Assembly (NCBI RefSeq): GCF_947487515.1
Contig: NZ_CANKWO010000001.1
Span: 558,001-622,000, forward strand
Direction of reading: 5' to 3'
Source: an uncultured Litoreibacter sp.
GTDB taxonomy: Bacteria > Pseudomonadota > Alphaproteobacteria > Rhodobacterales > Rhodobacteraceae
DNA: 64,000 nucleotides
The position numbers and the translations under genes are program-made. The notes beneath the pieces are model-generated. The model was not told the origin of the DNA, ran no database searches, and worked only from the letters and a program-made list of their open reading frames with translations. Positions 1-64,000 of the stretch are shown here, in pieces; within the stretch, counting starts at the first letter, position 1, and each line of letters opens with the position of its first letter.

Positions 1-662
<662 letters not shown>

Positions 663-693
663 CTAGACCGCATCACATAGGGTCCGAGCAGAC

Positions 694-1254
694 ATGTCCC
701 AAATGATCAACAAACGCAGCCTCGCCGCTGCCGTGACGCTTGCCGTTTTGACGGGCTGTTCACCGGTGTCTGTTGGCCCCGACGTCACCAAGCTGATCAC
801 TCCGACCCATATTACAGCGGTGGATATGAAGCCTCCCTCTGAGCTGCCGGGCGTTTGCTGGGGGCATATTCCAGGGCCGCAGATCACCCAGATCGTGTCG
901 GATATCGTCATCGCCACCCCTGCCCAATTCGGGCCGAACGGCGAGGAAATATCACCAGCAATTTACCGCGAAGTCACCCGTCCGCAAACGTTCAACGAAG
1001 GCGACGGCCGCTGGTTTACGCGCACATGCGACGCGGATATGACGCCCGAATTCGTGGCCACCTTGCAACGCGCTTTGGCGGCCCGCGGTCTCTACCGTGG
1101 GGACATCAACGGCCTGATGGATCAGCGCACTCTGCGCGCGGTTCAGGAGTTCCAAACACCGCAAGGCCTAGATAGCGCAGTGCTGAGCCAAAGCGCCGCC
1201 CAGCAACTGGGGTTGATCGCGGTTGAGGTCGAACGCGACACCTCCGAAGGGTAA
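694..1254 (+). CDS. Lipoprotein with C-terminal peptidoglycan-binding-like domain
   Basis: 186 residues. The N-terminus has a type II signal peptide with lipobox LTGC (Cys22), so the protein is predicted to be lipid-anchored. Residues about 110-175 (ATLQRALAARGLYRGDINGL, followed by RTLRAVQEFQ) match the repeat pattern of the PG_binding_1 domain: a paired helix, G-x-Y-x-G-x-I-(N/D)-G and a helical VQxFQ. This suggests it attaches to the cell wall from the membrane face. The middle section has two cysteines but no motif I recognise. It is divergent from the ferredoxin across a 205-bp gap that should hold both promoters. The deacetylase-family gene follows after 33 bp. Confidence 0.8.
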   Translation: MSQMINKRSLAAAVTLAVLTGCSPVSVGPDVTKLITPTHITAVDMKPPSELPGVCWGHIPGPQITQIVSDIVIATPAQFGPNGEEISPAIYREVTRPQTFNEGDGRWFTRTCDADMTPEFVATLQRALAARGLYRGDINGLMDQRTLRAVQEFQTPQGLDSAVLSQSAAQQLGLIAVEVERDTSEG

Positions 1255-1287
1255 CCCTTTGCCCGGAGCGCGCAGGAAAGGACCATT

Positions 1288-2394
1288 GTGGCCAACACCC
1301 CGATCCTCCTAGGAAACTCCATCTACGAGCGCACTGGCAAGGGGACACGCCATCCTTTGGCTTGGCCCAAAACTGCCCCGACCTTGGCGCTTATCCGGCG
1401 CCTGCCGTGGTATGATCCGGCCCAATATGTGGAAAGCCCCCAAACCAGCTCACGCCGGATAAAGGCCTTTCATGACCCGAACTATGTTGACGCCGCCTTT
1501 GACGCCGAGACGCAACAAATGGTCCCCGATGCTATTCGCTTGAAGTTCGGGCTGGGCAGCAGCGACAACCCTATTTTTCCCAGCGTTATCCATCGCGCCT
1601 CGGCGGCCTGTGGTGCAGCACTCAAAGCCGCAGCGCTGTTGCGCGATGGCGGCGTCGTCCACAGCCCGCTGGGTGGCGCGCATCATTCGCAGCCCGCCCG
1701 CGCCAGTGGTTTTGGCTACTTCAACGACCTTGTGCTTGGGATAATGGCCCTCACTGAAACCTCCTCAAAACGCGTCGCCTACATCGATCTGGATGCGCAT
1801 CACGGCAATGCCGTCGAGGACGCCTTTGCCTTCAACCCGAACGTCATGACCGTCTCGGTTCATCAACAGAACTGCTGGCCCCATAGCGGCATTGAGAGCG
1901 ACCCGAAGTTCAATGTCTATAACCTTCCCGTGCCCGCAGGGTTCAACGATAGCGAAATGGCGCATGTGGTTCAGGAGGGCTTGCTGCCCTTGCTGGACCG
2001 CTTTGCCCCAGACGCCATCGTGATCCAAGCCGGAGCAGATGCACTTGAGGCCGACACGATGATGGACCTCGCTTTGTCAAATTTGGCCTATTTCGACACC
2101 ATCAAGCAGTTGCGCAACCGCGCCCCGCGCATCTGGGTGACAGGTGGCGGGGGGTATAACCCTTGGGCGGTTGTGCGATGCTGGACGGGCATTTGGTGCG
2201 TCTTGAACGATCGCGATCCTGACACGTCAATCCCGCGAGACGTCGAAGACGACATCACCGCACATATTCAGGCTTGGCCAACGGTAACAGCCCCTCAAGA
2301 CAACTGGCTGTCGACCCTGCAAGACGCGCCCCGTCCGGGTGAAGTTCGCCAAACGGTGGTTGATACGGTTGCCCGCTGTGTGGCAACTAACTAA
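1288..2394 (+). CDS. Histone deacetylase family (class II-like) zinc amidohydrolase
   Basis: 368 residues, a full-length arginase/deacetylase-fold enzyme that removes acyl groups from amines. Visible active-site elements are the tandem histidines in GGAHHSQP (H132, H133), the zinc ligands D169 and H171 in YIDLDAHHGN, D251 in IQAGADALEADT, and the GGGGYNP loop carrying the transition-state tyrosine near residue 308. Bacterial members act on acetylpolyamines, acetoin-related substrates or acetyl-lysine; the substrate cannot be told from sequence. It starts at the alternative codon GTG 1288 with AGGAAAGGA just upstream. Its stop overlaps the end of the convergent zinc-ribbon gene by 4 bp. Confidence 0.93.
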   Translation: MANTPILLGNSIYERTGKGTRHPLAWPKTAPTLALIRRLPWYDPAQYVESPQTSSRRIKAFHDPNYVDAAFDAETQQMVPDAIRLKFGLGSSDNPIFPSVIHRASAACGAALKAAALLRDGGVVHSPLGGAHHSQPARASGFGYFNDLVLGIMALTETSSKRVAYIDLDAHHGNAVEDAFAFNPNVMTVSVHQQNCWPHSGIESDPKFNVYNLPVPAGFNDSEMAHVVQEGLLPLLDRFAPDAIVIQAGADALEADTMMDLALSNLAYFDTIKQLRNRAPRIWVTGGGGYNPWAVVRCWTGIWCVLNDRDPDTSIPRDVEDDITAHIQAWPTVTAPQDNWLSTLQDAPRPGEVRQTVVDTVARCVATN

Positions 2395-3485
2395 GCCTGC
2401 GCGTCGTTCGAGCTGCCTTTGGAGGGATCACCGCAGGTGCCGCAAAAGTTGTAAAACGAGTTCTCGCGCGTGCCGCAGTTGGTACATTTGCTAAACAGGC
2501 AAAACCCGCAATGGACGCAATAGTCGACGTCAGCCATCGGTGGCTTCTCCGACTTTCTTACGGCCTTGGTGACAAACCGGCGGTCGCAGCTGGGGCAGAC
2601 CCCGTCCGAAATCTTTTTCACCGCCGTTTCATATTCGATCAGCTTGCGTTTTTCGGTCTCGGGCTTTTGCTCTTCGGTCTTCTTGTTGCTTTGATAACGC
2701 ATCATCGCCTTGATCGAAAAATGCGCAAACAACAAGGCCATGGCAATGCCGACGATGTATCTGACATAGCCGCCATAAGAGGGCAGATAGGGCACCAATT
2801 CGACGAAGAACGCAAAGAGAGAGAACAAAATGAAGCTTCGATAGATCGGCCAATAATGCGAGCTACGCTTCTTGGCGATCATCCACGCGGATATCAAAAG
2901 CAACGGCAAAGTCAGCGCGAGCCGAAGCATGAAAACCTTCAACACTTCGAATTTGCGGGCTTTTTCATATATAGGCCGCGCGGCATCTATGACCTGGCGC
3001 CTGTCTTGGCGAAGAGCCGCCAAGGTGCGGCGCGGCTCTACGCCTTTTTGCTCTAAGCGTTCGATGTCGCGCTCGGCTTTGCGTTCCTCAAGTTTCAGCG
3101 CCTCGATCTCATGGCTGCGCTTGATGACTTCAGAGTTCTGATCATCCGCTTCCGTGGCAGTTCGCGTCGCAATCCAGCTTCGAAAATTGATCAACTGGGT
3201 GTTGTAGTCCAAAGACCGTGACTTTAGTCGAACACGCGCATCTTCAATGTCGTTCTTATTGACGAGCAACGTGGCCTCGAGGGTGTCGATCCGCGCGTCG
3301 ATGGCCTCTAGTTTGACGTTATCGACAAAGTCGCTCTGCGATATTCGCTTTCCGGCAGTCGGGACGTCGGACATGATCAGCCCGCCCAATTGTATCAGCA
3401 GCCCTGCGATCACAATAGACAACAACCACATGGCTAAGCTGAACCAAAACATCGGACGTCGGACGGCCTTCATTTGCATTTCCAA
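2391..3485 (-). CDS. Membrane protein with coiled coil and C-terminal zinc ribbons (unknown function)
   Basis: 364 residues, not assigned to a family. Order along the chain: a transmembrane helix at about 13-38; a long charged helical region at about 55-175 rich in heptad-like Leu/Glu/Arg (IDTLEATLLVNKNDIEDARV, EIEALKLEERKAERDIERL), likely a periplasmic coiled coil; three further hydrophobic segments at about 180-265; then a cytoplasmic tail with cysteine pairs CPSC, CVHCGFC, CTNC and CGTCG (about 300-355) forming one or two zinc ribbons. The start MEMQMKAVRRP has no strong ribosome-binding site, so a few residues are uncertain. It is convergent with the deacetylase and downstream of the degP terminator, so it is probably monocistronic. 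Confidence 0.75.
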   Translation of the reverse strand: MEMQMKAVRRPMFWFSLAMWLLSIVIAGLLIQLGGLIMSDVPTAGKRISQSDFVDNVKLEAIDARIDTLEATLLVNKNDIEDARVRLKSRSLDYNTQLINFRSWIATRTATEADDQNSEVIKRSHEIEALKLEERKAERDIERLEQKGVEPRRTLAALRQDRRQVIDAARPIYEKARKFEVLKVFMLRLALTLPLLLISAWMIAKKRSSHYWPIYRSFILFSLFAFFVELVPYLPSYGGYVRYIVGIAMALLFAHFSIKAMMRYQSNKKTEEQKPETEKRKLIEYETAVKKISDGVCPSCDRRFVTKAVRKSEKPPMADVDYCVHCGFCLFSKCTNCGTRENSFYNFCGTCGDPSKGSSNDAQA

Positions 3486-3538
3486 TACATTTTTTCAATG
3501 TCGCCACAGCTAGCAAACCTTGCCCCTTTCAGGCAAAC

Positions 3539-3568
3539 AAAAAAGGGCGCTCAAACAAAGCGCCCTTT
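3539..3568 (-). terminator. Rho-independent terminator of the Do-type protease gene
   Basis: A 9-bp perfect stem (AAAGGGCGC with GCGCCCTTT on the plus strand, 3542-3550 and 3560-3568) with a 9-nt loop. Read on the minus strand it is followed by a run of six T. It lies 23 bp past the protease stop codon. Confidence 0.9.
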
Positions 3569-3590
3569 CCTTAAACTATTGAAGCAATGA

Positions 3591-5054
3591 TTATTCTTCG
3601 AGGCTAAGCGCCACAAAGCGGGGGTCACCTTCGCGGCGGATCAGCATCAAGAAAGACTTTCGCCCTGCGTCCTTTGCCTCCGCAATGCGAGCCTCCAGAT
3701 CATCCACAGACGCGATCTTTTTCTGACCAGCTTCCACGATCAAGTCACCGGCGCGCAGGCCTTTTTCAAAGGCGTCACTGTCTTCCGAGACATCTTTGAC
3801 CACCAATCCGTCAAGCCCAGCATCCAGCCCCAATTGCTCACGCAACTCGTCGGTCAGGACCGCAACGGTCATGCCCATGATCTTGCTTTCCTCAACCTCG
3901 GCCTTGTCCAATACAACTGGAACAGCGGTGGCTTCGGCTTCTTCACGGCGACCCAAGGTCACTTTCAACGTCTCGGATTTACCCTCACGGATAACCACGA
4001 CGCGGACCGCTTTCCCCACTTGGGTGTTTCCGACCAAGCGCACAAGTTCACGTGTATCTTTCACGTCATTGCCGTCAAAAACGGTGATCACATCGCCCGC
4101 CTTAATGCCGGAATCCTTACCAGGACCATCAGGAACATCTGTCACCAGCGCGCCTTTGGCATCCGCCAGTTCAAGCGCCTCGGCCACATCTTCGGTTACG
4201 TCTTGGATGCGTACACCCAACCAACCGCGACGGGTTTCGCCAAATTCCTTCAATTGATCCACAACTTTGGTCACCACGTTGGACGCCATGGAAAAGCCAA
4301 TCCCGATCGAGCCACCTGAGGGCGACAAAATGGCCGTGTTCACCCCAATCACATCGCCAGAAACGTTGAACAAAGGCCCGCCGGAGTTTCCGCGGTTGAT
4401 CGCAGCATCCGTCTGGATGAAGTCATCATAGGTGCCCGACAAGGCGCGGCCACGTTGCGACACAATACCCGCAGACACGGAAAACCCCTGCCCCAACGGG
4501 TTGCCAACCGCCACGACCCAATCGCCTACCCGCGCGGCGTCACTGTCGCCAAAGGACACAAATGGCAGCGGCTTGTCGCTTTCGACTTTCAGCAATGCAA
4601 TGTCGGTCTTCGGGTCGGTGCCGATCAGTTTGGCATCCAGCTTTTCACCCGAGAAGAACTCGATCTCAATTTCATCTGCCTTATCAATCACGTGGTTATT
4701 CGTGACGATATAGCCGTCCTCAGAGATCACAAAACCCGACCCCAAGGCGGAAGACCGGCGCGAGCGCTGCCCCTCTTGCTGGCGATCAAGGAAATCCTTG
4801 AAGAAGTCTTCCAAAGGCGACCCTTCGGGTACAATAGGGCGCGGTCCTTGATCAACATCCGCCACCGTTGTGGATGTGGTGATGTTAACAACCGCAGGAC
4901 TTACTTGATCCGCCAGATCCGCAAAGCTTTCGGGCATCTTGGCGTTGGCCGCGACGGCATGTGCCAAAACAAGTACAAAGCCCAAAACCAAAGCCGAGAG
5001 TGCCCTGAACGGGCCAGTCTGACTGTCTGTCCTTGTGAGAATATCTACTTTCAC
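3591..5054 (-). CDS. degP: Periplasmic Do/DegP-family serine protease with two PDZ domains
   Basis: 487 residues. It degrades or refolds misfolded envelope proteins. A signal peptide (ALSALVLGFVLVLAHAVAANA) precedes the trypsin-like domain, whose triad is readable as His121 (TNNHVID), Asp151 (KTDIALLKV) and Ser224 (RGNSGGPLF). Two PDZ domains follow, one starting near RRGWLGVRIQDV and one near EESKIMGMTVAVL. The frame is open to 5174, but GTG 5054 has a good AAAGGAG ribosome-binding site and puts the signal peptide at the N-terminus. An operator-like inverted repeat sits upstream. Separate terminator, so probably its own transcription unit. Confidence 0.95.
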   Translation of the reverse strand: MKVDILTRTDSQTGPFRALSALVLGFVLVLAHAVAANAKMPESFADLADQVSPAVVNITTSTTVADVDQGPRPIVPEGSPLEDFFKDFLDRQQEGQRSRRSSALGSGFVISEDGYIVTNNHVIDKADEIEIEFFSGEKLDAKLIGTDPKTDIALLKVESDKPLPFVSFGDSDAARVGDWVVAVGNPLGQGFSVSAGIVSQRGRALSGTYDDFIQTDAAINRGNSGGPLFNVSGDVIGVNTAILSPSGGSIGIGFSMASNVVTKVVDQLKEFGETRRGWLGVRIQDVTEDVAEALELADAKGALVTDVPDGPGKDSGIKAGDVITVFDGNDVKDTRELVRLVGNTQVGKAVRVVVIREGKSETLKVTLGRREEAEATAVPVVLDKAEVEESKIMGMTVAVLTDELREQLGLDAGLDGLVVKDVSEDSDAFEKGLRAGDLIVEAGQKKIASVDDLEARIAEAKDAGRKSFLMLIRREGDPRFVALSLEE

Positions 5055-5179
5055 GTTTTCGCTCCTTTGCGAACTCTGCCTATGCTTGGCGGCGGTCTTG
5101 CCTAAAGTCACGCCGCGCTCTGCACATAATCTGTGCGTCCATGCAGGCGTTATCAACCACCCGTAATGTCGCAATGCTT

Positions 5180-5198
5180 CAACTCACTGTGAGAGTTG
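5180..5198. promoter_or_regulatory. Inverted repeat upstream of the Do-type protease gene
   Basis: CAACTC (5180-5185) and GAGTTG (5193-5198) are perfect inverted arms, and a second small dyad TCACTGTGA lies inside. It sits about 130 bp ahead of the protease start in the 248-bp gap 5055-5302, which has no gene. It could be an operator for stress control, but no factor is assigned and no convincing -35/-10 pair was found. Confidence 0.3.
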
Positions 5199-5302
5199 TG
5201 TCAGTCTAGCACAAGCAGGCTTCCCGACAAACGCAAGGCAGGTCGGCGAATTCACGCTGTAATGCGTTACAAAACTTAACACCACGTTACCTTTGCAAGG
5301 GC

Positions 5303-6205
5303 CTAGCTGCGCTGCAGCCCCTCGCGTGCAGGCATTGATGCCGGCAGTTTGACATTTGCCGCCAACCCAACCCGCGACAGGCCACGGATCAGCTGGTATC
5401 CGGGGTCGAGCTGCCCTCTCTCCACCCCCAAAAGTGCTGAGTGCGGAAAGGCGTGATGATTGCCATGCCAATTTTCCCCAAATGTAATCAGCCCCAACCA
5501 CGGCAGGTTGTATCCTTGAACCGGAAGCCCCTCGATCCGCCATGCTTGATGCCCGCCGCGATGGGCGAAATGCCCAACCATCCAATGCCCAAACAACGAC
5601 ACAAAAACCCGCAAACAGACGCCCCAAAGAACCCACGCCCAACCACCAAATGCGAAGAGCACCAAGGCCAAAGGGATTTGTTGCGCCATCCATGTGCGCT
5701 CTAAGAAACGGTAAAACCGGTCTTGTGCCACGGCCTCTTCAATCAATAATGTCGGGGGCGAACTCAAGTCATAGACACAGCACATCTGCCACCACGCATC
5801 GCGCCAGAACCCCGCATCATGGGACGGATGCGGCGGGCATTTTGTTTGGCGCTGGTGCCAGTCTCGCATGTCATGGGCGCGGATCATCCCGAAGGGGCCA
5901 GCCATCCCCACCAACACCCCCAACCAGACCAGCGCATATTCAACGGCGCGCGGGGTTTCGAAACTGCGATGTATGAGCAACCTGTGCATGCCCACGGAAT
6001 GCCCTGCGCAGATCGTCACGGCACAAAGCACCAAAAAGACGAGAAAGGCATCAAGCTGCGCAAACAAAACGATCCCCGCCAGACCCGCCACCGCATTTCC
6101 CAACACCCACACCACTTTCACACGATCAGCACGGACAACCCCATCCACCGCAGATGTACTGCGGTCAGGGATCACCCGTTCTGTCGCGATCCATCGGGAC
6201 TGCAT
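5303..6205 (-). CDS. Acyl-CoA/acyl-lipid desaturase-like membrane di-iron protein
   Basis: 300 residues of the membrane fatty acid desaturase superfamily, which introduces double bonds into acyl chains using a histidine-bound di-iron centre. Boxes seen: HRLLIH (H74, H79), a divergent middle box HDMRDWHQ (H111, H117; the usual HxxHH is not intact) and the last box NWHGNHHAFP (H247, H250, H251). At least four hydrophobic segments flank them. The changed middle box means the exact reaction is uncertain; a relative such as a hydroxylase is possible. It starts 11 bp after the stop of the SRPBCC membrane protein, so the two are probably co-transcribed and may act on membrane lipids together. Confidence 0.82.
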   Translation of the reverse strand: MQSRWIATERVIPDRSTSAVDGVVRADRVKVVWVLGNAVAGLAGIVLFAQLDAFLVFLVLCAVTICAGHSVGMHRLLIHRSFETPRAVEYALVWLGVLVGMAGPFGMIRAHDMRDWHQRQTKCPPHPSHDAGFWRDAWWQMCCVYDLSSPPTLLIEEAVAQDRFYRFLERTWMAQQIPLALVLFAFGGWAWVLWGVCLRVFVSLFGHWMVGHFAHRGGHQAWRIEGLPVQGYNLPWLGLITFGENWHGNHHAFPHSALLGVERGQLDPGYQLIRGLSRVGLAANVKLPASMPAREGLQRS

Positions 6206-6216
6206 GTTCCCCTCTC

Positions 6217-7227
6217 CTAGCTTTCTGCGCGGGCCATAACATCACGCGCCAACACATCCATCGCCAGATAGGCCGCGCCTTTGGTCACCGGTGTGAAGAA
6301 CCAAGACGGCGCAAGAAGGCGATCATATTCCAAGCTGACGGATACTCTTGTGCCGTGGGGTTCTGCCTGAACGTGGTAGGTCAGATGCCGGTGTTTTAGC
6401 CAAGTTGCAAACGGGCTGCTGTCGGAGAGCACCTTGAAGACCACCGCGTCCTCCGAGCGCTCGACCACTTGCAAGGTCAAATACCCCTGCCCTTCGCGCC
6501 CTTCGAATTTCACCTTGCGCATCGCCCCTAGGGCCACGCCCTCGTCGATCACGACCTCTACCGGCTGCGGAAAAACACGAAGGACTTCCGGAAGGGGAAA
6601 ACTTGGCTGAGTGGCCTGCTCCAAGGTGGCCCAAACCTGCGCTGGAGAGGCTGCAACGAGATGCGACGCCTCGCTGCGGTTGGTTTGCGAAAAGGAATAG
6701 GCATGTGGCAGCCCCTCTAGGCTGCAAACACAGAGGACCCCAAAGGCGACAGCCAAGCTGCCAAAGTCAAAGAACCGGCTCTTGGGGTCGCTGTCCCCGC
6801 CTTGCCGAAACAAGTCAAGAAGAGCCGCCCCACCTTTGAACAATATGAATCCGATGGCCGCAAGAATGGCGACAACTGCCACGATCATCGCAACGCAAAA
6901 CACGACGATCAGCAATGCGCTGGCGGCCCTGGAATCTGACGCCACGGCAGGCTGCGGCGCAATCACACTGCCCACCCCAAGCACACAGGCCATCGCAAAA
7001 GACGATTGCAGCGTGCGCCGGAACACAATCACACTAAACCCTTGAGGCAGCCCATTGCGTACCGCAACCCAGCAAAGGTGAACGACCATGATGACCAATA
7101 GCGGGGCAACGAATTGCAGGCCGGTCTTCACATAGGCCGATTGCGACACAAGCCACGCGTAATACAAGGAACAGGCCGCTGCCGTAGAATGGGCCCAAAA
7201 CACAGAGCGAAAAGCCATCTTAATCAT
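6217..7227 (-). CDS. Membrane protein with C-terminal SRPBCC (START-like) domain
   Basis: 336 residues. The first half (about 1-175) carries five or so hydrophobic segments. The second half, from about SEASHLVAASPAQVWATLEQ to the end, reads as a SRPBCC/polyketide-cyclase-like lipid-binding domain: the HLVAASPAQVWATL opening strand and helix, then antiparallel strands such as GQGYLTLQVVE and VSVSLEYDRLL. This arrangement suggests a membrane-anchored binder of a hydrophobic ligand. It is upstream of the desaturase in the same likely operon, which supports a lipid role by inference only. No catalytic residues can be named. Confidence 0.75.
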   Translation of the reverse strand: MIKMAFRSVFWAHSTAAACSLYYAWLVSQSAYVKTGLQFVAPLLVIMVVHLCWVAVRNGLPQGFSVIVFRRTLQSSFAMACVLGVGSVIAPQPAVASDSRAASALLIVVFCVAMIVAVVAILAAIGFILFKGGAALLDLFRQGGDSDPKSRFFDFGSLAVAFGVLCVCSLEGLPHAYSFSQTNRSEASHLVAASPAQVWATLEQATQPSFPLPEVLRVFPQPVEVVIDEGVALGAMRKVKFEGREGQGYLTLQVVERSEDAVVFKVLSDSSPFATWLKHRHLTYHVQAEPHGTRVSVSLEYDRLLAPSWFFTPVTKGAAYLAMDVLARDVMARAES

Positions 7228-7285
7228 AGGTGTCTCTAATCAATTCAGAACACAACTATGCGGCACAAACCCTGTGTTTCCAAGT

Positions 7286-7480
7286 CTAGAAAGCGCCCTT
7301 TGCGATCCAGACGAAGAAGACCCCAAGCGCCACGGCCGCAAGCCCCATCCCGCGACGGGTCTCGGGTGGTATATCTGCCAAAGCCTTCACAATGTCCTCC
7401 ATACGCGAAGGGGCCAGTGCAAGCACCAGCCCCTCAACGACAAGCACAAGCCCTAAGGCCAATGCGATATGGATAAGCAT
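7286..7480 (-). CDS. DUF2065 small membrane protein (YjeT-like)
   Basis: 64 residues with two hydrophobic helices (ALALGLVLVVEGLVLAL and GLAAVALGVFFVWI) separated by a short polar loop (SRMEDIVKALADIPPETRR). This matches DUF2065, a family often encoded right after hflK-hflC. Its start codon overlaps the hflC stop by one base, so translation is probably coupled. The role is unknown; by context it may be a partner of the HflKC/FtsH complex. Confidence 0.85.
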   Translation of the reverse strand: MLIHIALALGLVLVVEGLVLALAPSRMEDIVKALADIPPETRRGMGLAAVALGVFFVWIAKGAF

Positions 7481-8364
7481 CAGTTGGCAGCCGCGCCTGC
7501 GTCCGACTTCAGGTAGTCAAAGAACGGGCTGTCAGGGTTGATCACCAGCGTTGAGTTGCTCCCCTTGATCGAGTTCTCGTAAGCATCCAGCGAGCGGCGG
7601 AACTCGAAGAACTCCGCATCCGCACCATAGGCCTTGGCAAAGATCGCATTGCGAAGCGCATCGGCTTCACCACGGGTGATATCCGCAGTTTTCTGCGCCT
7701 CTGACACCAGCTCTACCACCGTACGGTCAGCTTGGGCACGCACACGCAACGCGGCTTCCTCACCACGCGCAATCTCGTCGGCGGCTTCACGTTCACGCTC
7801 TGCACGCATCCGGTTGAAAGTCGCGTCTAGGTTTTGCTCTGGCAGGTTGGTTTGCTTCAAACGCACATCGACAACTTCCAGCCCCAAGGAGCGCGCCTTG
7901 GCGCGGGCTTGACTGGTGATCCGTGTCATCAAGGACGCGCGATCAGCCGACAAAATGGTGTTCGAAGTCACGCCGTCGGAGCCCAGAACACTCCGGATAA
8001 CGGGGTTCAGGATTTTCTCCAGCAGTGCGTCACCGGCACGTAAACCCCCAACACCAACAGCTTGGCGGAATTGCTCCACGTCTGAAATGCGGTAGCGGGC
8101 GAAAGCATCCACCACCAAACGACGGTCATCCGATGGGGTGACCTCGATGGCTTGGGTGTCCAGCGCCAAGATGCGGTCGTCATAGGTGACAACTTCTTGC
8201 AGCAAAGGCACTTTGAAGTAGAGGCCTGGTTCTTCCTTGACCGATTTGATCTGGCCGAACTGGAGCACTAACGCTTTCTCGCGCTCGTCGACGATAAACA
8301 CCGAGGACAGGATCACGAATACCGCGCCAAACAGCGCGATTAGGGATATGGTTCCTTTGGTCAT
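7480..8364 (-). CDS. hflC: HflC, band-7 subunit of the HflKC modulator of FtsH
   Basis: 294 residues. One N-terminal membrane anchor (ISLIALFGAVFVILSSVFIV) is followed by the SPFH/band-7 domain, which carries the family signature REKALVLQFGQI and the long helical C-terminal region (FNRMRAEREREAADEIARGE). HflC pairs with HflK on the periplasmic side to form a cage around the AAA protease FtsH and limit its proteolysis. The start ATG shares one base with the hflK stop (TGATG). Same operon as hflK and DUF2065. Confidence 0.96.
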   Translation of the reverse strand: MTKGTISLIALFGAVFVILSSVFIVDEREKALVLQFGQIKSVKEEPGLYFKVPLLQEVVTYDDRILALDTQAIEVTPSDDRRLVVDAFARYRISDVEQFRQAVGVGGLRAGDALLEKILNPVIRSVLGSDGVTSNTILSADRASLMTRITSQARAKARSLGLEVVDVRLKQTNLPEQNLDATFNRMRAEREREAADEIARGEEAALRVRAQADRTVVELVSEAQKTADITRGEADALRNAIFAKAYGADAEFFEFRRSLDAYENSIKGSNSTLVINPDSPFFDYLKSDAGAAAN

Positions 8365-9524
8365 CAGTTGGACCCTCCGGTGGTCGTGCGACGCAACTCA
8401 TTGAGCGGCAGATATGGGACAACGCCCTGCCCGCCTTCGGAAGAGCTGTCGAGAATGATTTTATCAGTGGAGCCGTAAACCCGTTCAACGGTCTCCAGCC
8501 ACAAGCGTTTGCGCGTCACTTCTGGTGCTTTCGCATATTCTTCCAAAACGGCTGTGAAGCGTGCGGCTTCACCTTCGGCTTGGTTGACCTGCTGGGCGCG
8601 GTAGGCTTCGGCTTGCTCCAGAAGCTGGGCAGCTTCACCACGGGCACCCGCCAAAACTCGGTTGGCATAGGTGTCAGCTTGGCGCTGTAGGGTGTCGCGC
8701 TTTTGCTCGGCGGCTTGCACTTCGCGGAAGCTGTCGATGACTTCGCGCGGCGGGTCGGCCTTATCAAGGTTAAGACGCACGATATTCACACCGGAATCAT
8801 ATTGGTCCATCGTCGTTTGAATCAACTCAAGGGTGGTATCGGCAATTGCCTGACGGTCACGGTTCAAGATTGGTGCCAGTTCAGAGCGCGCAATGACCTC
8901 ACGCATCGCCGATTCAGACACGGCGCGAATGGTTTCGCGTGGCTCGGCAAGGTTGAATTGAAACTTCGCTAAGTCGTTGATGTTCCAAACAACTTGGAAG
9001 TCTACATCGACGATGTTTTCATCCGTGGTCAGCATCAAGCCGCTTTCGCCGCGCCCCCCCAAACCGATGTCTTCGGTTTGCTCGCGGGTCACAGGTTGCA
9101 CTTCCGCGGTGACCAGCGGCCAAGGCGCAAAGTTCAAACCGGATTCGCCGGTTGCGGAATATTCACCCAAGAACAGTTCAACCGACTGCTCTTCGGGCTT
9201 CACCGTGTAGAACGACTTGAACAGCCAAAGCGCCACAGCGCCCATGGCAATCAGTCCGAATGTGCCCTTAGTGAACCCAAGACCGCCAGATCCGGAGCCA
9301 CCGCCACCAGTGCCATTGTTGGAGCCACCACCGCGACCGCCCATCAGGACGCGCAATTGCTCTTGGCCTTTTTTCATCAGCTCGTCGATCTCGGGGATCT
9401 CGCCACCGCTTGGCTTGCGGCCACCGCCACCGCCGTTGTTGTTCGAGCCGTTAGACCCGCCTCGATCGTCTCCTCCGCCGCGGTTTCCACCGCCGCCCCA
9501 AGGTCCGCCATTGTTACCGGCCAT
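8364..9524 (-). CDS. hflK: HflK, band-7 subunit of the HflKC modulator of FtsH
   Basis: 386 residues, first gene of hflK-hflC-DUF2065. The cytoplasmic N-terminus is a low-complexity Gly/Asn/Arg segment of about 35 residues, then EIPEIDELMKKGQEQLRVLM (typical of HflK), a second Gly/Ser-rich linker, one membrane helix (TFGLIAMGAVALWLF) and the SPFH domain with KPEEQSVELFLGEY. The C-terminal half is helical and Ala/Glu/Arg rich. The gene lies behind glutathione reductase on the same strand with a 72-bp gap, enough for its own promoter. Good ribosome-binding site (AGAGGATAAT) before ATG 9524. Confidence 0.96.
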   Translation of the reverse strand: MAGNNGGPWGGGGNRGGGDDRGGSNGSNNNGGGGGRKPSGGEIPEIDELMKKGQEQLRVLMGGRGGGSNNGTGGGGSGSGGLGFTKGTFGLIAMGAVALWLFKSFYTVKPEEQSVELFLGEYSATGESGLNFAPWPLVTAEVQPVTREQTEDIGLGGRGESGLMLTTDENIVDVDFQVVWNINDLAKFQFNLAEPRETIRAVSESAMREVIARSELAPILNRDRQAIADTTLELIQTTMDQYDSGVNIVRLNLDKADPPREVIDSFREVQAAEQKRDTLQRQADTYANRVLAGARGEAAQLLEQAEAYRAQQVNQAEGEAARFTAVLEEYAKAPEVTRKRLWLETVERVYGSTDKIILDSSSEGGQGVVPYLPLNELRRTTTGGSN

Positions 9525-9596
9525 GCAGCATTATCCTCTTATCAATTCGTCTACGTTCTATAGCTTGGTCTTAAGTGGGTCCTTAAGGCCCCGAAA

Positions 9597-10955
9597 TCAA
9601 GCGCTTCTTACAGGGGTCTTCATTGTAACCAGCTCTTCCGACATGGTCGGGTGCACGGCGCAAACCTGATCAAACTGCGCTTTGGTTGCCTTCATCTTCA
9701 CCGCAATGCCAGCCAGTTGGATCATCTCACCTGCCGCAGGTGCCACAATATGGCAGCCCAACACCACGTCCGTGTCCTTGCAAACCACCAATTTCATCAA
9801 CACGCGATCTTCACGACCAATGAAGCTTTGCTGCATTGGCTTAAACGAAGTCGAATAGATGTCGACAGGGCCAGCTTCTCGGGCCTCTTCCTCGGACATG
9901 CCCACGGTTCCCAACTCGGGCTGCGTGAACACGGCTGACGGGATAAGTTCGTGGTCAACCGGCGTTGGGTTGCCATTGAACACTGTCTCGACGAAAGCCA
10001 TGCCTTCGCGGATCGCAACAGGTGTCAGGTTCACGCGGTTGGTCACATCACCAATCGCATAGATGGAAGCTTGGCCGGTCTGGCTGTAGTCATCGACGAT
10101 GATCTCGCCACGACGGCCAACTTCTACGTCAACGTTCTCCAAGCCCAAGCCTTCGGTGTTTGGGGCCCGTCCGGTGGCATATAGCACGGCCTCGAACTCG
10201 GATGTATCGCCGTGGGTATCGGTGACCGAAACGCCGGCTTTGGCCTTTTGCATGTCGGCAATGTTGGTGCCGGTTTTGATGGTGATTCCACGTGCAGACA
10301 TCATATCAGCAACCAACCCGCGCGCCTCGTCGTCAAAGCCGCGCAGAACTTGCGCGCCACGGTAGAACAAGGTCACCTCTACGCCCAGACCATGCATGAT
10401 GCAGGCAAATTCGCAGGCAATAAAGCCACCGCCCACGATCAATATCGATTTCGGCAGTTTGTCCATGTGGAAGATGTCGTCGGACACCATGGCAAGATCG
10501 GTGTCGAAGTCCTCGGTGGGGCGCACCGGACGCCCGCCGGTCGCCACCAATATGTGTTTGGCAGTTTTGCGGGTGCCATCGGCCAGCGCCACAGTATGCG
10601 CATCTGCAATCGTGGCGCGCGAGGCGAATGTCTCCACGCCGGAATTTGTCAGCAACTTTTGATAAACGCCTTCAAGGCGGTCCAATTCGCCGTTTAAACG
10701 TGGCGAGAACTTGGACCAGTCGAATTCTCCCATGGAGACATCCCAGCCATAGTCAACCGCCTCGCCCATCGCTTCACGGTAGCCCGAGGCAAATACCATC
10801 AGCTTTTTGGGCACGCAGCCACGGATCACGCAGGTGCCCCCCAACCGGCTTTCTTCCGCCAAGCCGACCTTGGCCCCGCCTGCGGCGGCGACGCGCGCGG
10901 CCCGCACACCGCCAGAGCCGCCACCAATAACGAATAGGTCAAAGTCGAATTCCAT
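9597..10955 (-). CDS. gor: Glutathione-disulfide reductase
   Basis: 452 residues. It reduces oxidised glutathione with NADPH in the cytosol. Features in order: FAD-binding GGGSGGVRAARVAA, redox-active disulfide GGTCVIRGCVPKKLM, NAD(P)-binding GGGFIACEFAC, the FAD-binding YAIGDVTNRVNLTP and the C-terminal dimer domain with the active-site HPTMSEEL. The length is normal for the family. It is 15 bp downstream of rpiA on the same strand, so the pair may be co-transcribed; rpiA is a pentose-phosphate enzyme, and that pathway supplies NADPH. Confidence 0.95.
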   Translation of the reverse strand: MEFDFDLFVIGGGSGGVRAARVAAAGGAKVGLAEESRLGGTCVIRGCVPKKLMVFASGYREAMGEAVDYGWDVSMGEFDWSKFSPRLNGELDRLEGVYQKLLTNSGVETFASRATIADAHTVALADGTRKTAKHILVATGGRPVRPTEDFDTDLAMVSDDIFHMDKLPKSILIVGGGFIACEFACIMHGLGVEVTLFYRGAQVLRGFDDEARGLVADMMSARGITIKTGTNIADMQKAKAGVSVTDTHGDTSEFEAVLYATGRAPNTEGLGLENVDVEVGRRGEIIVDDYSQTGQASIYAIGDVTNRVNLTPVAIREGMAFVETVFNGNPTPVDHELIPSAVFTQPELGTVGMSEEEAREAGPVDIYSTSFKPMQQSFIGREDRVLMKLVVCKDTDVVLGCHIVAPAAGEMIQLAGIAVKMKATKAQFDQVCAVHPTMSEELVTMKTPVRSA

Positions 10956-10970
10956 GCGTTCTGTCCTTAC

Positions 10971-11759
10971 TTAATCTGCGATGTCGACAAACAGGTTGTC
11001 CGTTTCTTGCACGTCGATTTTCTCGTGCTCGACGGTGCCATTGTTAATGTCGCGGACTTCCACAGACCCGTCGCCATTGCCAATCACAACTACGTCACAG
11101 ATATCAATGAACAACCCGTTTTCAACCACGCCGGGAATTTGGTTCAGCACCAAAGACAGCTGGCGCGGATTCCCGATCCGACGCAGGTGCAGATCTAGGA
11201 TAAAGTTGCCCTCATCGGTGACAAATGGCGTGGTGCCATTCATGCGGAGCGAGGTGCTGCGCCCCAATACATCCAGATTCACCAATGTTTCTTCAATCAA
11301 CGCCTTGGTCGTCTGCCAGCCAAAGGGGATCACCTCTACAGGCATCGCGAAGGCGCCAAGGGTTTCGACCTGCTTTGACAGATCTGCGATCACGATCATC
11401 TGGTCAGAGGCCGTGGCGACGATCTTCTCGATCAGCAAGGCCCCGCCCCCGCCCTTTATCAGGTTCAGGTTATGGTCATATTCATCCGCGCCATCGATGG
11501 TCAGGTCCAGCCATTTGGCCTCGTCCAGCGTCACAATAGGGACGCCGACCTGTTGCGCCAACTCCGCCGTGCGCTTGGATGTGGCCACTCCGGTGACCTT
11601 CAATCCGTCGTTGCGCACCAATTCGCCCAAGCATTTCACCATCCATGCCGCAGTAGAGCCCGTGCCAAGCCCAACCTTCATACCGTCTTCCACATAATCG
11701 ACCGCGCGTTTCGCCGCGACGAACTTGGCTTTATCAATGGGGGAAAGCGTGCCTGACAT
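10971..11759 (-). CDS. rpiA: Ribose-5-phosphate isomerase A
   Basis: 262 residues. It interconverts ribose 5-phosphate and ribulose 5-phosphate in the pentose phosphate pathway. Conserved segments are VGLGTGSTAAWMV (phosphate loop), TIDGADEYDHNLNLIKGGGG (catalytic region) and the LIEKIVATAS helix. The C-terminal extension of about 30 residues is slightly longer than in enterobacterial RpiA (about 219) but normal for alphaproteobacteria. The 5' flank (11760-11908) contains two copies of TATACGCGC but no other recognised signal. Confidence 0.95.
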   Translation of the reverse strand: MSGTLSPIDKAKFVAAKRAVDYVEDGMKVGLGTGSTAAWMVKCLGELVRNDGLKVTGVATSKRTAELAQQVGVPIVTLDEAKWLDLTIDGADEYDHNLNLIKGGGGALLIEKIVATASDQMIVIADLSKQVETLGAFAMPVEVIPFGWQTTKALIEETLVNLDVLGRSTSLRMNGTTPFVTDEGNFILDLHLRRIGNPRQLSLVLNQIPGVVENGLFIDICDVVVIGNGDGSVEVRDINNGTVEHEKIDVQETDNLFVDIAD

Positions 11760-11908
11760 AGATGCATCCTCATATGGTGTCCGCAGTGCTTATACGCGCT
11801 ATACGCGCGATGGGCGAGGCATAAAGCCGTGAAAATTGCCCATGAACGGGCGCAATATACCTGCAGCTGGTCGCACCCCTGTCGCAAGACAGTTTCACCC
11901 AGTGGTTT

Positions 11909-12571
11909 TCAGTCCTTTGGCACCAAGGCTTGCAACACGTCGTCAATATGCTCGACCGGCAAAAGAACCAACATTAACCGTGAGTTAAAGGACAAACGCA
12001 CAGGGCCGGTGACTTCGTTGGACGTCCCCCCCCTTGTCCATGGGGCCATGGCAAGCCCCGCGATCGGATACTTCAAGCCCTCACTGCGTCCCGTGACCTC
12101 CCCCATCGGAAAAAGCGAGAAGCGGGTGCCGTGCGGAAGGTCAATCGAGAAGGAAGACGGCGCCAGAAAGCACAAGTCTTCTTCCCCCATAAGAATGCAG
12201 CGCTGCTCTGGGTGGCGCACCAAGGCCGTGCAGGCTGCCAATTCGTGGTCCAGCCGCCCCCCCGTGAAGCCATGCGCCAAAATTGCAGGGGCCGCGACTG
12301 ACCTGAGACATTTCTCAAAGTCGGTGCTGTCTTGCTCTGCTATGGGGTAGACTGTGGTCGCATCCAATTTGGCGCGCGTATCCGGACTGAGGCTGTCCAT
12401 GTCGCCGATTACAGCCTCGGGTTTCAGGTTATTCGCCACCGCCAGCTCGGCTCCACCATCGGCGCAAACTAGAATCGGTGCCACCTTAAGCGACTGAATT
12501 ACATGTCTAAAATGTGTCGGAGCCCCACCCAAAAGTGTCATAAATAAGGGGGTGTGTACAATTTCTGCCAT
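11909..12571 (-). CDS. Thiamine diphosphokinase
   Basis: 220 residues from the chosen start. It transfers pyrophosphate from ATP to thiamine, giving the cofactor thiamine diphosphate. Visible TPK motifs are CADGGAELA, VIGDMDSLSPD, QDSTDFEKCLR and HGFTGGRLDHELA (substrate and metal binding), then the beta-rich C-terminal domain. A longer start at 12610 adds 13 residues; ATG 12571 (MAEIVHTPLFMTLLGGAP) fits the family better, though it lacks an obvious ribosome-binding site. Divergent from the repeat-protein gene across an AT-rich 115-bp gap. Confidence 0.9.
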   Translation of the reverse strand: MAEIVHTPLFMTLLGGAPTHFRHVIQSLKVAPILVCADGGAELAVANNLKPEAVIGDMDSLSPDTRAKLDATTVYPIAEQDSTDFEKCLRSVAAPAILAHGFTGGRLDHELAACTALVRHPEQRCILMGEEDLCFLAPSSFSIDLPHGTRFSLFPMGEVTGRSEGLKYPIAGLAMAPWTRGGTSNEVTGPVRLSFNSRLMLVLLPVEHIDDVLQALVPKD

Positions 12572-12686
12572 AGTGCGTGTATTAATGGACACACTGGAAA
12601 CAAACGGCAAGTTTTCTACGCATAAAACGTCAAAACCAGACGGATTTCGTTTTCGTTTGCGAAATTCAGAGTGCTAGCTTTACGCA

Positions 12687-15200
12687 GTGGTGGGAGAAAG
12701 TGAGTATACCGTGGTTGGTGATAGTAAGATTTTAACAGTCTCATATGGGACATTTTCATGTACTCTGGAGGGGTTCGACGAACCGTTCTCGACGATGAAA
12801 GCGATTGCGGAGTATTTCCGTGATCTAGCGGCAGATGACCGCTATTTTGGCGCGGAGCCTCCGACGCCTGATACAGAAATGCTGCATAAGATTGCAGAAA
12901 GCACGATCCAGCGCCGCGTTGCCGCCGAACTGGCAGAGAACGGTGTGATCCTGCGCCAGACAGAGTCCGCCCCCGAGGTTGCGGCCCCTGCTCCGGCATT
13001 GGCAGTTGAATTGCCCAAAGCAGAGGTAGCGGTGGAGCAGACACCGGCGCCGAAAGCTGAGGTCATGACATCTGTTGCGAAAGTCCCCGTCGCCCCTCAG
13101 GTTACTCCGGTGCGCGCGGAAGCAGTCCCCAACATCGCGATGCCAGAGGCAAATACCGGCGATACAGTTGCCGACAAATTGCAGCGCATCCGCGCAGTTG
13201 TCGCACGGGAGAACGCAGCCCCCGCGCCCTACAGCGAAGACCAACACGCCGAAGAGTTCGAAGCCAACAGCGATGACGCTGACGCCCAAGCTCCAAGCGC
13301 CTTGTTTGAGACCCCCATCGATCTTGGGGATGAAGGCGCGGATAACGCCTCCATCGACGCGATCATGGCTGGCCTGAACGAGCCGGACGAGGATGATGCG
13401 GAAGCACAAGCTAAAGCAGACGCCGAAGCAGAAGCACAGGCTAAAGCGGACGCAGAAGCAGAGGCGCAGGCTAAAGCAGATGCCGAAGCAGAGGCGCAAG
13501 CCAAAGCGGACGCCGAAGCAGCAGCGCAAGCTAAAGCAGACGCGGAAGCAGCAGCGCAGGCCAAAGCAGAAGCCGAAGCAGCAGCGCAGGCCAAAGCAGA
13601 CGCCGAAGCAGAAGCGCAAGCTAAAGCAGACGCCGAAGCAGCAGCGCAGGCCAAAGCAGACGCCGAAGCAGAAGCGCAGGCTAAAGCAGATGCCGAAGCA
13701 GAAGCGCAAGCCAAGGCAGACGCCGAAGCAGAGGCGCAGGCTAAAGCAGATGCCGAAGCAGAAGCGCAAGCCAAGGCAGACGCCGAAGCAGAGGCGCAGG
13801 CTAAAGCGGACGCCGAAGCAGAAGCGCAAGCCAAAGCGGACGCCGAAGCAGCAGCGCAAGCCAAAGCGGACGCCGAAGCAGAAGCGCAGGCCAAAGCAGA
13901 TGCCGAAGCAGAGGCTGACATCTCAAATGAAGACGATGCGGAAAAGGCGGAAGAAGAAGCCCTGCGTCGTACCAAACCGCGCCGTCGCATCGTTGTTCAA
14001 AAGATTTCGCGTGCCGATATGGAAGCTGCTCAGGCAGCGAAAGAGGCAGAGTTGCCGCCAGAAATGGAAGCAGAACTCATGGCGGAACTGGCTCAAGTGG
14101 AAGCCGAAGCCGCCTCCCCAATCGAAGCAACTGACGAACCCGTTGCGGAAGAAGCGGTCGCGGACGTTGAAGCCGTAGTTGAAGCTGAACCACAAGACCA
14201 AGACGCAGACGACATTTTGTCCCGCCTGACTGGCTCCCTCGAAGAGGATGCCGTTGCCACGGAGCAAGACGTGTCTGAGCTGGCCCAACTGGACGGCGAC
14301 AAGGATGACGAAGACGTCTTGAAATCCTTGATGATGGACGCAGATGCTGAAGTCGACACAGCCGTTGAAGCAGAAGCAGAAGCAGAAGCAGAAGCAGAAG
14401 CAGAAGCAGAAGCAGAAGCAGAAGCAGAAGCAGAAGCAGAAGCAGAAAAGCCAGCCGACATCGAAGCTGAGCGCAAGTCCAAATCTTTTGCCGCAATGGC
14501 TGAAGACGACGCAATCGAACGCTTGATGTCGACAACAAGCTCGCGCCTTGAGAATGATGAAAGCTCGGTTCGCCGTGCCTCCATCGCCCACCTGAAAGCT
14601 GCCGTTGCCGCAACGAAAGCCGATCGCTCTATTGCAGATGCGAATGACAAGCGTGAAGAAGAAGAACTGGACCAGTATCGTGACGATCTGGCCCGCGTTG
14701 TTCGCCCTGGTCGCCCGACCGCTGGCAGCAGCCGTTCTGACCGCCCGTCGCCTCTGGTCTTGATCAGCGAGCAACGCATCGACCAAGTGGAGGAAGCCGC
14801 CGAAGCTGTCGCAGCCTCCGCCCCTGCAGTTGATGTGCGTCCGCGCCGCGTGACCCGTGGCAATTTGGCACTACAAGACGAGTTGGAAGAACAGTTCGAA
14901 ACTGAAGAGAACCTGTTCGTCGAAAACGACCAGATGTCTTTCGCGGAATATGCGGCAAAAGTTGGCGCATTGGAACTTCCGGACATTCTGGAAGCAGCCG
15001 CCGCCTTCTACGTGGAAATCGAGCAAGCGGAGCACTTCACGCGCCCGATGCTGATGCGCAAGCTGGCAACGATCTCTGGCCCCGAAGCGCCTTCGCGCGA
15101 AGATGGCTTGCGCGCCTTTGGCACTCTGCTTCGGACCGGCAAGCTGGTCAAAACCGACAACGGCAAATTTACGCTCTCCAAGAGCTCACAATATGCCTAA
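12687..15200 (+). CDS. Large acidic Ala/Glu-rich repeat protein with conserved ends
   Basis: 837 residues; function unknown. The N-terminal 70 or so residues ([20 protein letters not shown], then [20 protein letters not shown]) and the C-terminal 100 or so ([20 protein letters not shown], then a helical [19 protein letters not shown]) look like folded domains that I recall as conserved in Rhodobacterales, where they are labelled only as lipoprotein or CheA-like. No lipobox or kinase motif is present, so those labels look wrong. Between them lies a low-complexity acidic helix-former with 17 copies of a 10-residue unit and an (EA)13 tract. The start is GTG 12687; GTG 12711, with GGGAGAAAG upstream, is an alternative. 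A strong terminator follows. Confidence 0.85.
13401..13910 (+). repeat. 17 tandem 30-bp units inside the acidic repeat protein gene
   Basis: Each unit encodes (E/A)AQAKADAEA, with small variation (Asp to Glu in unit 6; Glu or Ala at the first position). The third-position differences (gcg/gca, gac/gat, aaa/aag) show that the units have diverged while the peptide was kept. It lies in frame in the coding sequence, so length changes by whole units would not break the gene. Confidence 0.95.
14367..14444 (+). repeat. (GAAGCA)13 hexanucleotide microsatellite in a coding region
   Basis: Thirteen perfect copies of GAAGCA encode (Glu-Ala)13. Being perfect at the DNA level, unlike the 30-bp units upstream, it looks young or prone to slippage. 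Slippage by six bases stays in frame. Confidence 0.97.
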
Positions 15201-15246
15201 GAGGCCCGCTGGCCGGGTCTGCTCCCGGCTGGGCACCAACCACGGG

Positions 15247-15276
15247 ACGAGGTGCGCAGAAATGCGCGCCTCGTTT
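15247..15276 (+). terminator. Rho-independent terminator after the acidic repeat protein gene
   Basis: A 12-bp stem with one G-T wobble (ACGAGGTGCGCA at 15247-15258, TGCGCGCCTCGT at 15263-15274), a GAAA tetraloop and a short T run. It lies 47 bp past the stop codon, between convergent genes. Confidence 0.85.
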
Positions 15277-15312
15277 CGCGTTTAAGCCCCTGTAATAAGT
15301 GCAAAAACATTA

Positions 15313-16002
15313 CTAAGCGCCATCCAAAATGCGCCCCTGAAGCCAAAAAATCGAAGGGTAAGACGCCAGCCAAAACCACACAAAGCGGTTCAATCCAAAC
15401 AGGCAGGCGTTGGCCAGATGAAAGCAAAACGCAATGGCCAGAAACAGGGCCAACACAGTCGGGTTCAGCACGCTTATGGGAAACAGAACCTCGAACACCA
15501 TGGCGCTCCAAGATGCCCACCACAAAAGCCGCGGTCGCTTTGAAAGATCGCGAAGGGAAGCCGTCACCGGATAGGCAGAAAACCCGAAAACATCGCGCAG
15601 CGCCTGCCCGCCCCGCCAGTCTGGGTTCGCAATTTTGACCTGCCCCGATACAAAATATGACAGCATAACCTGCACCGCCAGATACCCGAACGCAGCTTGC
15701 GCCCAAAGCCCATCTGGCGCCCAATGCGCCAAACAAAGGCAAAACAACACCAAAAGCCCCATTCGATCACTGCCACCGTTGTAAGGCCCTTGAAATCGAT
15801 GAAGCACCGCAAGGCTATGAAGGCATAATCCCAGCAGCACCCATTGGCTTTGCAGACCGAACAGCAGCAAAAAGCTCAAGGCCCCGCGAATGGCGAAAAG
15901 CTTGGGCGCAACACGCGACCCGAACACATGCTCGGCGCTTTGCTGCAAGAACGCGAGAGCCAACAGCAGTTCCGTTGCACGAAGAGCGTCGTCAAAGGTC
16001 AT
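15313..16002 (-). CDS. HTTM-domain-like integral membrane protein
   Basis: 229 residues with about six hydrophobic helices and polar loops containing HRFQGPYNGGSDRMGLL and SGQVKIANPDWRGGQALRD. The pattern GSDRM, then YFVSGQVKIANPDWRGG, matches bacterial HTTM proteins (horizontally transferred transmembrane domain, related to vitamin-K-dependent gamma-carboxylase). It is shorter than full carboxylase homologues, and carboxylase activity should not be assumed. The start ATG overlaps the end of the upstream small gene by 4 bp (ATGA), so the two are translated as a pair. Confidence 0.78.
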   Translation of the reverse strand: MTFDDALRATELLLALAFLQQSAEHVFGSRVAPKLFAIRGALSFLLLFGLQSQWVLLGLCLHSLAVLHRFQGPYNGGSDRMGLLVLFCLCLAHWAPDGLWAQAAFGYLAVQVMLSYFVSGQVKIANPDWRGGQALRDVFGFSAYPVTASLRDLSKRPRLLWWASWSAMVFEVLFPISVLNPTVLALFLAIAFCFHLANACLFGLNRFVWFWLASYPSIFWLQGRILDGA

Positions 16003-16439
16003 GGACAGCCGAATTCGGTCAATGGAAATGGATCGGAGGTGAATACTGTTTCTTGCGACTGCCCCGCGCCTTCCCCCTGCACAAACACCACGCGAAACTG
16101 AACATTCGTTTTAATGCGCGGTGCAGTAAGTTGCTTCACGTCAGCGCGCACACGGTGGCGAATCTGCGCAATACTGTGGGGCGTCGGGTGCAGCGCAATT
16201 CGCTCGGCGCAACTCATCACGAACAAAGATTCGTTGCGCATCGGGTTCCAAAACAAGCTGACAAGCATCCGCCACGGATCGATTTTCTGGGGGACTGGGC
16301 GAAAATCAGACCAAGCCTGCGATGAACCACCGCTTGGCTCGACCCACGCCCATTGAACGCGTGGCGAGGCTTCAACCGTTTGAAAAAACCGCCAAGACGG
16401 CAGCAAAACAGGGAAAATCAGAGACAAAGTCTTCAGCAT
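15999..16439 (-). CDS. Small protein encoded with the HTTM protein
   Basis: 146 residues from ATG 16439 (MLKTLSLIFPVLLPSWRFF); a TTG at 16490 would add 17 residues. I do not recognise the family. The N-terminus is hydrophobic; the rest is soluble-looking with a basic stretch (IRHRVRADVKQLTAPRIKTN) and a beta-like end. The 4-bp overlap with the HTTM gene implies they work together, perhaps as a soluble or membrane-surface partner. A flank with no visible features (16440-16565) separates it from DUF2842. Confidence 0.7.
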   Translation of the reverse strand: MLKTLSLIFPVLLPSWRFFQTVEASPRVQWAWVEPSGGSSQAWSDFRPVPQKIDPWRMLVSLFWNPMRNESLFVMSCAERIALHPTPHSIAQIRHRVRADVKQLTAPRIKTNVQFRVVFVQGEGAGQSQETVFTSDPFPLTEFGCP

Positions 16440-16565
16440 GTCCGGAGTTAACAAAAGCAAAGTTAACGACGTGCTAAATTCCCTGTTCAAAGGCGCGTAA
16501 ACGCAACAAACAGCCCTTGGCGTTGCGGCTAAATCCCGCTCCGGTAGATCGTTTTCAGCGCCCTA

Positions 16566-16787
16566 TCATTCGTCCGCATCGGGATCAGCCTGACCGATCC
16601 CTTTGAAGATGAACTTAAACGGCAAGGCCCACACAAAGCCCAAGACCACGTAAATCGCGATTTCAAGCAGCACATGCGGGCGCTCCAGCGTCCCCAAGAT
16701 AGACCACGCCACCGCAATATAAAGCGGCAAACCGATGATCAGGATCACCAGCGCCCAACGGCGGCGTGCTTTGTAACTTAGGGCCAT
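16566..16787 (-). CDS. DUF2842 small membrane protein
   Basis: 73 residues with two transmembrane helices (ALVILIIGLPLYIAVAWSIL and LLEIAIYVVLGFVWALPF) and the conserved ending FKFIFKGIGQADPDADE. This matches DUF2842, common in alphaproteobacteria and of unknown role. It starts 5 bp after purA on the same strand, so it is probably in that transcript. Confidence 0.88.
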   Translation of the reverse strand: MALSYKARRRWALVILIIGLPLYIAVAWSILGTLERPHVLLEIAIYVVLGFVWALPFKFIFKGIGQADPDADE

Positions 16788-16792
16788 CGCGA

Positions 16793-18088
16793 TCAGTCCG
16801 AAAACGGATCAGTGACAAGAATGGTGTCGTCGCGCTCTGGCGAGGTCGACAGCAAGGCCACAGGGCAATCGATCAGCTCCTCAACGCGGCGGACGTATTT
16901 AATCGCCTCCGCAGGTAGATCCGCCCAAGACCGCGCGCCTTCGGTGGACTGGGACCACCCCGGCATGGTCTCGTAGATCGGCTTGCAACGGGCCTGATGG
17001 CTCGACGCGGTTGGCAGATAGTCGATGCGTTCGCCGTCCAGCTCGTAGCCGACGCAGATTTTCAGCTCTTCAAAGCCGTCCAACACATCCAATTTGGTGA
17101 AGGCAATGCCCGATACGCCAGACGTGGCGCATGTTTGGCGCACCAGAACCGCGTCAAACCAGCCGCAACGGCGTTGACGGCCTGTTACCGTGCCAAATTC
17201 ATGGCCCCGCTCACCCAAGCGCTGGCCGTCGTCGTCTTGCAATTCACAAGGGAAAGGACCCTCGCCCACGCGGGTTGTATAGGCTTTGACGATGCCGAGG
17301 ACGAAATCAATCGCGCCTGGCCCCATGCCGGAGCCCGTAGCGGCCTGACCTGCGATCACATTGGAAGAGGTCACAAAGGGGTATGTGCCGAAGTCGATAT
17401 CCAGCAACGCGCCTTGCGCGCCTTCAAACAAGATGCGCTTGCCGGCTTTGCGCTTCTCAGCCAGCACTTTCCACACGGGAGCCGCAAATTGCAGCACGGA
17501 GGGTGCGATGGCTTCCAGCTGGGCGATCAGGGCCGCGCGGTCAACGGGATCTAACCCCATGCCACGACGCAGGGTGTCGTGATGCTCCAACAGGCGGTCA
17601 ACGCGGGTTTCCAGCGTTTCACGATCGGCCAAATCAGCAACGCGAATGGCGCGGCGTCCCACTTTATCTTCATAGGCAGGTCCGATTCCGCGACCGGTGG
17701 TGCCAATCTTGGTGCCGGGATTCGCGGCTTCTTCTCGGGCGCGATCCAATTCGCCGTGCACCGGCAGGATCAGCGGCGTATTTTCCGCAATCATCAAGTT
17801 GTCAGCGTTGATCTCGACCCCTTGGCCTTGCAGCAAAGCGATCTCTTTTTCCAAGTGCCAAGGGTCCAGCACAACGCCGTTTCCAATGACCGACAATTTG
17901 CCGCCGCGCACAATGCCAGAGGGCAGAAGCGACAATTTGTAGACCTTGCCATCAATGACCAGCGTATGGCCTGCGTTGTGACCGCCTTGGAAGCGCGCGA
18001 TGACATCTGCGCGCTCCGACAACCAGTCCACGATCTTGCCTTTGCCTTCGTCGCCCCATTGAGCGCCGACAACTACCACATTGGCCAT
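16793..18088 (-). CDS. purA: Adenylosuccinate synthetase
   Basis: 431 residues. It couples GTP hydrolysis to adenylosuccinate formation from IMP and aspartate, the first step to AMP. Motifs are [16 protein letters not shown] (P-loop-like GTP site with catalytic Asp), [23 protein letters not shown] and the C-terminal base-recognition LPTASSHQ region. The frame runs open to 18265, but the family starts at [12 protein letters not shown], so ATG 18088 is used. It is divergent from secG over 142 bp. Confidence 0.97.
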
Positions 18089-18230
18089 GCTGAATTCCTT
18101 GTCCCGGAGATTAAACCCGCGCCCGTATACAAGCGCTTCTTCGTGGGGGGAAGTCACAAATGGCGGGTTGCGCCGTGACGCCGCCCCTACTACATACCAC
18201 CGGAACAATTGCGTCATAGGCCACTGCCCC

Positions 18231-18593
18231 ATGGAAAACATTATTCTCACCGTCCACTTGATCATTGCTTTGTGCCTGATCGGTATTGTGCTCGTTCAAC
18301 GCTCTGAGGGCGGCGGTCTGGGTGTCGGCGGCGGCGGTGGCGGAACCACGTCAGGGCGCCCCTCGATCACTGCATTGGGCAAGCTGACATGGGTTTTCGG
18401 CATCGCATTTGTCATCACGTCAATTAGCCTGACCGTGATTGCCGCACGCAACGCCAACACCGGATCGGTGCTAGACGGCGATGCGATCACGGCCCCTGCG
18501 CAAAGCACGGCCCCCGCTGGCGATGCGCTGTTGCCGCCCAGCTTGCCTGCGACCGGTGATGCGCCATTGGCCCCACCTCGCATCGACGAGTAA
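18231..18593 (+). CDS. secG: SecG preprotein translocase subunit
   Basis: 120 residues. Two membrane helices ([19 protein letters not shown] and [20 protein letters not shown]) flank the Gly-rich cytoplasmic loop [15 protein letters not shown] that is typical of SecG. The Pro/Ala-rich tail after residue 85 is the usual variable extension. It assists the SecYEG channel. The start is ATG 18231 (MENIILTVH) although the frame is open further upstream. The gap 18594-18761 before pyrG holds a weak hairpin without a T run. Confidence 0.93.
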
Positions 18594-18761
18594 AAACAAA
18601 AATTCACTAATTATGGGCGGTTAAGCGAAATCGCCCACATTATGTTGCGGCGCGCGGTTGCGGGAGCGCCGCGAATCCTCTATGTCTTAAATCCCGTGAG
18701 TAAGGGCATTTTCATGCTCTGAAGCACCAATAATTTCAGGTTACACGGGACAGATCCAGCC

Positions 18762-20405
18762 ATGGCAAGATACGTATTCATCACCGGCGGGGTTGTTTCC
18801 TCCTTGGGCAAAGGTTTGGCTTCAGCGGCACTGGGTGCCTTGTTGCAGGCCCGCGGCTATTCGGTGCGCTTACGCAAACTTGACCCCTATCTGAACGTCG
18901 ATCCCGGCACGATGAGCCCTTTCGAGCATGGCGAAGTTTTCGTCACCGACGACGGCGCGGAAACCGATCTGGATCTTGGTCACTACGAGCGCTTCACCGG
19001 CGTGGCAGCCCGCAATACTGATTCCATCTCATCTGGGCGCGTATATTCCACCGTTTTGGAAAAAGAGCGCCGCGGCGATTACCTTGGGAAAACCATTCAA
19101 GTGATCCCGCATGTCACCAACGAGATCAAAGATTTCCTGAATGTGGGCGACGACGAGGTCGATTTCATGCTGTGTGAAATTGGTGGAACCGTTGGCGACA
19201 TCGAAGGCCTGCCCTTCTTTGAGGCCATCCGCCAATTCGCGCATGAACGTCCTCGTGGGGAATGCCTGTTCATGCATCTGACGTTGCTGCCTTATCTGGC
19301 GGCCTCGGGCGAGCTGAAAACCAAACCGACGCAACACTCGGTCAAAGAATTGCAATCTATCGGCATCGCCCCCGACATTCTGGTGTGTCGCTCCGAGCAT
19401 CCTATCCCCGAGAAAGAGCGCGAGAAGCTGGCCCTGTTCTGCAACGTGCGCCCCGATAGCGTGATTGCAGCCTATGACCTTGGCTCTATCTACGACGCGC
19501 CGCTGGCCTATCACAAAGAAGGGTTGGACACGGCCGTGCTGAACGCCTTTGGCATCTCTCCTGCGCCAAAGCCAAAGCTGGGCGTTTGGGAAGATGTGTC
19601 CGATCGGGTGCATAACTATGAAGGTGAAGTGCGCGTCGCCATCGTGGGCAAATATATCCAACTTGAAGACGCCTATAAGTCGATCAAGGAAGCTTTGATG
19701 CATGGCGGCATGGCCAATCGCGTCAAGGTCCGCGTGGAATGGGTCGACGCCGAAGTGTTTGACCGCGAAGACGCAGCCCCGCATCTGGAAGGCTATCACG
19801 CCATTCTGGTTCCCGGTGGCTTTGGCGAGCGCGGCACCGAAGGCAAAATCAAAGCGGCGCAATTTGCCCGCGAAAAAGGCATCCCCTATCTGGGCATCTG
19901 CCTTGGCATGCAAATGGCCGTTGTCGAAGCAGCCCGCAACTTGGCCGGCATGGTGGATGCGGGCTCCGAAGAGTTCGACCATGAGGCCGGAAAGAAACGT
20001 TTTACTCCAGTGGTTTACCACCTCAAAGAATGGGTTCAGGGCAACCATAAGGTGAAACGCAAGGAAACCGACGACAAAGGCGGCACCATGCGCCTTGGGT
20101 CCTATAACGCGACATTGACCAAGGGCTCCAAAGTGGCGGAAATCTACGGCGACACAGCCATCGAAGAACGCCATCGCCACCGCTATGAGGTGGACACCAA
20201 ATACAAGGACGCGCTGGAGGACAAAGGCCTGATCTTCTCGGGGATGTCTCCTGACGGCAGCTTGCCAGAAATCGTCGAAGTGAAGGACCACCCGTGGTTC
20301 ATCGGTGTGCAATTCCACCCAGAGCTGAAATCCAAGCCCTTCGCCCCGCATCCGCTGTTCCGCGATTTTGTACGTGCAGCAAAGGACAATTCAAGGTTAG
20401 TGTAA
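18762..20405 (+). CDS. pyrG: CTP synthase (glutamine hydrolysing)
   Basis: 547 residues. It converts UTP to CTP with ATP and glutamine-derived ammonia. The N-terminal synthetase domain has [17 protein letters not shown] and [15 protein letters not shown]. The C-terminal class I glutamine amidotransferase domain has the nucleophile Cys in [10 protein letters not shown] and the His/Glu pair in [10 protein letters not shown]. Normal length. The downstream TerB-like gene begins 3 bp after its stop, so it shares a transcript. Confidence 0.98.
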
Positions 20406-20408
20406 CCC

Positions 20409-20807
20409 ATGTTCGAAAAATGGTTCAAACGCACCAGCCCGGAGGCCCCGCCTCTGCCCACCCCCACGGCGGAATTGTCATTGGGCGCGTTGTTGGTGCG
20501 TATGGCCAAGGCCGACAAGAATTATCACGTGACCGAAATCGGTGTTGTTGATCGCGTTTTGGCCTCACAATTCGATCTGACTTCGGTCGAGGCGGCCAGA
20601 ATGCGTGCCGATTGCGAACGTTTGGAAAAAGCGGCCCCCGACACGGCCCAGTTCATCGCGTTGATCAACTCCAACATTCCCACAGCGCAACGTCGTGCAC
20701 TTCTTAAGGCGCTCGCGGATGTCGCCCGCGCAGACGGAATAGATCACCCCGAAGAAGAAGCCCTGATACAGGTTCTCGCGACCGAATTGGACGCACAATA
20801 TAAGTAA
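20409..20807 (+). CDS. TerB-like domain protein, copy 1
   Basis: 132 residues, all-helical. The pattern ELSLGALLVRMAKADKNYHV, then LADVARADGIDHPEEEALIQ, is that of TerB/DjlA-like domains, which bind metal through acidic residues and are linked to membrane stress or tellurite resistance in other bacteria. No other ter genes are nearby. It starts 3 bp after pyrG. A second TerB-like gene lies 353 bp further on, with DUF1330 between. Confidence 0.85.
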   Translation: MFEKWFKRTSPEAPPLPTPTAELSLGALLVRMAKADKNYHVTEIGVVDRVLASQFDLTSVEAARMRADCERLEKAAPDTAQFIALINSNIPTAQRRALLKALADVARADGIDHPEEEALIQVLATELDAQYK

Positions 20808-20827
20808 GCAAGGGAAAGAGCCCCATC

Positions 20828-21121
20828 ATGCCCAAAGCCTATTGGATCGCCCACGCCGAAGTCTCTGACCCGAAGGTCTATGAGCAGTATAAAGCTGCCA
20901 ATGCAGCGCCGTTCAAAGAATTTGGCGCCCGCTTTGTCGTCCGCGGCGGGGCACAAGAGGTCCGCGAAGGAGCTGCCAAGTCGCGCACCGTTGTCATCGA
21001 GTTCCCATCTTTGGAGGCGGCACAAGCGTGCTATGACAGCCCCGGTTATCAGGCCGCCTTGGCGATCCGGAATCCGATATCCGAGGCCGATCTGGTCATC
21101 GTCGAAGGCTATGAGGCCTAG
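20828..21121 (+). CDS. DUF1330 family protein
   Basis: 97 residues of the dimeric alpha+beta barrel type. Landmarks are MPKAYWIAHAEVSDPKVYEQ, then VRGGAQEVREG and VVIEFPSLEAAQACYDSPGY, which is the normal DUF1330 pattern. Function unknown; the fold is used by small oxygenases and by binding proteins. It has its own ribosome-binding site (AAGGGAAAGAG) and sits in the pyrG-TerB cluster. Confidence 0.92.
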   Translation: MPKAYWIAHAEVSDPKVYEQYKAANAAPFKEFGARFVVRGGAQEVREGAAKSRTVVIEFPSLEAAQACYDSPGYQAALAIRNPISEADLVIVEGYEA

Positions 21122-21160
21122 CTGGTTGACACCGCCCTCTTTGAGCTGTCCTTTACCCCT

Positions 21161-21607
21161 ATGATTGCTGATTTTTTCAAGCGGCTTACCGCCGCCAAGG
21201 ACGCCCCGCTGGATGCCAGCGACGCCCGTCTTGCCCTTGCGGCCCTGCTGGTTCGCGTGGCCCGTGCCAATGATGATTACACCACCTCCGAAGTGGCGAA
21301 AATCGATGTGATACTGGCCCGTCACTACCCTGACCTTGATGCCACCACGGCTGCCGCCCTGCGCGTTGAGGGCGAAGAAATTGAAGACACGGCCCATGAC
21401 ACGATCAAGTTCACCCGCTCGATCAAAGACGCCGTAGAGCTGGACGACCGGATCGAGGTCATAGAAGCCCTTTGGGAATTGGTTCTCGCCGATGGCGAGC
21501 GTGATCACGACGAAGAAGGCGCCCTGCGTTTGATCGCACCGCTTCTGGGCATCAATGACCGCGACAGCGCTTTGGCACGCCAACGGGTCGAACAACGGCT
21601 GGCATGA
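21161..21607 (+). CDS. TerB-like domain protein, copy 2
   Basis: 148 residues. Same pattern as copy 1: LALAALLVRVARANDDYTTS, then LWELVLADGERDHDEEGALR, so the two are diverged paralogues. The acidic DGERDHDEE segment is the probable metal site. Its stop overlaps the next start by 4 bp (ATGA), coupling it to the PhnD-like protein. Confidence 0.87.
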   Translation: MIADFFKRLTAAKDAPLDASDARLALAALLVRVARANDDYTTSEVAKIDVILARHYPDLDATTAAALRVEGEEIEDTAHDTIKFTRSIKDAVELDDRIEVIEALWELVLADGERDHDEEGALRLIAPLLGINDRDSALARQRVEQRLA

Positions 21608-22347
21608 TCGCCAGCCTCCCCATGTATGACCGTCCAGAGACGGCTGAGGCGAACGACCGGTTGTGGCATTTAATTTGTGCGGCCTTAGGCGATTTGGCCC
21701 CCGACCGGCTGACCCGCGACATTGCCGATCTGACGACTCATTGGCAGTCTCCCGATCTGGTTTTGTCGCAGACATGCGGCTTCCCCTACCGCGCGATTTT
21801 GTCAGACAGGGTGCATCTTGCGGCCTCTCCTGTTCTGAACCTTGATTGCCCGACTGGGCACTATTACTCGGTCATCATCGCGCATAAAAGCCGCGCGGGC
21901 GCCCCATTGACCGACTTCAATTTTGCCACCGCCGCCTATAACGAGCCGATGTCGCAAAGCGGCTGGGCCGCCCTATATGCGCATATGTCGGGGGCCGGAC
22001 TACAGCTGGGCGCGCTTATGCAAAGCGGGGCGCATCGTGCCTCCGCGCAGGCCGTGGCAGACAGACAGGCCGACATAGCGGCCATCGATGCGCTGACGTG
22101 GCAGATGATTTGCAAATGGGACGATTTCGCCTCCGATCTTTGTGTGATCGAAAAAACGGCACCGACACCAGCACTGCCCTATATTTGTGCCCGATCGGTG
22201 TCGCCAATTTTGATCCGAGATGCCCTGCGGCAGGCCAGCCGCGCCCTCAGCGAGGAAGACAAAGACACCCTTGGCCTTTTGGGGGTTACGGTCTTGCCAA
22301 CGCAAGCCTATCTGGACATCGCGACGCCCCCGCCACCTGCAAAGTAA
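21604..22347 (+). CDS. PhnD-like (phosphonate-type) binding-fold protein without signal peptide
   Basis: 247 residues. It resembles the PhnD/phosphate-phosphonate periplasmic binding superfamily: early MIASLPMYDRPETAEANDRL, the ligand-loop region DLVLSQTCGFPYRAIL, then YYSVIIAHKSRAG and DIAAIDALTWQMI. No signal peptide is present; the chain begins directly with the first strand, so it is predicted cytosolic or is a sensor or enzyme-like relative rather than a transporter component. No phn permease is nearby. Coupled to TerB copy 2. Confidence 0.8.
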   Translation: MIASLPMYDRPETAEANDRLWHLICAALGDLAPDRLTRDIADLTTHWQSPDLVLSQTCGFPYRAILSDRVHLAASPVLNLDCPTGHYYSVIIAHKSRAGAPLTDFNFATAAYNEPMSQSGWAALYAHMSGAGLQLGALMQSGAHRASAQAVADRQADIAAIDALTWQMICKWDDFASDLCVIEKTAPTPALPYICARSVSPILIRDALRQASRALSEEDKDTLGLLGVTVLPTQAYLDIATPPPPAK

Positions 22348-22431
22348 CCTAGCGTCACTTTCCGAATTCCCATTGCAAATGCTGCGAATCTCGGCCCTAT
22401 TAAACCACTGCTACCCAATTTGAGAGTTTAC

Positions 22432-23211
22432 GTGTCTGCCAACACCCCCCCCGTCCTAGAAATCAAAGACCTGCATAAAGCCTATGGCGCATTGGAGGTG
22501 CTCAAAGGGGTATCTGTAAGTGCGAAAGCAGGGGATGTTGTGACGCTTATCGGCTCGTCGGGGTCAGGAAAATCGACGCTTCTGCGCTGCGCCAATTTGT
22601 TGGAACACAGTCAGCAGGGTGAGGTGCTGTTCGATGGCGAACCGGTCAAATGGAAAGGCGATGGGCTGGCCCGCCAGCCCGCGGATCCCCGTCAGGTCAC
22701 CCGCATTCGCACGAATCTTTCCATGGTGTTTCAGCAGTTCAACCTTTGGTCGCATATGACCATCTTGCAAAACGTCATGGAGGCCCCTGTCACCGTTCTG
22801 GGCAGGGACCGCGCGGTCGTTGAACCTCAGGCGCGCGCGCTTTTGGACAAAGTGGGCATCGGGGACAAATGCGACGTCTTTCCCGCGCAAATGTCCGGCG
22901 GCCAGCAACAACGTGCCGCGATTGCGCGCGCATTATGCATGCAGCCCAAAGCGCTGCTGTTTGACGAGCCAACCTCCGCCCTTGATCCCGAGTTGGAGCA
23001 AGAGGTGGTAAAAGTCATCAAGGACCTCGCCGCCGAAGGGCGCACGATGATGATCGTCACCCACGACATGCGCCTTGCAGCAGATGTCAGCGATCATGTG
23101 ATCTTCCTGCACCAAGGCCGGATTGAAGAAGAAGGCGCACCAGCTGAATTATTCGGCGCGCCCAAGACAGAACGATTGCAGCAGTTTCTGAGCGCAACCG
23201 TTCCCGCATAA
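22432..23211 (+). CDS. Polar amino acid/amine ABC transporter, ATPase
   Basis: 259 residues. Walker A GSSGSGKSTLLR, Q-loop VFQQFNLWSHMT, signature SGGQQQR, Walker B ALLFDEPTSALDPE and the switch histidine TMMIVTHDM are all present. It is closest in style to HisP/ArtP-type ATPases. The frame opens at TTG 22420, but GTG 22432 (MSANTPPVLEIKDLH) has GAGAG just ahead and gives the usual N-terminus. First gene of a seven-gene cluster: ATPase, binding protein, two permeases, amidotransferase, GS-like, oxidoreductase. Confidence 0.94.
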   Translation: MSANTPPVLEIKDLHKAYGALEVLKGVSVSAKAGDVVTLIGSSGSGKSTLLRCANLLEHSQQGEVLFDGEPVKWKGDGLARQPADPRQVTRIRTNLSMVFQQFNLWSHMTILQNVMEAPVTVLGRDRAVVEPQARALLDKVGIGDKCDVFPAQMSGGQQQRAAIARALCMQPKALLFDEPTSALDPELEQEVVKVIKDLAAEGRTMMIVTHDMRLAADVSDHVIFLHQGRIEEEGAPAELFGAPKTERLQQFLSATVPA

Positions 23212-23247
23212 ACTTTAGCTACAACGCATAACTATGGAGAAACCAAC

Positions 23248-23979
23248 ATGAAAAACCTGATCCTTTCCACCACCGCCTTGGTGATGACCGCAGGTTTTGC
23301 ATTGGCTGACGGCCACGGCAAAACCATCCGCATGGGCACAGAGGGCGCGTATCCTCCCTACAATTTCATCAATGACGCTGGCGAAGTCGACGGCTTTGAG
23401 CGCGAGCTGGGCGACGAGCTGTGCAAACGCGCCGAGCTGACCTGCGAATGGGTCACCAATGAATGGGACAGCATCATCCCGAACCTCGTGTCCGGCAACT
23501 ACGACACAATCATCGCTGGCATGTCCATCACCGCAGAGCGTGACGAAGTTATCGACTTCACCGATCCATACACGCAGCCCGATCCATCCGCCTATTTGGC
23601 AATGTCTGCTGACGTTGACCTGAAAACCGCAGTGATCGCGGCGCAGGCCTCCACTATTCAAGCCAGCCACGTAGCCACGATGGAAGGCGCCACGCTGATC
23701 GAATTCGCAAGCCCAGAGGAAACGGTTGCTGCGGTCAAAAACGGCGAAGCTGATGCCGTTCTGGCCGACAAAGCATTCCTCGAGCCTGCGGCAGAAGCCG
23801 AGGCAGACCTGAGCCTCATCGGTGAAGACATCCTGTTGGGCGGCGGCATCGGACTTGGTGTGCGCGAAAGCGACGGGGAGTTGAAAGAAAAGTTCAACAA
23901 AGCCATCCAGTCCATGAAGGCCGACGGTTCTTTGAACGCGCTGATCACCAAGCACCTGCCTGGCTCCGCGACATTCTAA
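23248..23979 (+). CDS. Periplasmic solute-binding protein, polar amino acid type
   Basis: 243 residues. The signal peptide is about 20 residues (cleavage FALA|DG). Mature protein: IRMGTEGAYPPYNFINDAGE, FERELGDELCKRAELTCEWV, LVSGNYDTIIAGMSITAERD and GIGLGVRESDGELKEKFNKA, the standard family 3 (HisJ/ArgT-like) pattern. It delivers the ligand to the two permeases. A strong intercistronic hairpin follows, which often keeps binding-protein mRNA more abundant than the permease mRNA. Confidence 0.94.
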   Translation: MKNLILSTTALVMTAGFALADGHGKTIRMGTEGAYPPYNFINDAGEVDGFERELGDELCKRAELTCEWVTNEWDSIIPNLVSGNYDTIIAGMSITAERDEVIDFTDPYTQPDPSAYLAMSADVDLKTAVIAAQASTIQASHVATMEGATLIEFASPEETVAAVKNGEADAVLADKAFLEPAAEAEADLSLIGEDILLGGGIGLGVRESDGELKEKFNKAIQSMKADGSLNALITKHLPGSATF

Positions 23980-23986
23980 AACATCA

Positions 23987-24011
23987 AAGGTGGAGCACAT
24001 CGCTCCACCTT
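23987..24011 (+). promoter_or_regulatory. Intercistronic hairpin between binding protein and permease genes
   Basis: A 10-bp perfect stem (AAGGTGGAGC, GCTCCACCTT) with a 5-nt loop, 7 bp after the binding-protein stop and without a T run. It fits an mRNA-stabilising or partial-termination element that sets the ratio of binding protein to permease. Confidence 0.7.
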
Positions 24012-24136
24012 ATCACTGCTTCCTAAATACCTAATTCCGACGCTCGACTGGCCATCCCATCTTTAGTTATTGTACCGATCCCACCACCTTAGAGGGCCTG
24101 TCTTGGCTCAGCTGCTACCTGACAACGGGCAAGCAC

Positions 24137-24925
24137 ATGGGGCTGTATTGGGCCTTCGGCACCGTCCTCATCTTGCTTGCGATCACCGCCCCTGCGGCGT
24201 TGATGTTTGGCTTTGGTGGGGCGATGGCCGCGCGCTCGAATGTGCTTCCTATGCGCTGGTTCGGCAAAGGCTACATCGCCATCGTTCGCGGAGTGCCCGA
24301 CATCGCCTTTTTCTTGTTCTTTGTCATCGCCTTGGATCAGGGCTTTGAATGGATGCGCCACCAGTACTTATGCCCTGACTGGGACCAACCGATCCGCCAG
24401 GGCAACGATTTCGTGGTCTGCCAAGCAGCAAAGCTGCCTTTGGGCGACGCCCCCCAATGGGTTCATGAGGTTTACGGATTTTTCACGGCGGTTCTGACAT
24501 TTGCCATCGTCTTCGGAGCCTTTGCCGCAAATGTCTTATTCGGGGCCATGAATGCGGTGCCCAAGGGGCAAATCGAGACCGCCCAAGCCTATGGCATGAC
24601 ACCCGCGCAAATCTTCCGCCGCATCACCGTGCCGCAGATGTGGGTCTATGCCCTGCCTGGGCTGTCCAACTTGTGGATGGTGCTGATCAAGGCGACGCCG
24701 CTGCTGTTTTTGCTGGGTGTCGAGGACATTGTCTACTGGGCCCGCGAGTTGGGAAGTTCCAAAACGCCGCGCTTTACGGATTATCCCCATGGTGACTGGC
24801 GCTTGTGGTATTTTCTGGGGCTTTTGGTCTTCTACCTATCCTTCACCAAACTGTCTGAATTCGTGCTTGAGCGCATCATGAAACGCCTCACCCATGGCCA
24901 AGCCACCTTGGGAGGTGCGTCATGA
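24137..24925 (+). CDS. Polar amino acid ABC transporter permease 1
   Basis: 262 residues from the first standard start. It has several membrane helices and the EAA loop (QIETAQAYGMTPAQIFRRIT). Between helices 1 and 2 an insert contains paired cysteines (YLCPDWDQPIRQ to FVVCQAAK). The reading frame is open back to a stop at 24032-24034 and the 26 codons before ATG read IFSYCTDPTTLEGLSWLS-CYLTTGKH, which looks coding and like the N-terminus of related permeases, but contains no ATG, GTG, TTG or CTG. The true start may therefore be ATC 24059. Its stop overlaps permease 2 by 4 bp. Confidence 0.9.
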   Translation: MGLYWAFGTVLILLAITAPAALMFGFGGAMAARSNVLPMRWFGKGYIAIVRGVPDIAFFLFFVIALDQGFEWMRHQYLCPDWDQPIRQGNDFVVCQAAKLPLGDAPQWVHEVYGFFTAVLTFAIVFGAFAANVLFGAMNAVPKGQIETAQAYGMTPAQIFRRITVPQMWVYALPGLSNLWMVLIKATPLLFLLGVEDIVYWARELGSSKTPRFTDYPHGDWRLWYFLGLLVFYLSFTKLSEFVLERIMKRLTHGQATLGGAS

Positions 24926-25728
24926 GCTGTTGGGACACCGTTCAGGCCTATGCTTTCCGCTCGCTGGGATATGGCGAACGCCTGCTTCCACGTGATGACT
25001 TCACCATTTGCCAACAGGTCACGCTGATCGGCTCTGGGATGTTGTGGAACATCTATTTTGGACTGTTGGCGTTGATTGCCGGATTTGTACTGGCCAATGC
25101 TGTGGCAGTCGCGAAGGCCTCAAACAACATCTGGCTCCGCCGCCCTGCCAATTGGTTCATCTTGATTTTCCGTGGCTCCCCCCTGTTTATCCAGTTTTTC
25201 CTCGCGTATTTCTTGTTCCTCACCCTCAAGCAATCAACGGGGGCGTTTAGCTGGTTGACCTCGGCTTGGGCGGGGGCATTGATCGTGCTGTTCTTGAATA
25301 CTGCCGCCTATACGGCCGAAATTTTCTACGGCGCGCTGCGGTCGGTCCCCAAGGGCGAGGTCGAAGCCGCAGACGCCTATGGCATGACCGGTTGGTCCCG
25401 TTTTCGCCGTGTGATCTGGCCCACCATGATGCGCCTTGCATGGCCCGCCTACACCAACGAGGCGATCTTCTTGTTCCACGCAACCACCTTGGTGTTTTTC
25501 GCAGGCTTTCCAATCGTCAAACAAGGCGGAGACGCTTTGTACTACGCCAGCTATTTTGCCGATAAGACCTTCAACCCGTTTGTCCCCTACCCCATTTTGG
25601 CAGGGTTTTTCATCCTGCTGACCCTGTGCGTCATCGGTATTTTCGGGCTTATCAACAAGCGCCTGAACCGGCATCTCCCGCAGCAGGAAAAACGCAAATT
25701 GCGCTACCGGCCACAACTTATCAGATAA
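24922..25728 (+). CDS. Polar amino acid ABC transporter permease 2
   Basis: 268 residues. It has about five transmembrane helices, the HisM/QM-type opening IYFGLLALIAGFVLANAVAV, IFRGSPLFIQFFLAYFLF and the EAA loop EVEAADAYGMTGWSRFRRVI. It starts in an ATGA overlap with permease 1 and must form the channel with it. The tail is basic (NRHLPQQEKRKLRYR), as expected for a cytoplasmic end. Confidence 0.94.
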   Translation: MSCWDTVQAYAFRSLGYGERLLPRDDFTICQQVTLIGSGMLWNIYFGLLALIAGFVLANAVAVAKASNNIWLRRPANWFILIFRGSPLFIQFFLAYFLFLTLKQSTGAFSWLTSAWAGALIVLFLNTAAYTAEIFYGALRSVPKGEVEAADAYGMTGWSRFRRVIWPTMMRLAWPAYTNEAIFLFHATTLVFFAGFPIVKQGGDALYYASYFADKTFNPFVPYPILAGFFILLTLCVIGIFGLINKRLNRHLPQQEKRKLRYRPQLIR

Positions 25729-25789
25729 GCCCTTTCGCGCAGCAAACGGCGCGACTACCTTACGCTTAATCGACACACTAGAGGCCCCA

Positions 25790-26491
25790 ATGAAAATCGG
25801 CATCCTAACCTGCGGTCACGCAGCCTCCGAGTTGCAAGAAAAATTCGGCGACTTTCCGGACATGTTCCAATCCTTGCTTGATGATCAGGGGTTCACCTTC
25901 GAAACCTATGACGTCGAGCATCTTCAGTTCCCCACCAACATTCACGACTGCGACGGCTGGTTGCTGACCGGATCGCGCCACGGGGCCTATGAAGATCACG
26001 CCTTCATTCCTTTGCTGGAGACCTTCATTCAACAAGCCTATAGCGCGCATGTTCCGATGGTTGGCATCTGCTTTGGGCATCAGATCATTGCGCAAGCCCT
26101 TGGAGGGCATGTCGAGAAATTCTCGGGCGGTTGGGCGATTGGGCTGAACGAATACGACTTCGAAGACCTTGGATCTGTAAAGCTGAACGCGTGGCATCAA
26201 GACCAAGTCATACGCAAACCCGAAGGGGCAACCACAGTTGCCTCGAACGGGTTTTGCGAACATGCCGCACTGGTCTATGACACCCGCGCCTTTACCGTGC
26301 AGCCCCATCCCGAGTTCCAAGGGGCGTTGATCAAGGATTTCGCCCAGCTGCGTCAAGGCACGGCGGACTACCCTCAGGATTTGATGGATAAGGCGGTACA
26401 AACGTCGGCACAGAACAACCACAATCAGGCCTTGGCGTCCAAGATATCGACCTTCTTCAAGCAACCGCGTCAGCCTGCCCATGTCGAATAG
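25790..26491 (+). CDS. Class I glutamine amidotransferase-like protein
   Basis: 233 residues. The nucleophile elbow VGICFGHQIIAQALGG and the catalytic His/Glu in FTVQPHPEFQG are intact, so it should hydrolyse a gamma-glutamyl amide or glutamine. GuaA-like free-standing domains are common beside gamma-glutamyl-amine catabolism genes, where they may cleave the gamma-glutamyl product. Here it lies between the transporter and the GS-like gene and overlaps the latter by 11 bp. The precise substrate is not known. Confidence 0.9.
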   Translation: MKIGILTCGHAASELQEKFGDFPDMFQSLLDDQGFTFETYDVEHLQFPTNIHDCDGWLLTGSRHGAYEDHAFIPLLETFIQQAYSAHVPMVGICFGHQIIAQALGGHVEKFSGGWAIGLNEYDFEDLGSVKLNAWHQDQVIRKPEGATTVASNGFCEHAALVYDTRAFTVQPHPEFQGALIKDFAQLRQGTADYPQDLMDKAVQTSAQNNHNQALASKISTFFKQPRQPAHVE

Positions 26492-27857
26492 CACAACCGC
26501 CTCAAACTGGTTGGAAACTCTTCCAGACGCCGCATCGTCCTACCTGAAGGACCACCGTTTGGACGAGGTCGAGTGCATCATCTCCGACCTGCCGGGAATC
26601 GCGCGTGGGAAAGCCGTACCTGCGTCCAAATTCGCAAAGCAATCGCAGTTCTTCCTGCCCAATTCGATCTATTTCCAAACGATCACAGGCGGTTGGGGGG
26701 AGGCCGCAGGCGCAGGCGGCTTTACCGAACCCGATATGATCCTCAAACCCGACATGAGCACGGCCTGCGCAGCGCCTTGGACGGGGGACTGGACGTTGCA
26801 AGTGATCCATGACGCCTTCGACCAAGCTGGCGAGCCGATTCCCTTTGCCCCGCGCAACGTGTTGAAACGCGTGGTGGAAATGTACCGCGCACGGGGATGG
26901 GAACCGGTTGTGGCCCCCGAAATGGAATTCTATTTGGTGGCCCGCAACATCAATCCCGCCGAAGCCATTGCGCCTATGATGGGGCGCTCGGGCCGGCCCG
27001 CGGCGGCGCGGCAGGCCTACTCCATGAGCGCTGTGGACGAATTCGGCCCCGTTATCGACGACATCTATGATTTCGCGGAACACATGGGCTTTGAGATCGA
27101 CGGCATCACCCAAGAAGGTGGCGCGGGGCAGCTGGAAATCAATTTGCAGCACGGCGATCCGGTCAAGCTGGCGGACGAGATTTTCTACTTCAAACGCCTG
27201 ATCCGCGAAGCCGCGTTGCGCCACGATTGCTTTGCCACCTTCATGGCCAAACCCATCGAGGGCGAGCCGGGAAGTGCAATGCATATCCACCACTCGGTAA
27301 TCGACAAGGCGACAGGCGCGAATATTTTCACCGCCAAGGATGGCTCCGAGACGCCCGCCTTCAAGCATTTCATCGCTGGGCTGCAAAACCACCTGCCATC
27401 CGTTGTCGCCCTGCTTGCGCCTTATGTGAACAGCTATCGGCGCTACGTCAAAGATCAGGCTGCCCCGATCAACTTGGAATGGGGACGCGACAACCGCACC
27501 ACCGGCATTCGAGTGCCCATTTCCGATCCTGCCTCACGGCGCGTGGAAAACCGTTTGGCGGGAATGGACTGCAACCCCTATCTGGGCATAGCTGCGTCTT
27601 TGGCTTGCGGGTTTTTGGGGCTCAAAGAGGAAAAGCCCCCTAGCGCCCAATACAAGGGCGACGCATATGAGGCCATGGCTGACGTGCCCCGCGGCCTTTA
27701 TTCCGCATTAAATTTATTAAATGAAGACAAAGAAATACAGGGTATTCTTCATCCTGACTTCTCAAGAGTTTATTCGATCGTCAAGGCCGCAGAGTATGAT
27801 GAATTCCTGCAAGTCATCTCGCCATGGGAGCGCGAGCATCTTTTGCTAAACGTATGA
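26481..27857 (+). CDS. Glutamine synthetase family protein (gamma-glutamylamine synthetase-like)
   Basis: 458 residues. GS fold: EVECIISDLPGIARGK at the N-terminus, metal-binding APEMEFYL, GGAGQLEINLQHGDPVKLAD, ATP-binding AMHIHHSVIDK and WGRDNRTTGIRVP. It has the domain order of PuuA/GlnA-III-type ligases, which join glutamate to an amine rather than making glutamine, and it lacks the GlnA adenylylation-loop motif. Coupled by overlaps to the amidotransferase and oxidoreductase genes, which supports ligation of an imported amine. Putrescine, ethanolamine or a methylated amine are all possible. Confidence 0.88.
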   Translation: MSNSTTASNWLETLPDAASSYLKDHRLDEVECIISDLPGIARGKAVPASKFAKQSQFFLPNSIYFQTITGGWGEAAGAGGFTEPDMILKPDMSTACAAPWTGDWTLQVIHDAFDQAGEPIPFAPRNVLKRVVEMYRARGWEPVVAPEMEFYLVARNINPAEAIAPMMGRSGRPAAARQAYSMSAVDEFGPVIDDIYDFAEHMGFEIDGITQEGGAGQLEINLQHGDPVKLADEIFYFKRLIREAALRHDCFATFMAKPIEGEPGSAMHIHHSVIDKATGANIFTAKDGSETPAFKHFIAGLQNHLPSVVALLAPYVNSYRRYVKDQAAPINLEWGRDNRTTGIRVPISDPASRRVENRLAGMDCNPYLGIAASLACGFLGLKEEKPPSAQYKGDAYEAMADVPRGLYSALNLLNEDKEIQGILHPDFSRVYSIVKAAEYDEFLQVISPWEREHLLLNV

Positions 27858-29149
27858 ATCTTCTGGACGCCAATGACGCCCTTGGTGCCTATCCCGACGG
27901 GTATTACACCGCCTCAGCACGCCCCCTTGCCGCATTTCCGCCTCTAAGAGGTAAGGTAGTTGCAGACCTTTGCGTTATCGGCGGCGGCTACACCGGCCTG
28001 TCGGCGGCGCTACATGCGGCTCAATCTGGGTTGGACGTGGTGTTGATCGACGCCCAACGCGTGGGCTTCGGCGCGTCGGGGCGCAACGGCGGCCAAGTGC
28101 AATCCGGCTTCAACATCTCTCAACAGGCCCTCGAACAAATGCTGGGCCCCAGTGACGCCCGCGCGCTTTGGGACATGTCACAAGAGGCCATGGCGCTGAC
28201 CAAAACCCTTTGCGCCAAACATGCCCCAGAGGCGGTGTTCAAATCCGGCATCGCGCACGCCAATTGGCACGCCCGAGAGACGCAAACCGACCACCAAAAC
28301 GCCGCCTATCTGGCGGAACATTACGGCTATGACCAGATAGAACCCCTGTCCCAAGAGGCGCTTTACGGCATCTTGCGCTCCCCTGTGTATAAGGGCGGGA
28401 CTTTGGATCACGGCGCGGGGCATTTGCACCCTTTGCGCTATGCTTTGGGATTGGCACGGGCCTGCGTCACATCCGGCGTGCGTATCTTCGAGACCACCAG
28501 AGCCCAGAGCATCGACGGCACAAACGTGCTTTGCGACGCAGGGACGATTTCCGCCTCGCATGTCATCCAAGCCACCAACGGGTATGGCACCGAACTGACA
28601 CGCCCGACCGCCACACGGGTCATGCCGATCAATAACTTCATCGCGGCAACCGCGCCTCTTGGGGAACAACAAGCCGAGGTCCTGCGGCGCGACATTGCCG
28701 TGTCGGACAGCAAATTCGTGGTGAACTACTTCCGCCTAAGCGAAGACGGTCGTCTTTTGTTTGGGGGCGGGGAAAGCTACGGTTACCGCTTTCCAAAAGA
28801 CATAGCGACAACCGTGCGCGCATCTATGGAGCAGGTGTTTCCCCAGCTCAAAGCCGTGGAGATCACCCATGCATGGGGCGGGACCTTGGCGATCACCCGA
28901 TCCCGCCTGCCCCATATTTCACGCCCGCAGCCTGCAGTTCTAGCCGCAGCCGGATATTCCGGACATGGGGTCGCTTTGGCCGGTTTTACAGGCAAGGTCT
29001 TGGCCGATGCGGTGCGCGGTGACACCGACGGCTTTGACAGACTGGCGAAATTGCCAACCGCGCGCTTCCCTGGCGGGGCCGCATTGCGGTCTCCTTTGTT
29101 GGCCTTGGCCATGACTTGGTACGCCACCCGAGACAAATTGGGCATCTAG
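27854..29149 (+). CDS. FAD-dependent oxidoreductase (gamma-glutamylputrescine oxidase-like)
   Basis: 431 residues of the DAO/GlyA-type flavin oxidase family. The dinucleotide-binding motif CVIGGGYTGLSAALHAA is at about residue 40, followed by VGFGASGRNGGQVQSGFN, where PuuB-like enzymes place the FAD. The C-terminal GYSGHGVALAGFTGKVLAD is typical. It should oxidise the gamma-glutamyl amine made by the GS-like enzyme to an aldehyde plus hydrogen peroxide. ATG 27854 overlaps the previous stop (ATGA), preferred to the upstream start at 27824. No aldehyde dehydrogenase is present in the window. Confidence 0.9.
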   Translation: MNLLDANDALGAYPDGYYTASARPLAAFPPLRGKVVADLCVIGGGYTGLSAALHAAQSGLDVVLIDAQRVGFGASGRNGGQVQSGFNISQQALEQMLGPSDARALWDMSQEAMALTKTLCAKHAPEAVFKSGIAHANWHARETQTDHQNAAYLAEHYGYDQIEPLSQEALYGILRSPVYKGGTLDHGAGHLHPLRYALGLARACVTSGVRIFETTRAQSIDGTNVLCDAGTISASHVIQATNGYGTELTRPTATRVMPINNFIAATAPLGEQQAEVLRRDIAVSDSKFVVNYFRLSEDGRLLFGGGESYGYRFPKDIATTVRASMEQVFPQLKAVEITHAWGGTLAITRSRLPHISRPQPAVLAAAGYSGHGVALAGFTGKVLADAVRGDTDGFDRLAKLPTARFPGGAALRSPLLALAMTWYATRDKLGI

Positions 29150-29218
29150 GCCCTTTTCGAAGATCGAAAAATAGGTTACAGGTTTTCCGAAAGATACTTT
29201 GGAAAAGGCAATGCTGGC

Positions 29219-30403
29219 ATGCGTGACCTCCCTGTAACTGCCCCGAATACCTACACCTCGGAGCCCATCCCCGAAGCCGCCCAAGAGGCCATCGATGCGA
29301 TGATGCGCAGTGGCGATCTGTTCCGCTATACAGCCGCCAAAGACTCCCCCGTTGCCCTGCTCGAGCAAGAGTTCGCGGCGCTTCTTGGGTCCAAATACGC
29401 GCTGGCGGTGTCGTCATGCTCTGCCGCCCTGTTCTTGGCCCTGAAGGCTTTGGATCTGCCCCGCGACGCAAAAGTCCTGATCCCCGCCTTTACCTTTGCT
29501 GCCGTACCCTCCGCGGTTATCCATGCCGATTGCCTGCCGGTGCTGGTCGAAGTTGGCGATAACTACCGCGTGGATTTGGACGATCTGGAGCGCAAAATCG
29601 CTTCGGCGGACGCGGTTTTGATCAGCCACATGCGTGGCCACACTTCTGATATGGATGCCATCATCGCGCTGGCCGAGCAGCATGGCCTACCGCTAGTGGA
29701 GGACGCCGCGCATTCCCTTGGTACGAAGTGGAATGGCCAAAACATCGGCACCCTTGGCAAGATCGGCTGCTTCTCGTTCCAAAGCTACAAAATGATCAAC
29801 GCTGGCGAAGGCGGCATCATGATCACCGATGACGCCGAATTGGTCGCGCGGGCGGTCATTATGTCAGGCGCCTATGAGCACAATTGGGCCAAGCACGCGA
29901 TTGTCGGTGACGAAGCCGCGAAATGGCAAAACAAGCTGCCGCTCTACAACCTGCGCATGCAGAACCTCAGTGCCTGCGTCATCCGTCCGCAATTGCCCGA
30001 GCTGGCTCGACGGGTGGCCGATGGACGTAGCAACCACGACTACGTTGCTGAACGCCTAGAAGGTAGCGGCTACTTCACCGTCCCTGCCCCATTGAATGCC
30101 GAGCTGCGTGCGCCTGATTCAATCCAGTTCAACCTGAAAGACTTCACGCCTGCCCAAGCCCAAGCCTATATGGACGCCACCAAAGCCCTTGGTGTCAGCA
30201 CTCAGGTCTTTGGCCTGTCACAGGACAATGCGCGTGCATTTTGGAACTGGCAGTTCATTCCGGGTGACACGCCAGCTTTGCCGAAAACCCGCGCAATGCT
30301 GGCCAAGGCCTGCGACACACGCCTGCCCGCACGGCTGACCCGCGACGAATTGGACTATATCGCAGATGCGCTGATTGAGGCCGCAACAAAAGTGCGCGGC
30401 TAG
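29219..30403 (+). CDS. DegT/DnrJ/EryC1/StrS-type aminotransferase
   Basis: 394 residues, PLP fold type I. Visible: ALAVSSCSAALFLALKAL (cofactor phosphate region), PAFTFAAVPSAVIHADCLPV, LVEDAAHSLGTKWNG and the Schiff-base lysine in FSFQSYKMINAGEGG. Family members usually aminate keto sugars for surface glycans or antibiotics, but no sugar-nucleotide genes are nearby, so the acceptor is open. It lies 69 bp after the amine-catabolism cluster in the same direction and its stop is 2 bp from the convergent LysR gene. Confidence 0.88.
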   Translation: MRDLPVTAPNTYTSEPIPEAAQEAIDAMMRSGDLFRYTAAKDSPVALLEQEFAALLGSKYALAVSSCSAALFLALKALDLPRDAKVLIPAFTFAAVPSAVIHADCLPVLVEVGDNYRVDLDDLERKIASADAVLISHMRGHTSDMDAIIALAEQHGLPLVEDAAHSLGTKWNGQNIGTLGKIGCFSFQSYKMINAGEGGIMITDDAELVARAVIMSGAYEHNWAKHAIVGDEAAKWQNKLPLYNLRMQNLSACVIRPQLPELARRVADGRSNHDYVAERLEGSGYFTVPAPLNAELRAPDSIQFNLKDFTPAQAQAYMDATKALGVSTQVFGLSQDNARAFWNWQFIPGDTPALPKTRAMLAKACDTRLPARLTRDELDYIADALIEAATKVRG

Positions 30404-30405
30404 TC

Positions 30406-31374
30406 CTACTCCAAGACCCGCATCTGCCCCTTGAGCCACGGCATCTTATGGGTGCAATATTCGACGATGTCGCGTTGGAACAAGGGGCGCATCTCGGCTG
30501 CGACCTGCGACGGCATATCCTGAGTAGCCCCCTCGCGGGCCATCAAGGAAATGCGCCGTGAAATTGGCTCAAAAGGCAACTCAAAGATGTCGACACGGTC
30601 AATAAACCGCTTTGCGCGCATCACGCCAAGCGGGGTCAGGATCGTCCAGCCTTCGCCCTTCGCCACCATCGCCATGATCGCGTGATAGCTGTCCAATTCA
30701 AAACGGTGAGACGCCCGCAGCTTCACCCGCGACAGATGCGAGGCAATCTGGCGCCCCATGACATGACGGGACGTATACAAAATCAACGGGTGCGCCCGAA
30801 GTGTCGCCATCAAATCTGCCCCTTCGCGCACCATACGGCGCGGGGTGACGACAACAAACGGGTCTTCCATCAGCGGATGAACCTCGTAGGATGGTGACAA
30901 ATTGTTGGGCTCTGCGGTGACCGCCATATCCAATGCCCGCGTTTCCAGCTGATCCATCAAACGATGCGACGCGCCGGTTTCCAGCAAGAATTGCGCCTTT
31001 GGCATCTGTTCGGCCAATCCGGTCAGAAGGGCTGGTGTGACATCCGCGTCAAAATCCTCAATGACCCCGATCCGCAGGCGCATACGGGCCGACAAATCTT
31101 TAAGCGCCAACTCCGAGGTCGCCATAGCCGCCTCGTGCAAAATGGTCTGCGCACGGTGCAAAAACAGCTCGCCCGCCTGCGTCAACGGCATCGGGCGTTC
31201 CGTGCGGGTCAAAAGGCGCGCGCCAAGGGCGGCCTCAAGATTAGACAATTGCTGACTGACGGCAGAGGGGCTGGCCCCAAGTCTGCGCGCAGCGGCGGTT
31301 ATGGAGGGCTCCTCGGCGGCGGCGACGAAGATTTCAACCTGCCAAAGCGTAATTTTCCCTGGAGTATCAACCAT
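30406..31374 (-). CDS. LysR-family transcriptional regulator
   Basis: 322 residues. The N-terminal winged helix-turn-helix reads WQVEIFVAAAEEPSITAAAR-RLGASPSAVSQQLSNLE; the effector domain runs from about residue 95 (RLRIGVIEDFDADVTPALLT). It converges tail to tail with the aminotransferase gene. The upstream neighbour in the same direction is phaR, 93 bp away. LysR regulators commonly control adjacent genes, but neither neighbour is divergent from it, so its target cannot be inferred. Confidence 0.93.
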   Translation of the reverse strand: MVDTPGKITLWQVEIFVAAAEEPSITAAARRLGASPSAVSQQLSNLEAALGARLLTRTERPMPLTQAGELFLHRAQTILHEAAMATSELALKDLSARMRLRIGVIEDFDADVTPALLTGLAEQMPKAQFLLETGASHRLMDQLETRALDMAVTAEPNNLSPSYEVHPLMEDPFVVVTPRRMVREGADLMATLRAHPLILYTSRHVMGRQIASHLSRVKLRASHRFELDSYHAIMAMVAKGEGWTILTPLGVMRAKRFIDRVDIFELPFEPISRRISLMAREGATQDMPSQVAAEMRPLFQRDIVEYCTHKMPWLKGQMRVLE

Positions 31375-31467
31375 GTAGTTTCCTTAGAGCATGGCGGTTT
31401 GACCCGAGTGCGGTCGACAAGCCCACATCCCCCCAACCAAAGGGCTCAAGACGTAGGATATCGGCCC

Positions 31468-32034
31468 CTACTTCCCCATCTTCGCAACAGCGGCTTGCAT
31501 TTCAGCCAGTTGCATTTTGATCGCGTCCAACTCGGAGCTATCATCCTCTTTCGACGCAGGCATGGGTTTTGAGGCCGCGCTATCAGCTGCCTCTGGCGCG
31601 CTCCAGCCTCCCATCATCGTCTTCATAAACGCCTCTTGTTGGGCTTTGATTTGCTCAAACCCCGGAACACCGGCAATCGGGCTGGAAATACTCTCGACAA
31701 CTTTGCTTTGACCTTCGCGCAGCATCTCAAAACTTGCTGCAAGGAAGTCGGGAACCATGCTTTGGGCATTGGTGGTATAGCTGCGCACAAGATCTGTTAG
31801 CACGTTGATTGGCAAAACATTTTCGCCCTTGCTTTCGTTGTCGGCAATGATCTGCAAAAGATATTGACGGGTGAGGTCATCGCCTGACTTCAGATCAATA
31901 ATTTGGACATCGCGGCCGTCTTTGATGAACCCAGAGATATCATCAAGCGTCACATAATCACTGGTCTCGGTGTTATAGAGCCTCCGCGACGCGTAACGTT
32001 TGATTAACAAAGGTGTCATTTCAGATTTAGCCAC
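31468..32034 (-). CDS. phaR: PhaR, polyhydroxyalkanoate synthesis repressor
   Basis: 188 residues. The N-terminal domain LLIKRYASRRLYNTETSDYV, then LDDISGFIKDGRDVQIIDLK, and the PHB-accumulation domain (LTDLVRSYTTNAQSMVPDFL) are those of PhaR. It senses PHA granules: when polymer is present it leaves DNA and allows phasin expression. The Ser/Asp-rich tail ends in AEMQAAVAKMGK. A near-match CTGC-N3-GCAG palindrome upstream of its own gene suggests autoregulation, as known in Paracoccus-type systems. Confidence 0.95.
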   Translation of the reverse strand: MAKSEMTPLLIKRYASRRLYNTETSDYVTLDDISGFIKDGRDVQIIDLKSGDDLTRQYLLQIIADNESKGENVLPINVLTDLVRSYTTNAQSMVPDFLAASFEMLREGQSKVVESISSPIAGVPGFEQIKAQQEAFMKTMMGGWSAPEAADSAASKPMPASKEDDSSELDAIKMQLAEMQAAVAKMGK

Positions 32035-32049
32035 GAAAACCTCCCAGTA

Positions 32050-32060
32050 TTGCAGTGCAG
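32050..32060. promoter_or_regulatory. Candidate PhaR operator upstream of phaR
   Basis: TTGCAGTGCAG on the plus strand reads CTGCACTGCAA on the minus: one mismatch to the CTGC-N3-GCAG palindrome. It ends 16 bp before the phaR start, a place where binding would block its own expression. The match is short, so confidence is limited. Confidence 0.45.
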
Positions 32061-32117
32061 AAAAACGCTAGCGCAGGCGCAGCGAAAAAGAAAGGGGGCC
32101 TGCATTCGGGCGTGGCA

Positions 32118-32147
32118 ACAAAAAAGGGCGGGCCCAAAGCCCACCCT
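32118..32147 (-). terminator. Rho-independent terminator of the phasin gene
   Basis: Eight-pair stem (GGGCGGGC at 32126-32133 with GCCCACCC at 32139-32146, one G-T) and a 5-nt loop; on the minus strand a T run (32120-32125) follows. It lies 56 bp beyond the phasin stop and ahead of phaR. Confidence 0.85.
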
Positions 32148-32202
32148 AGAAACCTGCGCGCTAAAGGGAGGAGATAGCGGCAGTCTTTTGAAGCGTTAAA
32201 GC

Positions 32203-32652
32203 TTAGGCAGCTTTAGTTGCTTTTTTGGCTGTTGCTGTCAGCTCGTCTGTTGCTTTCTTAACAGCAGCAGAAGTGTCCTCTTGGATGTCTTTGCCAGCAG
32301 CCATCAGCAGCTCAACAGTTTCCATTTGAACTTTTTTCGCAACTTCAGCGAAAGCAGCCAAGTGCTCTGCGGAAGATTCTGCCTGTGCAGTTGCGAAGTC
32401 GGAAGCGGATTTTGCATAGTCAGCAGGCTCTGCTTGCGCTTTTGTAACACCGGAGATTTTGGTCAGTGTTTCTTTTGTCCATTTGGAAGACAGCTCAGCA
32501 GAAGTCGTCGCAGCGTCCAGAGCAACTTTGGACATTTTTTCGCCCAAAGCAGCGGAGTTTTTAACTGCTTCGTTGTAAGCAGACATGTCTACTGGAAATG
32601 CAGCTGCCATGTCGGAGAAAACTTTAGTGAAGTCTTGAGTTTTGTTAGCCAT
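32203..32652 (-). CDS. phaP: Phasin, PHA granule-associated protein
   Basis: 149 residues, Ala/Lys/Glu-rich and mostly helical, as phasins are: FTKVFSDMAAAFPVDMSAYN at the N-terminus, ESSAEHLAAFAEVAKKVQME in the middle, and a lysine-rich tail ATAKKATKAA. It coats PHA granules and limits their size. ATG 32652 starts after AAGAAAG-type sequence; the longer frame to 32742 lacks support. Candidate PhaR operators lie about 70-110 bp upstream, consistent with granule-dependent derepression. It lies between phaC and phaR. Confidence 0.93.
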   Translation of the reverse strand: MANKTQDFTKVFSDMAAAFPVDMSAYNEAVKNSAALGEKMSKVALDAATTSAELSSKWTKETLTKISGVTKAQAEPADYAKSASDFATAQAESSAEHLAAFAEVAKKVQMETVELLMAAGKDIQEDTSAAVKKATDELTATAKKATKAA

Positions 32653-32723
32653 TGTCGTGGTCTCCAAGAAAGAGGGCCATCTGCGGCCCGATGTTTCGTT
32701 CGCGTCTGCAGAATATATACGTG

Positions 32724-32761
32724 CTGCATTGCAGCATTGCAAGCTTTTTTCTGCGTTGCGG
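32724..32761. promoter_or_regulatory. Candidate paired PhaR operators upstream of phaP
   Basis: A perfect CTGC-ATT-GCAG palindrome at 32724-32734 and a one-mismatch copy CTGC-GTT-GCGG at 32751-32761, 27 bp centre to centre. A GCATTGCAAG half-site lies between. PhaR is known to bind CTGC-N3/4-GCAG-like, TGC-rich dyads. Confidence 0.6.
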
Positions 32762-32847
32762 CAAAAGATCGTTATCCCCGCTTCAGGTCAACGAAAACCT
32801 TGGACAGCAATATGCACCTATCCCTTGTGGAGAAGCCCGCGCGCCAC

Positions 32848-34659
32848 TTATGACTTGCCGGATTTCATCAGCACGTAAGTCCCCGGAGCAGGCGCGAGTA
32901 TAGGGCAGTCCTGATCTCCGGGCATCCGCGCCGCAACCATTCTATCTGAATCCTTCGACAGCCAAACATCCCAACGCGGCCACCAAGACCCCTCGTGAAA
33001 CGTAGCCCCTGCCCACCAATCATCCTGCGAACCTGCCATGTCCGCGTTACTATAGTGACCATATTTTTTCTTTGAGGGCGGGTTAATGATCCCAGCAACA
33101 TGTCCAGACTCAGACACGATGAAAGTCTTATCCGTTGATCCGAACTTCTGGATACCGGTGTAAGAGCCGCGCCATGCCGCAATGTGGTCGGTCTCACAGG
33201 CAATCGCGCAAATCGGCAAATCAATATCCGACAAAGCCAGCGTTTCACCCAAAAGCTGCATCGTGCCCTTGGCCAGCTTGTTGTCTTGGCAAAGGTCGCG
33301 CAGGTATTCCACGACAAAGCGCCCTGGCAAATTGGTACTGTCACCGTTCCAATACAGCAGATCGAAGGCCGGAGGGGCCTCCCCCATCATGTAGCTGCGA
33401 ATAGCTGGCCCGTAGACCAAGTCATTCGCCCGCAAATACGAGAACGTCCGTGACATAAAGAATGAGTGCAAATAGCCTTTATCCGCGACCTGACGCTCGA
33501 TCCCGTCCACAAAATCATTCTCCAAGAAAACGCCCATTTCCCCAGGGTCTTCGAAGTCAGACAGCATCGTGAAAAAGGTGGCGGACTTTACGGATGTATC
33601 GCCGCGCTTTTTCATCAAGGCCAGCACCAGTGACAACATTGTCCCTGCGATACAATACCCCACGGCGTTCAATTGCGCTTCGCCGGTAATTTTCTTCACC
33701 TGCTCAAAGGCCGTCAAATAGCCTTCGTCAATGAAGGTATCGATGCCCACGTCTGCGTAGCTTTCGTCCGGATTCACCCAAGATACGATAAACAATGTGT
33801 GCCCTTGATCGACGATCCATTTGATCAAAGAGTTTTGCGGCTTCAAATCCATGACGTAGAATTTGTTGATCCATGGAGGGAAGATCACAACCGGCGTCGC
33901 ATGGACCTGTTCGGTCGTCGGCTTGTATTGGATCAGCTCGAACATGTGATTGCGGAACACCACAGAGCCTTCCGTCGTCGCGATGTTTTCTCCCACTTTA
34001 AAGGCGGTCTCATCGGCCAAGCTTACCAGTAAATCGCCCTCATTGGCCTCAATGTCGTGAACGAGGTTTTCCAACCCCTGCACCAAAGACGCGCCATCTG
34101 TTTCAACAGCCCGAGACAAGGCGTCAGGGTTGGTGGCCAAAAAGTTGGTTGGCGCAAACATGTCGATGATTTGCTGCGCGAAGAAGGACACACGGTTCTT
34201 CTCATGGTCCTCCAACCCTTCGAGGTTGTGCATCGCGTCTGTGATGGCCTCCGAGGAGTACATATATTGTTGTTTGATAAAGTTAAAATAAGGGTGAGTG
34301 TCCCACAGCTCTGACTTGAAGCGGCGGTCTGTTGGGCCTTTGTCCTGCGGAGGTTCAATTTTGCCATGCGCAAGCTGCTGCTGTGCATCGACATAATGTT
34401 TGAGCGACTTACCCCAATAATTGACCTGCTGTTCAAGAATTTTGGACGGGTTGTTCATCATTTCCGCCATATAGGCGGCGGCGGCTTGGACATAGACGTC
34501 TTGATTTGGGCCCTGAAGCCCGTGATCAGCCGACTTTTTCTTGCCCATGGCCGAGACCAGCCGCTTGGACAACTCATCCATCTTGGCAAGGTTTGCATTC
34601 AGGCGTTCTAGCTTTTCAGCATTATCATTCTCGGACGCACCATCAGTTTTAGTTGTCAT
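32848..34659 (-). CDS. phaC: Class I poly(3-hydroxyalkanoate) synthase
   Basis: 603 residues. It polymerises (R)-3-hydroxyacyl-CoA into PHA at the granule surface. The PhaC box is AVGYCIAGTMLS with catalytic Cys; the final Gly of the usual GYCxGG is Ala, as in other rhodobacterial synthases. The catalytic Asp lies in CETDHIAAW and the His in ESGHVAGI. Strong conserved stretches are PPWINKFYVMDLKPQNSLIK and YWNGDSTNLPG. It is divergent from phaZ across 112 bp that contain an inverted repeat. Confidence 0.97.
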   Translation of the reverse strand: MTTKTDGASENDNAEKLERLNANLAKMDELSKRLVSAMGKKKSADHGLQGPNQDVYVQAAAAYMAEMMNNPSKILEQQVNYWGKSLKHYVDAQQQLAHGKIEPPQDKGPTDRRFKSELWDTHPYFNFIKQQYMYSSEAITDAMHNLEGLEDHEKNRVSFFAQQIIDMFAPTNFLATNPDALSRAVETDGASLVQGLENLVHDIEANEGDLLVSLADETAFKVGENIATTEGSVVFRNHMFELIQYKPTTEQVHATPVVIFPPWINKFYVMDLKPQNSLIKWIVDQGHTLFIVSWVNPDESYADVGIDTFIDEGYLTAFEQVKKITGEAQLNAVGYCIAGTMLSLVLALMKKRGDTSVKSATFFTMLSDFEDPGEMGVFLENDFVDGIERQVADKGYLHSFFMSRTFSYLRANDLVYGPAIRSYMMGEAPPAFDLLYWNGDSTNLPGRFVVEYLRDLCQDNKLAKGTMQLLGETLALSDIDLPICAIACETDHIAAWRGSYTGIQKFGSTDKTFIVSESGHVAGIINPPSKKKYGHYSNADMAGSQDDWWAGATFHEGSWWPRWDVWLSKDSDRMVAARMPGDQDCPILAPAPGTYVLMKSGKS

Positions 34660-34706
34660 ATTAACTTTTCTACCCTACCTTGATGCTGCACTTGCGAAGC
34701 ATACCC

Positions 34707-34725
34707 CTTTGCTATCGCAGCAAAG
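34707..34725. promoter_or_regulatory. Inverted repeat in the phaC-phaZ intergenic region
   Basis: CTTTGCT (34707-34713) and AGCAAAG (34719-34725) with a 5-nt centre, in the middle of the divergent promoter region of phaC and phaZ. A CTGCACTTGCG at 34686-34696 is a poor PhaR-like match. It could coordinate synthesis and breakdown; the binding protein is unknown. Confidence 0.4.
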
Positions 34726-34771
34726 CGATAACTTGAAGTAGGGCAAAGCTTACGCTCGAAAGGAACTATCT

Positions 34772-36055
34772 GTGAAGTATATGGCAACTTATGACCTGAT
34801 GGAAACTATGCGCGTGACCAATCAATGGCTTGGCGCAACTGCACAGGCCATGGGTGCCTTTCCTGCCGCAGGTATGACCGCAAACCCGATGTTCAAAATG
34901 CTGGGCGCGTGGGGAGAGGTTACCGAACGCGCTTTTTCTCGGATGGTGGCAAAACCTGACTGGAACATCGCCTCTGTCGTAGGGGAGGATGGCCGCGACC
35001 ATCTGGTCGAAGTCGAAGTCACCTTGGCAAAGCCCTTTGGCGATTTGATCCACTTCAACGTCACCGACCGCCCTGAAAAACCGCGCAAAATTCTTCTGAT
35101 CGCCCCGATGTCCGGCCATTACGCGACTTTGCTGCGCTCCACTGTGGTCAGCCTTTTGCCCGATGCGGAAGTCTACACAACCGACTGGCATAATGCCCGT
35201 GACATCCCTGTCAGCGAGGGCAAGTTCGACGTCGAAGACTACACCCTTTATCTTGTTGATTTTCTTAAAGAACTTGGCCCAGACACGCACGTGATTGCGG
35301 TCTGCCAGCCTGCCCCGTTGGCCTTGGCTGCGACCGCCTATCTTGCAGATGAAAACCCTAAGGCCCAGCCTCGTTCCCTTACGTTGATTGGCGGGCCGAT
35401 TGATCCCGATGCGGCCGCCACGGACGTCACAGACTTCGGTCGCCGCGTCACCATGGGCCAGCTCGAAGGGACTGCCATTCAAAGGGTCGGCTTCAAATAC
35501 AACGGGGTCGGTCGCCAAGTGTACCCAGGCTTGTTGCAGCTGGCGTCCTTCATGTCGATGAACGCCGAACGCCATAGCACCGCTTTCACAGAGCAGGTCA
35601 TGCGCGTGGCACAAGACGAAGCGGGCGAGCACGACAAGCACAACAAGTTTTACGACGAATATCTAGCCGTGATGGATATGACCGCCGAATTCTACCTATC
35701 CACGGTCGAGCGGATCTTCAAAGGGCGCGAGATCGCAGAGAATCGTTTCATTGTGAATGGGAAAACAGTCGACATAGGCAAGATCTCAACGGTTGCCGTG
35801 AAAACCGTTGAGGGCTCCGAAGACGACATCTCCGCCCCGGGTCAATGCATTGCGGCGTTGGATTTATGTACTGGGCTACCCGAAGACATGAAGGCATCCC
35901 ATGTGGAGCCCGGCGCAGGCCACTACGGTATTTTCGCAGGCAAAAGCTGGCGCAACAACATCCGCCCCTTGGTGCTGGAATTCATCGATGCAAACGCCGC
36001 TGCGCCAAAAGCCGCCAAAGGCAATGTCGCGCCGCTAAAGAAGAAAAAGGCCTAG
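34772..36055 (+). CDS. phaZ: Intracellular PHA (PHB) depolymerase
   Basis: 427 residues. It mobilises granules by hydrolysing PHB. It has an alpha/beta-hydrolase fold, but the nucleophile region is AVCQPAPLALAA with Cys in place of the usual lipase Ser, as in intracellular PhaZ of Ralstonia and Paracoccus; the His lies in GAGHYGIFAGKSWR. Conserved TTDWHNARDIPVS is also present. GTG 34772 has AAAGGAAC ahead and is accepted. Its stop overlaps that of the convergent hydrolase by 4 bp. Confidence 0.95.
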   Translation: MKYMATYDLMETMRVTNQWLGATAQAMGAFPAAGMTANPMFKMLGAWGEVTERAFSRMVAKPDWNIASVVGEDGRDHLVEVEVTLAKPFGDLIHFNVTDRPEKPRKILLIAPMSGHYATLLRSTVVSLLPDAEVYTTDWHNARDIPVSEGKFDVEDYTLYLVDFLKELGPDTHVIAVCQPAPLALAATAYLADENPKAQPRSLTLIGGPIDPDAAATDVTDFGRRVTMGQLEGTAIQRVGFKYNGVGRQVYPGLLQLASFMSMNAERHSTAFTEQVMRVAQDEAGEHDKHNKFYDEYLAVMDMTAEFYLSTVERIFKGREIAENRFIVNGKTVDIGKISTVAVKTVEGSEDDISAPGQCIAALDLCTGLPEDMKASHVEPGAGHYGIFAGKSWRNNIRPLVLEFIDANAAAPKAAKGNVAPLKKKKA

Positions 36056-36747
36056 GCTTGCAACCACTGCTTGAGCGCGGCATTGACCGCCTCAGGCTGC
36101 TCCAGCGTGGGCAAATGCCCCGCATCGGGCACAATTCTCAGCTGCGCACGCAGGATCAAATCTGCCATAAACTGATGGCGAGACACTGGGCACAACCGGT
36201 CATGCTCACCGCATAGGATCAGTGTCGGCATTTTCAGTTTGCGCAATGTCCCTTGCTGATCCGGACGCCGCTGCAACGCGCGAGACTGGCGCAGATACAC
36301 GCCCTCGCCCATCTCCAGCGCCATATCCAGCACAAGGTCCAACACCGCCTGACGCCCCTCGCCCGGCGCGAGGAATTCGGGCTTCATATCTTCGCGAATG
36401 ACCTCAACCAGCGACCCCGCCATGACGCGCGCGATTTGCGGCTCTCGTGCGGCGGCATAGGCGGGTGTTTCACTCAGCGCATTGGTGTCCATCAAGGCCA
36501 GTCGTGTCACCCGATCCGGCGCACGCCGAACCACCTCCATCGCGACGATCCCTCCCATGGATAAGCCCGCCAAGGCAAAGGTCGGTGGCGCCGATTCAAG
36601 AATTTCGGTGGTCATAGCTTCCACCGTGTCGTGGTTGCTGATCGGCGCAATATGAATGGCGCGATCACGCCCCAAGGCCTTGACCTGCGGCCCGTAAAGG
36701 CGCCCATCACACATCATACCAGGCAAAAGAACGAGTGGCTCGGGCAT
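36052..36747 (-). CDS. Alpha/beta hydrolase
   Basis: 231 residues. Oxyanion-hole region LVLLPGMMCDGRLYGPQ, nucleophile elbow ALAGLSMGGIVAMEVVRRAP, a probable acid in CGEHDRLCPVSRHQ and the histidine in VPDAGHLPTLEQPEAV. It has the shape of small soluble esterases of the BioH/RsbQ sort. The substrate is not deducible. It is convergent with phaZ (4-bp overlap), but a PHA role is not established. Confidence 0.9.
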   Translation of the reverse strand: MPEPLVLLPGMMCDGRLYGPQVKALGRDRAIHIAPISNHDTVEAMTTEILESAPPTFALAGLSMGGIVAMEVVRRAPDRVTRLALMDTNALSETPAYAAAREPQIARVMAGSLVEVIREDMKPEFLAPGEGRQAVLDLVLDMALEMGEGVYLRQSRALQRRPDQQGTLRKLKMPTLILCGEHDRLCPVSRHQFMADLILRAQLRIVPDAGHLPTLEQPEAVNAALKQWLQA

Positions 36748-36861
36748 CAGTAACTCCTAGTTCGGCCGGCCTAGCTAGACCGTCGGGGGGATGAGAATGT
36801 TGAACAAACACAAGTACAGCGGGTAAACCTGTGGGTACAGGGGCAAACAATGTTCGATCCC

Positions 36862-37509
36862 TTATGGCAGGCCTAACCCGCGAAACCGAGGAAAATCTTC
36901 GTATCTGGCAGACCGCTGCGCCTGTGTCTCTTCCGGTTCGCGACCAGCGGCCAACAATTTGCCCCGCGGGGCGATGTAGCTGGAAATCGTGCGACGCGGC
37001 GTTGGTTCCCACGTCAGGTTAAACGCCGCCAGCTTTGGAAAAAACCATTGTTCCGAATATGGCAAATGATCATGTATCCAATAGGCCAAATCGCGCCAAT
37101 CTCGCCCCTGCGCATATTGATCCGCAAACCAAGGAATGACGATCGTGGCCCCACCGATGGGGGCAACCGCCGAGCGGTCCCAAATGTGGCATTCACCAGG
37201 GTAATCATTGCGCGCGCAGTTCAGTTTGTTCTCGTTTCCAAACCTGTTCAACGTCGCAGAGCGATACCCAGAGCGCACCGTGACACAGCCAAAGGTTTCA
37301 TGCAGCGGATCCAACAGCTCTGTGCAAAATGCCCGCCCGACCTGCAGTGTCAGCTCTATGTTTTCGGGGATATTTTGCAACTGGTGAAAATTCGCAATTT
37401 CAGAATACAAAAACTCGCGCATGAAGAAATACTTGGACAAGCGTTCGCGGCCCAAGGTCTCCAACGACCACATTGATGCCGGCTTACGGCGTACCATCGG
37501 ATGTACCAT
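36862..37509 (-). CDS. Peptidase M15-like protein (D-Ala-D-Ala carboxypeptidase-like), unusual
   Basis: 215 residues from ATG 37509. The segment FGCVTVRSGYRSATLNRFGN, then ECHIWDRSA and WIHDHLPYSEQWFF, recalls the GYRS...SxHxxGxAxD...H layout of M15/VanY-like zinc peptidases, with candidate ligands His (CHIWD), Asp and a later His. The spacing and context of the ligands differ from standard M15, so activity is uncertain. No signal peptide is visible, odd for a cell-wall enzyme. The frame is open to 37695 within the VOC gene; ATG 37509 overlaps that gene's last 26 bp. Confidence 0.72.
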   Translation of the reverse strand: MVHPMVRRKPASMWSLETLGRERLSKYFFMREFLYSEIANFHQLQNIPENIELTLQVGRAFCTELLDPLHETFGCVTVRSGYRSATLNRFGNENKLNCARNDYPGECHIWDRSAVAPIGGATIVIPWFADQYAQGRDWRDLAYWIHDHLPYSEQWFFPKLAAFNLTWEPTPRRTISSYIAPRGKLLAAGREPEETQAQRSARYEDFPRFRGLGLP

Positions 37510-37936
37510 AGCCGTTCCACCGAAACGCCCCATCCGTGTCTCGCAGCGGCGAGAACGGGTTATATGCGACTTCCCAGACATGGCCGTCCAGATCGCTGAA
37601 ATAGCCGTGATGCCCCCCCCAAAACACATCTTGGGCAGGCTTGAGAACCTTGCCCCCTGCCCGTTCCGCATCAGCAAGCACCTGAGCAACCTCACCCTTT
37701 TCGCGAACGTTATGCGCCAGCGTCACCCCAGAGAACCCGCCGATGCCCGCCACATCGATGCCAAGCTCCTTCGCCAATCCGGACGCGGAATACAGCCCCA
37801 ATGTCTGCCCGACCATATCAAATGCCACAACGCCATCCGGACTTGGGGTTCGCGTCCAGCCAAGTGCTTCGTAAAAATCGGCGGCAAGCGTCAGATCGGC
37901 CACAGCCAATGTGATCAGCGAAATCCGTTGTTCCAA
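37484..37936 (-). CDS. VOC (glyoxalase/bleomycin resistance fold) protein
   Basis: 150 residues, two beta-alpha-beta-beta-beta modules: ISLITLAVADLTLAADFYEA-LGW at the start and GGHHGYFSDLDGHVWEVAYN near the end. These are typical single-domain VOC proteins, which bind metals and act as isomerases, dioxygenases or drug binders. Substrate unknown. It follows directly on the hydrolase stop (0 bp) and overlaps the M15-like gene. Confidence 0.9.
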   Translation of the reverse strand: MEQRISLITLAVADLTLAADFYEALGWTRTPSPDGVVAFDMVGQTLGLYSASGLAKELGIDVAGIGGFSGVTLAHNVREKGEVAQVLADAERAGGKVLKPAQDVFWGGHHGYFSDLDGHVWEVAYNPFSPLRDTDGAFRWNGYGTSDGTP

Positions 37937-38917
37937 TTACAGGTCCTCCATCCAATCCTTGATCAACGCGACCGTGCCGTCTGTCTGTGCGGGGCTTAAG
38001 ATGTCGCCTGCGATCACGTGGTTGAACGGATCATCATCGCCGGTGAGCTTTCGCGGGGCCAAGGTGACCGCTCCGCCCCATTTTGTCGAGATCGCACGGG
38101 TGGTTTCTGCCGACACCACTGCATCCTCGTCGGAAAACACCATCAGGACCGGCGTCGTAACCTTGGCGTAATCCGTTTCACGGGCATGTTTCACCAGCGC
38201 CATCATCGGGACCAGCGCCGTGGTGGGATAGAGCGTCGTCCAATATTTTGCGTGCCCCTCATTTTCGGGATCAAAGCTACGTTCGGCCCCTGCGACAAGC
38301 GCCGCCCAACTGCGCGCCAGAGGCCACTCCAATAAGGTCGCCGCAGGGGAGCGTACGCGGAAATTCGGCGACACCATCACAATACCTTTGACCTGCTTCA
38401 TTAGCGCCGGATTGGTCGCCGCAATCGCCGTCGCGGTCCCCCCTGTGGACGTCGAGATAACGATCACCTCCTCGCCAATACGCCTGCCAATGGCGAGCGC
38501 TTCTGCGGTGTCCTCTATCCAGTCCCCTGCAACGGTTTCCACCATCGCCAAACCACCACGCCCATGCCCTGTAATACGAGTATAAAACAGGTTCGCACCA
38601 AGCTGCGTTGCCAGCATATCCGGCACGGGCCTGATTTCTTCAGACGTCGCGGAAAACCCATGAATGTAGACAATCGACAGCGACGTCTTTGCCCCGGCCT
38701 CGCCAGCCCAAATGATGCGTTTCTCGACCCCTTGGGTGATGTCATCAAAGGGCGCTTCAACCGCCTTAAGATATGCATCAAGATCATCCCCTAAAGCGCT
38801 CTCTTGAAATGATATTTCCACGTCGACGGGTTCACGAGGCGCAAACAGCCACACGGCAAGACCGATCCCCACCAGCAACAGCAATACGCGGCCAAGCCAT
38901 TTGCCAAAAGCCTGCAT
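37937..38917 (-). CDS. Membrane-anchored alpha/beta hydrolase
   Basis: 326 residues. An N-terminal hydrophobic anchor (LGRVLLLLVGIGLAVWLFA) is followed by the hydrolase domain: SIVYIHGFSATSEEIRPVPD (oxyanion region), elbow VIVISTSTGGTATAIAATNP with Ser, an acid in LMVFSDEDAVVSAE and a late histidine in DPFNHVIAGDI. The elbow is STSTG rather than a standard GxSxG, so the nucleophile assignment is an inference. Its start overlaps the stop of the next hydrolase gene by one base. Confidence 0.85.
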   Translation of the reverse strand: MQAFGKWLGRVLLLLVGIGLAVWLFAPREPVDVEISFQESALGDDLDAYLKAVEAPFDDITQGVEKRIIWAGEAGAKTSLSIVYIHGFSATSEEIRPVPDMLATQLGANLFYTRITGHGRGGLAMVETVAGDWIEDTAEALAIGRRIGEEVIVISTSTGGTATAIAATNPALMKQVKGIVMVSPNFRVRSPAATLLEWPLARSWAALVAGAERSFDPENEGHAKYWTTLYPTTALVPMMALVKHARETDYAKVTTPVLMVFSDEDAVVSAETTRAISTKWGGAVTLAPRKLTGDDDPFNHVIAGDILSPAQTDGTVALIKDWMEDL

Positions 38918-39657
38918 TACACCCGCCCCAAAACATCAGCCACTGCAATCTCAATCATCTCCAACGCTGCCTCATCAGAGAACCGGTGATCCGCCCCTTT
39001 GAGCAGGGTCAATTGCATGTCCGGCCCGCTGGCATGTTCAAACAAGCGCTGCGCCACAGACATATCCACATCTGCATCCGCCGATCCTTGCAAAAAGCGG
39101 GTCGGAAAGGGCAAGGGTAGCGGCGCGCGCAACACCAGATTGTCGCGCCCCTCCTCAATCAACCGCTTGGTGATGATATAGGGCTCGCCATAGTCTGACG
39201 GCAAGGCCAGCTGCCCTGTCTCCAGCTCGGACTTTTGGGCGTCGGTAAAGCTGCCCCACATGCTGTCTTCGGTAAAATCAGGAGCCGCCGCAATTGTGAC
39301 CAGACCCGCGATCCGCTCGGGGATGCGTTTGGTCATAAGCAGTGAAATCCATCCGCCCATGGAAGATCCGACAAGCACCTGCGGCCCCTTGGTCAGGGCC
39401 TCTATTGCGTCTTGGGCATCTTGCGCCCAATCGCCAATTGCACCGTCTTCGAATGCGCCTGAGGACTCCCCATGCCCCGAATAATCGAACCGCAAAAACG
39501 CGCGGCCCTGCGCCTTGGCCCATGCTTCGAGATGCACAGCCTTTGTGCCGCCCATATCGGATTTGAAGCCCCCTATGAACACCACTCCGGGGCCTGTCCC
39601 ACCCGTTTTATGGAAGGCGATGCGGCGGCCTGAGGCCGTTTCTAGATAGTCAGGCAT
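38917..39657 (-). CDS. Alpha/beta hydrolase
   Basis: 246 residues. Landmarks are GPGVVFIGGFKSDMGGTKAV, FDYSGHGESSGAF, nucleophile elbow LVGSSMGGWISLLMTKR, acid in LQGSADADVDMSVAQ and histidine in LKGADHRFSDEAALE. It is of the size and type of acyl-thioesterase/peptidase-like hydrolases. ATG 39657 has GGAGG at proper spacing, preferred to the longer frame at 39684. First gene of a five-gene minus-strand run ending with the M15-like gene; divergent from thrS by 212 bp. Confidence 0.92.
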   Translation of the reverse strand: MPDYLETASGRRIAFHKTGGTGPGVVFIGGFKSDMGGTKAVHLEAWAKAQGRAFLRFDYSGHGESSGAFEDGAIGDWAQDAQDAIEALTKGPQVLVGSSMGGWISLLMTKRIPERIAGLVTIAAAPDFTEDSMWGSFTDAQKSELETGQLALPSDYGEPYIITKRLIEEGRDNLVLRAPLPLPFPTRFLQGSADADVDMSVAQRLFEHASGPDMQLTLLKGADHRFSDEAALEMIEIAVADVLGRV

Positions 39658-39869
39658 GGGGCCTCCGTCAAAATTGTTTGGCACAAGCTAGCGAATGCGG
39701 TTTGAGTTGCAACCGAAAGCCTACCGCATGATCTAGCAATGAAACCGCCCCTTTCAACCAAATAGCGTGCATCCTTGCTTGACCTTCGCGCAAGCTCCGG
39801 CCAAATACCCCCTACACATAACCCGCAACCGGGCGTTCCGTGGGCGCCAAACTGACGAGGAGCCAACAT

Positions 39870-41816
39870 ATGGCCTCTATCTCCCTGACCTTTCCTGACG
39901 GCAATTCGCGCGACTTTGAAGCTGGTGTCACCCCTGCTGAAGTTGCCGCCTCCATCGCGTCGTCGCTTGAGAAAAAGGCGATCTCTGCCACTGTAAACGG
40001 CGAGCATCATGACTTGGCGTGGCCGATCGAGGCCGACGCGCAAATCGCGATCAACACCATGAAGGACGAGGCCCCAGCACTGGAACTGATCCGCCACGAT
40101 CTGGCGCATATCATGGCCCGCGCAGTACAAGCTCTATGGCCGGACGTGAAGGTCACCATCGGGCCGGTTATCAAGAATGGCTGGTACTACGACTTTGACC
40201 GAAAAGAGCCCTTCTCCAGCGAAGACCTCGGCGCCATCGAGAAGAAGATGAAGGAAATCATCAACCTTCGCGACCCAGTGCGCACAGAAATCTGGGACCG
40301 CGCGCGCGCGGTGAAGTTCTACGAGGACAACAACGAGCCCTATAAAGTCGAGCTGATCGAAGCCATTCCGGGCGATGAACCTTTGCGCATGTATTGGCAC
40401 GGCGACTGGCAAGACCTATGCCGTGGCCCACATTTGCAGCACACCGGACAAGTCCCAGCTGACGCGTTCAAACTGATGTCTGTGGCGGGGGCCTACTGGC
40501 GCGGCGACAGTGATCGCGCAATGCTGCAACGTATCTATGGCGTGGCGTTCCAGAACAAAGAGAAGCTCAAAGAACACCTCCATTTCCTTGAGGAAGCCGA
40601 AAAACGTGACCACCGCAAATTGGGCAGCGAGATGGACCTGTTCCACATGCAAGCCGAAGCCCCAGGTCAGGTGTTTTGGCATCCGAATGGCTGGACCGTT
40701 TACACAGAACTGCAAGACTACATGCGCCGCCAGCAACGCAAAGGCGGCTACGTCGAGGTGAACACCCCGCAGGTCGTTGACCGCAAGCTGTGGGAGGCCT
40801 CCGGCCATTGGGACAAGTATCAGGAAAACATGTTCATCGTCGAAGTTGACGAAGAGCATGCCCGCGAAAAATCCGTGAATGCCCTTAAGCCGATGAACTG
40901 CCCCTGCCACGTTCAGATTTTCAACCAAGGCTTGAAATCCTACCGCGACCTGCCGCTGCGGATGGCCGAGTTCGGCTCTTGTGCACGCTATGAGCCGTCC
41001 GGCGCGCTGCATGGCATCATGCGGGTGCGCGGGTTTACCCAAGACGATGGTCACATCTTCTGTTCAGAAGACCAGATTGAAGCCGAAACAAAGATTTTCA
41101 TCGATTTCCTGTCCAAGGTCTATGCGGACCTCGGCTTTAACGACTGGACGATTAAGCTATCGACTCGTCCGGAAAAGCGGGTCGGCTCCGACGAAACTTG
41201 GGACCGTATGGAAGCCGCCCTTGGGGATGCGTGTAAGGCCGCTGGTCACGACTTTGAAATCTTGGAGGGCGAAGGCGCCTTTTATGGTCCGAAGCTAGAG
41301 TTCACGCTGACCGACGCAATTGGCCGGAACTGGCAGTGCGGCACCTTGCAGGTTGATGCCAATACGCCCGGGCGTTTGGAATCCACCTATATCGGTGCGG
41401 ATGGTGAGAAGCATGAGCCGGTCATGCTGCACCGTGCGACGTTGGGCTCCTTCGAGCGGTTTATCGGCATCCTCATTGAGGAGCATTCCGGAAAGCTGCC
41501 GTTCTGGCTGGCTCCGCGTCAGGTGGTGGTCGCCTCGATCATCTCGGATGCAAACGACTATGTGATTGAAACCGTTGCAAAACTAAAGGCCGCTGGCATT
41601 CGCGCCGAGGCAGATATCCGCAACGAGAAGATCAACTACAAGGTGCGGGAGCACTCGGTTGGCAAGGTGCCGGTCATCTTGGCGGTCGGGAAAAAGGAAG
41701 TCGAAGACGGCACAGTGACCCTGCGCCGCCTTGGTGAAAAGCAGACATCTGTGGTGGATGCGGCAACGTTGATTGCGGATCTCAAGCTGGAGGCCTGCCC
41801 TCCCGATCTCAGGTAA
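39870..41816 (+). CDS. thrS: Threonyl-tRNA synthetase
   Basis: 648 residues, class II synthetase. TGS domain at the N-terminus ([20 protein letters not shown]), editing/SAD domain with [20 protein letters not shown], catalytic core with [10 protein letters not shown] (zinc Cys) and [10 protein letters not shown], motif 3 and [10 protein letters not shown], then the anticodon-binding domain ([20 protein letters not shown]). The longer frame begins at 39840, but ATG 39870 with GAGGAGCC ahead fits the family. It ends in an 8-bp convergent overlap with the ArsC-like gene. Confidence 0.98.
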
Positions 41817-42117
41817 GCAAAGCCTGCACATCCTTGCCCCACCCCAAATGAAGCGTTCCGTTGTCAATGACGGGGCGCTTCATAAGTGTTGGATGTGCCA
41901 GAAGTTGCTCTAACGGGTCGGCCGCGCGCTCGGCGTCCGACATCCCGCGCCAAGTGGTAGAGCGCGTGTTCACCAATGCAGCGCCAAAAACCTCCAAGAA
42001 TCGGGCCAGTTCGCTGCGGTCCAACGGGGTGGCGCGAACGTCGATAAATTCGGCGTTTGGCAATGCTTTGAGGGCCTTGCGGCAGGTGTCGCAGGTTTTG
42101 ATGCCATAGAGTTTCAT
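41809..42117 (-). CDS. ArsC/Spx-family (thioredoxin-like) reductase
   Basis: 102 residues. CxxC at the N-terminus ([16 protein letters not shown]), central [20 protein letters not shown], and [25 protein letters not shown] as in ArsC/YffB proteins. The catalytic arginine (KRPV) is present. YffB-like proteins are of unknown electron transfer role and do not necessarily reduce arsenate; no ars genes are near. Converges with thrS. Confidence 0.9.
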
Positions 42118-42404
42118 GCGGTTTTCCTTTTCGATTCCGGTCGGTTTATGGGCATGTTCACGAAATATGTCCAGAATTCGCCCATATGAAAACCATGCGT
42201 ATCAATAACTTACCTTCCGAACGGGTGCCGAAAAACGCCGAATGAATATCAGTCATTGAAGTTTTAAAAAGCAGGTCTAATCTATTGCTTGTGAGACAGA
42301 CTTTGCGTTTCGGCCTTCTTCTACGGAGCAGACCACTAAACTTGAAGACACTGCTACACCACCCCGCCGCAAACCCGCGGGCGGATACTAGAAGGAGACA
42401 CGGA

Positions 42405-42614
42405 ATGGCCACTGGCACCGTAAAATGGTTCAACACCACCAAAGGCTTCGGCTTTATCGCACCCGACGATGGCGGCAAGGACGTCTTCGTGCATATTTCA
42501 GCCGTTGAGCGCGCTGGTCTGACCGGCCTGCGCGACGACCAGAAAATCCAGTACGAGATGATCGAAGGCCGCGACGGCCGCGCGTCAGCTGGCGATCTGG
42601 TAGCACTTGATTAA
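42405..42614 (+). CDS. Cold-shock domain protein
   Basis: 69 residues, single OB fold. RNP1 KGFGFIAP and RNP2 VFVHISAVE are intact; it starts MATGTVKWFN after a strong AGAAGGAGA. It binds single-stranded RNA as a chaperone. The 287-bp region upstream (42118-42404) holds no gene and probably includes a long untranslated leader, as usual for cold-inducible csp genes. A strong terminator follows within 25 bp. Confidence 0.96.
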   Translation: MATGTVKWFNTTKGFGFIAPDDGGKDVFVHISAVERAGLTGLRDDQKIQYEMIEGRDGRASAGDLVALD

Positions 42615-42637
42615 TATTTGAATGCTCTAAAACATGG

Positions 42638-42667
42638 AAAAGCCCGCTTATTTTGGCGGGCTTTTTT
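42638..42667 (+). terminator. Rho-independent terminator of the cold-shock gene
   Basis: Ten-bp stem (AAAAGCCCGC, GCGGGCTTTT) with an 8-nt loop and a T run. The stem is 42638-42647 and 42656-42665. Confidence 0.93.
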
Positions 42668-42764
42668 GTTGGGGTTTTGAGCGGGGTTTGCCGGTCGGCA
42701 AAGCGTCGGCAAAACGTTGGGCAAGCTGTCGGCGGGTTTAATCCCCAAGCCTATCGAAATGGCA

Positions 42765-42823
42765 GCGCCCGAACCGAGGGGTGGGAGCGGAACGCGCCCG
42801 CCCCGTGGGGGCGGTTCGGGCGC
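42765..42823. repeat. Long inverted repeat between csp and the SIR2-like gene
   Basis: Perfect 12-bp arms GCGCCCGAACCG (42765-42776) and CGGTTCGGGCGC (42812-42823) enclose a 35-bp GC-rich centre that can pair further (CGCCCGCCCC against GGGGGCGG). It has no T run, so it does not look like a simple terminator. The gap 42615-42876 otherwise holds no gene, only imperfect GTCGGCAAA repeats near 42700. Confidence 0.85.
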
Positions 42824-42824
42824 G

Positions 42825-42843
42825 GCACGATCTTTGATCGTGC
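42825..42843. repeat. Second perfect inverted repeat next to the SIR2-like gene
   Basis: Perfect 8-bp arms GCACGATC and GATCGTGC with a 3-nt TTT centre, one base after the longer inverted repeat and 33 bp past the 3' end of the SIR2-like gene. Confidence 0.9.
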
Positions 42844-42876
42844 GAGGTAAGATAGTTGCACTATCCTATGCCTCAA

Positions 42877-43953
42877 CTAGATAGCACCGACCCAACTCGA
42901 ATAACTAGACGGTGGATCAGCAGTCAAGGTGCGCCAATGCTCTCGAAAGAACTGTTCACAGTACATATCCGATAGGATGATTTTCTCACCGTTTTCTTTA
43001 ACTCTAATGTTAAAGTTTTTTGCCAACTCATTCTTCACGGTACGTTGGTAGCTCGCCGACAATCCGCCTACAGTAGCGAGCACCTCGACATTTGGGTTGG
43101 CACGAACCTTGAGGAGTTCCAAATTTTGACGGTGAAAGGCTGAACCTAAAAATACAATCCGTTCTGCTTCCATCAAGTCCTTGTGCATCGCAGATTGCTT
43201 ATCTTGGTCACCCATACCTTGTGTAAATGTTCTAATTTCCGAAGCAGCTACGGCAAGACTGTCAGCCCTCACATTTCCGAAAGGAGCGGCTGCAGTATCA
43301 GAATTTTGCCAAGGTAGCCTTCCTGCAATTCCATACGGCCTGTGAACACGAAGATCTTGCACGTAATCTTGAACCAATTCCTCAGTCAAACCATAGTAAT
43401 TTGCGATCGATTTCGGGAGGTAATGCTCTAAGCAGCGATCATAATTAAATGAAACGAACGATAAGTTTTCGAAGATATTAGAAATATCTTCCCTCTTTCT
43501 ATTCTCGCAAATAATTTTCGTTAGGTGAGAGTACCAAGTCGATCCAAATTTCCTCAAGTCAATTTCATTAGAACGCTCGTGAGTTTCCTTAAAGAAGTGA
43601 CTTTGTTTCTCAGCGGAATGGATGGCTCTAACGATCCCTAACTTAGCTACAAGTTCAGTCTGAGCATCACCCAAGGCATCTACGATATTATCAATGGATA
43701 TTGCTTGTTTGGCCGATGCTATTATTTGATGAGCCGAATGCCTGTGACTATTGAACTTTTCTACCTCCCTTCCCTCGTTTAGCGAAATCTTCAGCGCTTC
43801 AGAAAGAGTGCGGTCACCACTCGTCTGGCCATTCCAGTCATACTTGAGATTGATAATCTTTGAGATATCTTCCAATAGGGCGTCCCCGACTGGAAGCCCC
43901 ACCTCGGCACTCGCCCCTGCCCCCAAGACAAAGAGTGTTTTCGCGCGAAACAC
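42877..43953 (-). CDS. Stand-alone SIR2-like protein, candidate NAD-consuming defence effector
   Basis: 358 residues. SIR2-type NAD pocket: TLFVLGAGASAEVGLPVGDA (residues 6-25), SFNYDRCLEH (168-177), VHRPYG (203-208, with the likely catalytic His204) and FLGSAFH (268-274). These are the motifs of SIR2_2-type domains used by bacterial immune effectors. No second recognisable domain. The DNA is AT-richer and its codon use differs from its neighbours, which suggests acquisition. GTG 43953 lies 3 nt after the thyX stop with GGAG in the end of thyX, so it is probably co-translated from the thyX transcript. No other defence genes adjoin. Confidence 0.82.
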   Translation of the reverse strand: MFRAKTLFVLGAGASAEVGLPVGDALLEDISKIINLKYDWNGQTSGDRTLSEALKISLNEGREVEKFNSHRHSAHQIIASAKQAISIDNIVDALGDAQTELVAKLGIVRAIHSAEKQSHFFKETHERSNEIDLRKFGSTWYSHLTKIICENRKREDISNIFENLSFVSFNYDRCLEHYLPKSIANYYGLTEELVQDYVQDLRVHRPYGIAGRLPWQNSDTAAAPFGNVRADSLAVAASEIRTFTQGMGDQDKQSAMHKDLMEAERIVFLGSAFHRQNLELLKVRANPNVEVLATVGGLSASYQRTVKNELAKNFNIRVKENGEKIILSDMYCEQFFREHWRTLTADPPSSYSSWVGAI

Positions 43954-43956
43954 CCG

Positions 43957-44865
43957 TCAGTCTCCAACAACCCCCATAAACTCCCGCCATTCACCTTTGG
44001 ACATGCCGGAAGTCTCTTGGGTGACGTCCTCGCCTTTCAGCATACGGCGCAGGCAGTCGACGCCTTTGCCGGAGAGTTGTGCGCCGCCCAGACGGTAGTC
44101 CTCGAACGCGGAATAGGCTGCGGGGACCCAATCGGCGACGACCTTACAAATCGCATCGGCATAGACGCGGATTTCGTATTGGGCGTGGCTGTCCGCGCGC
44201 AGGCGCAAGAAGTGGAACAGATTGTGGAGGTCCACCTTCCAGTACCACTGCGTATAGATGTTGGCGGGCAGGTTCATGCGGGCCAGCTCGCGGGCCAGTC
44301 CGTCTTGGCCGTCATCGGAGATCATCGCCTCGTAGTTATCATAGGCGCGGGTGCTGTCGGACTTGAGGATTTCCAGCACGCGTGCGGCCTCCTCGCCCTC
44401 CAGAATTTGACCGCGGCCTTGGTTGTTCACCACGGATTGCGCGTTGATATGCTCGGGCGCGGGAATGTAGAATTCGCGATCAAGGATGGAATAGCGGGCG
44501 GAGTATTCGTTGACGTTGGCCGTCCGGTGGCGGATCCACTGGCGCGCCACGAAGACGGGCAGTTTGACGTGCAGCTTGATCTCGCACATCTCGAACGGCG
44601 TGGAATGCCAGTGGCGCATCAGGTAGCGGATCAGGCCTTCGTCGTTTTGCACCGATTTGGTGCCCTTGCCGTAAGACACCCGCGCGGCCTGACAGATGGC
44701 GCTATCGTCGCCCATATAGTCGATGACGCGGATAAACCCGTGATCAAGGACCTCATGGGCGGTATACAAGTGCTGCTCCATCCCCGGCACTGTGGCGCGC
44801 ATCGTGGTGTTGGTTTGAGACCGCGCCTCAGCGATTTCCTGAGCTTGTTCGGTGGAAATAGGCAT
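43957..44865 (-). CDS. thyX: Flavin-dependent thymidylate synthase
   Basis: 302 residues. It makes dTMP from dUMP with methylenetetrahydrofolate and FAD/NADPH. The ThyX motif [14 protein letters not shown] is at 112-125. ATG 44865 has GGAGA at correct spacing, so the longer frame to 44931 is rejected. No thyA is present in the window. The SIR2-like gene follows after 3 nt; upstream a 252-bp gap (44866-45117) is shared with the divergent lipoprotein gene and contains TTGACT at 45040 without a convincing -10. Confidence 0.97.
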
Positions 44866-45117
44866 ATGCGGTCTCCGGCGTATTAAGATTCGTGGACTGA
44901 AACCACATATTGCGTCGAAGGCGGGGGTCACATCAAGATGATGTTGCGGTTATCCACAAGGTAATGCCTATCCCTTTGAAACACGGGCGATTGTTTAGCA
45001 ACACTCGGCAAATTCACCAGCTTCTGCACGCCTGTGTCGTTGACTTTTAACCTTTCCCGACCGAGTTTCCGAACAAAACGCGCCCAAGTGCGCTTATTCG
45101 GGCAGTGAGATATAGCT

Positions 45118-46032
45118 ATGACATTTGATACAGCCGTGAAGGCATTTGGCATCCTTTCAATATCCGCACTGGTCGCTTGCGGCGGCGGCGGGTCGAACCC
45201 TGTCACGGGTGGCACAGTTGATACTGTTGTCGACCCCACTGATCCGAACACGGTCACCGGACAAAAGATCGCCTTCGACGAGTCTGTGGCATTGGTTGCC
45301 AACACGATGGAATTTGATGACCAAGGCACTGCTGACCCGTCAGATGACACGCTGAACATCAACAACATCCCATTTGACACCGAAACAGGGTTTTACAACA
45401 GAGCCGCTACCTTGCCCAATGGCTGGGGACTTTACGAGAGTGACGAGCGCGGCCAAAGCGGTCGCCTTAGATACTCCGCGATGTTCAACAGGTCTGCATC
45501 GGGTAACGTAGAAGGCGGTGTTGCCGCTTCTCCGGACTGGTTGGGGACCGCGAATAACGCCGGCGCATTGGTTCGCCGCAACAATTCCGCAATTTCACTG
45601 CCAGTGAACGGGATTATCCAATATACTGGCACCTATGGCGGCATCCGTGAATTGGACAATGACGTGGTCGGTGGCGCAGGGATTGAACTGGTCACGGGCG
45701 ACGCAAGTGTTCTGATCGACTTTGACGATTTTGACATAACCGGCGATATCGTGGGCTTCATCACCAACCGACAAGTATACGACGCGGATACGCAAGCTCT
45801 TCTGGGCACCTTGGCAAGTGTTTCATTGGCTGAGGCGTTTATCAACCGCACCGACGCGACCATCGACGAAAGTACAGCCGTTGCCGTTGACGGCACTTTG
45901 AACGGGACTTGGGAAGGCGTGTTTGGAGGGGCAAACGGAGAGGAAATCGCTGCTTATGTTATCCTCAACGGCACGACGCCGGTAACCGCTGCGGAAGTAC
46001 GCGAACTAGGTGTACTTCTGGTTGCTCAATAA
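45118..46032 (+). CDS. Surface lipoprotein, TbpB-like, probable Slam substrate
   Basis: 304 residues. Lipobox LVAC with Cys21 after a short signal peptide, then a Gly/Asn/Thr-rich handle with CGGGGSNPVTGG. The C-terminal part ends TLNGTWEGVFGGANGEEIAA-YVILNG, which matches the GxFxGpnaeE(A/I)xG signature of TbpB/HpuA-type beta-barrel domains of lipoproteins exported by Slam. The next gene, overlapping by 23 bp, is a Slam itself, so the pairing is strong. Ligand unknown; a metal or haem ligand would be an inference from the Neisseria examples. Confidence 0.85.
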   Translation: MTFDTAVKAFGILSISALVACGGGGSNPVTGGTVDTVVDPTDPNTVTGQKIAFDESVALVANTMEFDDQGTADPSDDTLNINNIPFDTETGFYNRAATLPNGWGLYESDERGQSGRLRYSAMFNRSASGNVEGGVAASPDWLGTANNAGALVRRNNSAISLPVNGIIQYTGTYGGIRELDNDVVGGAGIELVTGDASVLIDFDDFDITGDIVGFITNRQVYDADTQALLGTLASVSLAEAFINRTDATIDESTAVAVDGTLNGTWEGVFGGANGEEIAAYVILNGTTPVTAAEVRELGVLLVAQ

Positions 46033-47407
46033 AACCATATTGGAAGTCGCGCGGGGGGCGCTGCTTCTGACACTTCCGTTTCTATTTGCAACTGACGCTT
46101 CGGGGCAAAGCTCGCGAGGTGAAATAACGGTGGTTGAAAGCCGGTCACTTGCGTTCTCACTGGTATCGCAAGGACAACCTGTGCCTGCGCGCGCAATTGC
46201 GCTTGCGCTGCTCAAACGGGATCCGAACGACATCAAGGCATTGCTCGTGTTGTCGCGTGCGGAGCGCTTGATGGGGAACCTGAAGGACGCAAAGCGCGCA
46301 GGAAAGCGAGCCTGGAAAACAGCTGATTCCTCGGGACATAAGTTTACTGCGGCCATGCTTACCGCGCAGGCGGTATCCTCAATGGACAACAAGTTGTCTG
46401 CCCAAATCTGGTTGCGCCGAGCAGCGCAAGTTGCCCCCAATGAGAAGCTTAAAGCCTCCGCTGTTCGTGACTTACGTTTTGTAAGAGGAAGCAGCCCTGT
46501 TTCCCTTAACTTCGACATCTCCGTAGCGCCTTCAAGCAACATCAATAACGGCTCAAAATCAGAGTTCATTGAAATTGCAGGGCTTCCGTTTGCGCTTAGC
46601 GGCGATGCTCAGGCACTGTCGGGCATAGAATACGCCTTTGGCTCTACTTTCTCTTATAAACTACCGACCCAAAACGACTGGAACCTCACTGCGGGTTTAT
46701 CGTTGTCGTCTCGTTTTTATACTTTGTCTTCCAGCGCAAAAGCCCTTGCGCCGGATGTAAGCGGCTCAGATTACGCATTTCAGGAAGTCACAGCCTCCCT
46801 GGTCGCCAGCAAACAGGATCGCGACAGAAAAGGTGCTACTAGCCTGCATGTTAAAGCAGGTCACAATTGGTATGGTGGATCCTCCCTCAGTCAGTTTGTC
46901 GAACTGGGGGCCAGTCGCCAACTCAGAGTCGGAAAAAGGTCATCTTTAGGCTTCAACCTTGGATTGCAGCGGCAATGGCGCCAAGACAGCGACCTTCGGT
47001 CTTCGGACGTTACCAATTTGTCAGTTACATGGGCTCATGCTCTGAACGGCGGTGGTGCTATTTGGGTAACCGGATACGCAAGTGACACGGCATCAGAATC
47101 AGCGGCAATTGCACATGGCAACTATGGCGCGACCATTCGATACACGCCCGCAAAGCCATTGTTTGCAGATACAAATCTGGAGCTTGCAATGGGGTATAGC
47201 GAGAAGGAATTTGACCGAGCCCAGTTTCCGTTTTCACGACGAGAGGACAAAACTGTGGATGCGTCAATAAAAGTGATTTTCAACGATCTGAATTACATGG
47301 GGTTTGCGCCAACGGCCGAATTGAATGCCAAACAGACAAGTTCAACGCTGGATCAATTCAGCCTTGAAGACATAGGCGTCAAACTTGGTCTTCGGTCGAC
47401 TTTCTGA
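46010..47407 (+). CDS. Slam (DUF560) surface lipoprotein assembly modifier
   Basis: 465 residues. Signal peptide (VARGALLLTLPFLFATDASG), then TPR-like helices at about 30-150 (RAIALALLKRDPNDIKALLV, LSRAERLMGNLKDAKRAGKR), then a C-terminal barrel of about 300 residues with alternating strands, ending in Phe as outer-membrane barrels do. The barrel start VAPSSNINNGSKSEF, then LPFALSGDAQALSG, is the DUF560 signature. It moves surface lipoproteins across the outer membrane in cooperation with the Bam/Lol pathways. The start is GTG 46010 or TTG 46022; neither has a clear site. It overlaps its substrate gene. Confidence 0.88.
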   Translation: MYFWLLNKTILEVARGALLLTLPFLFATDASGQSSRGEITVVESRSLAFSLVSQGQPVPARAIALALLKRDPNDIKALLVLSRAERLMGNLKDAKRAGKRAWKTADSSGHKFTAAMLTAQAVSSMDNKLSAQIWLRRAAQVAPNEKLKASAVRDLRFVRGSSPVSLNFDISVAPSSNINNGSKSEFIEIAGLPFALSGDAQALSGIEYAFGSTFSYKLPTQNDWNLTAGLSLSSRFYTLSSSAKALAPDVSGSDYAFQEVTASLVASKQDRDRKGATSLHVKAGHNWYGGSSLSQFVELGASRQLRVGKRSSLGFNLGLQRQWRQDSDLRSSDVTNLSVTWAHALNGGGAIWVTGYASDTASESAAIAHGNYGATIRYTPAKPLFADTNLELAMGYSEKEFDRAQFPFSRREDKTVDASIKVIFNDLNYMGFAPTAELNAKQTSSTLDQFSLEDIGVKLGLRSTF

Positions 47408-47477
47408 CATTAGCCTCCCTACCCCGCAAAACACCCGTCGCCTTGAACGTGTCTTAGGGGACTTCGTCCGGACACGT

Positions 47478-48299
47478 ATGCGCGGTGTATTGGGCGAGCT
47501 GTTCATGTTCGTCCTCAAACAAGGCTGGGCCGCCCTCTTCGGGGTGTTGTTTCTTGTGGCCATCATCGGCACCAAGCTGGTGTGGCAGGACGACTGGGCG
47601 CTGCAACGGTATGACGGGCTTTTCATTTTTGCCGTGACCACTCAAATTGCCATGCTCTACTTCAAGCTCGAAACTTGGGATGAAGCCCGCGTAATCTTGT
47701 TGTTCCACGTCACGGGCACAGCGATGGAGCTGTTCAAAATACGAATGGGATCATGGTCTTACCCAGAACCAGGCCTGTTCGTTCTGGGCGGCGTGCCTAT
47801 GTTTTCAGGCTTCATGTATGCGTCGATTGGCAGCTATATTGCGCGGGTGATCCGCATCTTTCACATGCGTTTCGCACCTTACCCGCCACTTTGGGTGACC
47901 TTCGTCTTTGGCACGGCCATTTACGTGAACTTCTTCGCCCATCACTACACAATCGACATTCGGATGGGGCTCTTTGCCGCCTCGTTGGTTCTTTTTGCGC
48001 GAACCCGCATCTGGTTTTACGTCGGCACAGAGCCGCGCTGGATGCCCATGCCCGTGGCCGCCTTTTTATGCGCCTTCATTGTCTGGATCGCTGAAAATGT
48101 CGGCACGATGACCGGCACTTGGATCTATGCGGGGCAATCTGCTTTGGAGATGGTCAGTTTTGCGAAGATGGGGTCATGGTATTTGCTGCTTTGGGTGGCA
48201 TTTGTGACCGTGACACTCGTGTCGCGTGGAGCATTGTCCCCGAATTCCGAACGCCCGCCCGCAAGGCCCTCGCCATCCGCGCCGGAGACGCTAAACTGA
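47478..48299 (+). CDS. DUF817 family integral membrane protein
   Basis: 273 residues from ATG 47478; about eight hydrophobic segments and the conserved FVLKQGWAALFGVLF, FKLETWDEARVILLFHVTGT-AMELFK, GVPMFSGFMYASIGSYIARV and HHYTIDIR. This is DUF817, of unknown function. The frame continues upstream to TTG 47385 (overlapping the Slam stop by 23 bp) and the extra residues (LERVLGDFVRTRMRGVLGEL) resemble family N-termini, so the longer form may be the real one. Confidence 0.85.
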   Translation: MRGVLGELFMFVLKQGWAALFGVLFLVAIIGTKLVWQDDWALQRYDGLFIFAVTTQIAMLYFKLETWDEARVILLFHVTGTAMELFKIRMGSWSYPEPGLFVLGGVPMFSGFMYASIGSYIARVIRIFHMRFAPYPPLWVTFVFGTAIYVNFFAHHYTIDIRMGLFAASLVLFARTRIWFYVGTEPRWMPMPVAAFLCAFIVWIAENVGTMTGTWIYAGQSALEMVSFAKMGSWYLLLWVAFVTVTLVSRGALSPNSERPPARPSPSAPETLN

Positions 48300-48325
48300 C
48301 GCAGATTTCGAAGTTAGGAGCCCCC

Positions 48326-48760
48326 ATGAAAATCGAATTCCTGCACACAATGGTGCGCGTCAAAGATTTGGATAAATCCATTGCGTTTTACAAAATGCTT
48401 GGCCTGATCGAGCGGCGTCGCATGGATCATGAAGCAGGTCGCTTCTCATTGATCTTCATGTGCCCCCCTGAGCAAGCCGACGGTCGCGCAGATGTTGAAC
48501 TGACCTACAATTGGGATGGGGACGATGCCCTGCCCGATGACAGCCGCCACTTCGGCCACCTCGCTTACCGCGTCGAGAACATCTACGAGATGTGCCAAAC
48601 ATTGATGGATGCAGGCATCACCATAAACCGCCCCCCACGTGACGGGCATATGGCCTTCATCCGCTCTCCTGACAATGTCTCTATTGAATTGCTACAGATG
48701 GACGAGCCGTTGCCCCCGCAAGAGCCATGGGCCTCGATGGAAAACACCGGCCACTGGTAG
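48326..48760 (+). CDS. gloA: Lactoylglutathione lyase (glyoxalase I)
   Basis: 144 residues. It converts the methylglyoxal-glutathione hemithioacetal to S-lactoylglutathione. The four metal ligands are placed as in E. coli GloA: His7 (FLHTMVRV), Glu58 (ADVELTYNW), His78 (HFGHLAYRV) and Glu121 (SIELLQ). AAGTTAGGAG gives the ribosome-binding site for ATG 48326. With glutathione reductase elsewhere in the window it fits thiol-dependent detoxification. Confidence 0.93.
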   Translation: MKIEFLHTMVRVKDLDKSIAFYKMLGLIERRRMDHEAGRFSLIFMCPPEQADGRADVELTYNWDGDDALPDDSRHFGHLAYRVENIYEMCQTLMDAGITINRPPRDGHMAFIRSPDNVSIELLQMDEPLPPQEPWASMENTGHW

Positions 48761-48808
48761 CACAAACATGCAAGCGGCCCGCGTTGTCGTGGGCCACTTG
48801 CTTCGCTA

Positions 48809-50230
48809 TTAGGCGGCGGCGCGCCTCACCGCGTCTTCTACAGCCGCGATAGCTGCCCGAATGTCTTGGCTGGTGGTGCGGTGGTTCACCAAAGCGGCGC
48901 GTAAACAACTGCGTCCCTTGATGACCGTTGTCGAGAACACCGCGTCGCCATTCAATTGCAACTGGGCCGCGATTTGATTGGCGTCGCCATGTTTCACATA
49001 GAGGCAACAGACATTGGAGGTCACCTCATAGGGTAGCTCCAGCACATCAGAGGCCCTGACCAGTTCAGCCATCAATGCCGCTTGCTTGCAGTTGTCGGTG
49101 ATCGACTTGGAAAAGGCCTCCTCCCCGATCGATTTGATCGCGGTCCAGACCTTGAGCGCGCGAAACCCGCGCGACAGCTCCAAGCCATAATCGCAAAACC
49201 ACAGATCACCGCCTCCGAGGCCCGCGTCTTGCTGCTCCAAGTAGCTGGGGCGGGATGTGAAACTGTTGATGTGCAAGCTGCGGTCATAGATCATGCAGGC
49301 CCCGCAGTCATAGGGAACAGACATCCACTTGTGGAAGTCGCAGGCAATAGAGTTTGCCCGCTCCATCCCCGTCGCAAGCTGCGCCCAAGGGGCCTCGGCC
49401 AAGCGCACCCAAAACCCGAAGGCCGCGTCTATATGCATCCAGATGTTTTGCGCCGCGCAGAAGTCGGCAATGTCCTGCAACGGATCGAAAGAGCCTGTAT
49501 TCACCGCCCCCGCGGTCCCCACAACAGCCAAAGGCACCCGCCCTTGCGCCCTATCCTCAGCGACGAGCTGCGCCAAAGACCCCATGTCCATCCGCATATC
49601 CGCGTCAGTGTCCACGGTGCGGATCGCATCTGATCCAAAGCCCAAGACCTCCAATGCCTTACCAATGCACGAATGCGTACCGCTGCGTACATAGACTGAC
49701 ACCGGAGGCAGCGATTGGATGCCAGTTTGGCGGACCTCATGGCCGAATTGCTTGTTGCAGGCGGCGCTCAACGCCAAAATTGTGGCTTGAGATGTGCCCG
49801 TCGTCAAAATCGCCGACGCTTGCTTTGGCAACCCCGATACCCCCAGCAGCCAGTCAAGCGCTGCGCGCTCCACCTCCATTGCGCCGTGGTCGCGACCACC
49901 GCAATTGCTGTTCATGGTAGCGGCAACCAATTCGGCCCCGACAGAGACCGGCAATCCGGCCCCATGCACCCAGCCGAAGAAACGCGGATGCGTGTTGCCC
50001 GTCGCATAGGGCATGATGTCTTGAACCAGTTGCTCCAGTGATTGCGCCGAGCCGACCCCAGTGGTGTCCGGATTGAGCGCCAGCCGATGTGCCATGTCTT
50101 TCGGCTTTGGCTGCCAAGGCAGTTCTCGGGCCGATTTCATCCGCTGCAAGCAATGGTCCATCAGGTCGTGCATTTCGCGGCTGAAGTCATCCCAGTTTTC
50201 TGGGTCTAGATGTGTGCCTTCGGACGTCAT
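48809..50230 (-). CDS. Group II pyridoxal-dependent decarboxylase
   Basis: 473 residues. PLP lysine in CDFHKWMSVPYDCGACMIYD; aspartate binding the cofactor ring in WMHIDAAFGFWVRLA; GNTHPRFFGWVHGAGLPVSV near the N-terminus. The group includes glutamate, aromatic amino acid and diaminobutyrate decarboxylases; the pocket does not show which. It is convergent with the glyoxalase gene, and an imperfect hairpin (48775-48806) between them may stop both transcripts. An amine product would fit the amine-handling genes at 22-29 kb, but that is inference. Confidence 0.9.
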   Translation of the reverse strand: MTSEGTHLDPENWDDFSREMHDLMDHCLQRMKSARELPWQPKPKDMAHRLALNPDTTGVGSAQSLEQLVQDIMPYATGNTHPRFFGWVHGAGLPVSVGAELVAATMNSNCGGRDHGAMEVERAALDWLLGVSGLPKQASAILTTGTSQATILALSAACNKQFGHEVRQTGIQSLPPVSVYVRSGTHSCIGKALEVLGFGSDAIRTVDTDADMRMDMGSLAQLVAEDRAQGRVPLAVVGTAGAVNTGSFDPLQDIADFCAAQNIWMHIDAAFGFWVRLAEAPWAQLATGMERANSIACDFHKWMSVPYDCGACMIYDRSLHINSFTSRPSYLEQQDAGLGGGDLWFCDYGLELSRGFRALKVWTAIKSIGEEAFSKSITDNCKQAALMAELVRASDVLELPYEVTSNVCCLYVKHGDANQIAAQLQLNGDAVFSTTVIKGRSCLRAALVNHRTTSQDIRAAIAAVEDAVRRAAA

Positions 50231-50365
50231 AACGGGCCTATTCGTAGGAAAGTGGTTGAAAAGATATCTAGGTCATGCGGCAAGCGTTGCGCAATGTGGC
50301 GCGGGCCATCTGGGGCCTACCATCACATTATCGCAAATCACGCGTCGCATAATCGCGATGCGGGG

Positions 50366-50719
50366 CTACACTGGGATCAATGCTGCCCCAATGCGCCGCC
50401 CCTCAGACAACAGCACGTTATAGGTGCGGCAGGCGGTGGGGGTAGCCATTAACTCTACACCGATTTCAGCCGCATCCAACGCGTTGCGCAAGGCGGCCGG
50501 AATATGGGTTATCTCCGCGCCCGTTCCGACAAACAGCACGTCCAACAGCTTGGCGCGGCTGAGGATTGTGTCGCGATCCTCAAAGCCGCCCCATGCAAAG
50601 CGCTCGGTCGGCAGCAGCAGAACCGGCCCCTCAATAATTTCACCCCCGACCCGAAAGAACCCCGGACCGTAGCTGTCGACCGGAGGAGCGGTGTCATAGG
50701 TGATTTCAGTTAGTTTCAT
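50366..50719 (-). CDS. Mth938-like domain protein (DUF498)
   Basis: 117 residues: VDSYGPGFFRVGGEIIEGPV, LLDVLFVGTGAEITHIPAAL and ELMATPTACRTYNVLLSEGR, the pattern of DUF498/Mth938-like proteins, including the human respiratory-complex assembly factor NDUFAF3. Its role in bacteria is unclear. It starts 4 bp after the TSUP gene and probably belongs to the yajC-secD-secF transcript, where this family is often found. Confidence 0.92.
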   Translation of the reverse strand: MKLTEITYDTAPPVDSYGPGFFRVGGEIIEGPVLLLPTERFAWGGFEDRDTILSRAKLLDVLFVGTGAEITHIPAALRNALDAAEIGVELMATPTACRTYNVLLSEGRRIGAALIPV

Positions 50720-50723
50720 GGCG

Positions 50724-51476
50724 TTAGTCCCAGATCGGTAAGCCCATTAGGATGGCTAGGGCGATTATGACATAGGCCGTCAGGCGATAAAACACCTCAA
50801 GGCGTGGGATGAAGATGGCTTGGCCCAGTTTTGCCCCGATGCCGTAGGGGATCAGCAACAACAAACCAAGCGCGATGGCGTCCGACGTCAACATACCTTG
50901 CAGCGCCATACTGGGAAGAAGCAACAGGCTGCTCACGGTCAAAAACACCAAAGAGTTTGCACGAACCTGCTTAACCGGCGCCGAGCTGCTGAGTTGAAAC
51001 AACAGCATCACCGGCCCCAACAGGCCCGTCGCCCCGCCAACAAAACCAGCCCCTGCCCCCACGCAAGCCTGTGTCGCGCGATAGGCTGACAACCGTTGAC
51101 GCCAACCGCTGACAAGCGCCGCCAGGGTCACTGCGGCAACAGCAAGCACCGCCCAACGCACATGGGTCACATCACTGCTGCGCAACACATAGATGCCCAC
51201 AGGCGCGCCCAGAACCGAAAAGCCAATCATCGTGAATACCGAACGCTTGTCCATTTGCCCCCATGCGCGCGGCACGAGTGTGACCAAGGACGCAAGAGCC
51301 GATACGGAAAAGGAGGCGACAGCCAGCTCCGGCACCCAAAAAATCGTGGCAACAGGCATGAAGATCAAAGCGGCACCGAACCCCGCAAAACCGTAGACGA
51401 CCCCCGCCACGACGGTGATAAAAGCGACCCAGCCCAAGCCCGGTTGGGCAAGGGCTGAGGTCAAAACATCAAGCAT
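50724..51476 (-). CDS. TSUP family transporter (TauE/SafE-like)
   Basis: 250 residues, about eight transmembrane helices: GVVYGFAGFGAALIFMPVAT at helix 1 and the repeated GFVGGATGLLGPVMLLF. TSUP proteins export or import sulfite, sulfoacetate or other organic sulfur anions; the substrate is open. It overlaps the end of secF by 8 bp, so it appears to be a later insertion in a Sec operon; in other roseobacters I recall DUF498 following secF directly. Confidence 0.92.
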   Translation of the reverse strand: MLDVLTSALAQPGLGWVAFITVVAGVVYGFAGFGAALIFMPVATIFWVPELAVASFSVSALASLVTLVPRAWGQMDKRSVFTMIGFSVLGAPVGIYVLRSSDVTHVRWAVLAVAAVTLAALVSGWRQRLSAYRATQACVGAGAGFVGGATGLLGPVMLLFQLSSSAPVKQVRANSLVFLTVSSLLLLPSMALQGMLTSDAIALGLLLLIPYGIGAKLGQAIFIPRLEVFYRLTAYVIIALAILMGLPIWD

Positions 51477-52437
51477 CTATGTTTGCGTATTGCCCGCCAG
51501 CGTTCGGATCCTTCTTGGACCAGTCGCGCTTCACCCCAAGGAACAGCAAAATCGTGGAGGCCACGAAGACCGAGCTATATGTACCCACGATAATGCCCCA
51601 GATCATGGCAAACACAAAGCCGCGGATCACATCGCCACCCAGCACAAACAGCGCAATCAGCGCCAAAAGTGTGGTCACAGATGTCATCATCGTGCGCGAC
51701 AGGGTTTCGTTGATCGACAGGTTCATAACCTCAGACAACAGCTTGGTCTTATACTTGCGCAGGTTCTCGCGAACACGGTCAAACACAACAACCGTGTCAT
51801 TGATCGAGTACCCGACGATAGTCAGCAAGGCGGCAATGATCGCAAGGTCAAACTTAATTTGCACCGCAGAAAAGATGCCCAACGTGAGGATCACGTCATG
51901 CACCAAAGCGGCCACGGCCCCCACGGCGAACTGCCACTCAAAACGCATCCAGATGTAGATCAGCACTGCCGTGATCGCCATAAGGACGGCGATTGCAGCG
52001 GTTCTGATCAGCTCACCAGACACCTTTGGCCCAACGGATTCGACGGAAGGGAACTTCATCTTTGGATCAAGCGTTCGCAGCGCTGTCTCCACTGCCGAGA
52101 CGGTTTCGCCAGTGACCGACTCGTCGCCCTCTTGCGCCTCAATGCGCACCATGGCGACGTTTTGATCGGCAGCAAAAGTTGGATCAAACACCTCGGTGAT
52201 TGAGATGTCGCCCAAGCCCGCAGGTTCCAACGCCAAACGGTAGGCAGCCACATCTACAGGCAAGGTGCTTTCGGTCCGGATGGTTGTGCCACCGCGAAAA
52301 TCGATGCCGTAGTTCAGGCCTTGCGTCAGGAAGGACGTCAAGCTGACCGCCACCATAATGACCGAGATACCCAGCCACATTTTCCATTTGCCAAAGAAGT
52401 CCCAAGACGTCTCGGAAGGTACAAGTTTCAAACGCAT
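51469..52437 (-). CDS. secF: SecF protein-export membrane protein
   Basis: 322 residues. Helix 1 and the SecF loop GLNYGIDFRGGTTIRTESTL, the periplasmic domain, then five helices with GYSINDTVVVFDRVRENLRK and TTLLALIALFVLGGDVIRGF. With SecD it uses the proton gradient to pull substrates out of SecYEG. Starts 4 bp after secD stop. Confidence 0.97.
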   Translation of the reverse strand: MRLKLVPSETSWDFFGKWKMWLGISVIMVAVSLTSFLTQGLNYGIDFRGGTTIRTESTLPVDVAAYRLALEPAGLGDISITEVFDPTFAADQNVAMVRIEAQEGDESVTGETVSAVETALRTLDPKMKFPSVESVGPKVSGELIRTAAIAVLMAITAVLIYIWMRFEWQFAVGAVAALVHDVILTLGIFSAVQIKFDLAIIAALLTIVGYSINDTVVVFDRVRENLRKYKTKLLSEVMNLSINETLSRTMMTSVTTLLALIALFVLGGDVIRGFVFAMIWGIIVGTYSSVFVASTILLFLGVKRDWSKKDPNAGGQYANIDA

Positions 52438-52441
52438 GGAA

Positions 52442-54112
52442 TTATACCTCTAACTTTTTGGGGCGACGGCGCTCGAACCAGAACACAATGAGCATTCGGG
52501 TCACATAGATCGCAGTGAACACAGAGGTCATGATGCCAAGCCCCAGCGTCACCGAGAAACCGCGCACCGGACCGGAGCCCATGACGAACAAGATCACGGC
52601 GACGATGAATGTGGTGATATTGGCGTCCAGAATGGCGGATAGGGCTTTCTCGTAGCCCAGTTCAATTGCGCGGGCTGGCCCTTTGGAGGTTTTCAACTCC
52701 TCGCGGATACGCTCGAACACCAGCACGTTGGCATCGACCGCCATACCGATGGTCAACACGATGCCCGCAATGCCCGGCAGAGTGAGCGTAGCACCGATCA
52801 AGGACAGAAGGCCGAAGATGAGGCCTACGTTGATGATCAACGCGATGTTGGCGAAGATGCCGAAAGTGCCGTAGCTGAGGAACATGAAGACCAGCACGCC
52901 GATAAAGGCCACGATGCAGGCGATTTTCCCCGCGTCGATGCTGTCTTGCCCAAGCTCTGGCCCGATGGTGCGTTCCTCTAGAAAGGTCATTTTGGCTGGC
53001 AATGCCCCAGCGCGCAGCAAGACGGCGAGATTGGTGGATTCCTCGACCGAGAAGTTACCGCTGATCTGGCCGGAGCCGCCAAGGATAGCTTCGCGGATTA
53101 CGGGGGCAGAGATTACTTCATTGTCCAGCACGATGGCGAAAGGTGCGCCGACGTTTTCGCTGGTGAAGAGGCCGAACTTGCGCCCGCCGGTTGAATCGAA
53201 GCGGAACGTCACGGACGGCTGCCCGTTTTGATCAAACGCAGGTTGTGCGTTGGCCAAGTCTTCGCCCGAGACAACCGGAGTTTTCTCGAGAATGTAGAAA
53301 GTGCCCTGCTCTTGCGGATCGATAGAAGGTGCTAGGAACTGGCGACCGGTGACCCGCTCATTCGGGTTGGATGTCCGTGAGACAACCGGATGAAAGCCCA
53401 GTTTGGCGGTTGTGCCAATCAGGCCTTTCAGTTCTGTCGCGGACCCAATGCCGGGCACCTGAATAAGAATGCGGCGCTCTCCTTGGCGCTGAATGGTGGG
53501 CTCGCGTGTGCCTGCTTCATCCACACGGCGGCGGATGATTTCCAGCGACTGTTGCATCGTGCGGTCGTCGGTGGCGACGCGCTCGGCCTCTGACAGGGTA
53601 ACGGTGATTACATCACCCTGCCCCGAGACCTCAATGTCGTTGCTTCCTGCCCCCGTCAGGCTGGCCACGGGGGTTGCCAGTCCACGTACAAGGCGCAAGG
53701 CCTCTTCCAACCCAGCAGGATTGGAAATCTTGAGCTTCAACTCACCGGATCCGGCGTTCTGGCGGCGTATGGTGCCTACAGTGTCGCGCGCATCCCGCAA
53801 GGTGTTGCGCACCTCGGGCCAAAAGCCATCCATGCGACTGTCATAGACATCTTCCACATTCACCTCAGCCAGCAAATGCGCCCCGCCCCGCAGGTCGAGG
53901 CCCAAATTGACCAGCCCAGACGGCAAGAAGCTAGGCCAGCCCGCGGCGTCAGCCGATAGCTCCGGAGAGGTGGTCGCGCCTGCGGCCAGCGCAGTTGTCG
54001 CGTCATTGTGCTTTTCTACCTGAGTGTAGAAACCGTTGGGCAGCGCAAGCGCTAACCCAACAAGCACCGTCAGCAGGATTACAACCCGCTGCCAGGAAGG
54101 CATCTGAAGCAT
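52442..54112 (-). CDS. secD: SecD protein-export membrane protein
   Basis: 556 residues. Domain order as usual: helix 1, GLDLRGGAHLLAEVNVEDV, the large periplasmic P1 region (REPTIQRQGERRILIQVPGI), and the C-terminal six-helix part with GIVLTIGMAVDANVLVFERI. Starts 3 bp after yajC. Partner of SecF and YajC. Confidence 0.97.
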   Translation of the reverse strand: MLQMPSWQRVVILLTVLVGLALALPNGFYTQVEKHNDATTALAAGATTSPELSADAAGWPSFLPSGLVNLGLDLRGGAHLLAEVNVEDVYDSRMDGFWPEVRNTLRDARDTVGTIRRQNAGSGELKLKISNPAGLEEALRLVRGLATPVASLTGAGSNDIEVSGQGDVITVTLSEAERVATDDRTMQQSLEIIRRRVDEAGTREPTIQRQGERRILIQVPGIGSATELKGLIGTTAKLGFHPVVSRTSNPNERVTGRQFLAPSIDPQEQGTFYILEKTPVVSGEDLANAQPAFDQNGQPSVTFRFDSTGGRKFGLFTSENVGAPFAIVLDNEVISAPVIREAILGGSGQISGNFSVEESTNLAVLLRAGALPAKMTFLEERTIGPELGQDSIDAGKIACIVAFIGVLVFMFLSYGTFGIFANIALIINVGLIFGLLSLIGATLTLPGIAGIVLTIGMAVDANVLVFERIREELKTSKGPARAIELGYEKALSAILDANITTFIVAVILFVMGSGPVRGFSVTLGLGIMTSVFTAIYVTRMLIVFWFERRRPKKLEV

Positions 54113-54115
54113 TTG

Positions 54116-54436
54116 TTAGCTCGCTGGTTCGGTTTTATTGATCACGGATGCCAAGGTAGATTTGATCACGCGAATTTTCACACCTTCCGCGATTTCGACT
54201 TCCACTTCGCCGTCATCTTTGACCTTGGAGATTTTCCCAACGACACCGCCTTGGGTGATCACTTGGTCGCCGCGGCGCACTGCATTTACCATCGCCTGAT
54301 GGTCTTTAAGCTTCTTTTGCTGCGGGCGGATCAACAAGAAATACATGATCCCGAAAATCAAGATCAACGGGATGAATTGGGTAAATGTGCTAGCGGCGCC
54401 TCCGGCGGCCTGTGCGTAGGCAGGTGTGACGAACAT
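54116..54436 (-). CDS. yajC: YajC, preprotein translocase accessory subunit
   Basis: 106 residues. One N-terminal membrane helix (LIPLILIFGIMYFLLIRPQQ) and the soluble RGDQVITQGGVVGKISKVKD domain typical of YajC. First gene of yajC-secD-secF-TSUP-DUF498. The promoter must lie in the 146-bp gap shared with the divergent orphan gene. Confidence 0.96.
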   Translation of the reverse strand: MFVTPAYAQAAGGAASTFTQFIPLILIFGIMYFLLIRPQQKKLKDHQAMVNAVRRGDQVITQGGVVGKISKVKDDGEVEVEIAEGVKIRVIKSTLASVINKTEPAS

Positions 54437-54535
54437 CTGCAGTCCTTTTGTTTGTGGGCCGTGAGCGGCCTTTGTCAGTTGCGGGGCACCCTATCGCCGC
54501 CACGCATGAGGCGCAACGGGGATAGTAGCCTTCGA

Positions 54536-54552
54536 CCAATGTGATATATTGG
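54536..54552. promoter_or_regulatory. Inverted repeat ahead of an orphan gene
   Basis: CCAAT (54536-54540) and ATTGG (54548-54552) with a 7-nt AT-rich centre (GTGATAT), 30 bp before the orphan gene start and upstream of yajC on the other strand. It could be an operator or part of a promoter; short arms limit confidence. Confidence 0.3.
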
Positions 54553-54582
54553 TTTTTTATTTTGAGATTTAAAGGACATGGG

Positions 54583-55290
54583 ATGGCAGATTTCACCACC
54601 GAGAGCATTTACCGTTGCCGCCCACAGGATGCAGCGTTACTTGCACACGCGGAAGACCTAGACGCGAGATATGACGCCCTTACCGAAGTTCATAATAACG
54701 CAAGCCAACGCGTGGAGTTTCTAGGTTACAATCATGACCACGAAACTCACCTTCAAGAGTTTTTTCAGATGTACATTCTGGATGAACCCGTCTCACTGCA
54801 CGAATACGCCATATATCCTTTGATCCATTTCCGTGTTGTCAAATCCGGCGAAGTCGTCAACCAAGCAAATACTGTGCTCGATTTAATTGCCAGAATTCAC
54901 CACGATCCGACCCCCATAATTTCTTCCCTTAAGGAGCGCATGCAAAAGATCGCGGCCTACTTTGAGGGCGCCGTCGCCGCCCCAAACCAAGACCCCTTCA
55001 TGTTACAAGAACACCAAAGGGGCTTGGCGAGTTCGAAACAAGCGTTGGAACAATTCCACCTGACCGCCGACGACATTCGCACGGTCTACACGCTTTCAGT
55101 GATACGCGGGTCTTATTCAGAAGAAAGGCCTGAACAGCTAAAAGAAATGGACGCGCGTATTTCCCCTCGTCATCCAGTTATCGGCTCTCTTGCCCGATCT
55201 TTTGGCTTCCTTAAGACAATCGTTGCAACCTATGAGGACGCCGCTGATGCCGGAGAGGCCATCGTACATTTACAGACCTATGGAACTTGA
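54583..55290 (+). CDS. Orphan hypothetical protein
   Basis: 235 residues, no family recognised. Predicted soluble and helical; the chain is rich in His and acidic residues, e.g. NHDHETHLQEFFQMYI, ARIHHDPTPIISSLKERMQK and a late MDARISPRHPVIGSLARSFG. ATG 54583 has AAAGGA at 6-nt spacing; the frame is open to 54541. It lies alone between divergent yajC and co-directional serS and its codon use looks somewhat AT-richer than its neighbours. Confidence 0.72.
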   Translation: MADFTTESIYRCRPQDAALLAHAEDLDARYDALTEVHNNASQRVEFLGYNHDHETHLQEFFQMYILDEPVSLHEYAIYPLIHFRVVKSGEVVNQANTVLDLIARIHHDPTPIISSLKERMQKIAAYFEGAVAAPNQDPFMLQEHQRGLASSKQALEQFHLTADDIRTVYTLSVIRGSYSEERPEQLKEMDARISPRHPVIGSLARSFGFLKTIVATYEDAADAGEAIVHLQTYGT

Positions 55291-55371
55291 AGCCTCACAC
55301 GCACTTCCCCCCCCAACAAAAACCGGTCATAAGCCCCACATATAACGTAAACCTACAAGAGGACGATCCCC

Positions 55372-56661
55372 ATGCATGACATCCGCATGATCCGCGAGAC
55401 CCCCGAGGTCTTTGACGCCGCCATGAAAATGCGCAAGTCGGATGTCTCCTCTTCAGACGTTCTGGCCATTGATGCCGCCCGCCGCGCCAAGATTGCCGCC
55501 GCCGAGGAAGCCAAAGCCGCGCAGAACGCCGCCTCCAAGAACGTCGGTGCAGCCAAAGCCAAGGGCGATGAAGCCGAATTCGAGCGTTTGCGCGCCCTTG
55601 TGGGTGACAAAAAGGCCGAGGTGGCGCGCCTGAATGACGAAGCCAAGCTGGAAGACGACAAGCTGACCGCTTTACTGATGGGCTTGCCAAACATCCCGTT
55701 TGAGGACACGCCCATCGGCGAAACCGAAGACGACAACGTTGAAATCAACCGTTGGGGTACGCCGCGTCGCTTTCCCTTCACCCCAAAAGAGCATTATGAG
55801 CTGCCAGGTGTCATCCCGGGCATGGACTTCGAGACGGCCGCGAAGATATCGGGCTCGCGCTTTGTGATCCTCAAGGGGGCCGTTGCCCGCCTGCACCGCG
55901 CCTTGGCTCAATTCATGCTCGACACCCATGTGGAAAATGGCCTGTCGGAGACATGGACGCCAGTTCTGGTGAATGAGGCGATGATGTATGGCACCGGCCA
56001 GCTGCCAAAATTTGGCGAAGACAGCTACCAGACAACCACCGGTCAATGGCTGATCCCGACATCCGAAGTTTCGCTGACCAACACTGTGAACGGCGAAACT
56101 CTGGATGAAGCGAAGCTGCCGATACGCATGTGTTCGCATTCGCAGTGCTTCCGCTCCGAGGCAGGTTCTGCGGGCCGCGATACCTCGGGCATGTTGCGTC
56201 AGCACCAGTTCGAGAAAGTCGAAATGGTATCGATCACCAAACCCGAAGACAGCCGCGCCGAATTGGACCGCATGACCGCCGCCGCCGAAAGCATCTTGGA
56301 AAACCTGTTGTTGCCGTTCCGAACAGTTGTGCTGTGTACAGGCGACATTGGCTTCGGCGCGCAGCGCACGCACGACATCGAGGTCTGGTTGCCCGGTCAG
56401 CAAGCCTACCGCGAGATCAGCTCCATTTCGGTTTGTGGTGCCTTCCAAGCGCGCCGCATGAACGCGAGGTTCAAACCTGCAGACGGCGGGAAGCCCGAAT
56501 ATGTTCACACGTTGAACGGCTCTGGCCTAGCGGTTGGGCGTTGCCTGATTGCGGTGCTGGAGAACGGGCAACAAGCGGATGGCTCGATCGAGCTGCCGGT
56601 GGCGTTGCATCCTTACTTGGGCGGCAAAACCACGCTCGACCCGTTTGGCACGCTGATTTAG
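55372..56661 (+). CDS. serS: Seryl-tRNA synthetase
   Basis: 429 residues. N-terminal coiled-coil arm at about 30-100 ([40 protein letters not shown]), then the class II core with motif 2 [40 protein letters not shown] and motif 3 [14 protein letters not shown]. The arm recognises the long variable arm of tRNA-Ser. Good ribosome-binding site (AAGAGGACG). Normal length for alphaproteobacteria. Confidence 0.98.
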
Positions 56662-56741
56662 GCCTCGGCGCTTCGGGCACGATTGTGCCAATTGAATCAC
56701 GCGCGGGCCCCTGTCGGGCCCGTGCCGCCTTTACCGCCTGC

Positions 56742-56773
56742 GTGCTTTTCCCTAAAGCTGGGTTGAAAAGCAC
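56742..56773 (+). promoter_or_regulatory. Hairpin just upstream of surE
   Basis: Perfect 9-bp arms GTGCTTTTC (56742-56750) and GAAAAGCAC (56765-56773) with a 14-nt loop, ending 14 bp before the surE ATG. A second dyad CGGGCCC/GGGCCCG lies at about 56705-56723. Either could be an attenuator, a serS terminator or a leader structure; the first would hold the surE ribosome-binding region close to a stem. Confidence 0.6.
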
Positions 56774-56787
56774 TTAGGGCGGTCAAT

Positions 56788-57573
56788 ATGCGCATTCTCA
56801 TCACCAATGACGACGGCATCAACGCACCAGGCCTTGAGGTCATTCACGCGATTGCCACCGAGGTCGCTGGCCCCACAGGTGAGGTTTGGACCGTCGCCCC
56901 CGCCTTTGAAAAATCAGGTGTGGCCCATTGCATCAACTACGCCCACCCCACGATGATAGCCGAATTGGGCCCGCGCCGCTTCGCCGCCGAAGGTGCGCCC
57001 GCTGATTGCGTTCTGGCTGGGGTGCATGATGTTATGGCAGAGGCCAAACCCGATCTAATTTTGTCAGGTGTAAACAAAGGCAATAACTCTGCCGAGAACA
57101 CGGTCTATTCCGGCACCATCGGTGCGGCTATGGAAGGTGCCCTGCAAGGGGTGAAGTCTATTGCCATGTCGCAATACTTCGGGCCCGGCAATCTGGCGCT
57201 CGAAAACCAGTTCGAAGCCTCCGCGCAGCACGGCGCCGAGCTTGTCAAAAACCTACTTAAGAATGGCATTTGGGGCGGAGAAACCTATCAAACCTTCTAC
57301 AATGTCAACTTTCCTCCGGTGGCGGGTGCTGATGTCAAAGGAACACGCGTGGTCCGCCAAGGACTAAGGCCAACGGGTGGGATGGGCGTGGAACGCCACA
57401 CCCCGCCAAACGGGCGCAATTACCTATGGATCAAGGGCAACCCGCAAAACACCAACTCTGGCGACAACACCGACGCCACTGTCAACATCGACGGCTGGAT
57501 TTCGGTCACGCCGATGCGCTGCGATCTGACGGCACATGACCTGTTGGACGATCTGGAGCGCCGCCTCGCATGA
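56788..57573 (+). CDS. surE: 5'/3'-nucleotidase SurE
   Basis: 261 residues. It dephosphorylates nucleoside monophosphates in stationary phase. Metal-binding [17 protein letters not shown] with the acidic pair, then [29 protein letters not shown] and [14 protein letters not shown]. It starts after GGTCAATATG; overlaps pcm by 4 bp (ATGA). surE-pcm-nlpD is the order found in enterobacteria, where rpoS follows. Confidence 0.96.
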
Positions 57574-58223
57574 ATGATGAAGCAATCTCTGATGCGGAAC
57601 GCAAAATGCAGTTCCTTTTTGGGCTGCGCTCCAAGGGCGTGATGGATGCCCGTGTTCTGACGGCCATGGAAAAGGTCGACCGAGGTGCATTTATCACCGG
57701 CACCTTCGCTGATCGCGCTTATGAGGATATGCCTTTGCCTATTGCGTGCGGGCAAACGATTTCGCAGCCGTCAGTTGTGGGGCTTATGACCCAAGCCTTG
57801 GACGTGCAGTCGCGTAGCAAGGTTTTGGAGGTGGGGACCGGATCTGGATATCAGGCAGCCGTGCTGAGCCATCTTGCGCGTCGTGTCTACAGCGTGGATC
57901 GCCATGCGCGGCTCACCCGTCCCGTCCGCAAGTTATTTCAGGACCTCGACATCCACAATGTGACCATCGTCACCGGTGACGGCAGCCATGGATTGCCCGA
58001 ACAGGCCCCGTTTGATCGCATCCTTGTGACGGCCGCGGCAGAAGATCCACCCGGCCCCCTCTTGGCGCAACTGCGTGAGGGCGGTATCATGGTGGTACCG
58101 GTGGGGCAGTCCGACGCGGTACAAAGCCTGATTAAGGTGACTAAGTCCCCGCAAGGGTTTGACTATGAAGAACTAATGCCGGTTCGCTTCGTCCCTCTGC
58201 TAGAGGGATTGGGGCAGGACTAA
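57570..58223 (+). CDS. pcm: Protein-L-isoaspartate O-methyltransferase
   Basis: 217 residues. It starts the repair of damaged L-isoaspartyl residues using S-adenosylmethionine. Motif [20 protein letters not shown], the Ser-binding [13 protein letters not shown] and the SAM-proximal [20 protein letters not shown] are present. Overlaps surE; the nlpD-like gene begins 45 bp later. Confidence 0.96.
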
Positions 58224-58268
58224 ACCAAAAGGCCCAGACATAAGGGCCATGGATTGAGGAAGAAGAAT

Positions 58269-59432
58269 ATGCGCAGCAGGCGTTTCAGCAAGTTATTGCC
58301 TATGGTGGCTTTGGGTTTTGGGCTTTCTGCCTGCGACGGACAGATCGGGCAAAGCCTTGCAAATCTGGACCTCGATTTGCGTGGCACCGCTGGTGGGTTG
58401 GACACCTCAAGCGCCGCACGCAAGGCCACGGGCACCCGTCCAAAGCCGGACAACCGCGGGATCATTACATACCCCAACTATCAGGTCGCAGTGGCCCAAC
58501 GCGGCGATACGGTCGCAAGTGTCGCCAACCGTATCGGGGTCAACCCAAGCGAATTGGCAAGCCACAACGGCCTGAAGATCGACGACAAGCTGAACAAAGG
58601 AGAGGTTTTGGCCCTGCGTGGCTCGGTATCGGCCCCTGCGGCTCCAAGTACTGAAACCAAACCTCTCGACATCACAGAAATCGCGACGACGGCCATTGGG
58701 CGCGCTCCGGCATCCCCCCAACGCGCGGCAAAGCCCGTCGATGGCCCAGAGCCGATCCGCCACCAAGTCGGTCGCGGAGAAACCGCCTATTCCGTGGCGA
58801 GGCTGTACAACGTCTCGGCGCGGTCTTTGGCGGAATGGAATGGCCTCGGCCCGGACTTGGAAGTTCGTGAGGGACAATATTTGCTGATCCCAGTGGCCAA
58901 AGACGGCTCCGCCACGGTGAAAGCTCCCGCCACAGAAGTTGCCGCAGTGGCACCTGGCGCAGGCACCCCGACGCCGCAGCCACCTTCTGCGACCAAACCC
59001 CTGCCCGACCAGAAGATCGAGCCAAAGGTCACACCCGCAGCCGCAACAGCGGCAGTGGCGCCAAAGGCGACTGCAAGCAAAACGGCAAAGCTGCTTCAAC
59101 CGGTGTCCGGTAGCGTTTTGCGCCCCTACAAAAAGCGCAAGAACGAAGGCATCGATATCGCTGCCAGCACCGGCACGCCGGTAAAAGCAGCAGCCGACGG
59201 TGAAGTTGCGGCCATCACCCGCGACACAGATCAGGTGCCGATTTTGGTGCTTCGCCATAGCGGGAATTTGCTGACCGTCTACGCCAACATTTCTGACATC
59301 TCGGTAAAGAAGGGCGACAAAGTCTCCCGTGGTAAGACCATTGCCAAGGTTGGAAAAGGCTCGCCAAGCTTCTTGCACTTCGAAGTGCGCGAAGGGTTTG
59401 AGAGCGTCGATCCCGCCCCTTTCCTGAAGTAA
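58269..59432 (+). CDS. NlpD-like lipoprotein: two LysM domains and a degenerate LytM (M23) domain
   Basis: 387 residues. Lipobox LSAC with Cys22. LysM 1 at about 75-120 (AVAQRGDTVASVANRIGVNP), LysM 2 at about 155-205 (HQVGRGETAYSVARLYNVSA). The C-terminal M23 domain (LQPVSGSVLRPYKKRKNEGI-DIAASTGTPVKAA to LHFEVREG) lacks the first zinc histidine (NEGID, not HxGxD) and has HFE where enzymes have HxH, so it should be inactive and act as an amidase activator, as NlpD and EnvC do in cell separation. ATG 58269 follows GAGGAAGAAG. A terminator follows. Confidence 0.92.
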   Translation: MRSRRFSKLLPMVALGFGLSACDGQIGQSLANLDLDLRGTAGGLDTSSAARKATGTRPKPDNRGIITYPNYQVAVAQRGDTVASVANRIGVNPSELASHNGLKIDDKLNKGEVLALRGSVSAPAAPSTETKPLDITEIATTAIGRAPASPQRAAKPVDGPEPIRHQVGRGETAYSVARLYNVSARSLAEWNGLGPDLEVREGQYLLIPVAKDGSATVKAPATEVAAVAPGAGTPTPQPPSATKPLPDQKIEPKVTPAAATAAVAPKATASKTAKLLQPVSGSVLRPYKKRKNEGIDIAASTGTPVKAAADGEVAAITRDTDQVPILVLRHSGNLLTVYANISDISVKKGDKVSRGKTIAKVGKGSPSFLHFEVREGFESVDPAPFLK

Positions 59433-59441
59433 CAAATAGGG

Positions 59442-59490
59442 CAAAAGCGTGGAAACTAGCTAAAAACTTTCACGCTTTTGTCTATTTTTA
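59442..59490 (+). terminator. Rho-independent terminator after the nlpD-like gene
   Basis: Ten-bp stem CAAAAGCGTG (59442-59451) with CACGCTTTTG (59471-59480), a 19-nt AT-rich loop, then TCTATTTTTA. Closes surE-pcm-nlpD. Confidence 0.85.
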
Positions 59491-59553
59491 GCCCGAGAAT
59501 ACCCCCACTCCACCGGCATTGTTCACGTATCGTAAACAGTGTTCGAGGCTATC

Positions 59554-60609
59554 ATGGCCATTTTCTACGGGTACTCAAATGCCATTTTTGGCACGCAAAG
59601 CACGGTCAACGGCTCTGCCCATAATTACGCCTTTGGTCCTCCCATCGGCGGAAATTGGACGTGGACGGGCGCAACAACCAGTTTTCACGTTCGCGAGAAT
59701 GACGGCGCGACCGTCTACAACGGCGACACCACCAATGAGCAAGTCGGCTCCAACGAGCAACTTGGCGGCGCGTGGGAGCAAGTCACTCTTATTGGCGGCA
59801 CCTATTACCAAACGATTTGGGACTACACATTTGAAGTCACTGCCCCCGATGGCACGGTCTACCGTGTTGGGGTCATTGACGTTGACTTGAACAATGATGA
59901 CGATCTGAACGATACCGTTGGGGGCGCTTCAGAAGACGGCTATTACTTGGTCTTTCCCGATGGGGTCCCACCAGCGGGCGTGACCTATACCATTGGTGGC
60001 ATTGTAGAAAATGACGCCTACACCCCGCATACCGGCCTTGGCGCACAGGTTGTCTGTTTCGCAGCTGGCACCCGTATCGAGACTGAAAACGGGCTGGTCG
60101 AGGTGCAATATCTGCAACCTGGTGACAGGATCATGACCCGTGACGCCGGCCTGCAAGAGCTGACATGGACAGGAGCCCGCCGCGTTGACGCCATCGGTAG
60201 CCTAGCGCCGATCGTGATTAGCAAAGGCGCATTGGGCAACAGCCGCGACCTCATTGTCTCCCCGCAACACCGCATGCTGATCGAAGGATGGCAGGCTGAA
60301 TTGTGGTTTGGCGAAAGCGAAGTTTTCGTGAAGGCCAAAGATCTGGTGAACGGGGACACAATCTATTCCCGCGAAGGCGGCAAGGTGAATTATCACCACA
60401 TTCTGTTTGACCAGCATCAAGTGGTCTTTGCGGAAGGTGCTGCATCGGAAAGCTTCCACCCTGGACCACAAGCCCTGAGTGCTTTGGATGAAGGCCCGAG
60501 GGACGAATTGCTAACGCTGTTTCCGGATTTGGAGCATGTTACCGCTCCCCTCATGCCTTCCGCCCACATGAGCTTGAAAGGCTATGAGGCGACATGCCTT
60601 CTTCACTGA
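59554..60609 (+). CDS. Hint-domain (hedgehog/intein-like) protein
   Basis: 351 residues. The N-terminal half (about 1-160) is beta-rich and Asp/Gly/Asn-rich (GAWEQVTLIGGTYYQTIWDY, FEVTAPDGTVYRVGVIDVD, then LNNDDDLND) and could bind calcium. From VVCFAAGTRIETENGLVEVQ a Hint domain follows with the first-residue Cys, MTRDAGLQELTWTGARRVDA and LIVSPQHRMLIEGWQAELWF. Hint domains catalyse autocleavage via a thioester; roseobacters have many with unclear roles. No signal peptide and no RTX nonapeptide, so export route unknown. ATG 59554 has GAGG upstream; GTG 59539 is possible. Confidence 0.85.
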   Translation: MAIFYGYSNAIFGTQSTVNGSAHNYAFGPPIGGNWTWTGATTSFHVRENDGATVYNGDTTNEQVGSNEQLGGAWEQVTLIGGTYYQTIWDYTFEVTAPDGTVYRVGVIDVDLNNDDDLNDTVGGASEDGYYLVFPDGVPPAGVTYTIGGIVENDAYTPHTGLGAQVVCFAAGTRIETENGLVEVQYLQPGDRIMTRDAGLQELTWTGARRVDAIGSLAPIVISKGALGNSRDLIVSPQHRMLIEGWQAELWFGESEVFVKAKDLVNGDTIYSREGGKVNYHHILFDQHQVVFAEGAASESFHPGPQALSALDEGPRDELLTLFPDLEHVTAPLMPSAHMSLKGYEATCLLH

Positions 60610-60628
60610 AGCACTGTTGCCTTTGCCC

Positions 60629-61093
60629 TTACGAATAGAAATCAATCAGAGGGCGGGACGTGTCATAGCCCGCGTTTCTTAGAGCTGGCTCCATTACGGA
60701 CCAAAGCGTATCGGCCTCATCCGACTCCTCATAGGCCTTCACTGCATCGGAAATGAGAGAGACCAAAGTGTCATCAACCCCCGCACGTCCCTTGTTTTCT
60801 TCGTTTGCGGGCGCAGACTGCTCCTCTTTCTCGGCCGTGCCCCCAACGCCGGCTTTTTCGTTCAAACTTCGGGCGTCAACACCAAAGTCGCTGAGAATTG
60901 ATGCCAACCCCGCGCCGGGCGGAATTCCAATTTCTCGAATTTTGGCGAGGATCTCTTGCGCATTCGCTTTAGACAAATTGTCAGTGTCGTAGAGAGACAA
61001 GAAACCGGTCAGCGCCTGTTCTTGCGCAGGGCTGATCCTTGCTTCTTGTGACAGCAGTGCTGGCATTCCACTGTAACCGGATATTCCCTGCAT
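60629..61093 (-). CDS. Hypothetical acidic protein
   Basis: 154 residues, not recognised. Begins MQGISGYSGMPALLSQEARI-SPAQEQ, then a helical region with FLSLYDTDNLSKANAQEILA, KIREIGIPPGAGLASILSDF and GVDARSLNEKAG, a disordered Glu/Gly/Ala linker, and a helical end. The DTDNLSKANAQEI part recalls, but does not prove, an EF-hand-like or DUF-type helical motif. AAGGAGA at good spacing from ATG 61093. Converges with the Hint gene (19 bp between stops). Confidence 0.75.
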   Translation of the reverse strand: MQGISGYSGMPALLSQEARISPAQEQALTGFLSLYDTDNLSKANAQEILAKIREIGIPPGAGLASILSDFGVDARSLNEKAGVGGTAEKEEQSAPANEENKGRAGVDDTLVSLISDAVKAYEESDEADTLWSVMEPALRNAGYDTSRPLIDFYS

Positions 61094-61216
61094 CAGTTTC
61101 TCCTTACGTTTTGACACGCCTGCATCATAACATAAGCACAAACCGGTAAAGGAGCCGTGAATACCCTTAACTTACATCAAATTGATCCGATGTTTCTGGC
61201 CAAACAGCAAGAAAAG

Positions 61217-62065
61217 CTAAACCTTCAGCCCCTGCCGTCCCGCCAAATCAGTGAAATACTGCCACGCAACCCGACCAGAACGTCCACCGCGGGTTTGCTG
61301 CCATTCAATCGCTTCAGCGCAGAGCAGCGCGTCGTTGATCTGGACCTTATGCGCCGCGCAGTAGCCACGGATCATGTCTAGATATTCATCCTGCGTACAA
61401 GGATGGAACCCCAACCACAGCCCGAAACGATCTGATAGAGAAACCTTTTCCTCGGTTGCCTCAGACGGGTTAATGGCGCCGCCCCGCTCGTTTTCGATCA
61501 TATCGCGGGGCATCAGGTGACGGCGGTTCGACGTCGCATAGAAGATCACATTCTCGGGGCGACCTTCGATGCCGCCGTCCAGAACGGCCTTTAACGACTT
61601 GTAGTGTTGGTCGTCGTGGCTAAAGCTCAGATCATCGCAGTAGAGAACAAAGCGGTGATCCGAGGCCCGCAGCAGGTTCAACAACCGACCGATAGATGGC
61701 AGGTCTTCGCGCTGTACTTCCACCAATTTCAGCGGCAGGCCCGCGCGTACGATGTCGCCATGCACCGCCTTCACAAGGGAGGATTTCCCCATCCCGCGAG
61801 ATCCCCAAAGCAGGGCATTATTGGCGGCGAAACCATTCGCGAATTGCAGCGTGTTGGCATGCAACGTATCGCGGGCGCGCTCAATTCCAATCAGCAGATT
61901 TAGGGCTACCCCGTTGACGCTTTGTACGGGGGCCAACCGGTCAGGATCGACGTGCCACAAAAAGGCAGAAGCCTCGTCAAAATCAGGGGCGTCACCGGGC
62001 GGCGGGGACATCCGTTCCAACGCCTGAGCGATGCGGTCCATCGGGTCATTGGTCATGTCATCCAT
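61217..62065 (-). CDS. DUF815 P-loop ATPase
   Basis: 282 residues of the AAA-like DUF815 family. Walker A WGSRGMGKSSLVKAVHG, Walker B VLYCDDLSFSHDDQHYKSLK, sensor region NVIFYATSNRRHLMPRDMIE and the conserved RSGRVAWQYFTDLAGRQG end. Role unknown. Its ATG shares one base with the tatC stop (TAATG), so it is translationally coupled to tatC, hinting at a link to Tat export or membrane biogenesis. Confidence 0.92.
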   Translation of the reverse strand: MDDMTNDPMDRIAQALERMSPPPGDAPDFDEASAFLWHVDPDRLAPVQSVNGVALNLLIGIERARDTLHANTLQFANGFAANNALLWGSRGMGKSSLVKAVHGDIVRAGLPLKLVEVQREDLPSIGRLLNLLRASDHRFVLYCDDLSFSHDDQHYKSLKAVLDGGIEGRPENVIFYATSNRRHLMPRDMIENERGGAINPSEATEEKVSLSDRFGLWLGFHPCTQDEYLDMIRGYCAAHKVQINDALLCAEAIEWQQTRGGRSGRVAWQYFTDLAGRQGLKV

Positions 62066-62970
62066 TACGGCCCGCGATCCTCTGCATGCTCTTCTGAGGC
62101 GACATCCTCTTCGCCCAGATCATCTTCGTCGTCCCAAAGCCCCTGCTCGCGCAGCTTAACTTCACGGTCTTTTTCGACACGGGCCACCAAGAAGATGGAC
62201 ACTTCGTAAAGGCCGTAGACCACGGAAAAGAGCACCAGCTGCGTCACCACATCCGGCGGCGTCACCAAAGCTGCAACAATCAAAATCCCCACAACCGCGT
62301 ATTTGCGGGTTCGGCGCAACCCGTCTGCGCTGGCCAAACCGGCCTTCCCCATGAGCGTCAACAACACAGGCAGTTGAAAGCACAAGCCAAAGGCCACGAT
62401 CATTTTCAGTGTAATATCAAGGCTTTCGTTCACCTTTCCGTTGAAAACAATGTCGATCCCGCTGTCAGCCGTTGAGATGCTGTCAGAGGACACCATTGCC
62501 GCAAAGAAGGACGGTAAATCTGCAAAGCCAAGGAAGAAGGCCATCGCCATAGGAACCACGACGTAATGCGCAAAGGCCGCGCCAAGAAGAAACAACATCG
62601 GAGAGGCCACAAGGAAGGGCAAAAAGGCGTTCTTTTCGTTCTTATAGAGCCCAGGGGCCACAAAGCGCCAAAGTTGGTACCCGATCACCGGAAAGGACAC
62701 GAACAAGCCACCCACCATCGAAATTCGCACAAGGGTAAAGAAATACTCTTGCGGGGCGGTGTACTGCATGACGGGGTTCGGATTGCCCAAATCGCGCATC
62801 GTGTTCTCGATCGGGATAAGCAGGAAATCCAGAATGGCGCTTCCGAAGGTGAAGCAAACAACCATACCTACGATAAAGGCCATCACTGCGCGGATCACGC
62901 GGGTCCGCAGTTCTGTCAGGTGCTCGATCAGCGGGGCGGAGCTGTCTTCGATGTCACTCTCGGTGCTCAT
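62065..62970 (-). CDS. tatC: TatC, twin-arginine translocase receptor subunit
   Basis: 301 residues with six transmembrane helices: PLIEHLTELRTRVIRAVMAF (cytoplasmic start), NPVMQYTAPQEYFFTLVRIS, MVGGLFVSFPVIGYQLWRFV-APGLYKNEK and ALVTPPDVVTQLVLFSVVYG, all diagnostic. Recognises twin-arginine signals with TatB. The acidic tail (DDEDDLGEEDVASEEHAEDR) is a lineage feature. Overlaps tatB by 4 bp. Confidence 0.97.
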   Translation of the reverse strand: MSTESDIEDSSAPLIEHLTELRTRVIRAVMAFIVGMVVCFTFGSAILDFLLIPIENTMRDLGNPNPVMQYTAPQEYFFTLVRISMVGGLFVSFPVIGYQLWRFVAPGLYKNEKNAFLPFLVASPMLFLLGAAFAHYVVVPMAMAFFLGFADLPSFFAAMVSSDSISTADSGIDIVFNGKVNESLDITLKMIVAFGLCFQLPVLLTLMGKAGLASADGLRRTRKYAVVGILIVAALVTPPDVVTQLVLFSVVYGLYEVSIFLVARVEKDREVKLREQGLWDDEDDLGEEDVASEEHAEDRGP

Positions 62971-63554
62971 GTGTCAGCTTTCTTGGCTTTTGTCTTTGGC
63001 TTGACTGCAGGGGCGGCCTTGGATTTCGAAGCCGCTTTCGGCTTCGGTGAGCTCTTCGGCTTGGCCGCCGCCTTGGGTTTGGCTGCAGTCTTGGGTTTGG
63101 CCGCCGCCTTCGGTTTGGTGGCGGTCTTGGGCTTGGCTGCAGCTTTGGCTTTGGGGGCGGTCTTGGGCTGCGCGGCTTCGGTCTCTTTTGCGATCCGGTT
63201 CTCTGCGGCCTTATGCGTTGCGGCCTTGATCTTTTCGGCGGCTTCGGCCCGCTCTTTGGCCAGTTTTTGCGTCTCCGACCCCTCAGGGAATTTGTCGAAA
63301 TTGGTGGCTTCGCGGATTTTTTCCAGCCCCAACGCCTTGGGGTTGGCAGCGGCCTTCACTGTGTCGGCCACATCCTTGACGCCTGCCTCATCAGCGGCGT
63401 CCTCCATGGCACGGGAAAATTCGCGGGCCATGCGCTTGGCCTTTGCGGTAAACTGCCCCAACGTGCGGAACATGCCTGGCAAGTCTTTGGGACCGACCAC
63501 CACCAAAGCAACCAGCCCCACGACCAGCAGCTCCAAACCACCTATTCCGCCCAT
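62967..63554 (-). CDS. tatB: TatB, twin-arginine translocase subunit
   Basis: 195 residues. N-terminal helix GGLELLVVGLVALVVVGP and amphipathic DLPGMFRTLGQFTAKAKRMA identify it. The C-terminal 80 residues are a low-complexity K-P-K-A-A-A repeat (AKPKTATKPKAAAKPKTAAK), disordered and positively charged, longer than in E. coli. Overlaps tatC at its end; 26 bp after tatA. Confidence 0.95.
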   Translation of the reverse strand: MGGIGGLELLVVGLVALVVVGPKDLPGMFRTLGQFTAKAKRMAREFSRAMEDAADEAGVKDVADTVKAAANPKALGLEKIREATNFDKFPEGSETQKLAKERAEAAEKIKAATHKAAENRIAKETEAAQPKTAPKAKAAAKPKTATKPKAAAKPKTAAKPKAAAKPKSSPKPKAASKSKAAPAVKPKTKAKKADT

Positions 63555-63580
63555 ATCAGCTTCCCCTTACCCAATCCGAA

Positions 63581-63793
63581 TTAGGCTTTGTCTTTTTCGT
63601 CTTCTGGGGTCACATCTTTTACCGCAACATCTGCGTCTTTGAGTTCTTTGGTGCTGTCATCTACGCCCTTTTTGAACGCGGTGATGCCTTTGCCCACTTC
63701 GCCCATCAGGCCAGAGATTTTGCCGCGACCGAAAAGCACCAGTACGACGACAGCGATTAGAACGAGGCCCACAGGGCCGATATTGTTCAACAT
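63581..63793 (-). CDS. tatA: TatA, twin-arginine translocase pore-forming subunit
   Basis: 70 residues. One membrane helix ([20 protein letters not shown]), the hinge [20 protein letters not shown] and an acidic, basic-mixed amphipathic tail. First gene of tatA-tatB-tatC-DUF815. The flank 63794-64000 should hold the promoter; no convincing element seen. Confidence 0.97.
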
Positions 63794-64000
63794 GATTTGG
63801 TCTCCCTTGATCGCGCATAGGTAGTTAGACGCGGATGAATGTTTCTGCTTCTACATCTAGGGTCTCAATGGCGCGGGGAAAAGGCGCAAAACGTCCGTGA
63901 CGCTGCGAAATTCAAGCGAATTGTCACCTCAGGCAGCTTGCCTGATCACTCCTGACAGGTTTATGTCAGTTGTGGGGTGTCACAAAGCTCATATTGAAAC

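Follow-up and report, generated by a model that had tools for sequence, protein, structure and literature searches.

A predicted Slam (T11SS) translocator and its cargo lipoprotein at a conserved chromosomal site of an uncultured Litoreibacter

We identified two adjacent genes within the window (the whole 64,000-nucleotide stretch of uncultured Litoreibacter sp. DNA that was analysed) which, judged by profile matches and structural models, form a genuine Slam/T11SS pair of the marine kind published in 2025 (PMC12282271). Computation yields two proteins with predicted folds, a near-obligate pairing of the two across relatives and no detectable receptor in the window genome. We consider it probable (roughly 0.72) that the pair is a one-cargo Slam system, the lipoprotein of which would be displayed on the cell surface, act without a TonB receptor and contact a constant partner. 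A preliminary description of this DNA had proposed a Slam-lipoprotein pair, and the proposal as a whole agrees with a SlipAM match above cut-off, a lipobox and the predicted folds of both proteins; its coordinates for the two genes coincide with the open reading frames (ORFs) in Table 1.

Table 1. Features of the Slam-cargo pair and of its neighbours (window positions)
Feature	Position	Strand	Basis
thyX (flavin-dependent thymidylate synthase), neighbour, not part of the pair	43957..44931	-	Pfam Thy1 191 bits; adjoins gloA in genomes without Slam
CGTTGACTTTT element, candidate -35 of the cargo promoter	45038..45048	+	Conserved TTGACTT
Cargo lipoprotein CDS, 304 aa	45118..46032	+	ORF, AF2 model, Foldseek, relatives upstream of Slam
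Predicted lipoprotein signal peptide and lipobox LVA/C (C21)	45118..45180	+	Sequence; script rule in relatives
Predicted N-terminal beta-rich (effector) domain, residues ~46-160	45253..45597	+	AF2 secondary structure; conservation equal to that of the barrel
Predicted C-terminal 8-strand barrel (our count), residues ~161-304	45598..46029	+	AF2, sub-threshold TbpB_B_D, Foldseek
GTWEGVFGGANGEE motif, residues 263-276	45904..45945	+	Sequence; G263 and G271 invariant in alignment A4
Slam/T11SS outer-membrane protein CDS, 465 aa, GTG start uncertain	46010..47407	+	SlipAM above cut-off; AF2
Predicted periplasmic TPR-like helical domain, residues ~41-161	46130..46492	+	AF2; TPR_14 below cut-off
Predicted 14-strand outer-membrane barrel (our count), residues 164-465, Phe end	46499..47404	+	AF2; SlipAM residues 166-450
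DUF817, neighbour, not part of the pair	47385..48299	+	Pfam DUF817 310 bits; at 7/7 Slam-less sites read
gloA-like glyoxalase, neighbour, not part of the pair	48326..48760	+	Pfam Glyoxalase; adjoins thyX in genomes without Slam

The product of the second gene matched the Pfam family SlipAM/DUF560 at 28.8 bits (E 1.1e-6), exceeding the curated cut-off of 22, which upholds the DUF560-type barrel of the preliminary description, and SlipAM was found at E ≤ 1 in 35 of the 36 members of alignment A5, the window's own included. The AF2 model built from this 36-sequence alignment (pLDDT 88.7) places seven helices in the N-terminal domain, followed by a barrel of 14 long strands between residues 164 and 463, two short strands being left uncounted, and the protein ends in the expected phenylalanine. 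TPR repeats had been proposed for the N-terminal domain; the modelled helices carry that reading, since the best Pfam TPR match (TPR_14, 18.9 bits) falls under its cut-off of 23.5. Structure prediction and a genome-wide search for further Slam genes had both been suggested, and the latter returned the window gene as the single SlipAM match of its genome. A Foldseek search with the model was uninformative by itself as an identifier of the Slam barrel: BcsC and PelB, other TPR-plus-barrel exporters, led the list with porins after them, so that the fold alone is no proof of Slam. The same ranking would suit a polysaccharide exporter of the BcsC/PelB kind with the lipoprotein as a periplasm-facing accessory, but SlipAM scores above its curated cut-off, the partner carries a cargo-type barrel and none of the four profiled neighbours (thyX, DUF817, gloA and a decarboxylase) makes polysaccharide, which leaves this alternative very improbable.

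The reported 23-bp overlap of the two genes holds for the longest frames and hinges on the GTG start of the Slam gene, TTG codons at 46022 and 46040 being possible alternatives; the N-terminus of the ORF is hydrophobic as read from this uncertain start. Litoreibacter halocynthiae and L. ascidiaceicola, at 64 % identity the two nearest relatives, have an in-frame ATG 25 bp past the cargo stop. Such close spacing recurs in the group, as 73 of the 77 loci examined offer a possible Slam start no more than 30 bp from the cargo stop.

The first gene encodes a putative lipoprotein with the lipobox LVAC at residues 18-21, as had been noted from the sequence, and a script rule recovered a lipobox in 74 of 78 relatives. 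Standard profiles reach the protein only below threshold: TbpB_B_D aligned to residues 161-280 at 13.9 bits (E 0.079) against a Pfam cut-off of 26, by which the cargo is not a member of the TbpB family, and NCBIfam slam_lipo (NF041636) scored 17.4 bits (E 0.004) against a curated cut-off of 80, so that the cargo is not filed in that equivalog. Among the 75 cargos of alignment A4, the window's own included, FHBP_C matched 31 (best E 7.7e-5) and TbpB_B_D ten (best E 1.1e-5) at E ≤ 1. Searches of PDB sequences with the single proteins gave chance-level rows only (E 2 and 0.41), and in a PDB profile search factor H binding protein appeared at E 0.5-1.2, outranked by an unrelated row at 0.09. The AF2 model of the cargo (pLDDT 86.7, pTM 0.82) combines an N-terminal beta-rich domain with a C-terminal barrel of eight strands by our count. 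All 21 matches of this model to solved structures at E ≤ 0.001 were hemophilin/HphA, TbpB, LbpB, NHBA or an entry named 'Surface Lipoprotein', with modest TM-scores (0.28-0.44 by query length) and rmsd values of 6-16 Å; haem-loaded HphA of Vibrio harveyi came first (8gm3, E 1.5e-6) and TbpB next, Acinetobacter baumannii hemophilin also ranking high. The predicted folds of both proteins thus bear out the suggested structures, the cargo being TbpB/hemophilin-like. The GTWEGVFGGANGEE motif, which had been placed at the end of the protein, is present but not terminal, as 28 residues follow it. All 75 aligned cargos, counted without their first 20 residues, are acidic (pI 4.1-4.7), and the N-terminal domain (2.49 bits per column) is as well conserved as the barrel (2.47).

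The two genes travel together. We compared 80 related loci, the best 80 of 246 relatives from a genome scan with the Slam alignment and hence chosen for their likeness to the window. With the window cargo alone as query, 51 of 79 genes upstream of Slam were found at E < 1e-5. When the cargo profile was iterated on these loci, it recovered a relative as the gene immediately 5′ of Slam at 79 of the 80, a few of which are truncated by contig ends, and it matched none of the other ORFs among the 5957 in these loci; in the 80th (L117) the Slam gene lies at a contig end. Because these loci also trained the later rounds of the profile, the independent figure is the 51 of the first round. A broader survey covered 248 genomes of the family, of which 136 matched the window Slam and 117 the cargo profile. 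Among the matches listed, 111 of 122 cargo matches lay directly 5′ of a Slam match, and 109 of 125 Slam matches (E ≤ 1e-20) had an adjacent cargo. Thirteen of the other 16 were read, giving three with a cargo (L184, L185 and L189), two at contig ends (L179 and L191) and eight without a profile match; of the remaining three, two are pieces of split genes (G133 C16 and G160 C108) and one (G129 C65) was counted as lacking a cargo. A cargo was therefore present upstream of 112 of 121 assessable Slam genes, and nine had no profile-matching cargo there. The cargo is near-universal beside Slam and divergent in its sequence. The profile match, the predicted fold and this pairing together support the earlier reading of a Slam with a TbpB-type lipoprotein.

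Certain loci of the survey depart from this arrangement. Upstream of Slam in L180 and L183, both among the eight without a profile match, lies another lipobox ORF unmatched by the cargo profile; that of L180 (positions 2492-3544, upstream of the Slam of G159) is 350 amino acids long and possibly another type of cargo. In L186 and L187 Slam adjoins thyX with no profile-matching cargo between them, making these candidate cargo losses, and the genome of L186 (G061) has a cargo-like match on a different contig. Slam genes that score higher against SlipAM (55-117 bits) occur in other family members (L002-L022); a rough tree built from the longest ORF of each locus, unchecked individually, puts them outside the branch of the window gene.

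Distances between gene trees fit a mostly vertical descent of a linked pair: the correlation was 0.66 for Slam and cargo (n=75), 0.55 for thyX and Slam (n=60), 0.42 for thyX and gloA (n=58) and 0.27 for thyX and cargo (n=58). Since every one of the ten comparisons lay above all 499 permutations, this control does not set Slam and cargo apart.

The pair occupies a conserved chromosomal site, thyX-(DUF817)-gloA-(DUF1194), and the neighbours mark the site and not a shared function. Of the 80 related loci, a number of which are truncated by contig ends, 62 contain thyX, 76 gloA and 10 DUF817. In the 70 Slam-positive genomes that head the list of Slam matches, DUF1194 lay no more than 3 kb downstream of Slam in at least 43. 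Co-location this strong would suit a functional unit of the pair with thyX, gloA and DUF1194, concerned with one-carbon, aldehyde or metal metabolism, or a DUF1194 protein that is itself the cargo, ideas that are considered in PMC12282271. However, the same neighbourhood exists without Slam. In a control set of 80 of the 100 family genomes with neither a Slam nor a cargo match, thyX was found in 60 and gloA in 74; the two were divergent neighbours less than 3 kb apart in 57/60 (the median gap is 170 bp, and 48 gaps are shorter than 400 bp), and DUF1194 followed gloA within 1.5 kb in 41 of the 74 genomes with gloA. The DUF1194 tests differ between the two sets (3 kb after Slam, 1.5 kb after gloA) and the frequencies are alike. 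The only DUF1194 of the window genome, moreover, is on another contig. The published co-occurrences hence need no functional link, and we regard such a unit as very unlikely.

The preliminary description had also suggested that DUF817, the real start of which is probably downstream of 47385, may belong to the unit. We rejected this membership: DUF817 fills all seven of the ~1-kb thyX-gloA gaps read in Slam-negative genomes, one of them in the window's genus, and stands beside only 10 of the 80 pairs. Two larger gaps in Slam-negative genomes (1585 and 2309 bp) lie outside the sites read and could hide unrecognised genes. Upstream of thyX a SIR2-like gene (42877-43953, minus strand) is a possible defence gene, with a weak PADLOC match to Aga_SIR2 (E 3.1e-6, residues 4-38 only) and no Pfam match at E ≤ 0.01.

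The pair is probably transcribed from a promoter of its own. TTGACTT occurs in 52 of 74 regions upstream of cargo genes, the window's included, a contrast with shuffled sequence that is inflated by kinship among the loci, and 47 of the 52 place it 58-85 bp before the cargo start; it was absent from all seven of the empty, Slam-negative sites read, which together point to a promoter belonging to the pair. A sigma-70 scan of the region gave one site against 2.6 in shuffles and did not list the TTGACTT element. Between thyX and the cargo gene, at 44950-44958, lies TTATCCACA, the DnaA-box consensus. Ten of 74 such regions contain this sequence, among them those of the window and L092-L096, and nine of its 15 exact copies in 1.41 Mb of related loci are between thyX and cargo. 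It also occurs just before thyX in a Slam-negative genome of the window's genus (L172:3313), but the remaining six of the empty sites read lack it.

The best-known Slam-exported lipoproteins pass nutrients to TonB-dependent receptors, and a role in metal capture had been suggested for this cargo too. A lipoprotein that captures haem or metal and delivers it to a TonB-dependent receptor, in the manner of TbpB, HpuA and HphA, would accord with the haem-loaded HphA, TbpB and hemophilin structures at the head of the Foldseek matches and with the Plug domain found in 46 of 80 pair-bearing genomes. The window genome, however, is 99.83 % complete and gave no Plug match at E ≤ 0.001 and no receptor barrel above cut-off, the one match having E 0.5; among 14 control genomes, the Plug and barrel searches were each positive in three (E. 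coli, Caulobacter and Bacteroides). No TonB receptor partner of the kind that serves TbpB or HphA is thus detectable in it. The other 34 of the 80 genomes, the window's included, likewise lack a Plug match (40/73 of the good-quality subset have one). These counts cover pair-bearing genomes only, taken in list order except for eleven, of which eight lacked an adjacent cargo in the survey; the pair was established by adjacency in 78 of the 80 and by reading the loci in G148 and G100. Since 46 genomes do have a Plug, action without a receptor is shown to be possible only for the remaining ones. Haem is bound through two histidines by A. baumannii HphA and through one by Haemophilus haemolyticus hemophilin, according to the part of PMC8560813 used here. 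The window cargo contains no histidine and so lacks such a ligand; counting it, 34 of the 75 cargos in the alignment are free of histidine, and the most histidine-rich column has it in 26 of 75, an argument that still allows ligation by tyrosine or methionine. Because the genome has no detectable TonB-dependent receptor and the cargo no histidine, haem or metal capture through such a receptor is unlikely in the window genome, and as an account of the pair we give it very little weight. Of the earlier interpretation, the Slam with a TbpB-type lipoprotein is kept, while DUF817 membership is dropped and metal capture is unlikely.

Our preferred reading is instead that of a one-cargo Slam system, of the marine Roseobacteraceae/Rhodobacteraceae branch, working at the cell surface. 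The lipobox suggests that Sec would export the lipoprotein, which would then receive its lipid at Cys21 and be carried to the outer membrane. By homology with known Slam systems, the helical domain and the 14-strand barrel of Slam would recognise the C-terminal 8-strand barrel of the cargo and move it outward, and the cargo would stay lipid-anchored on the outer face with its N-terminal domain directed outward. There it would act without a TonB-dependent receptor, which is apparently missing from this genome, and the N-terminal domain may contact a constant partner (a surface, a neighbouring cell or a component of the cell envelope), with no part in nutrient delivery. The equal conservation of this domain and the barrel speaks for such a constant partner. 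A role in surface contact is our best guess, by exclusion and conservation; adhesion is possible.

The window pair is not the first of its kind. Our literature search found marine Slam loci treated only in PMC12282271 (Grossman et al. 2025), and the sections of that survey drawn on here describe Slam experiments confined to animal-associated bacteria, consistent with the preliminary statement that Slam is characterised mainly in pathogens, although a marine locus had already been described. Recognisable cargo was rare in that survey (0.21 cargo per OMP, with a TbpB barrel domain in 8/145 loci), whereas with a purpose-built profile it is near-universal here. Three readings were offered there, namely that the cargo lies elsewhere, that it falls below threshold or that the function has changed; near-universal cargo by our own profile favours the second, and also names the cargo of the marine T11SS. 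One-carbon metabolism, glyoxalase and DUF1194 were raised in the same survey as associations, and comparison with empty sites removes the main reason to tie marine Slam systems to thymidylate, glyoxalase or DUF1194 functions. What is added to the 2025 survey is therefore a near-universal cargo, neighbours that act as site markers and a genome without a detectable TonB-dependent receptor. We lean, by somewhat more than even odds, towards marine Slam pairs being a receptor-free T11SS branch with one dedicated, conserved lipoprotein per channel, the barrel of which is too divergent for standard profiles, and towards the one-carbon, glyoxalase and DUF1194 links being by-products of the conserved site. 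The window genome, which has Slam and cargo and no detectable TonB-dependent receptor, offers a clean place to ask what a Slam cargo does beyond nutrient capture.

With Slam1/TbpB and Slam2/HpuA of Neisseria the window pair presumably shares the DUF560 barrel and a lipid-anchored cargo with a TbpB-type barrel. Set beside the Neisseria system by description, it differs in a cargo below the TbpB_B_D cut-off and in having no detectable TbpA-like receptor. The HphA/HsmA/HphR system of A. baumannii, as far as the part of PMC8560813 used here describes it, resembles the window in a Slam beside its cargo, in a cargo with an N-terminal domain and a C-terminal 8-strand barrel and in a similar predicted fold; in contrast, a TonB-dependent receptor is not detectable in the window genome, the window cargo offers no histidine for haem and none of the four profiled neighbours is a haem gene. 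The closest likeness is with the marine cluster 3 T11SS locus of Roseobacteraceae/Rhodobacteraceae, described with thyX, lactoylglutathione lyase and DUF1194 and with a barrel lipoprotein of 282-375 amino acids in 10 of 11 syntenic examples (PMC12282271, in the sections drawn on here). Unlike that locus, the window has no DUF1194 beside the pair and has DUF817 between Slam and gloA. It shares with it the lineage, the thyX and glyoxalase neighbours, a cargo whose 304 residues fall within the published range and the C-terminal 8-strand barrel, and by synteny and lineage the window pair agrees with the marine cluster 3 T11SS.
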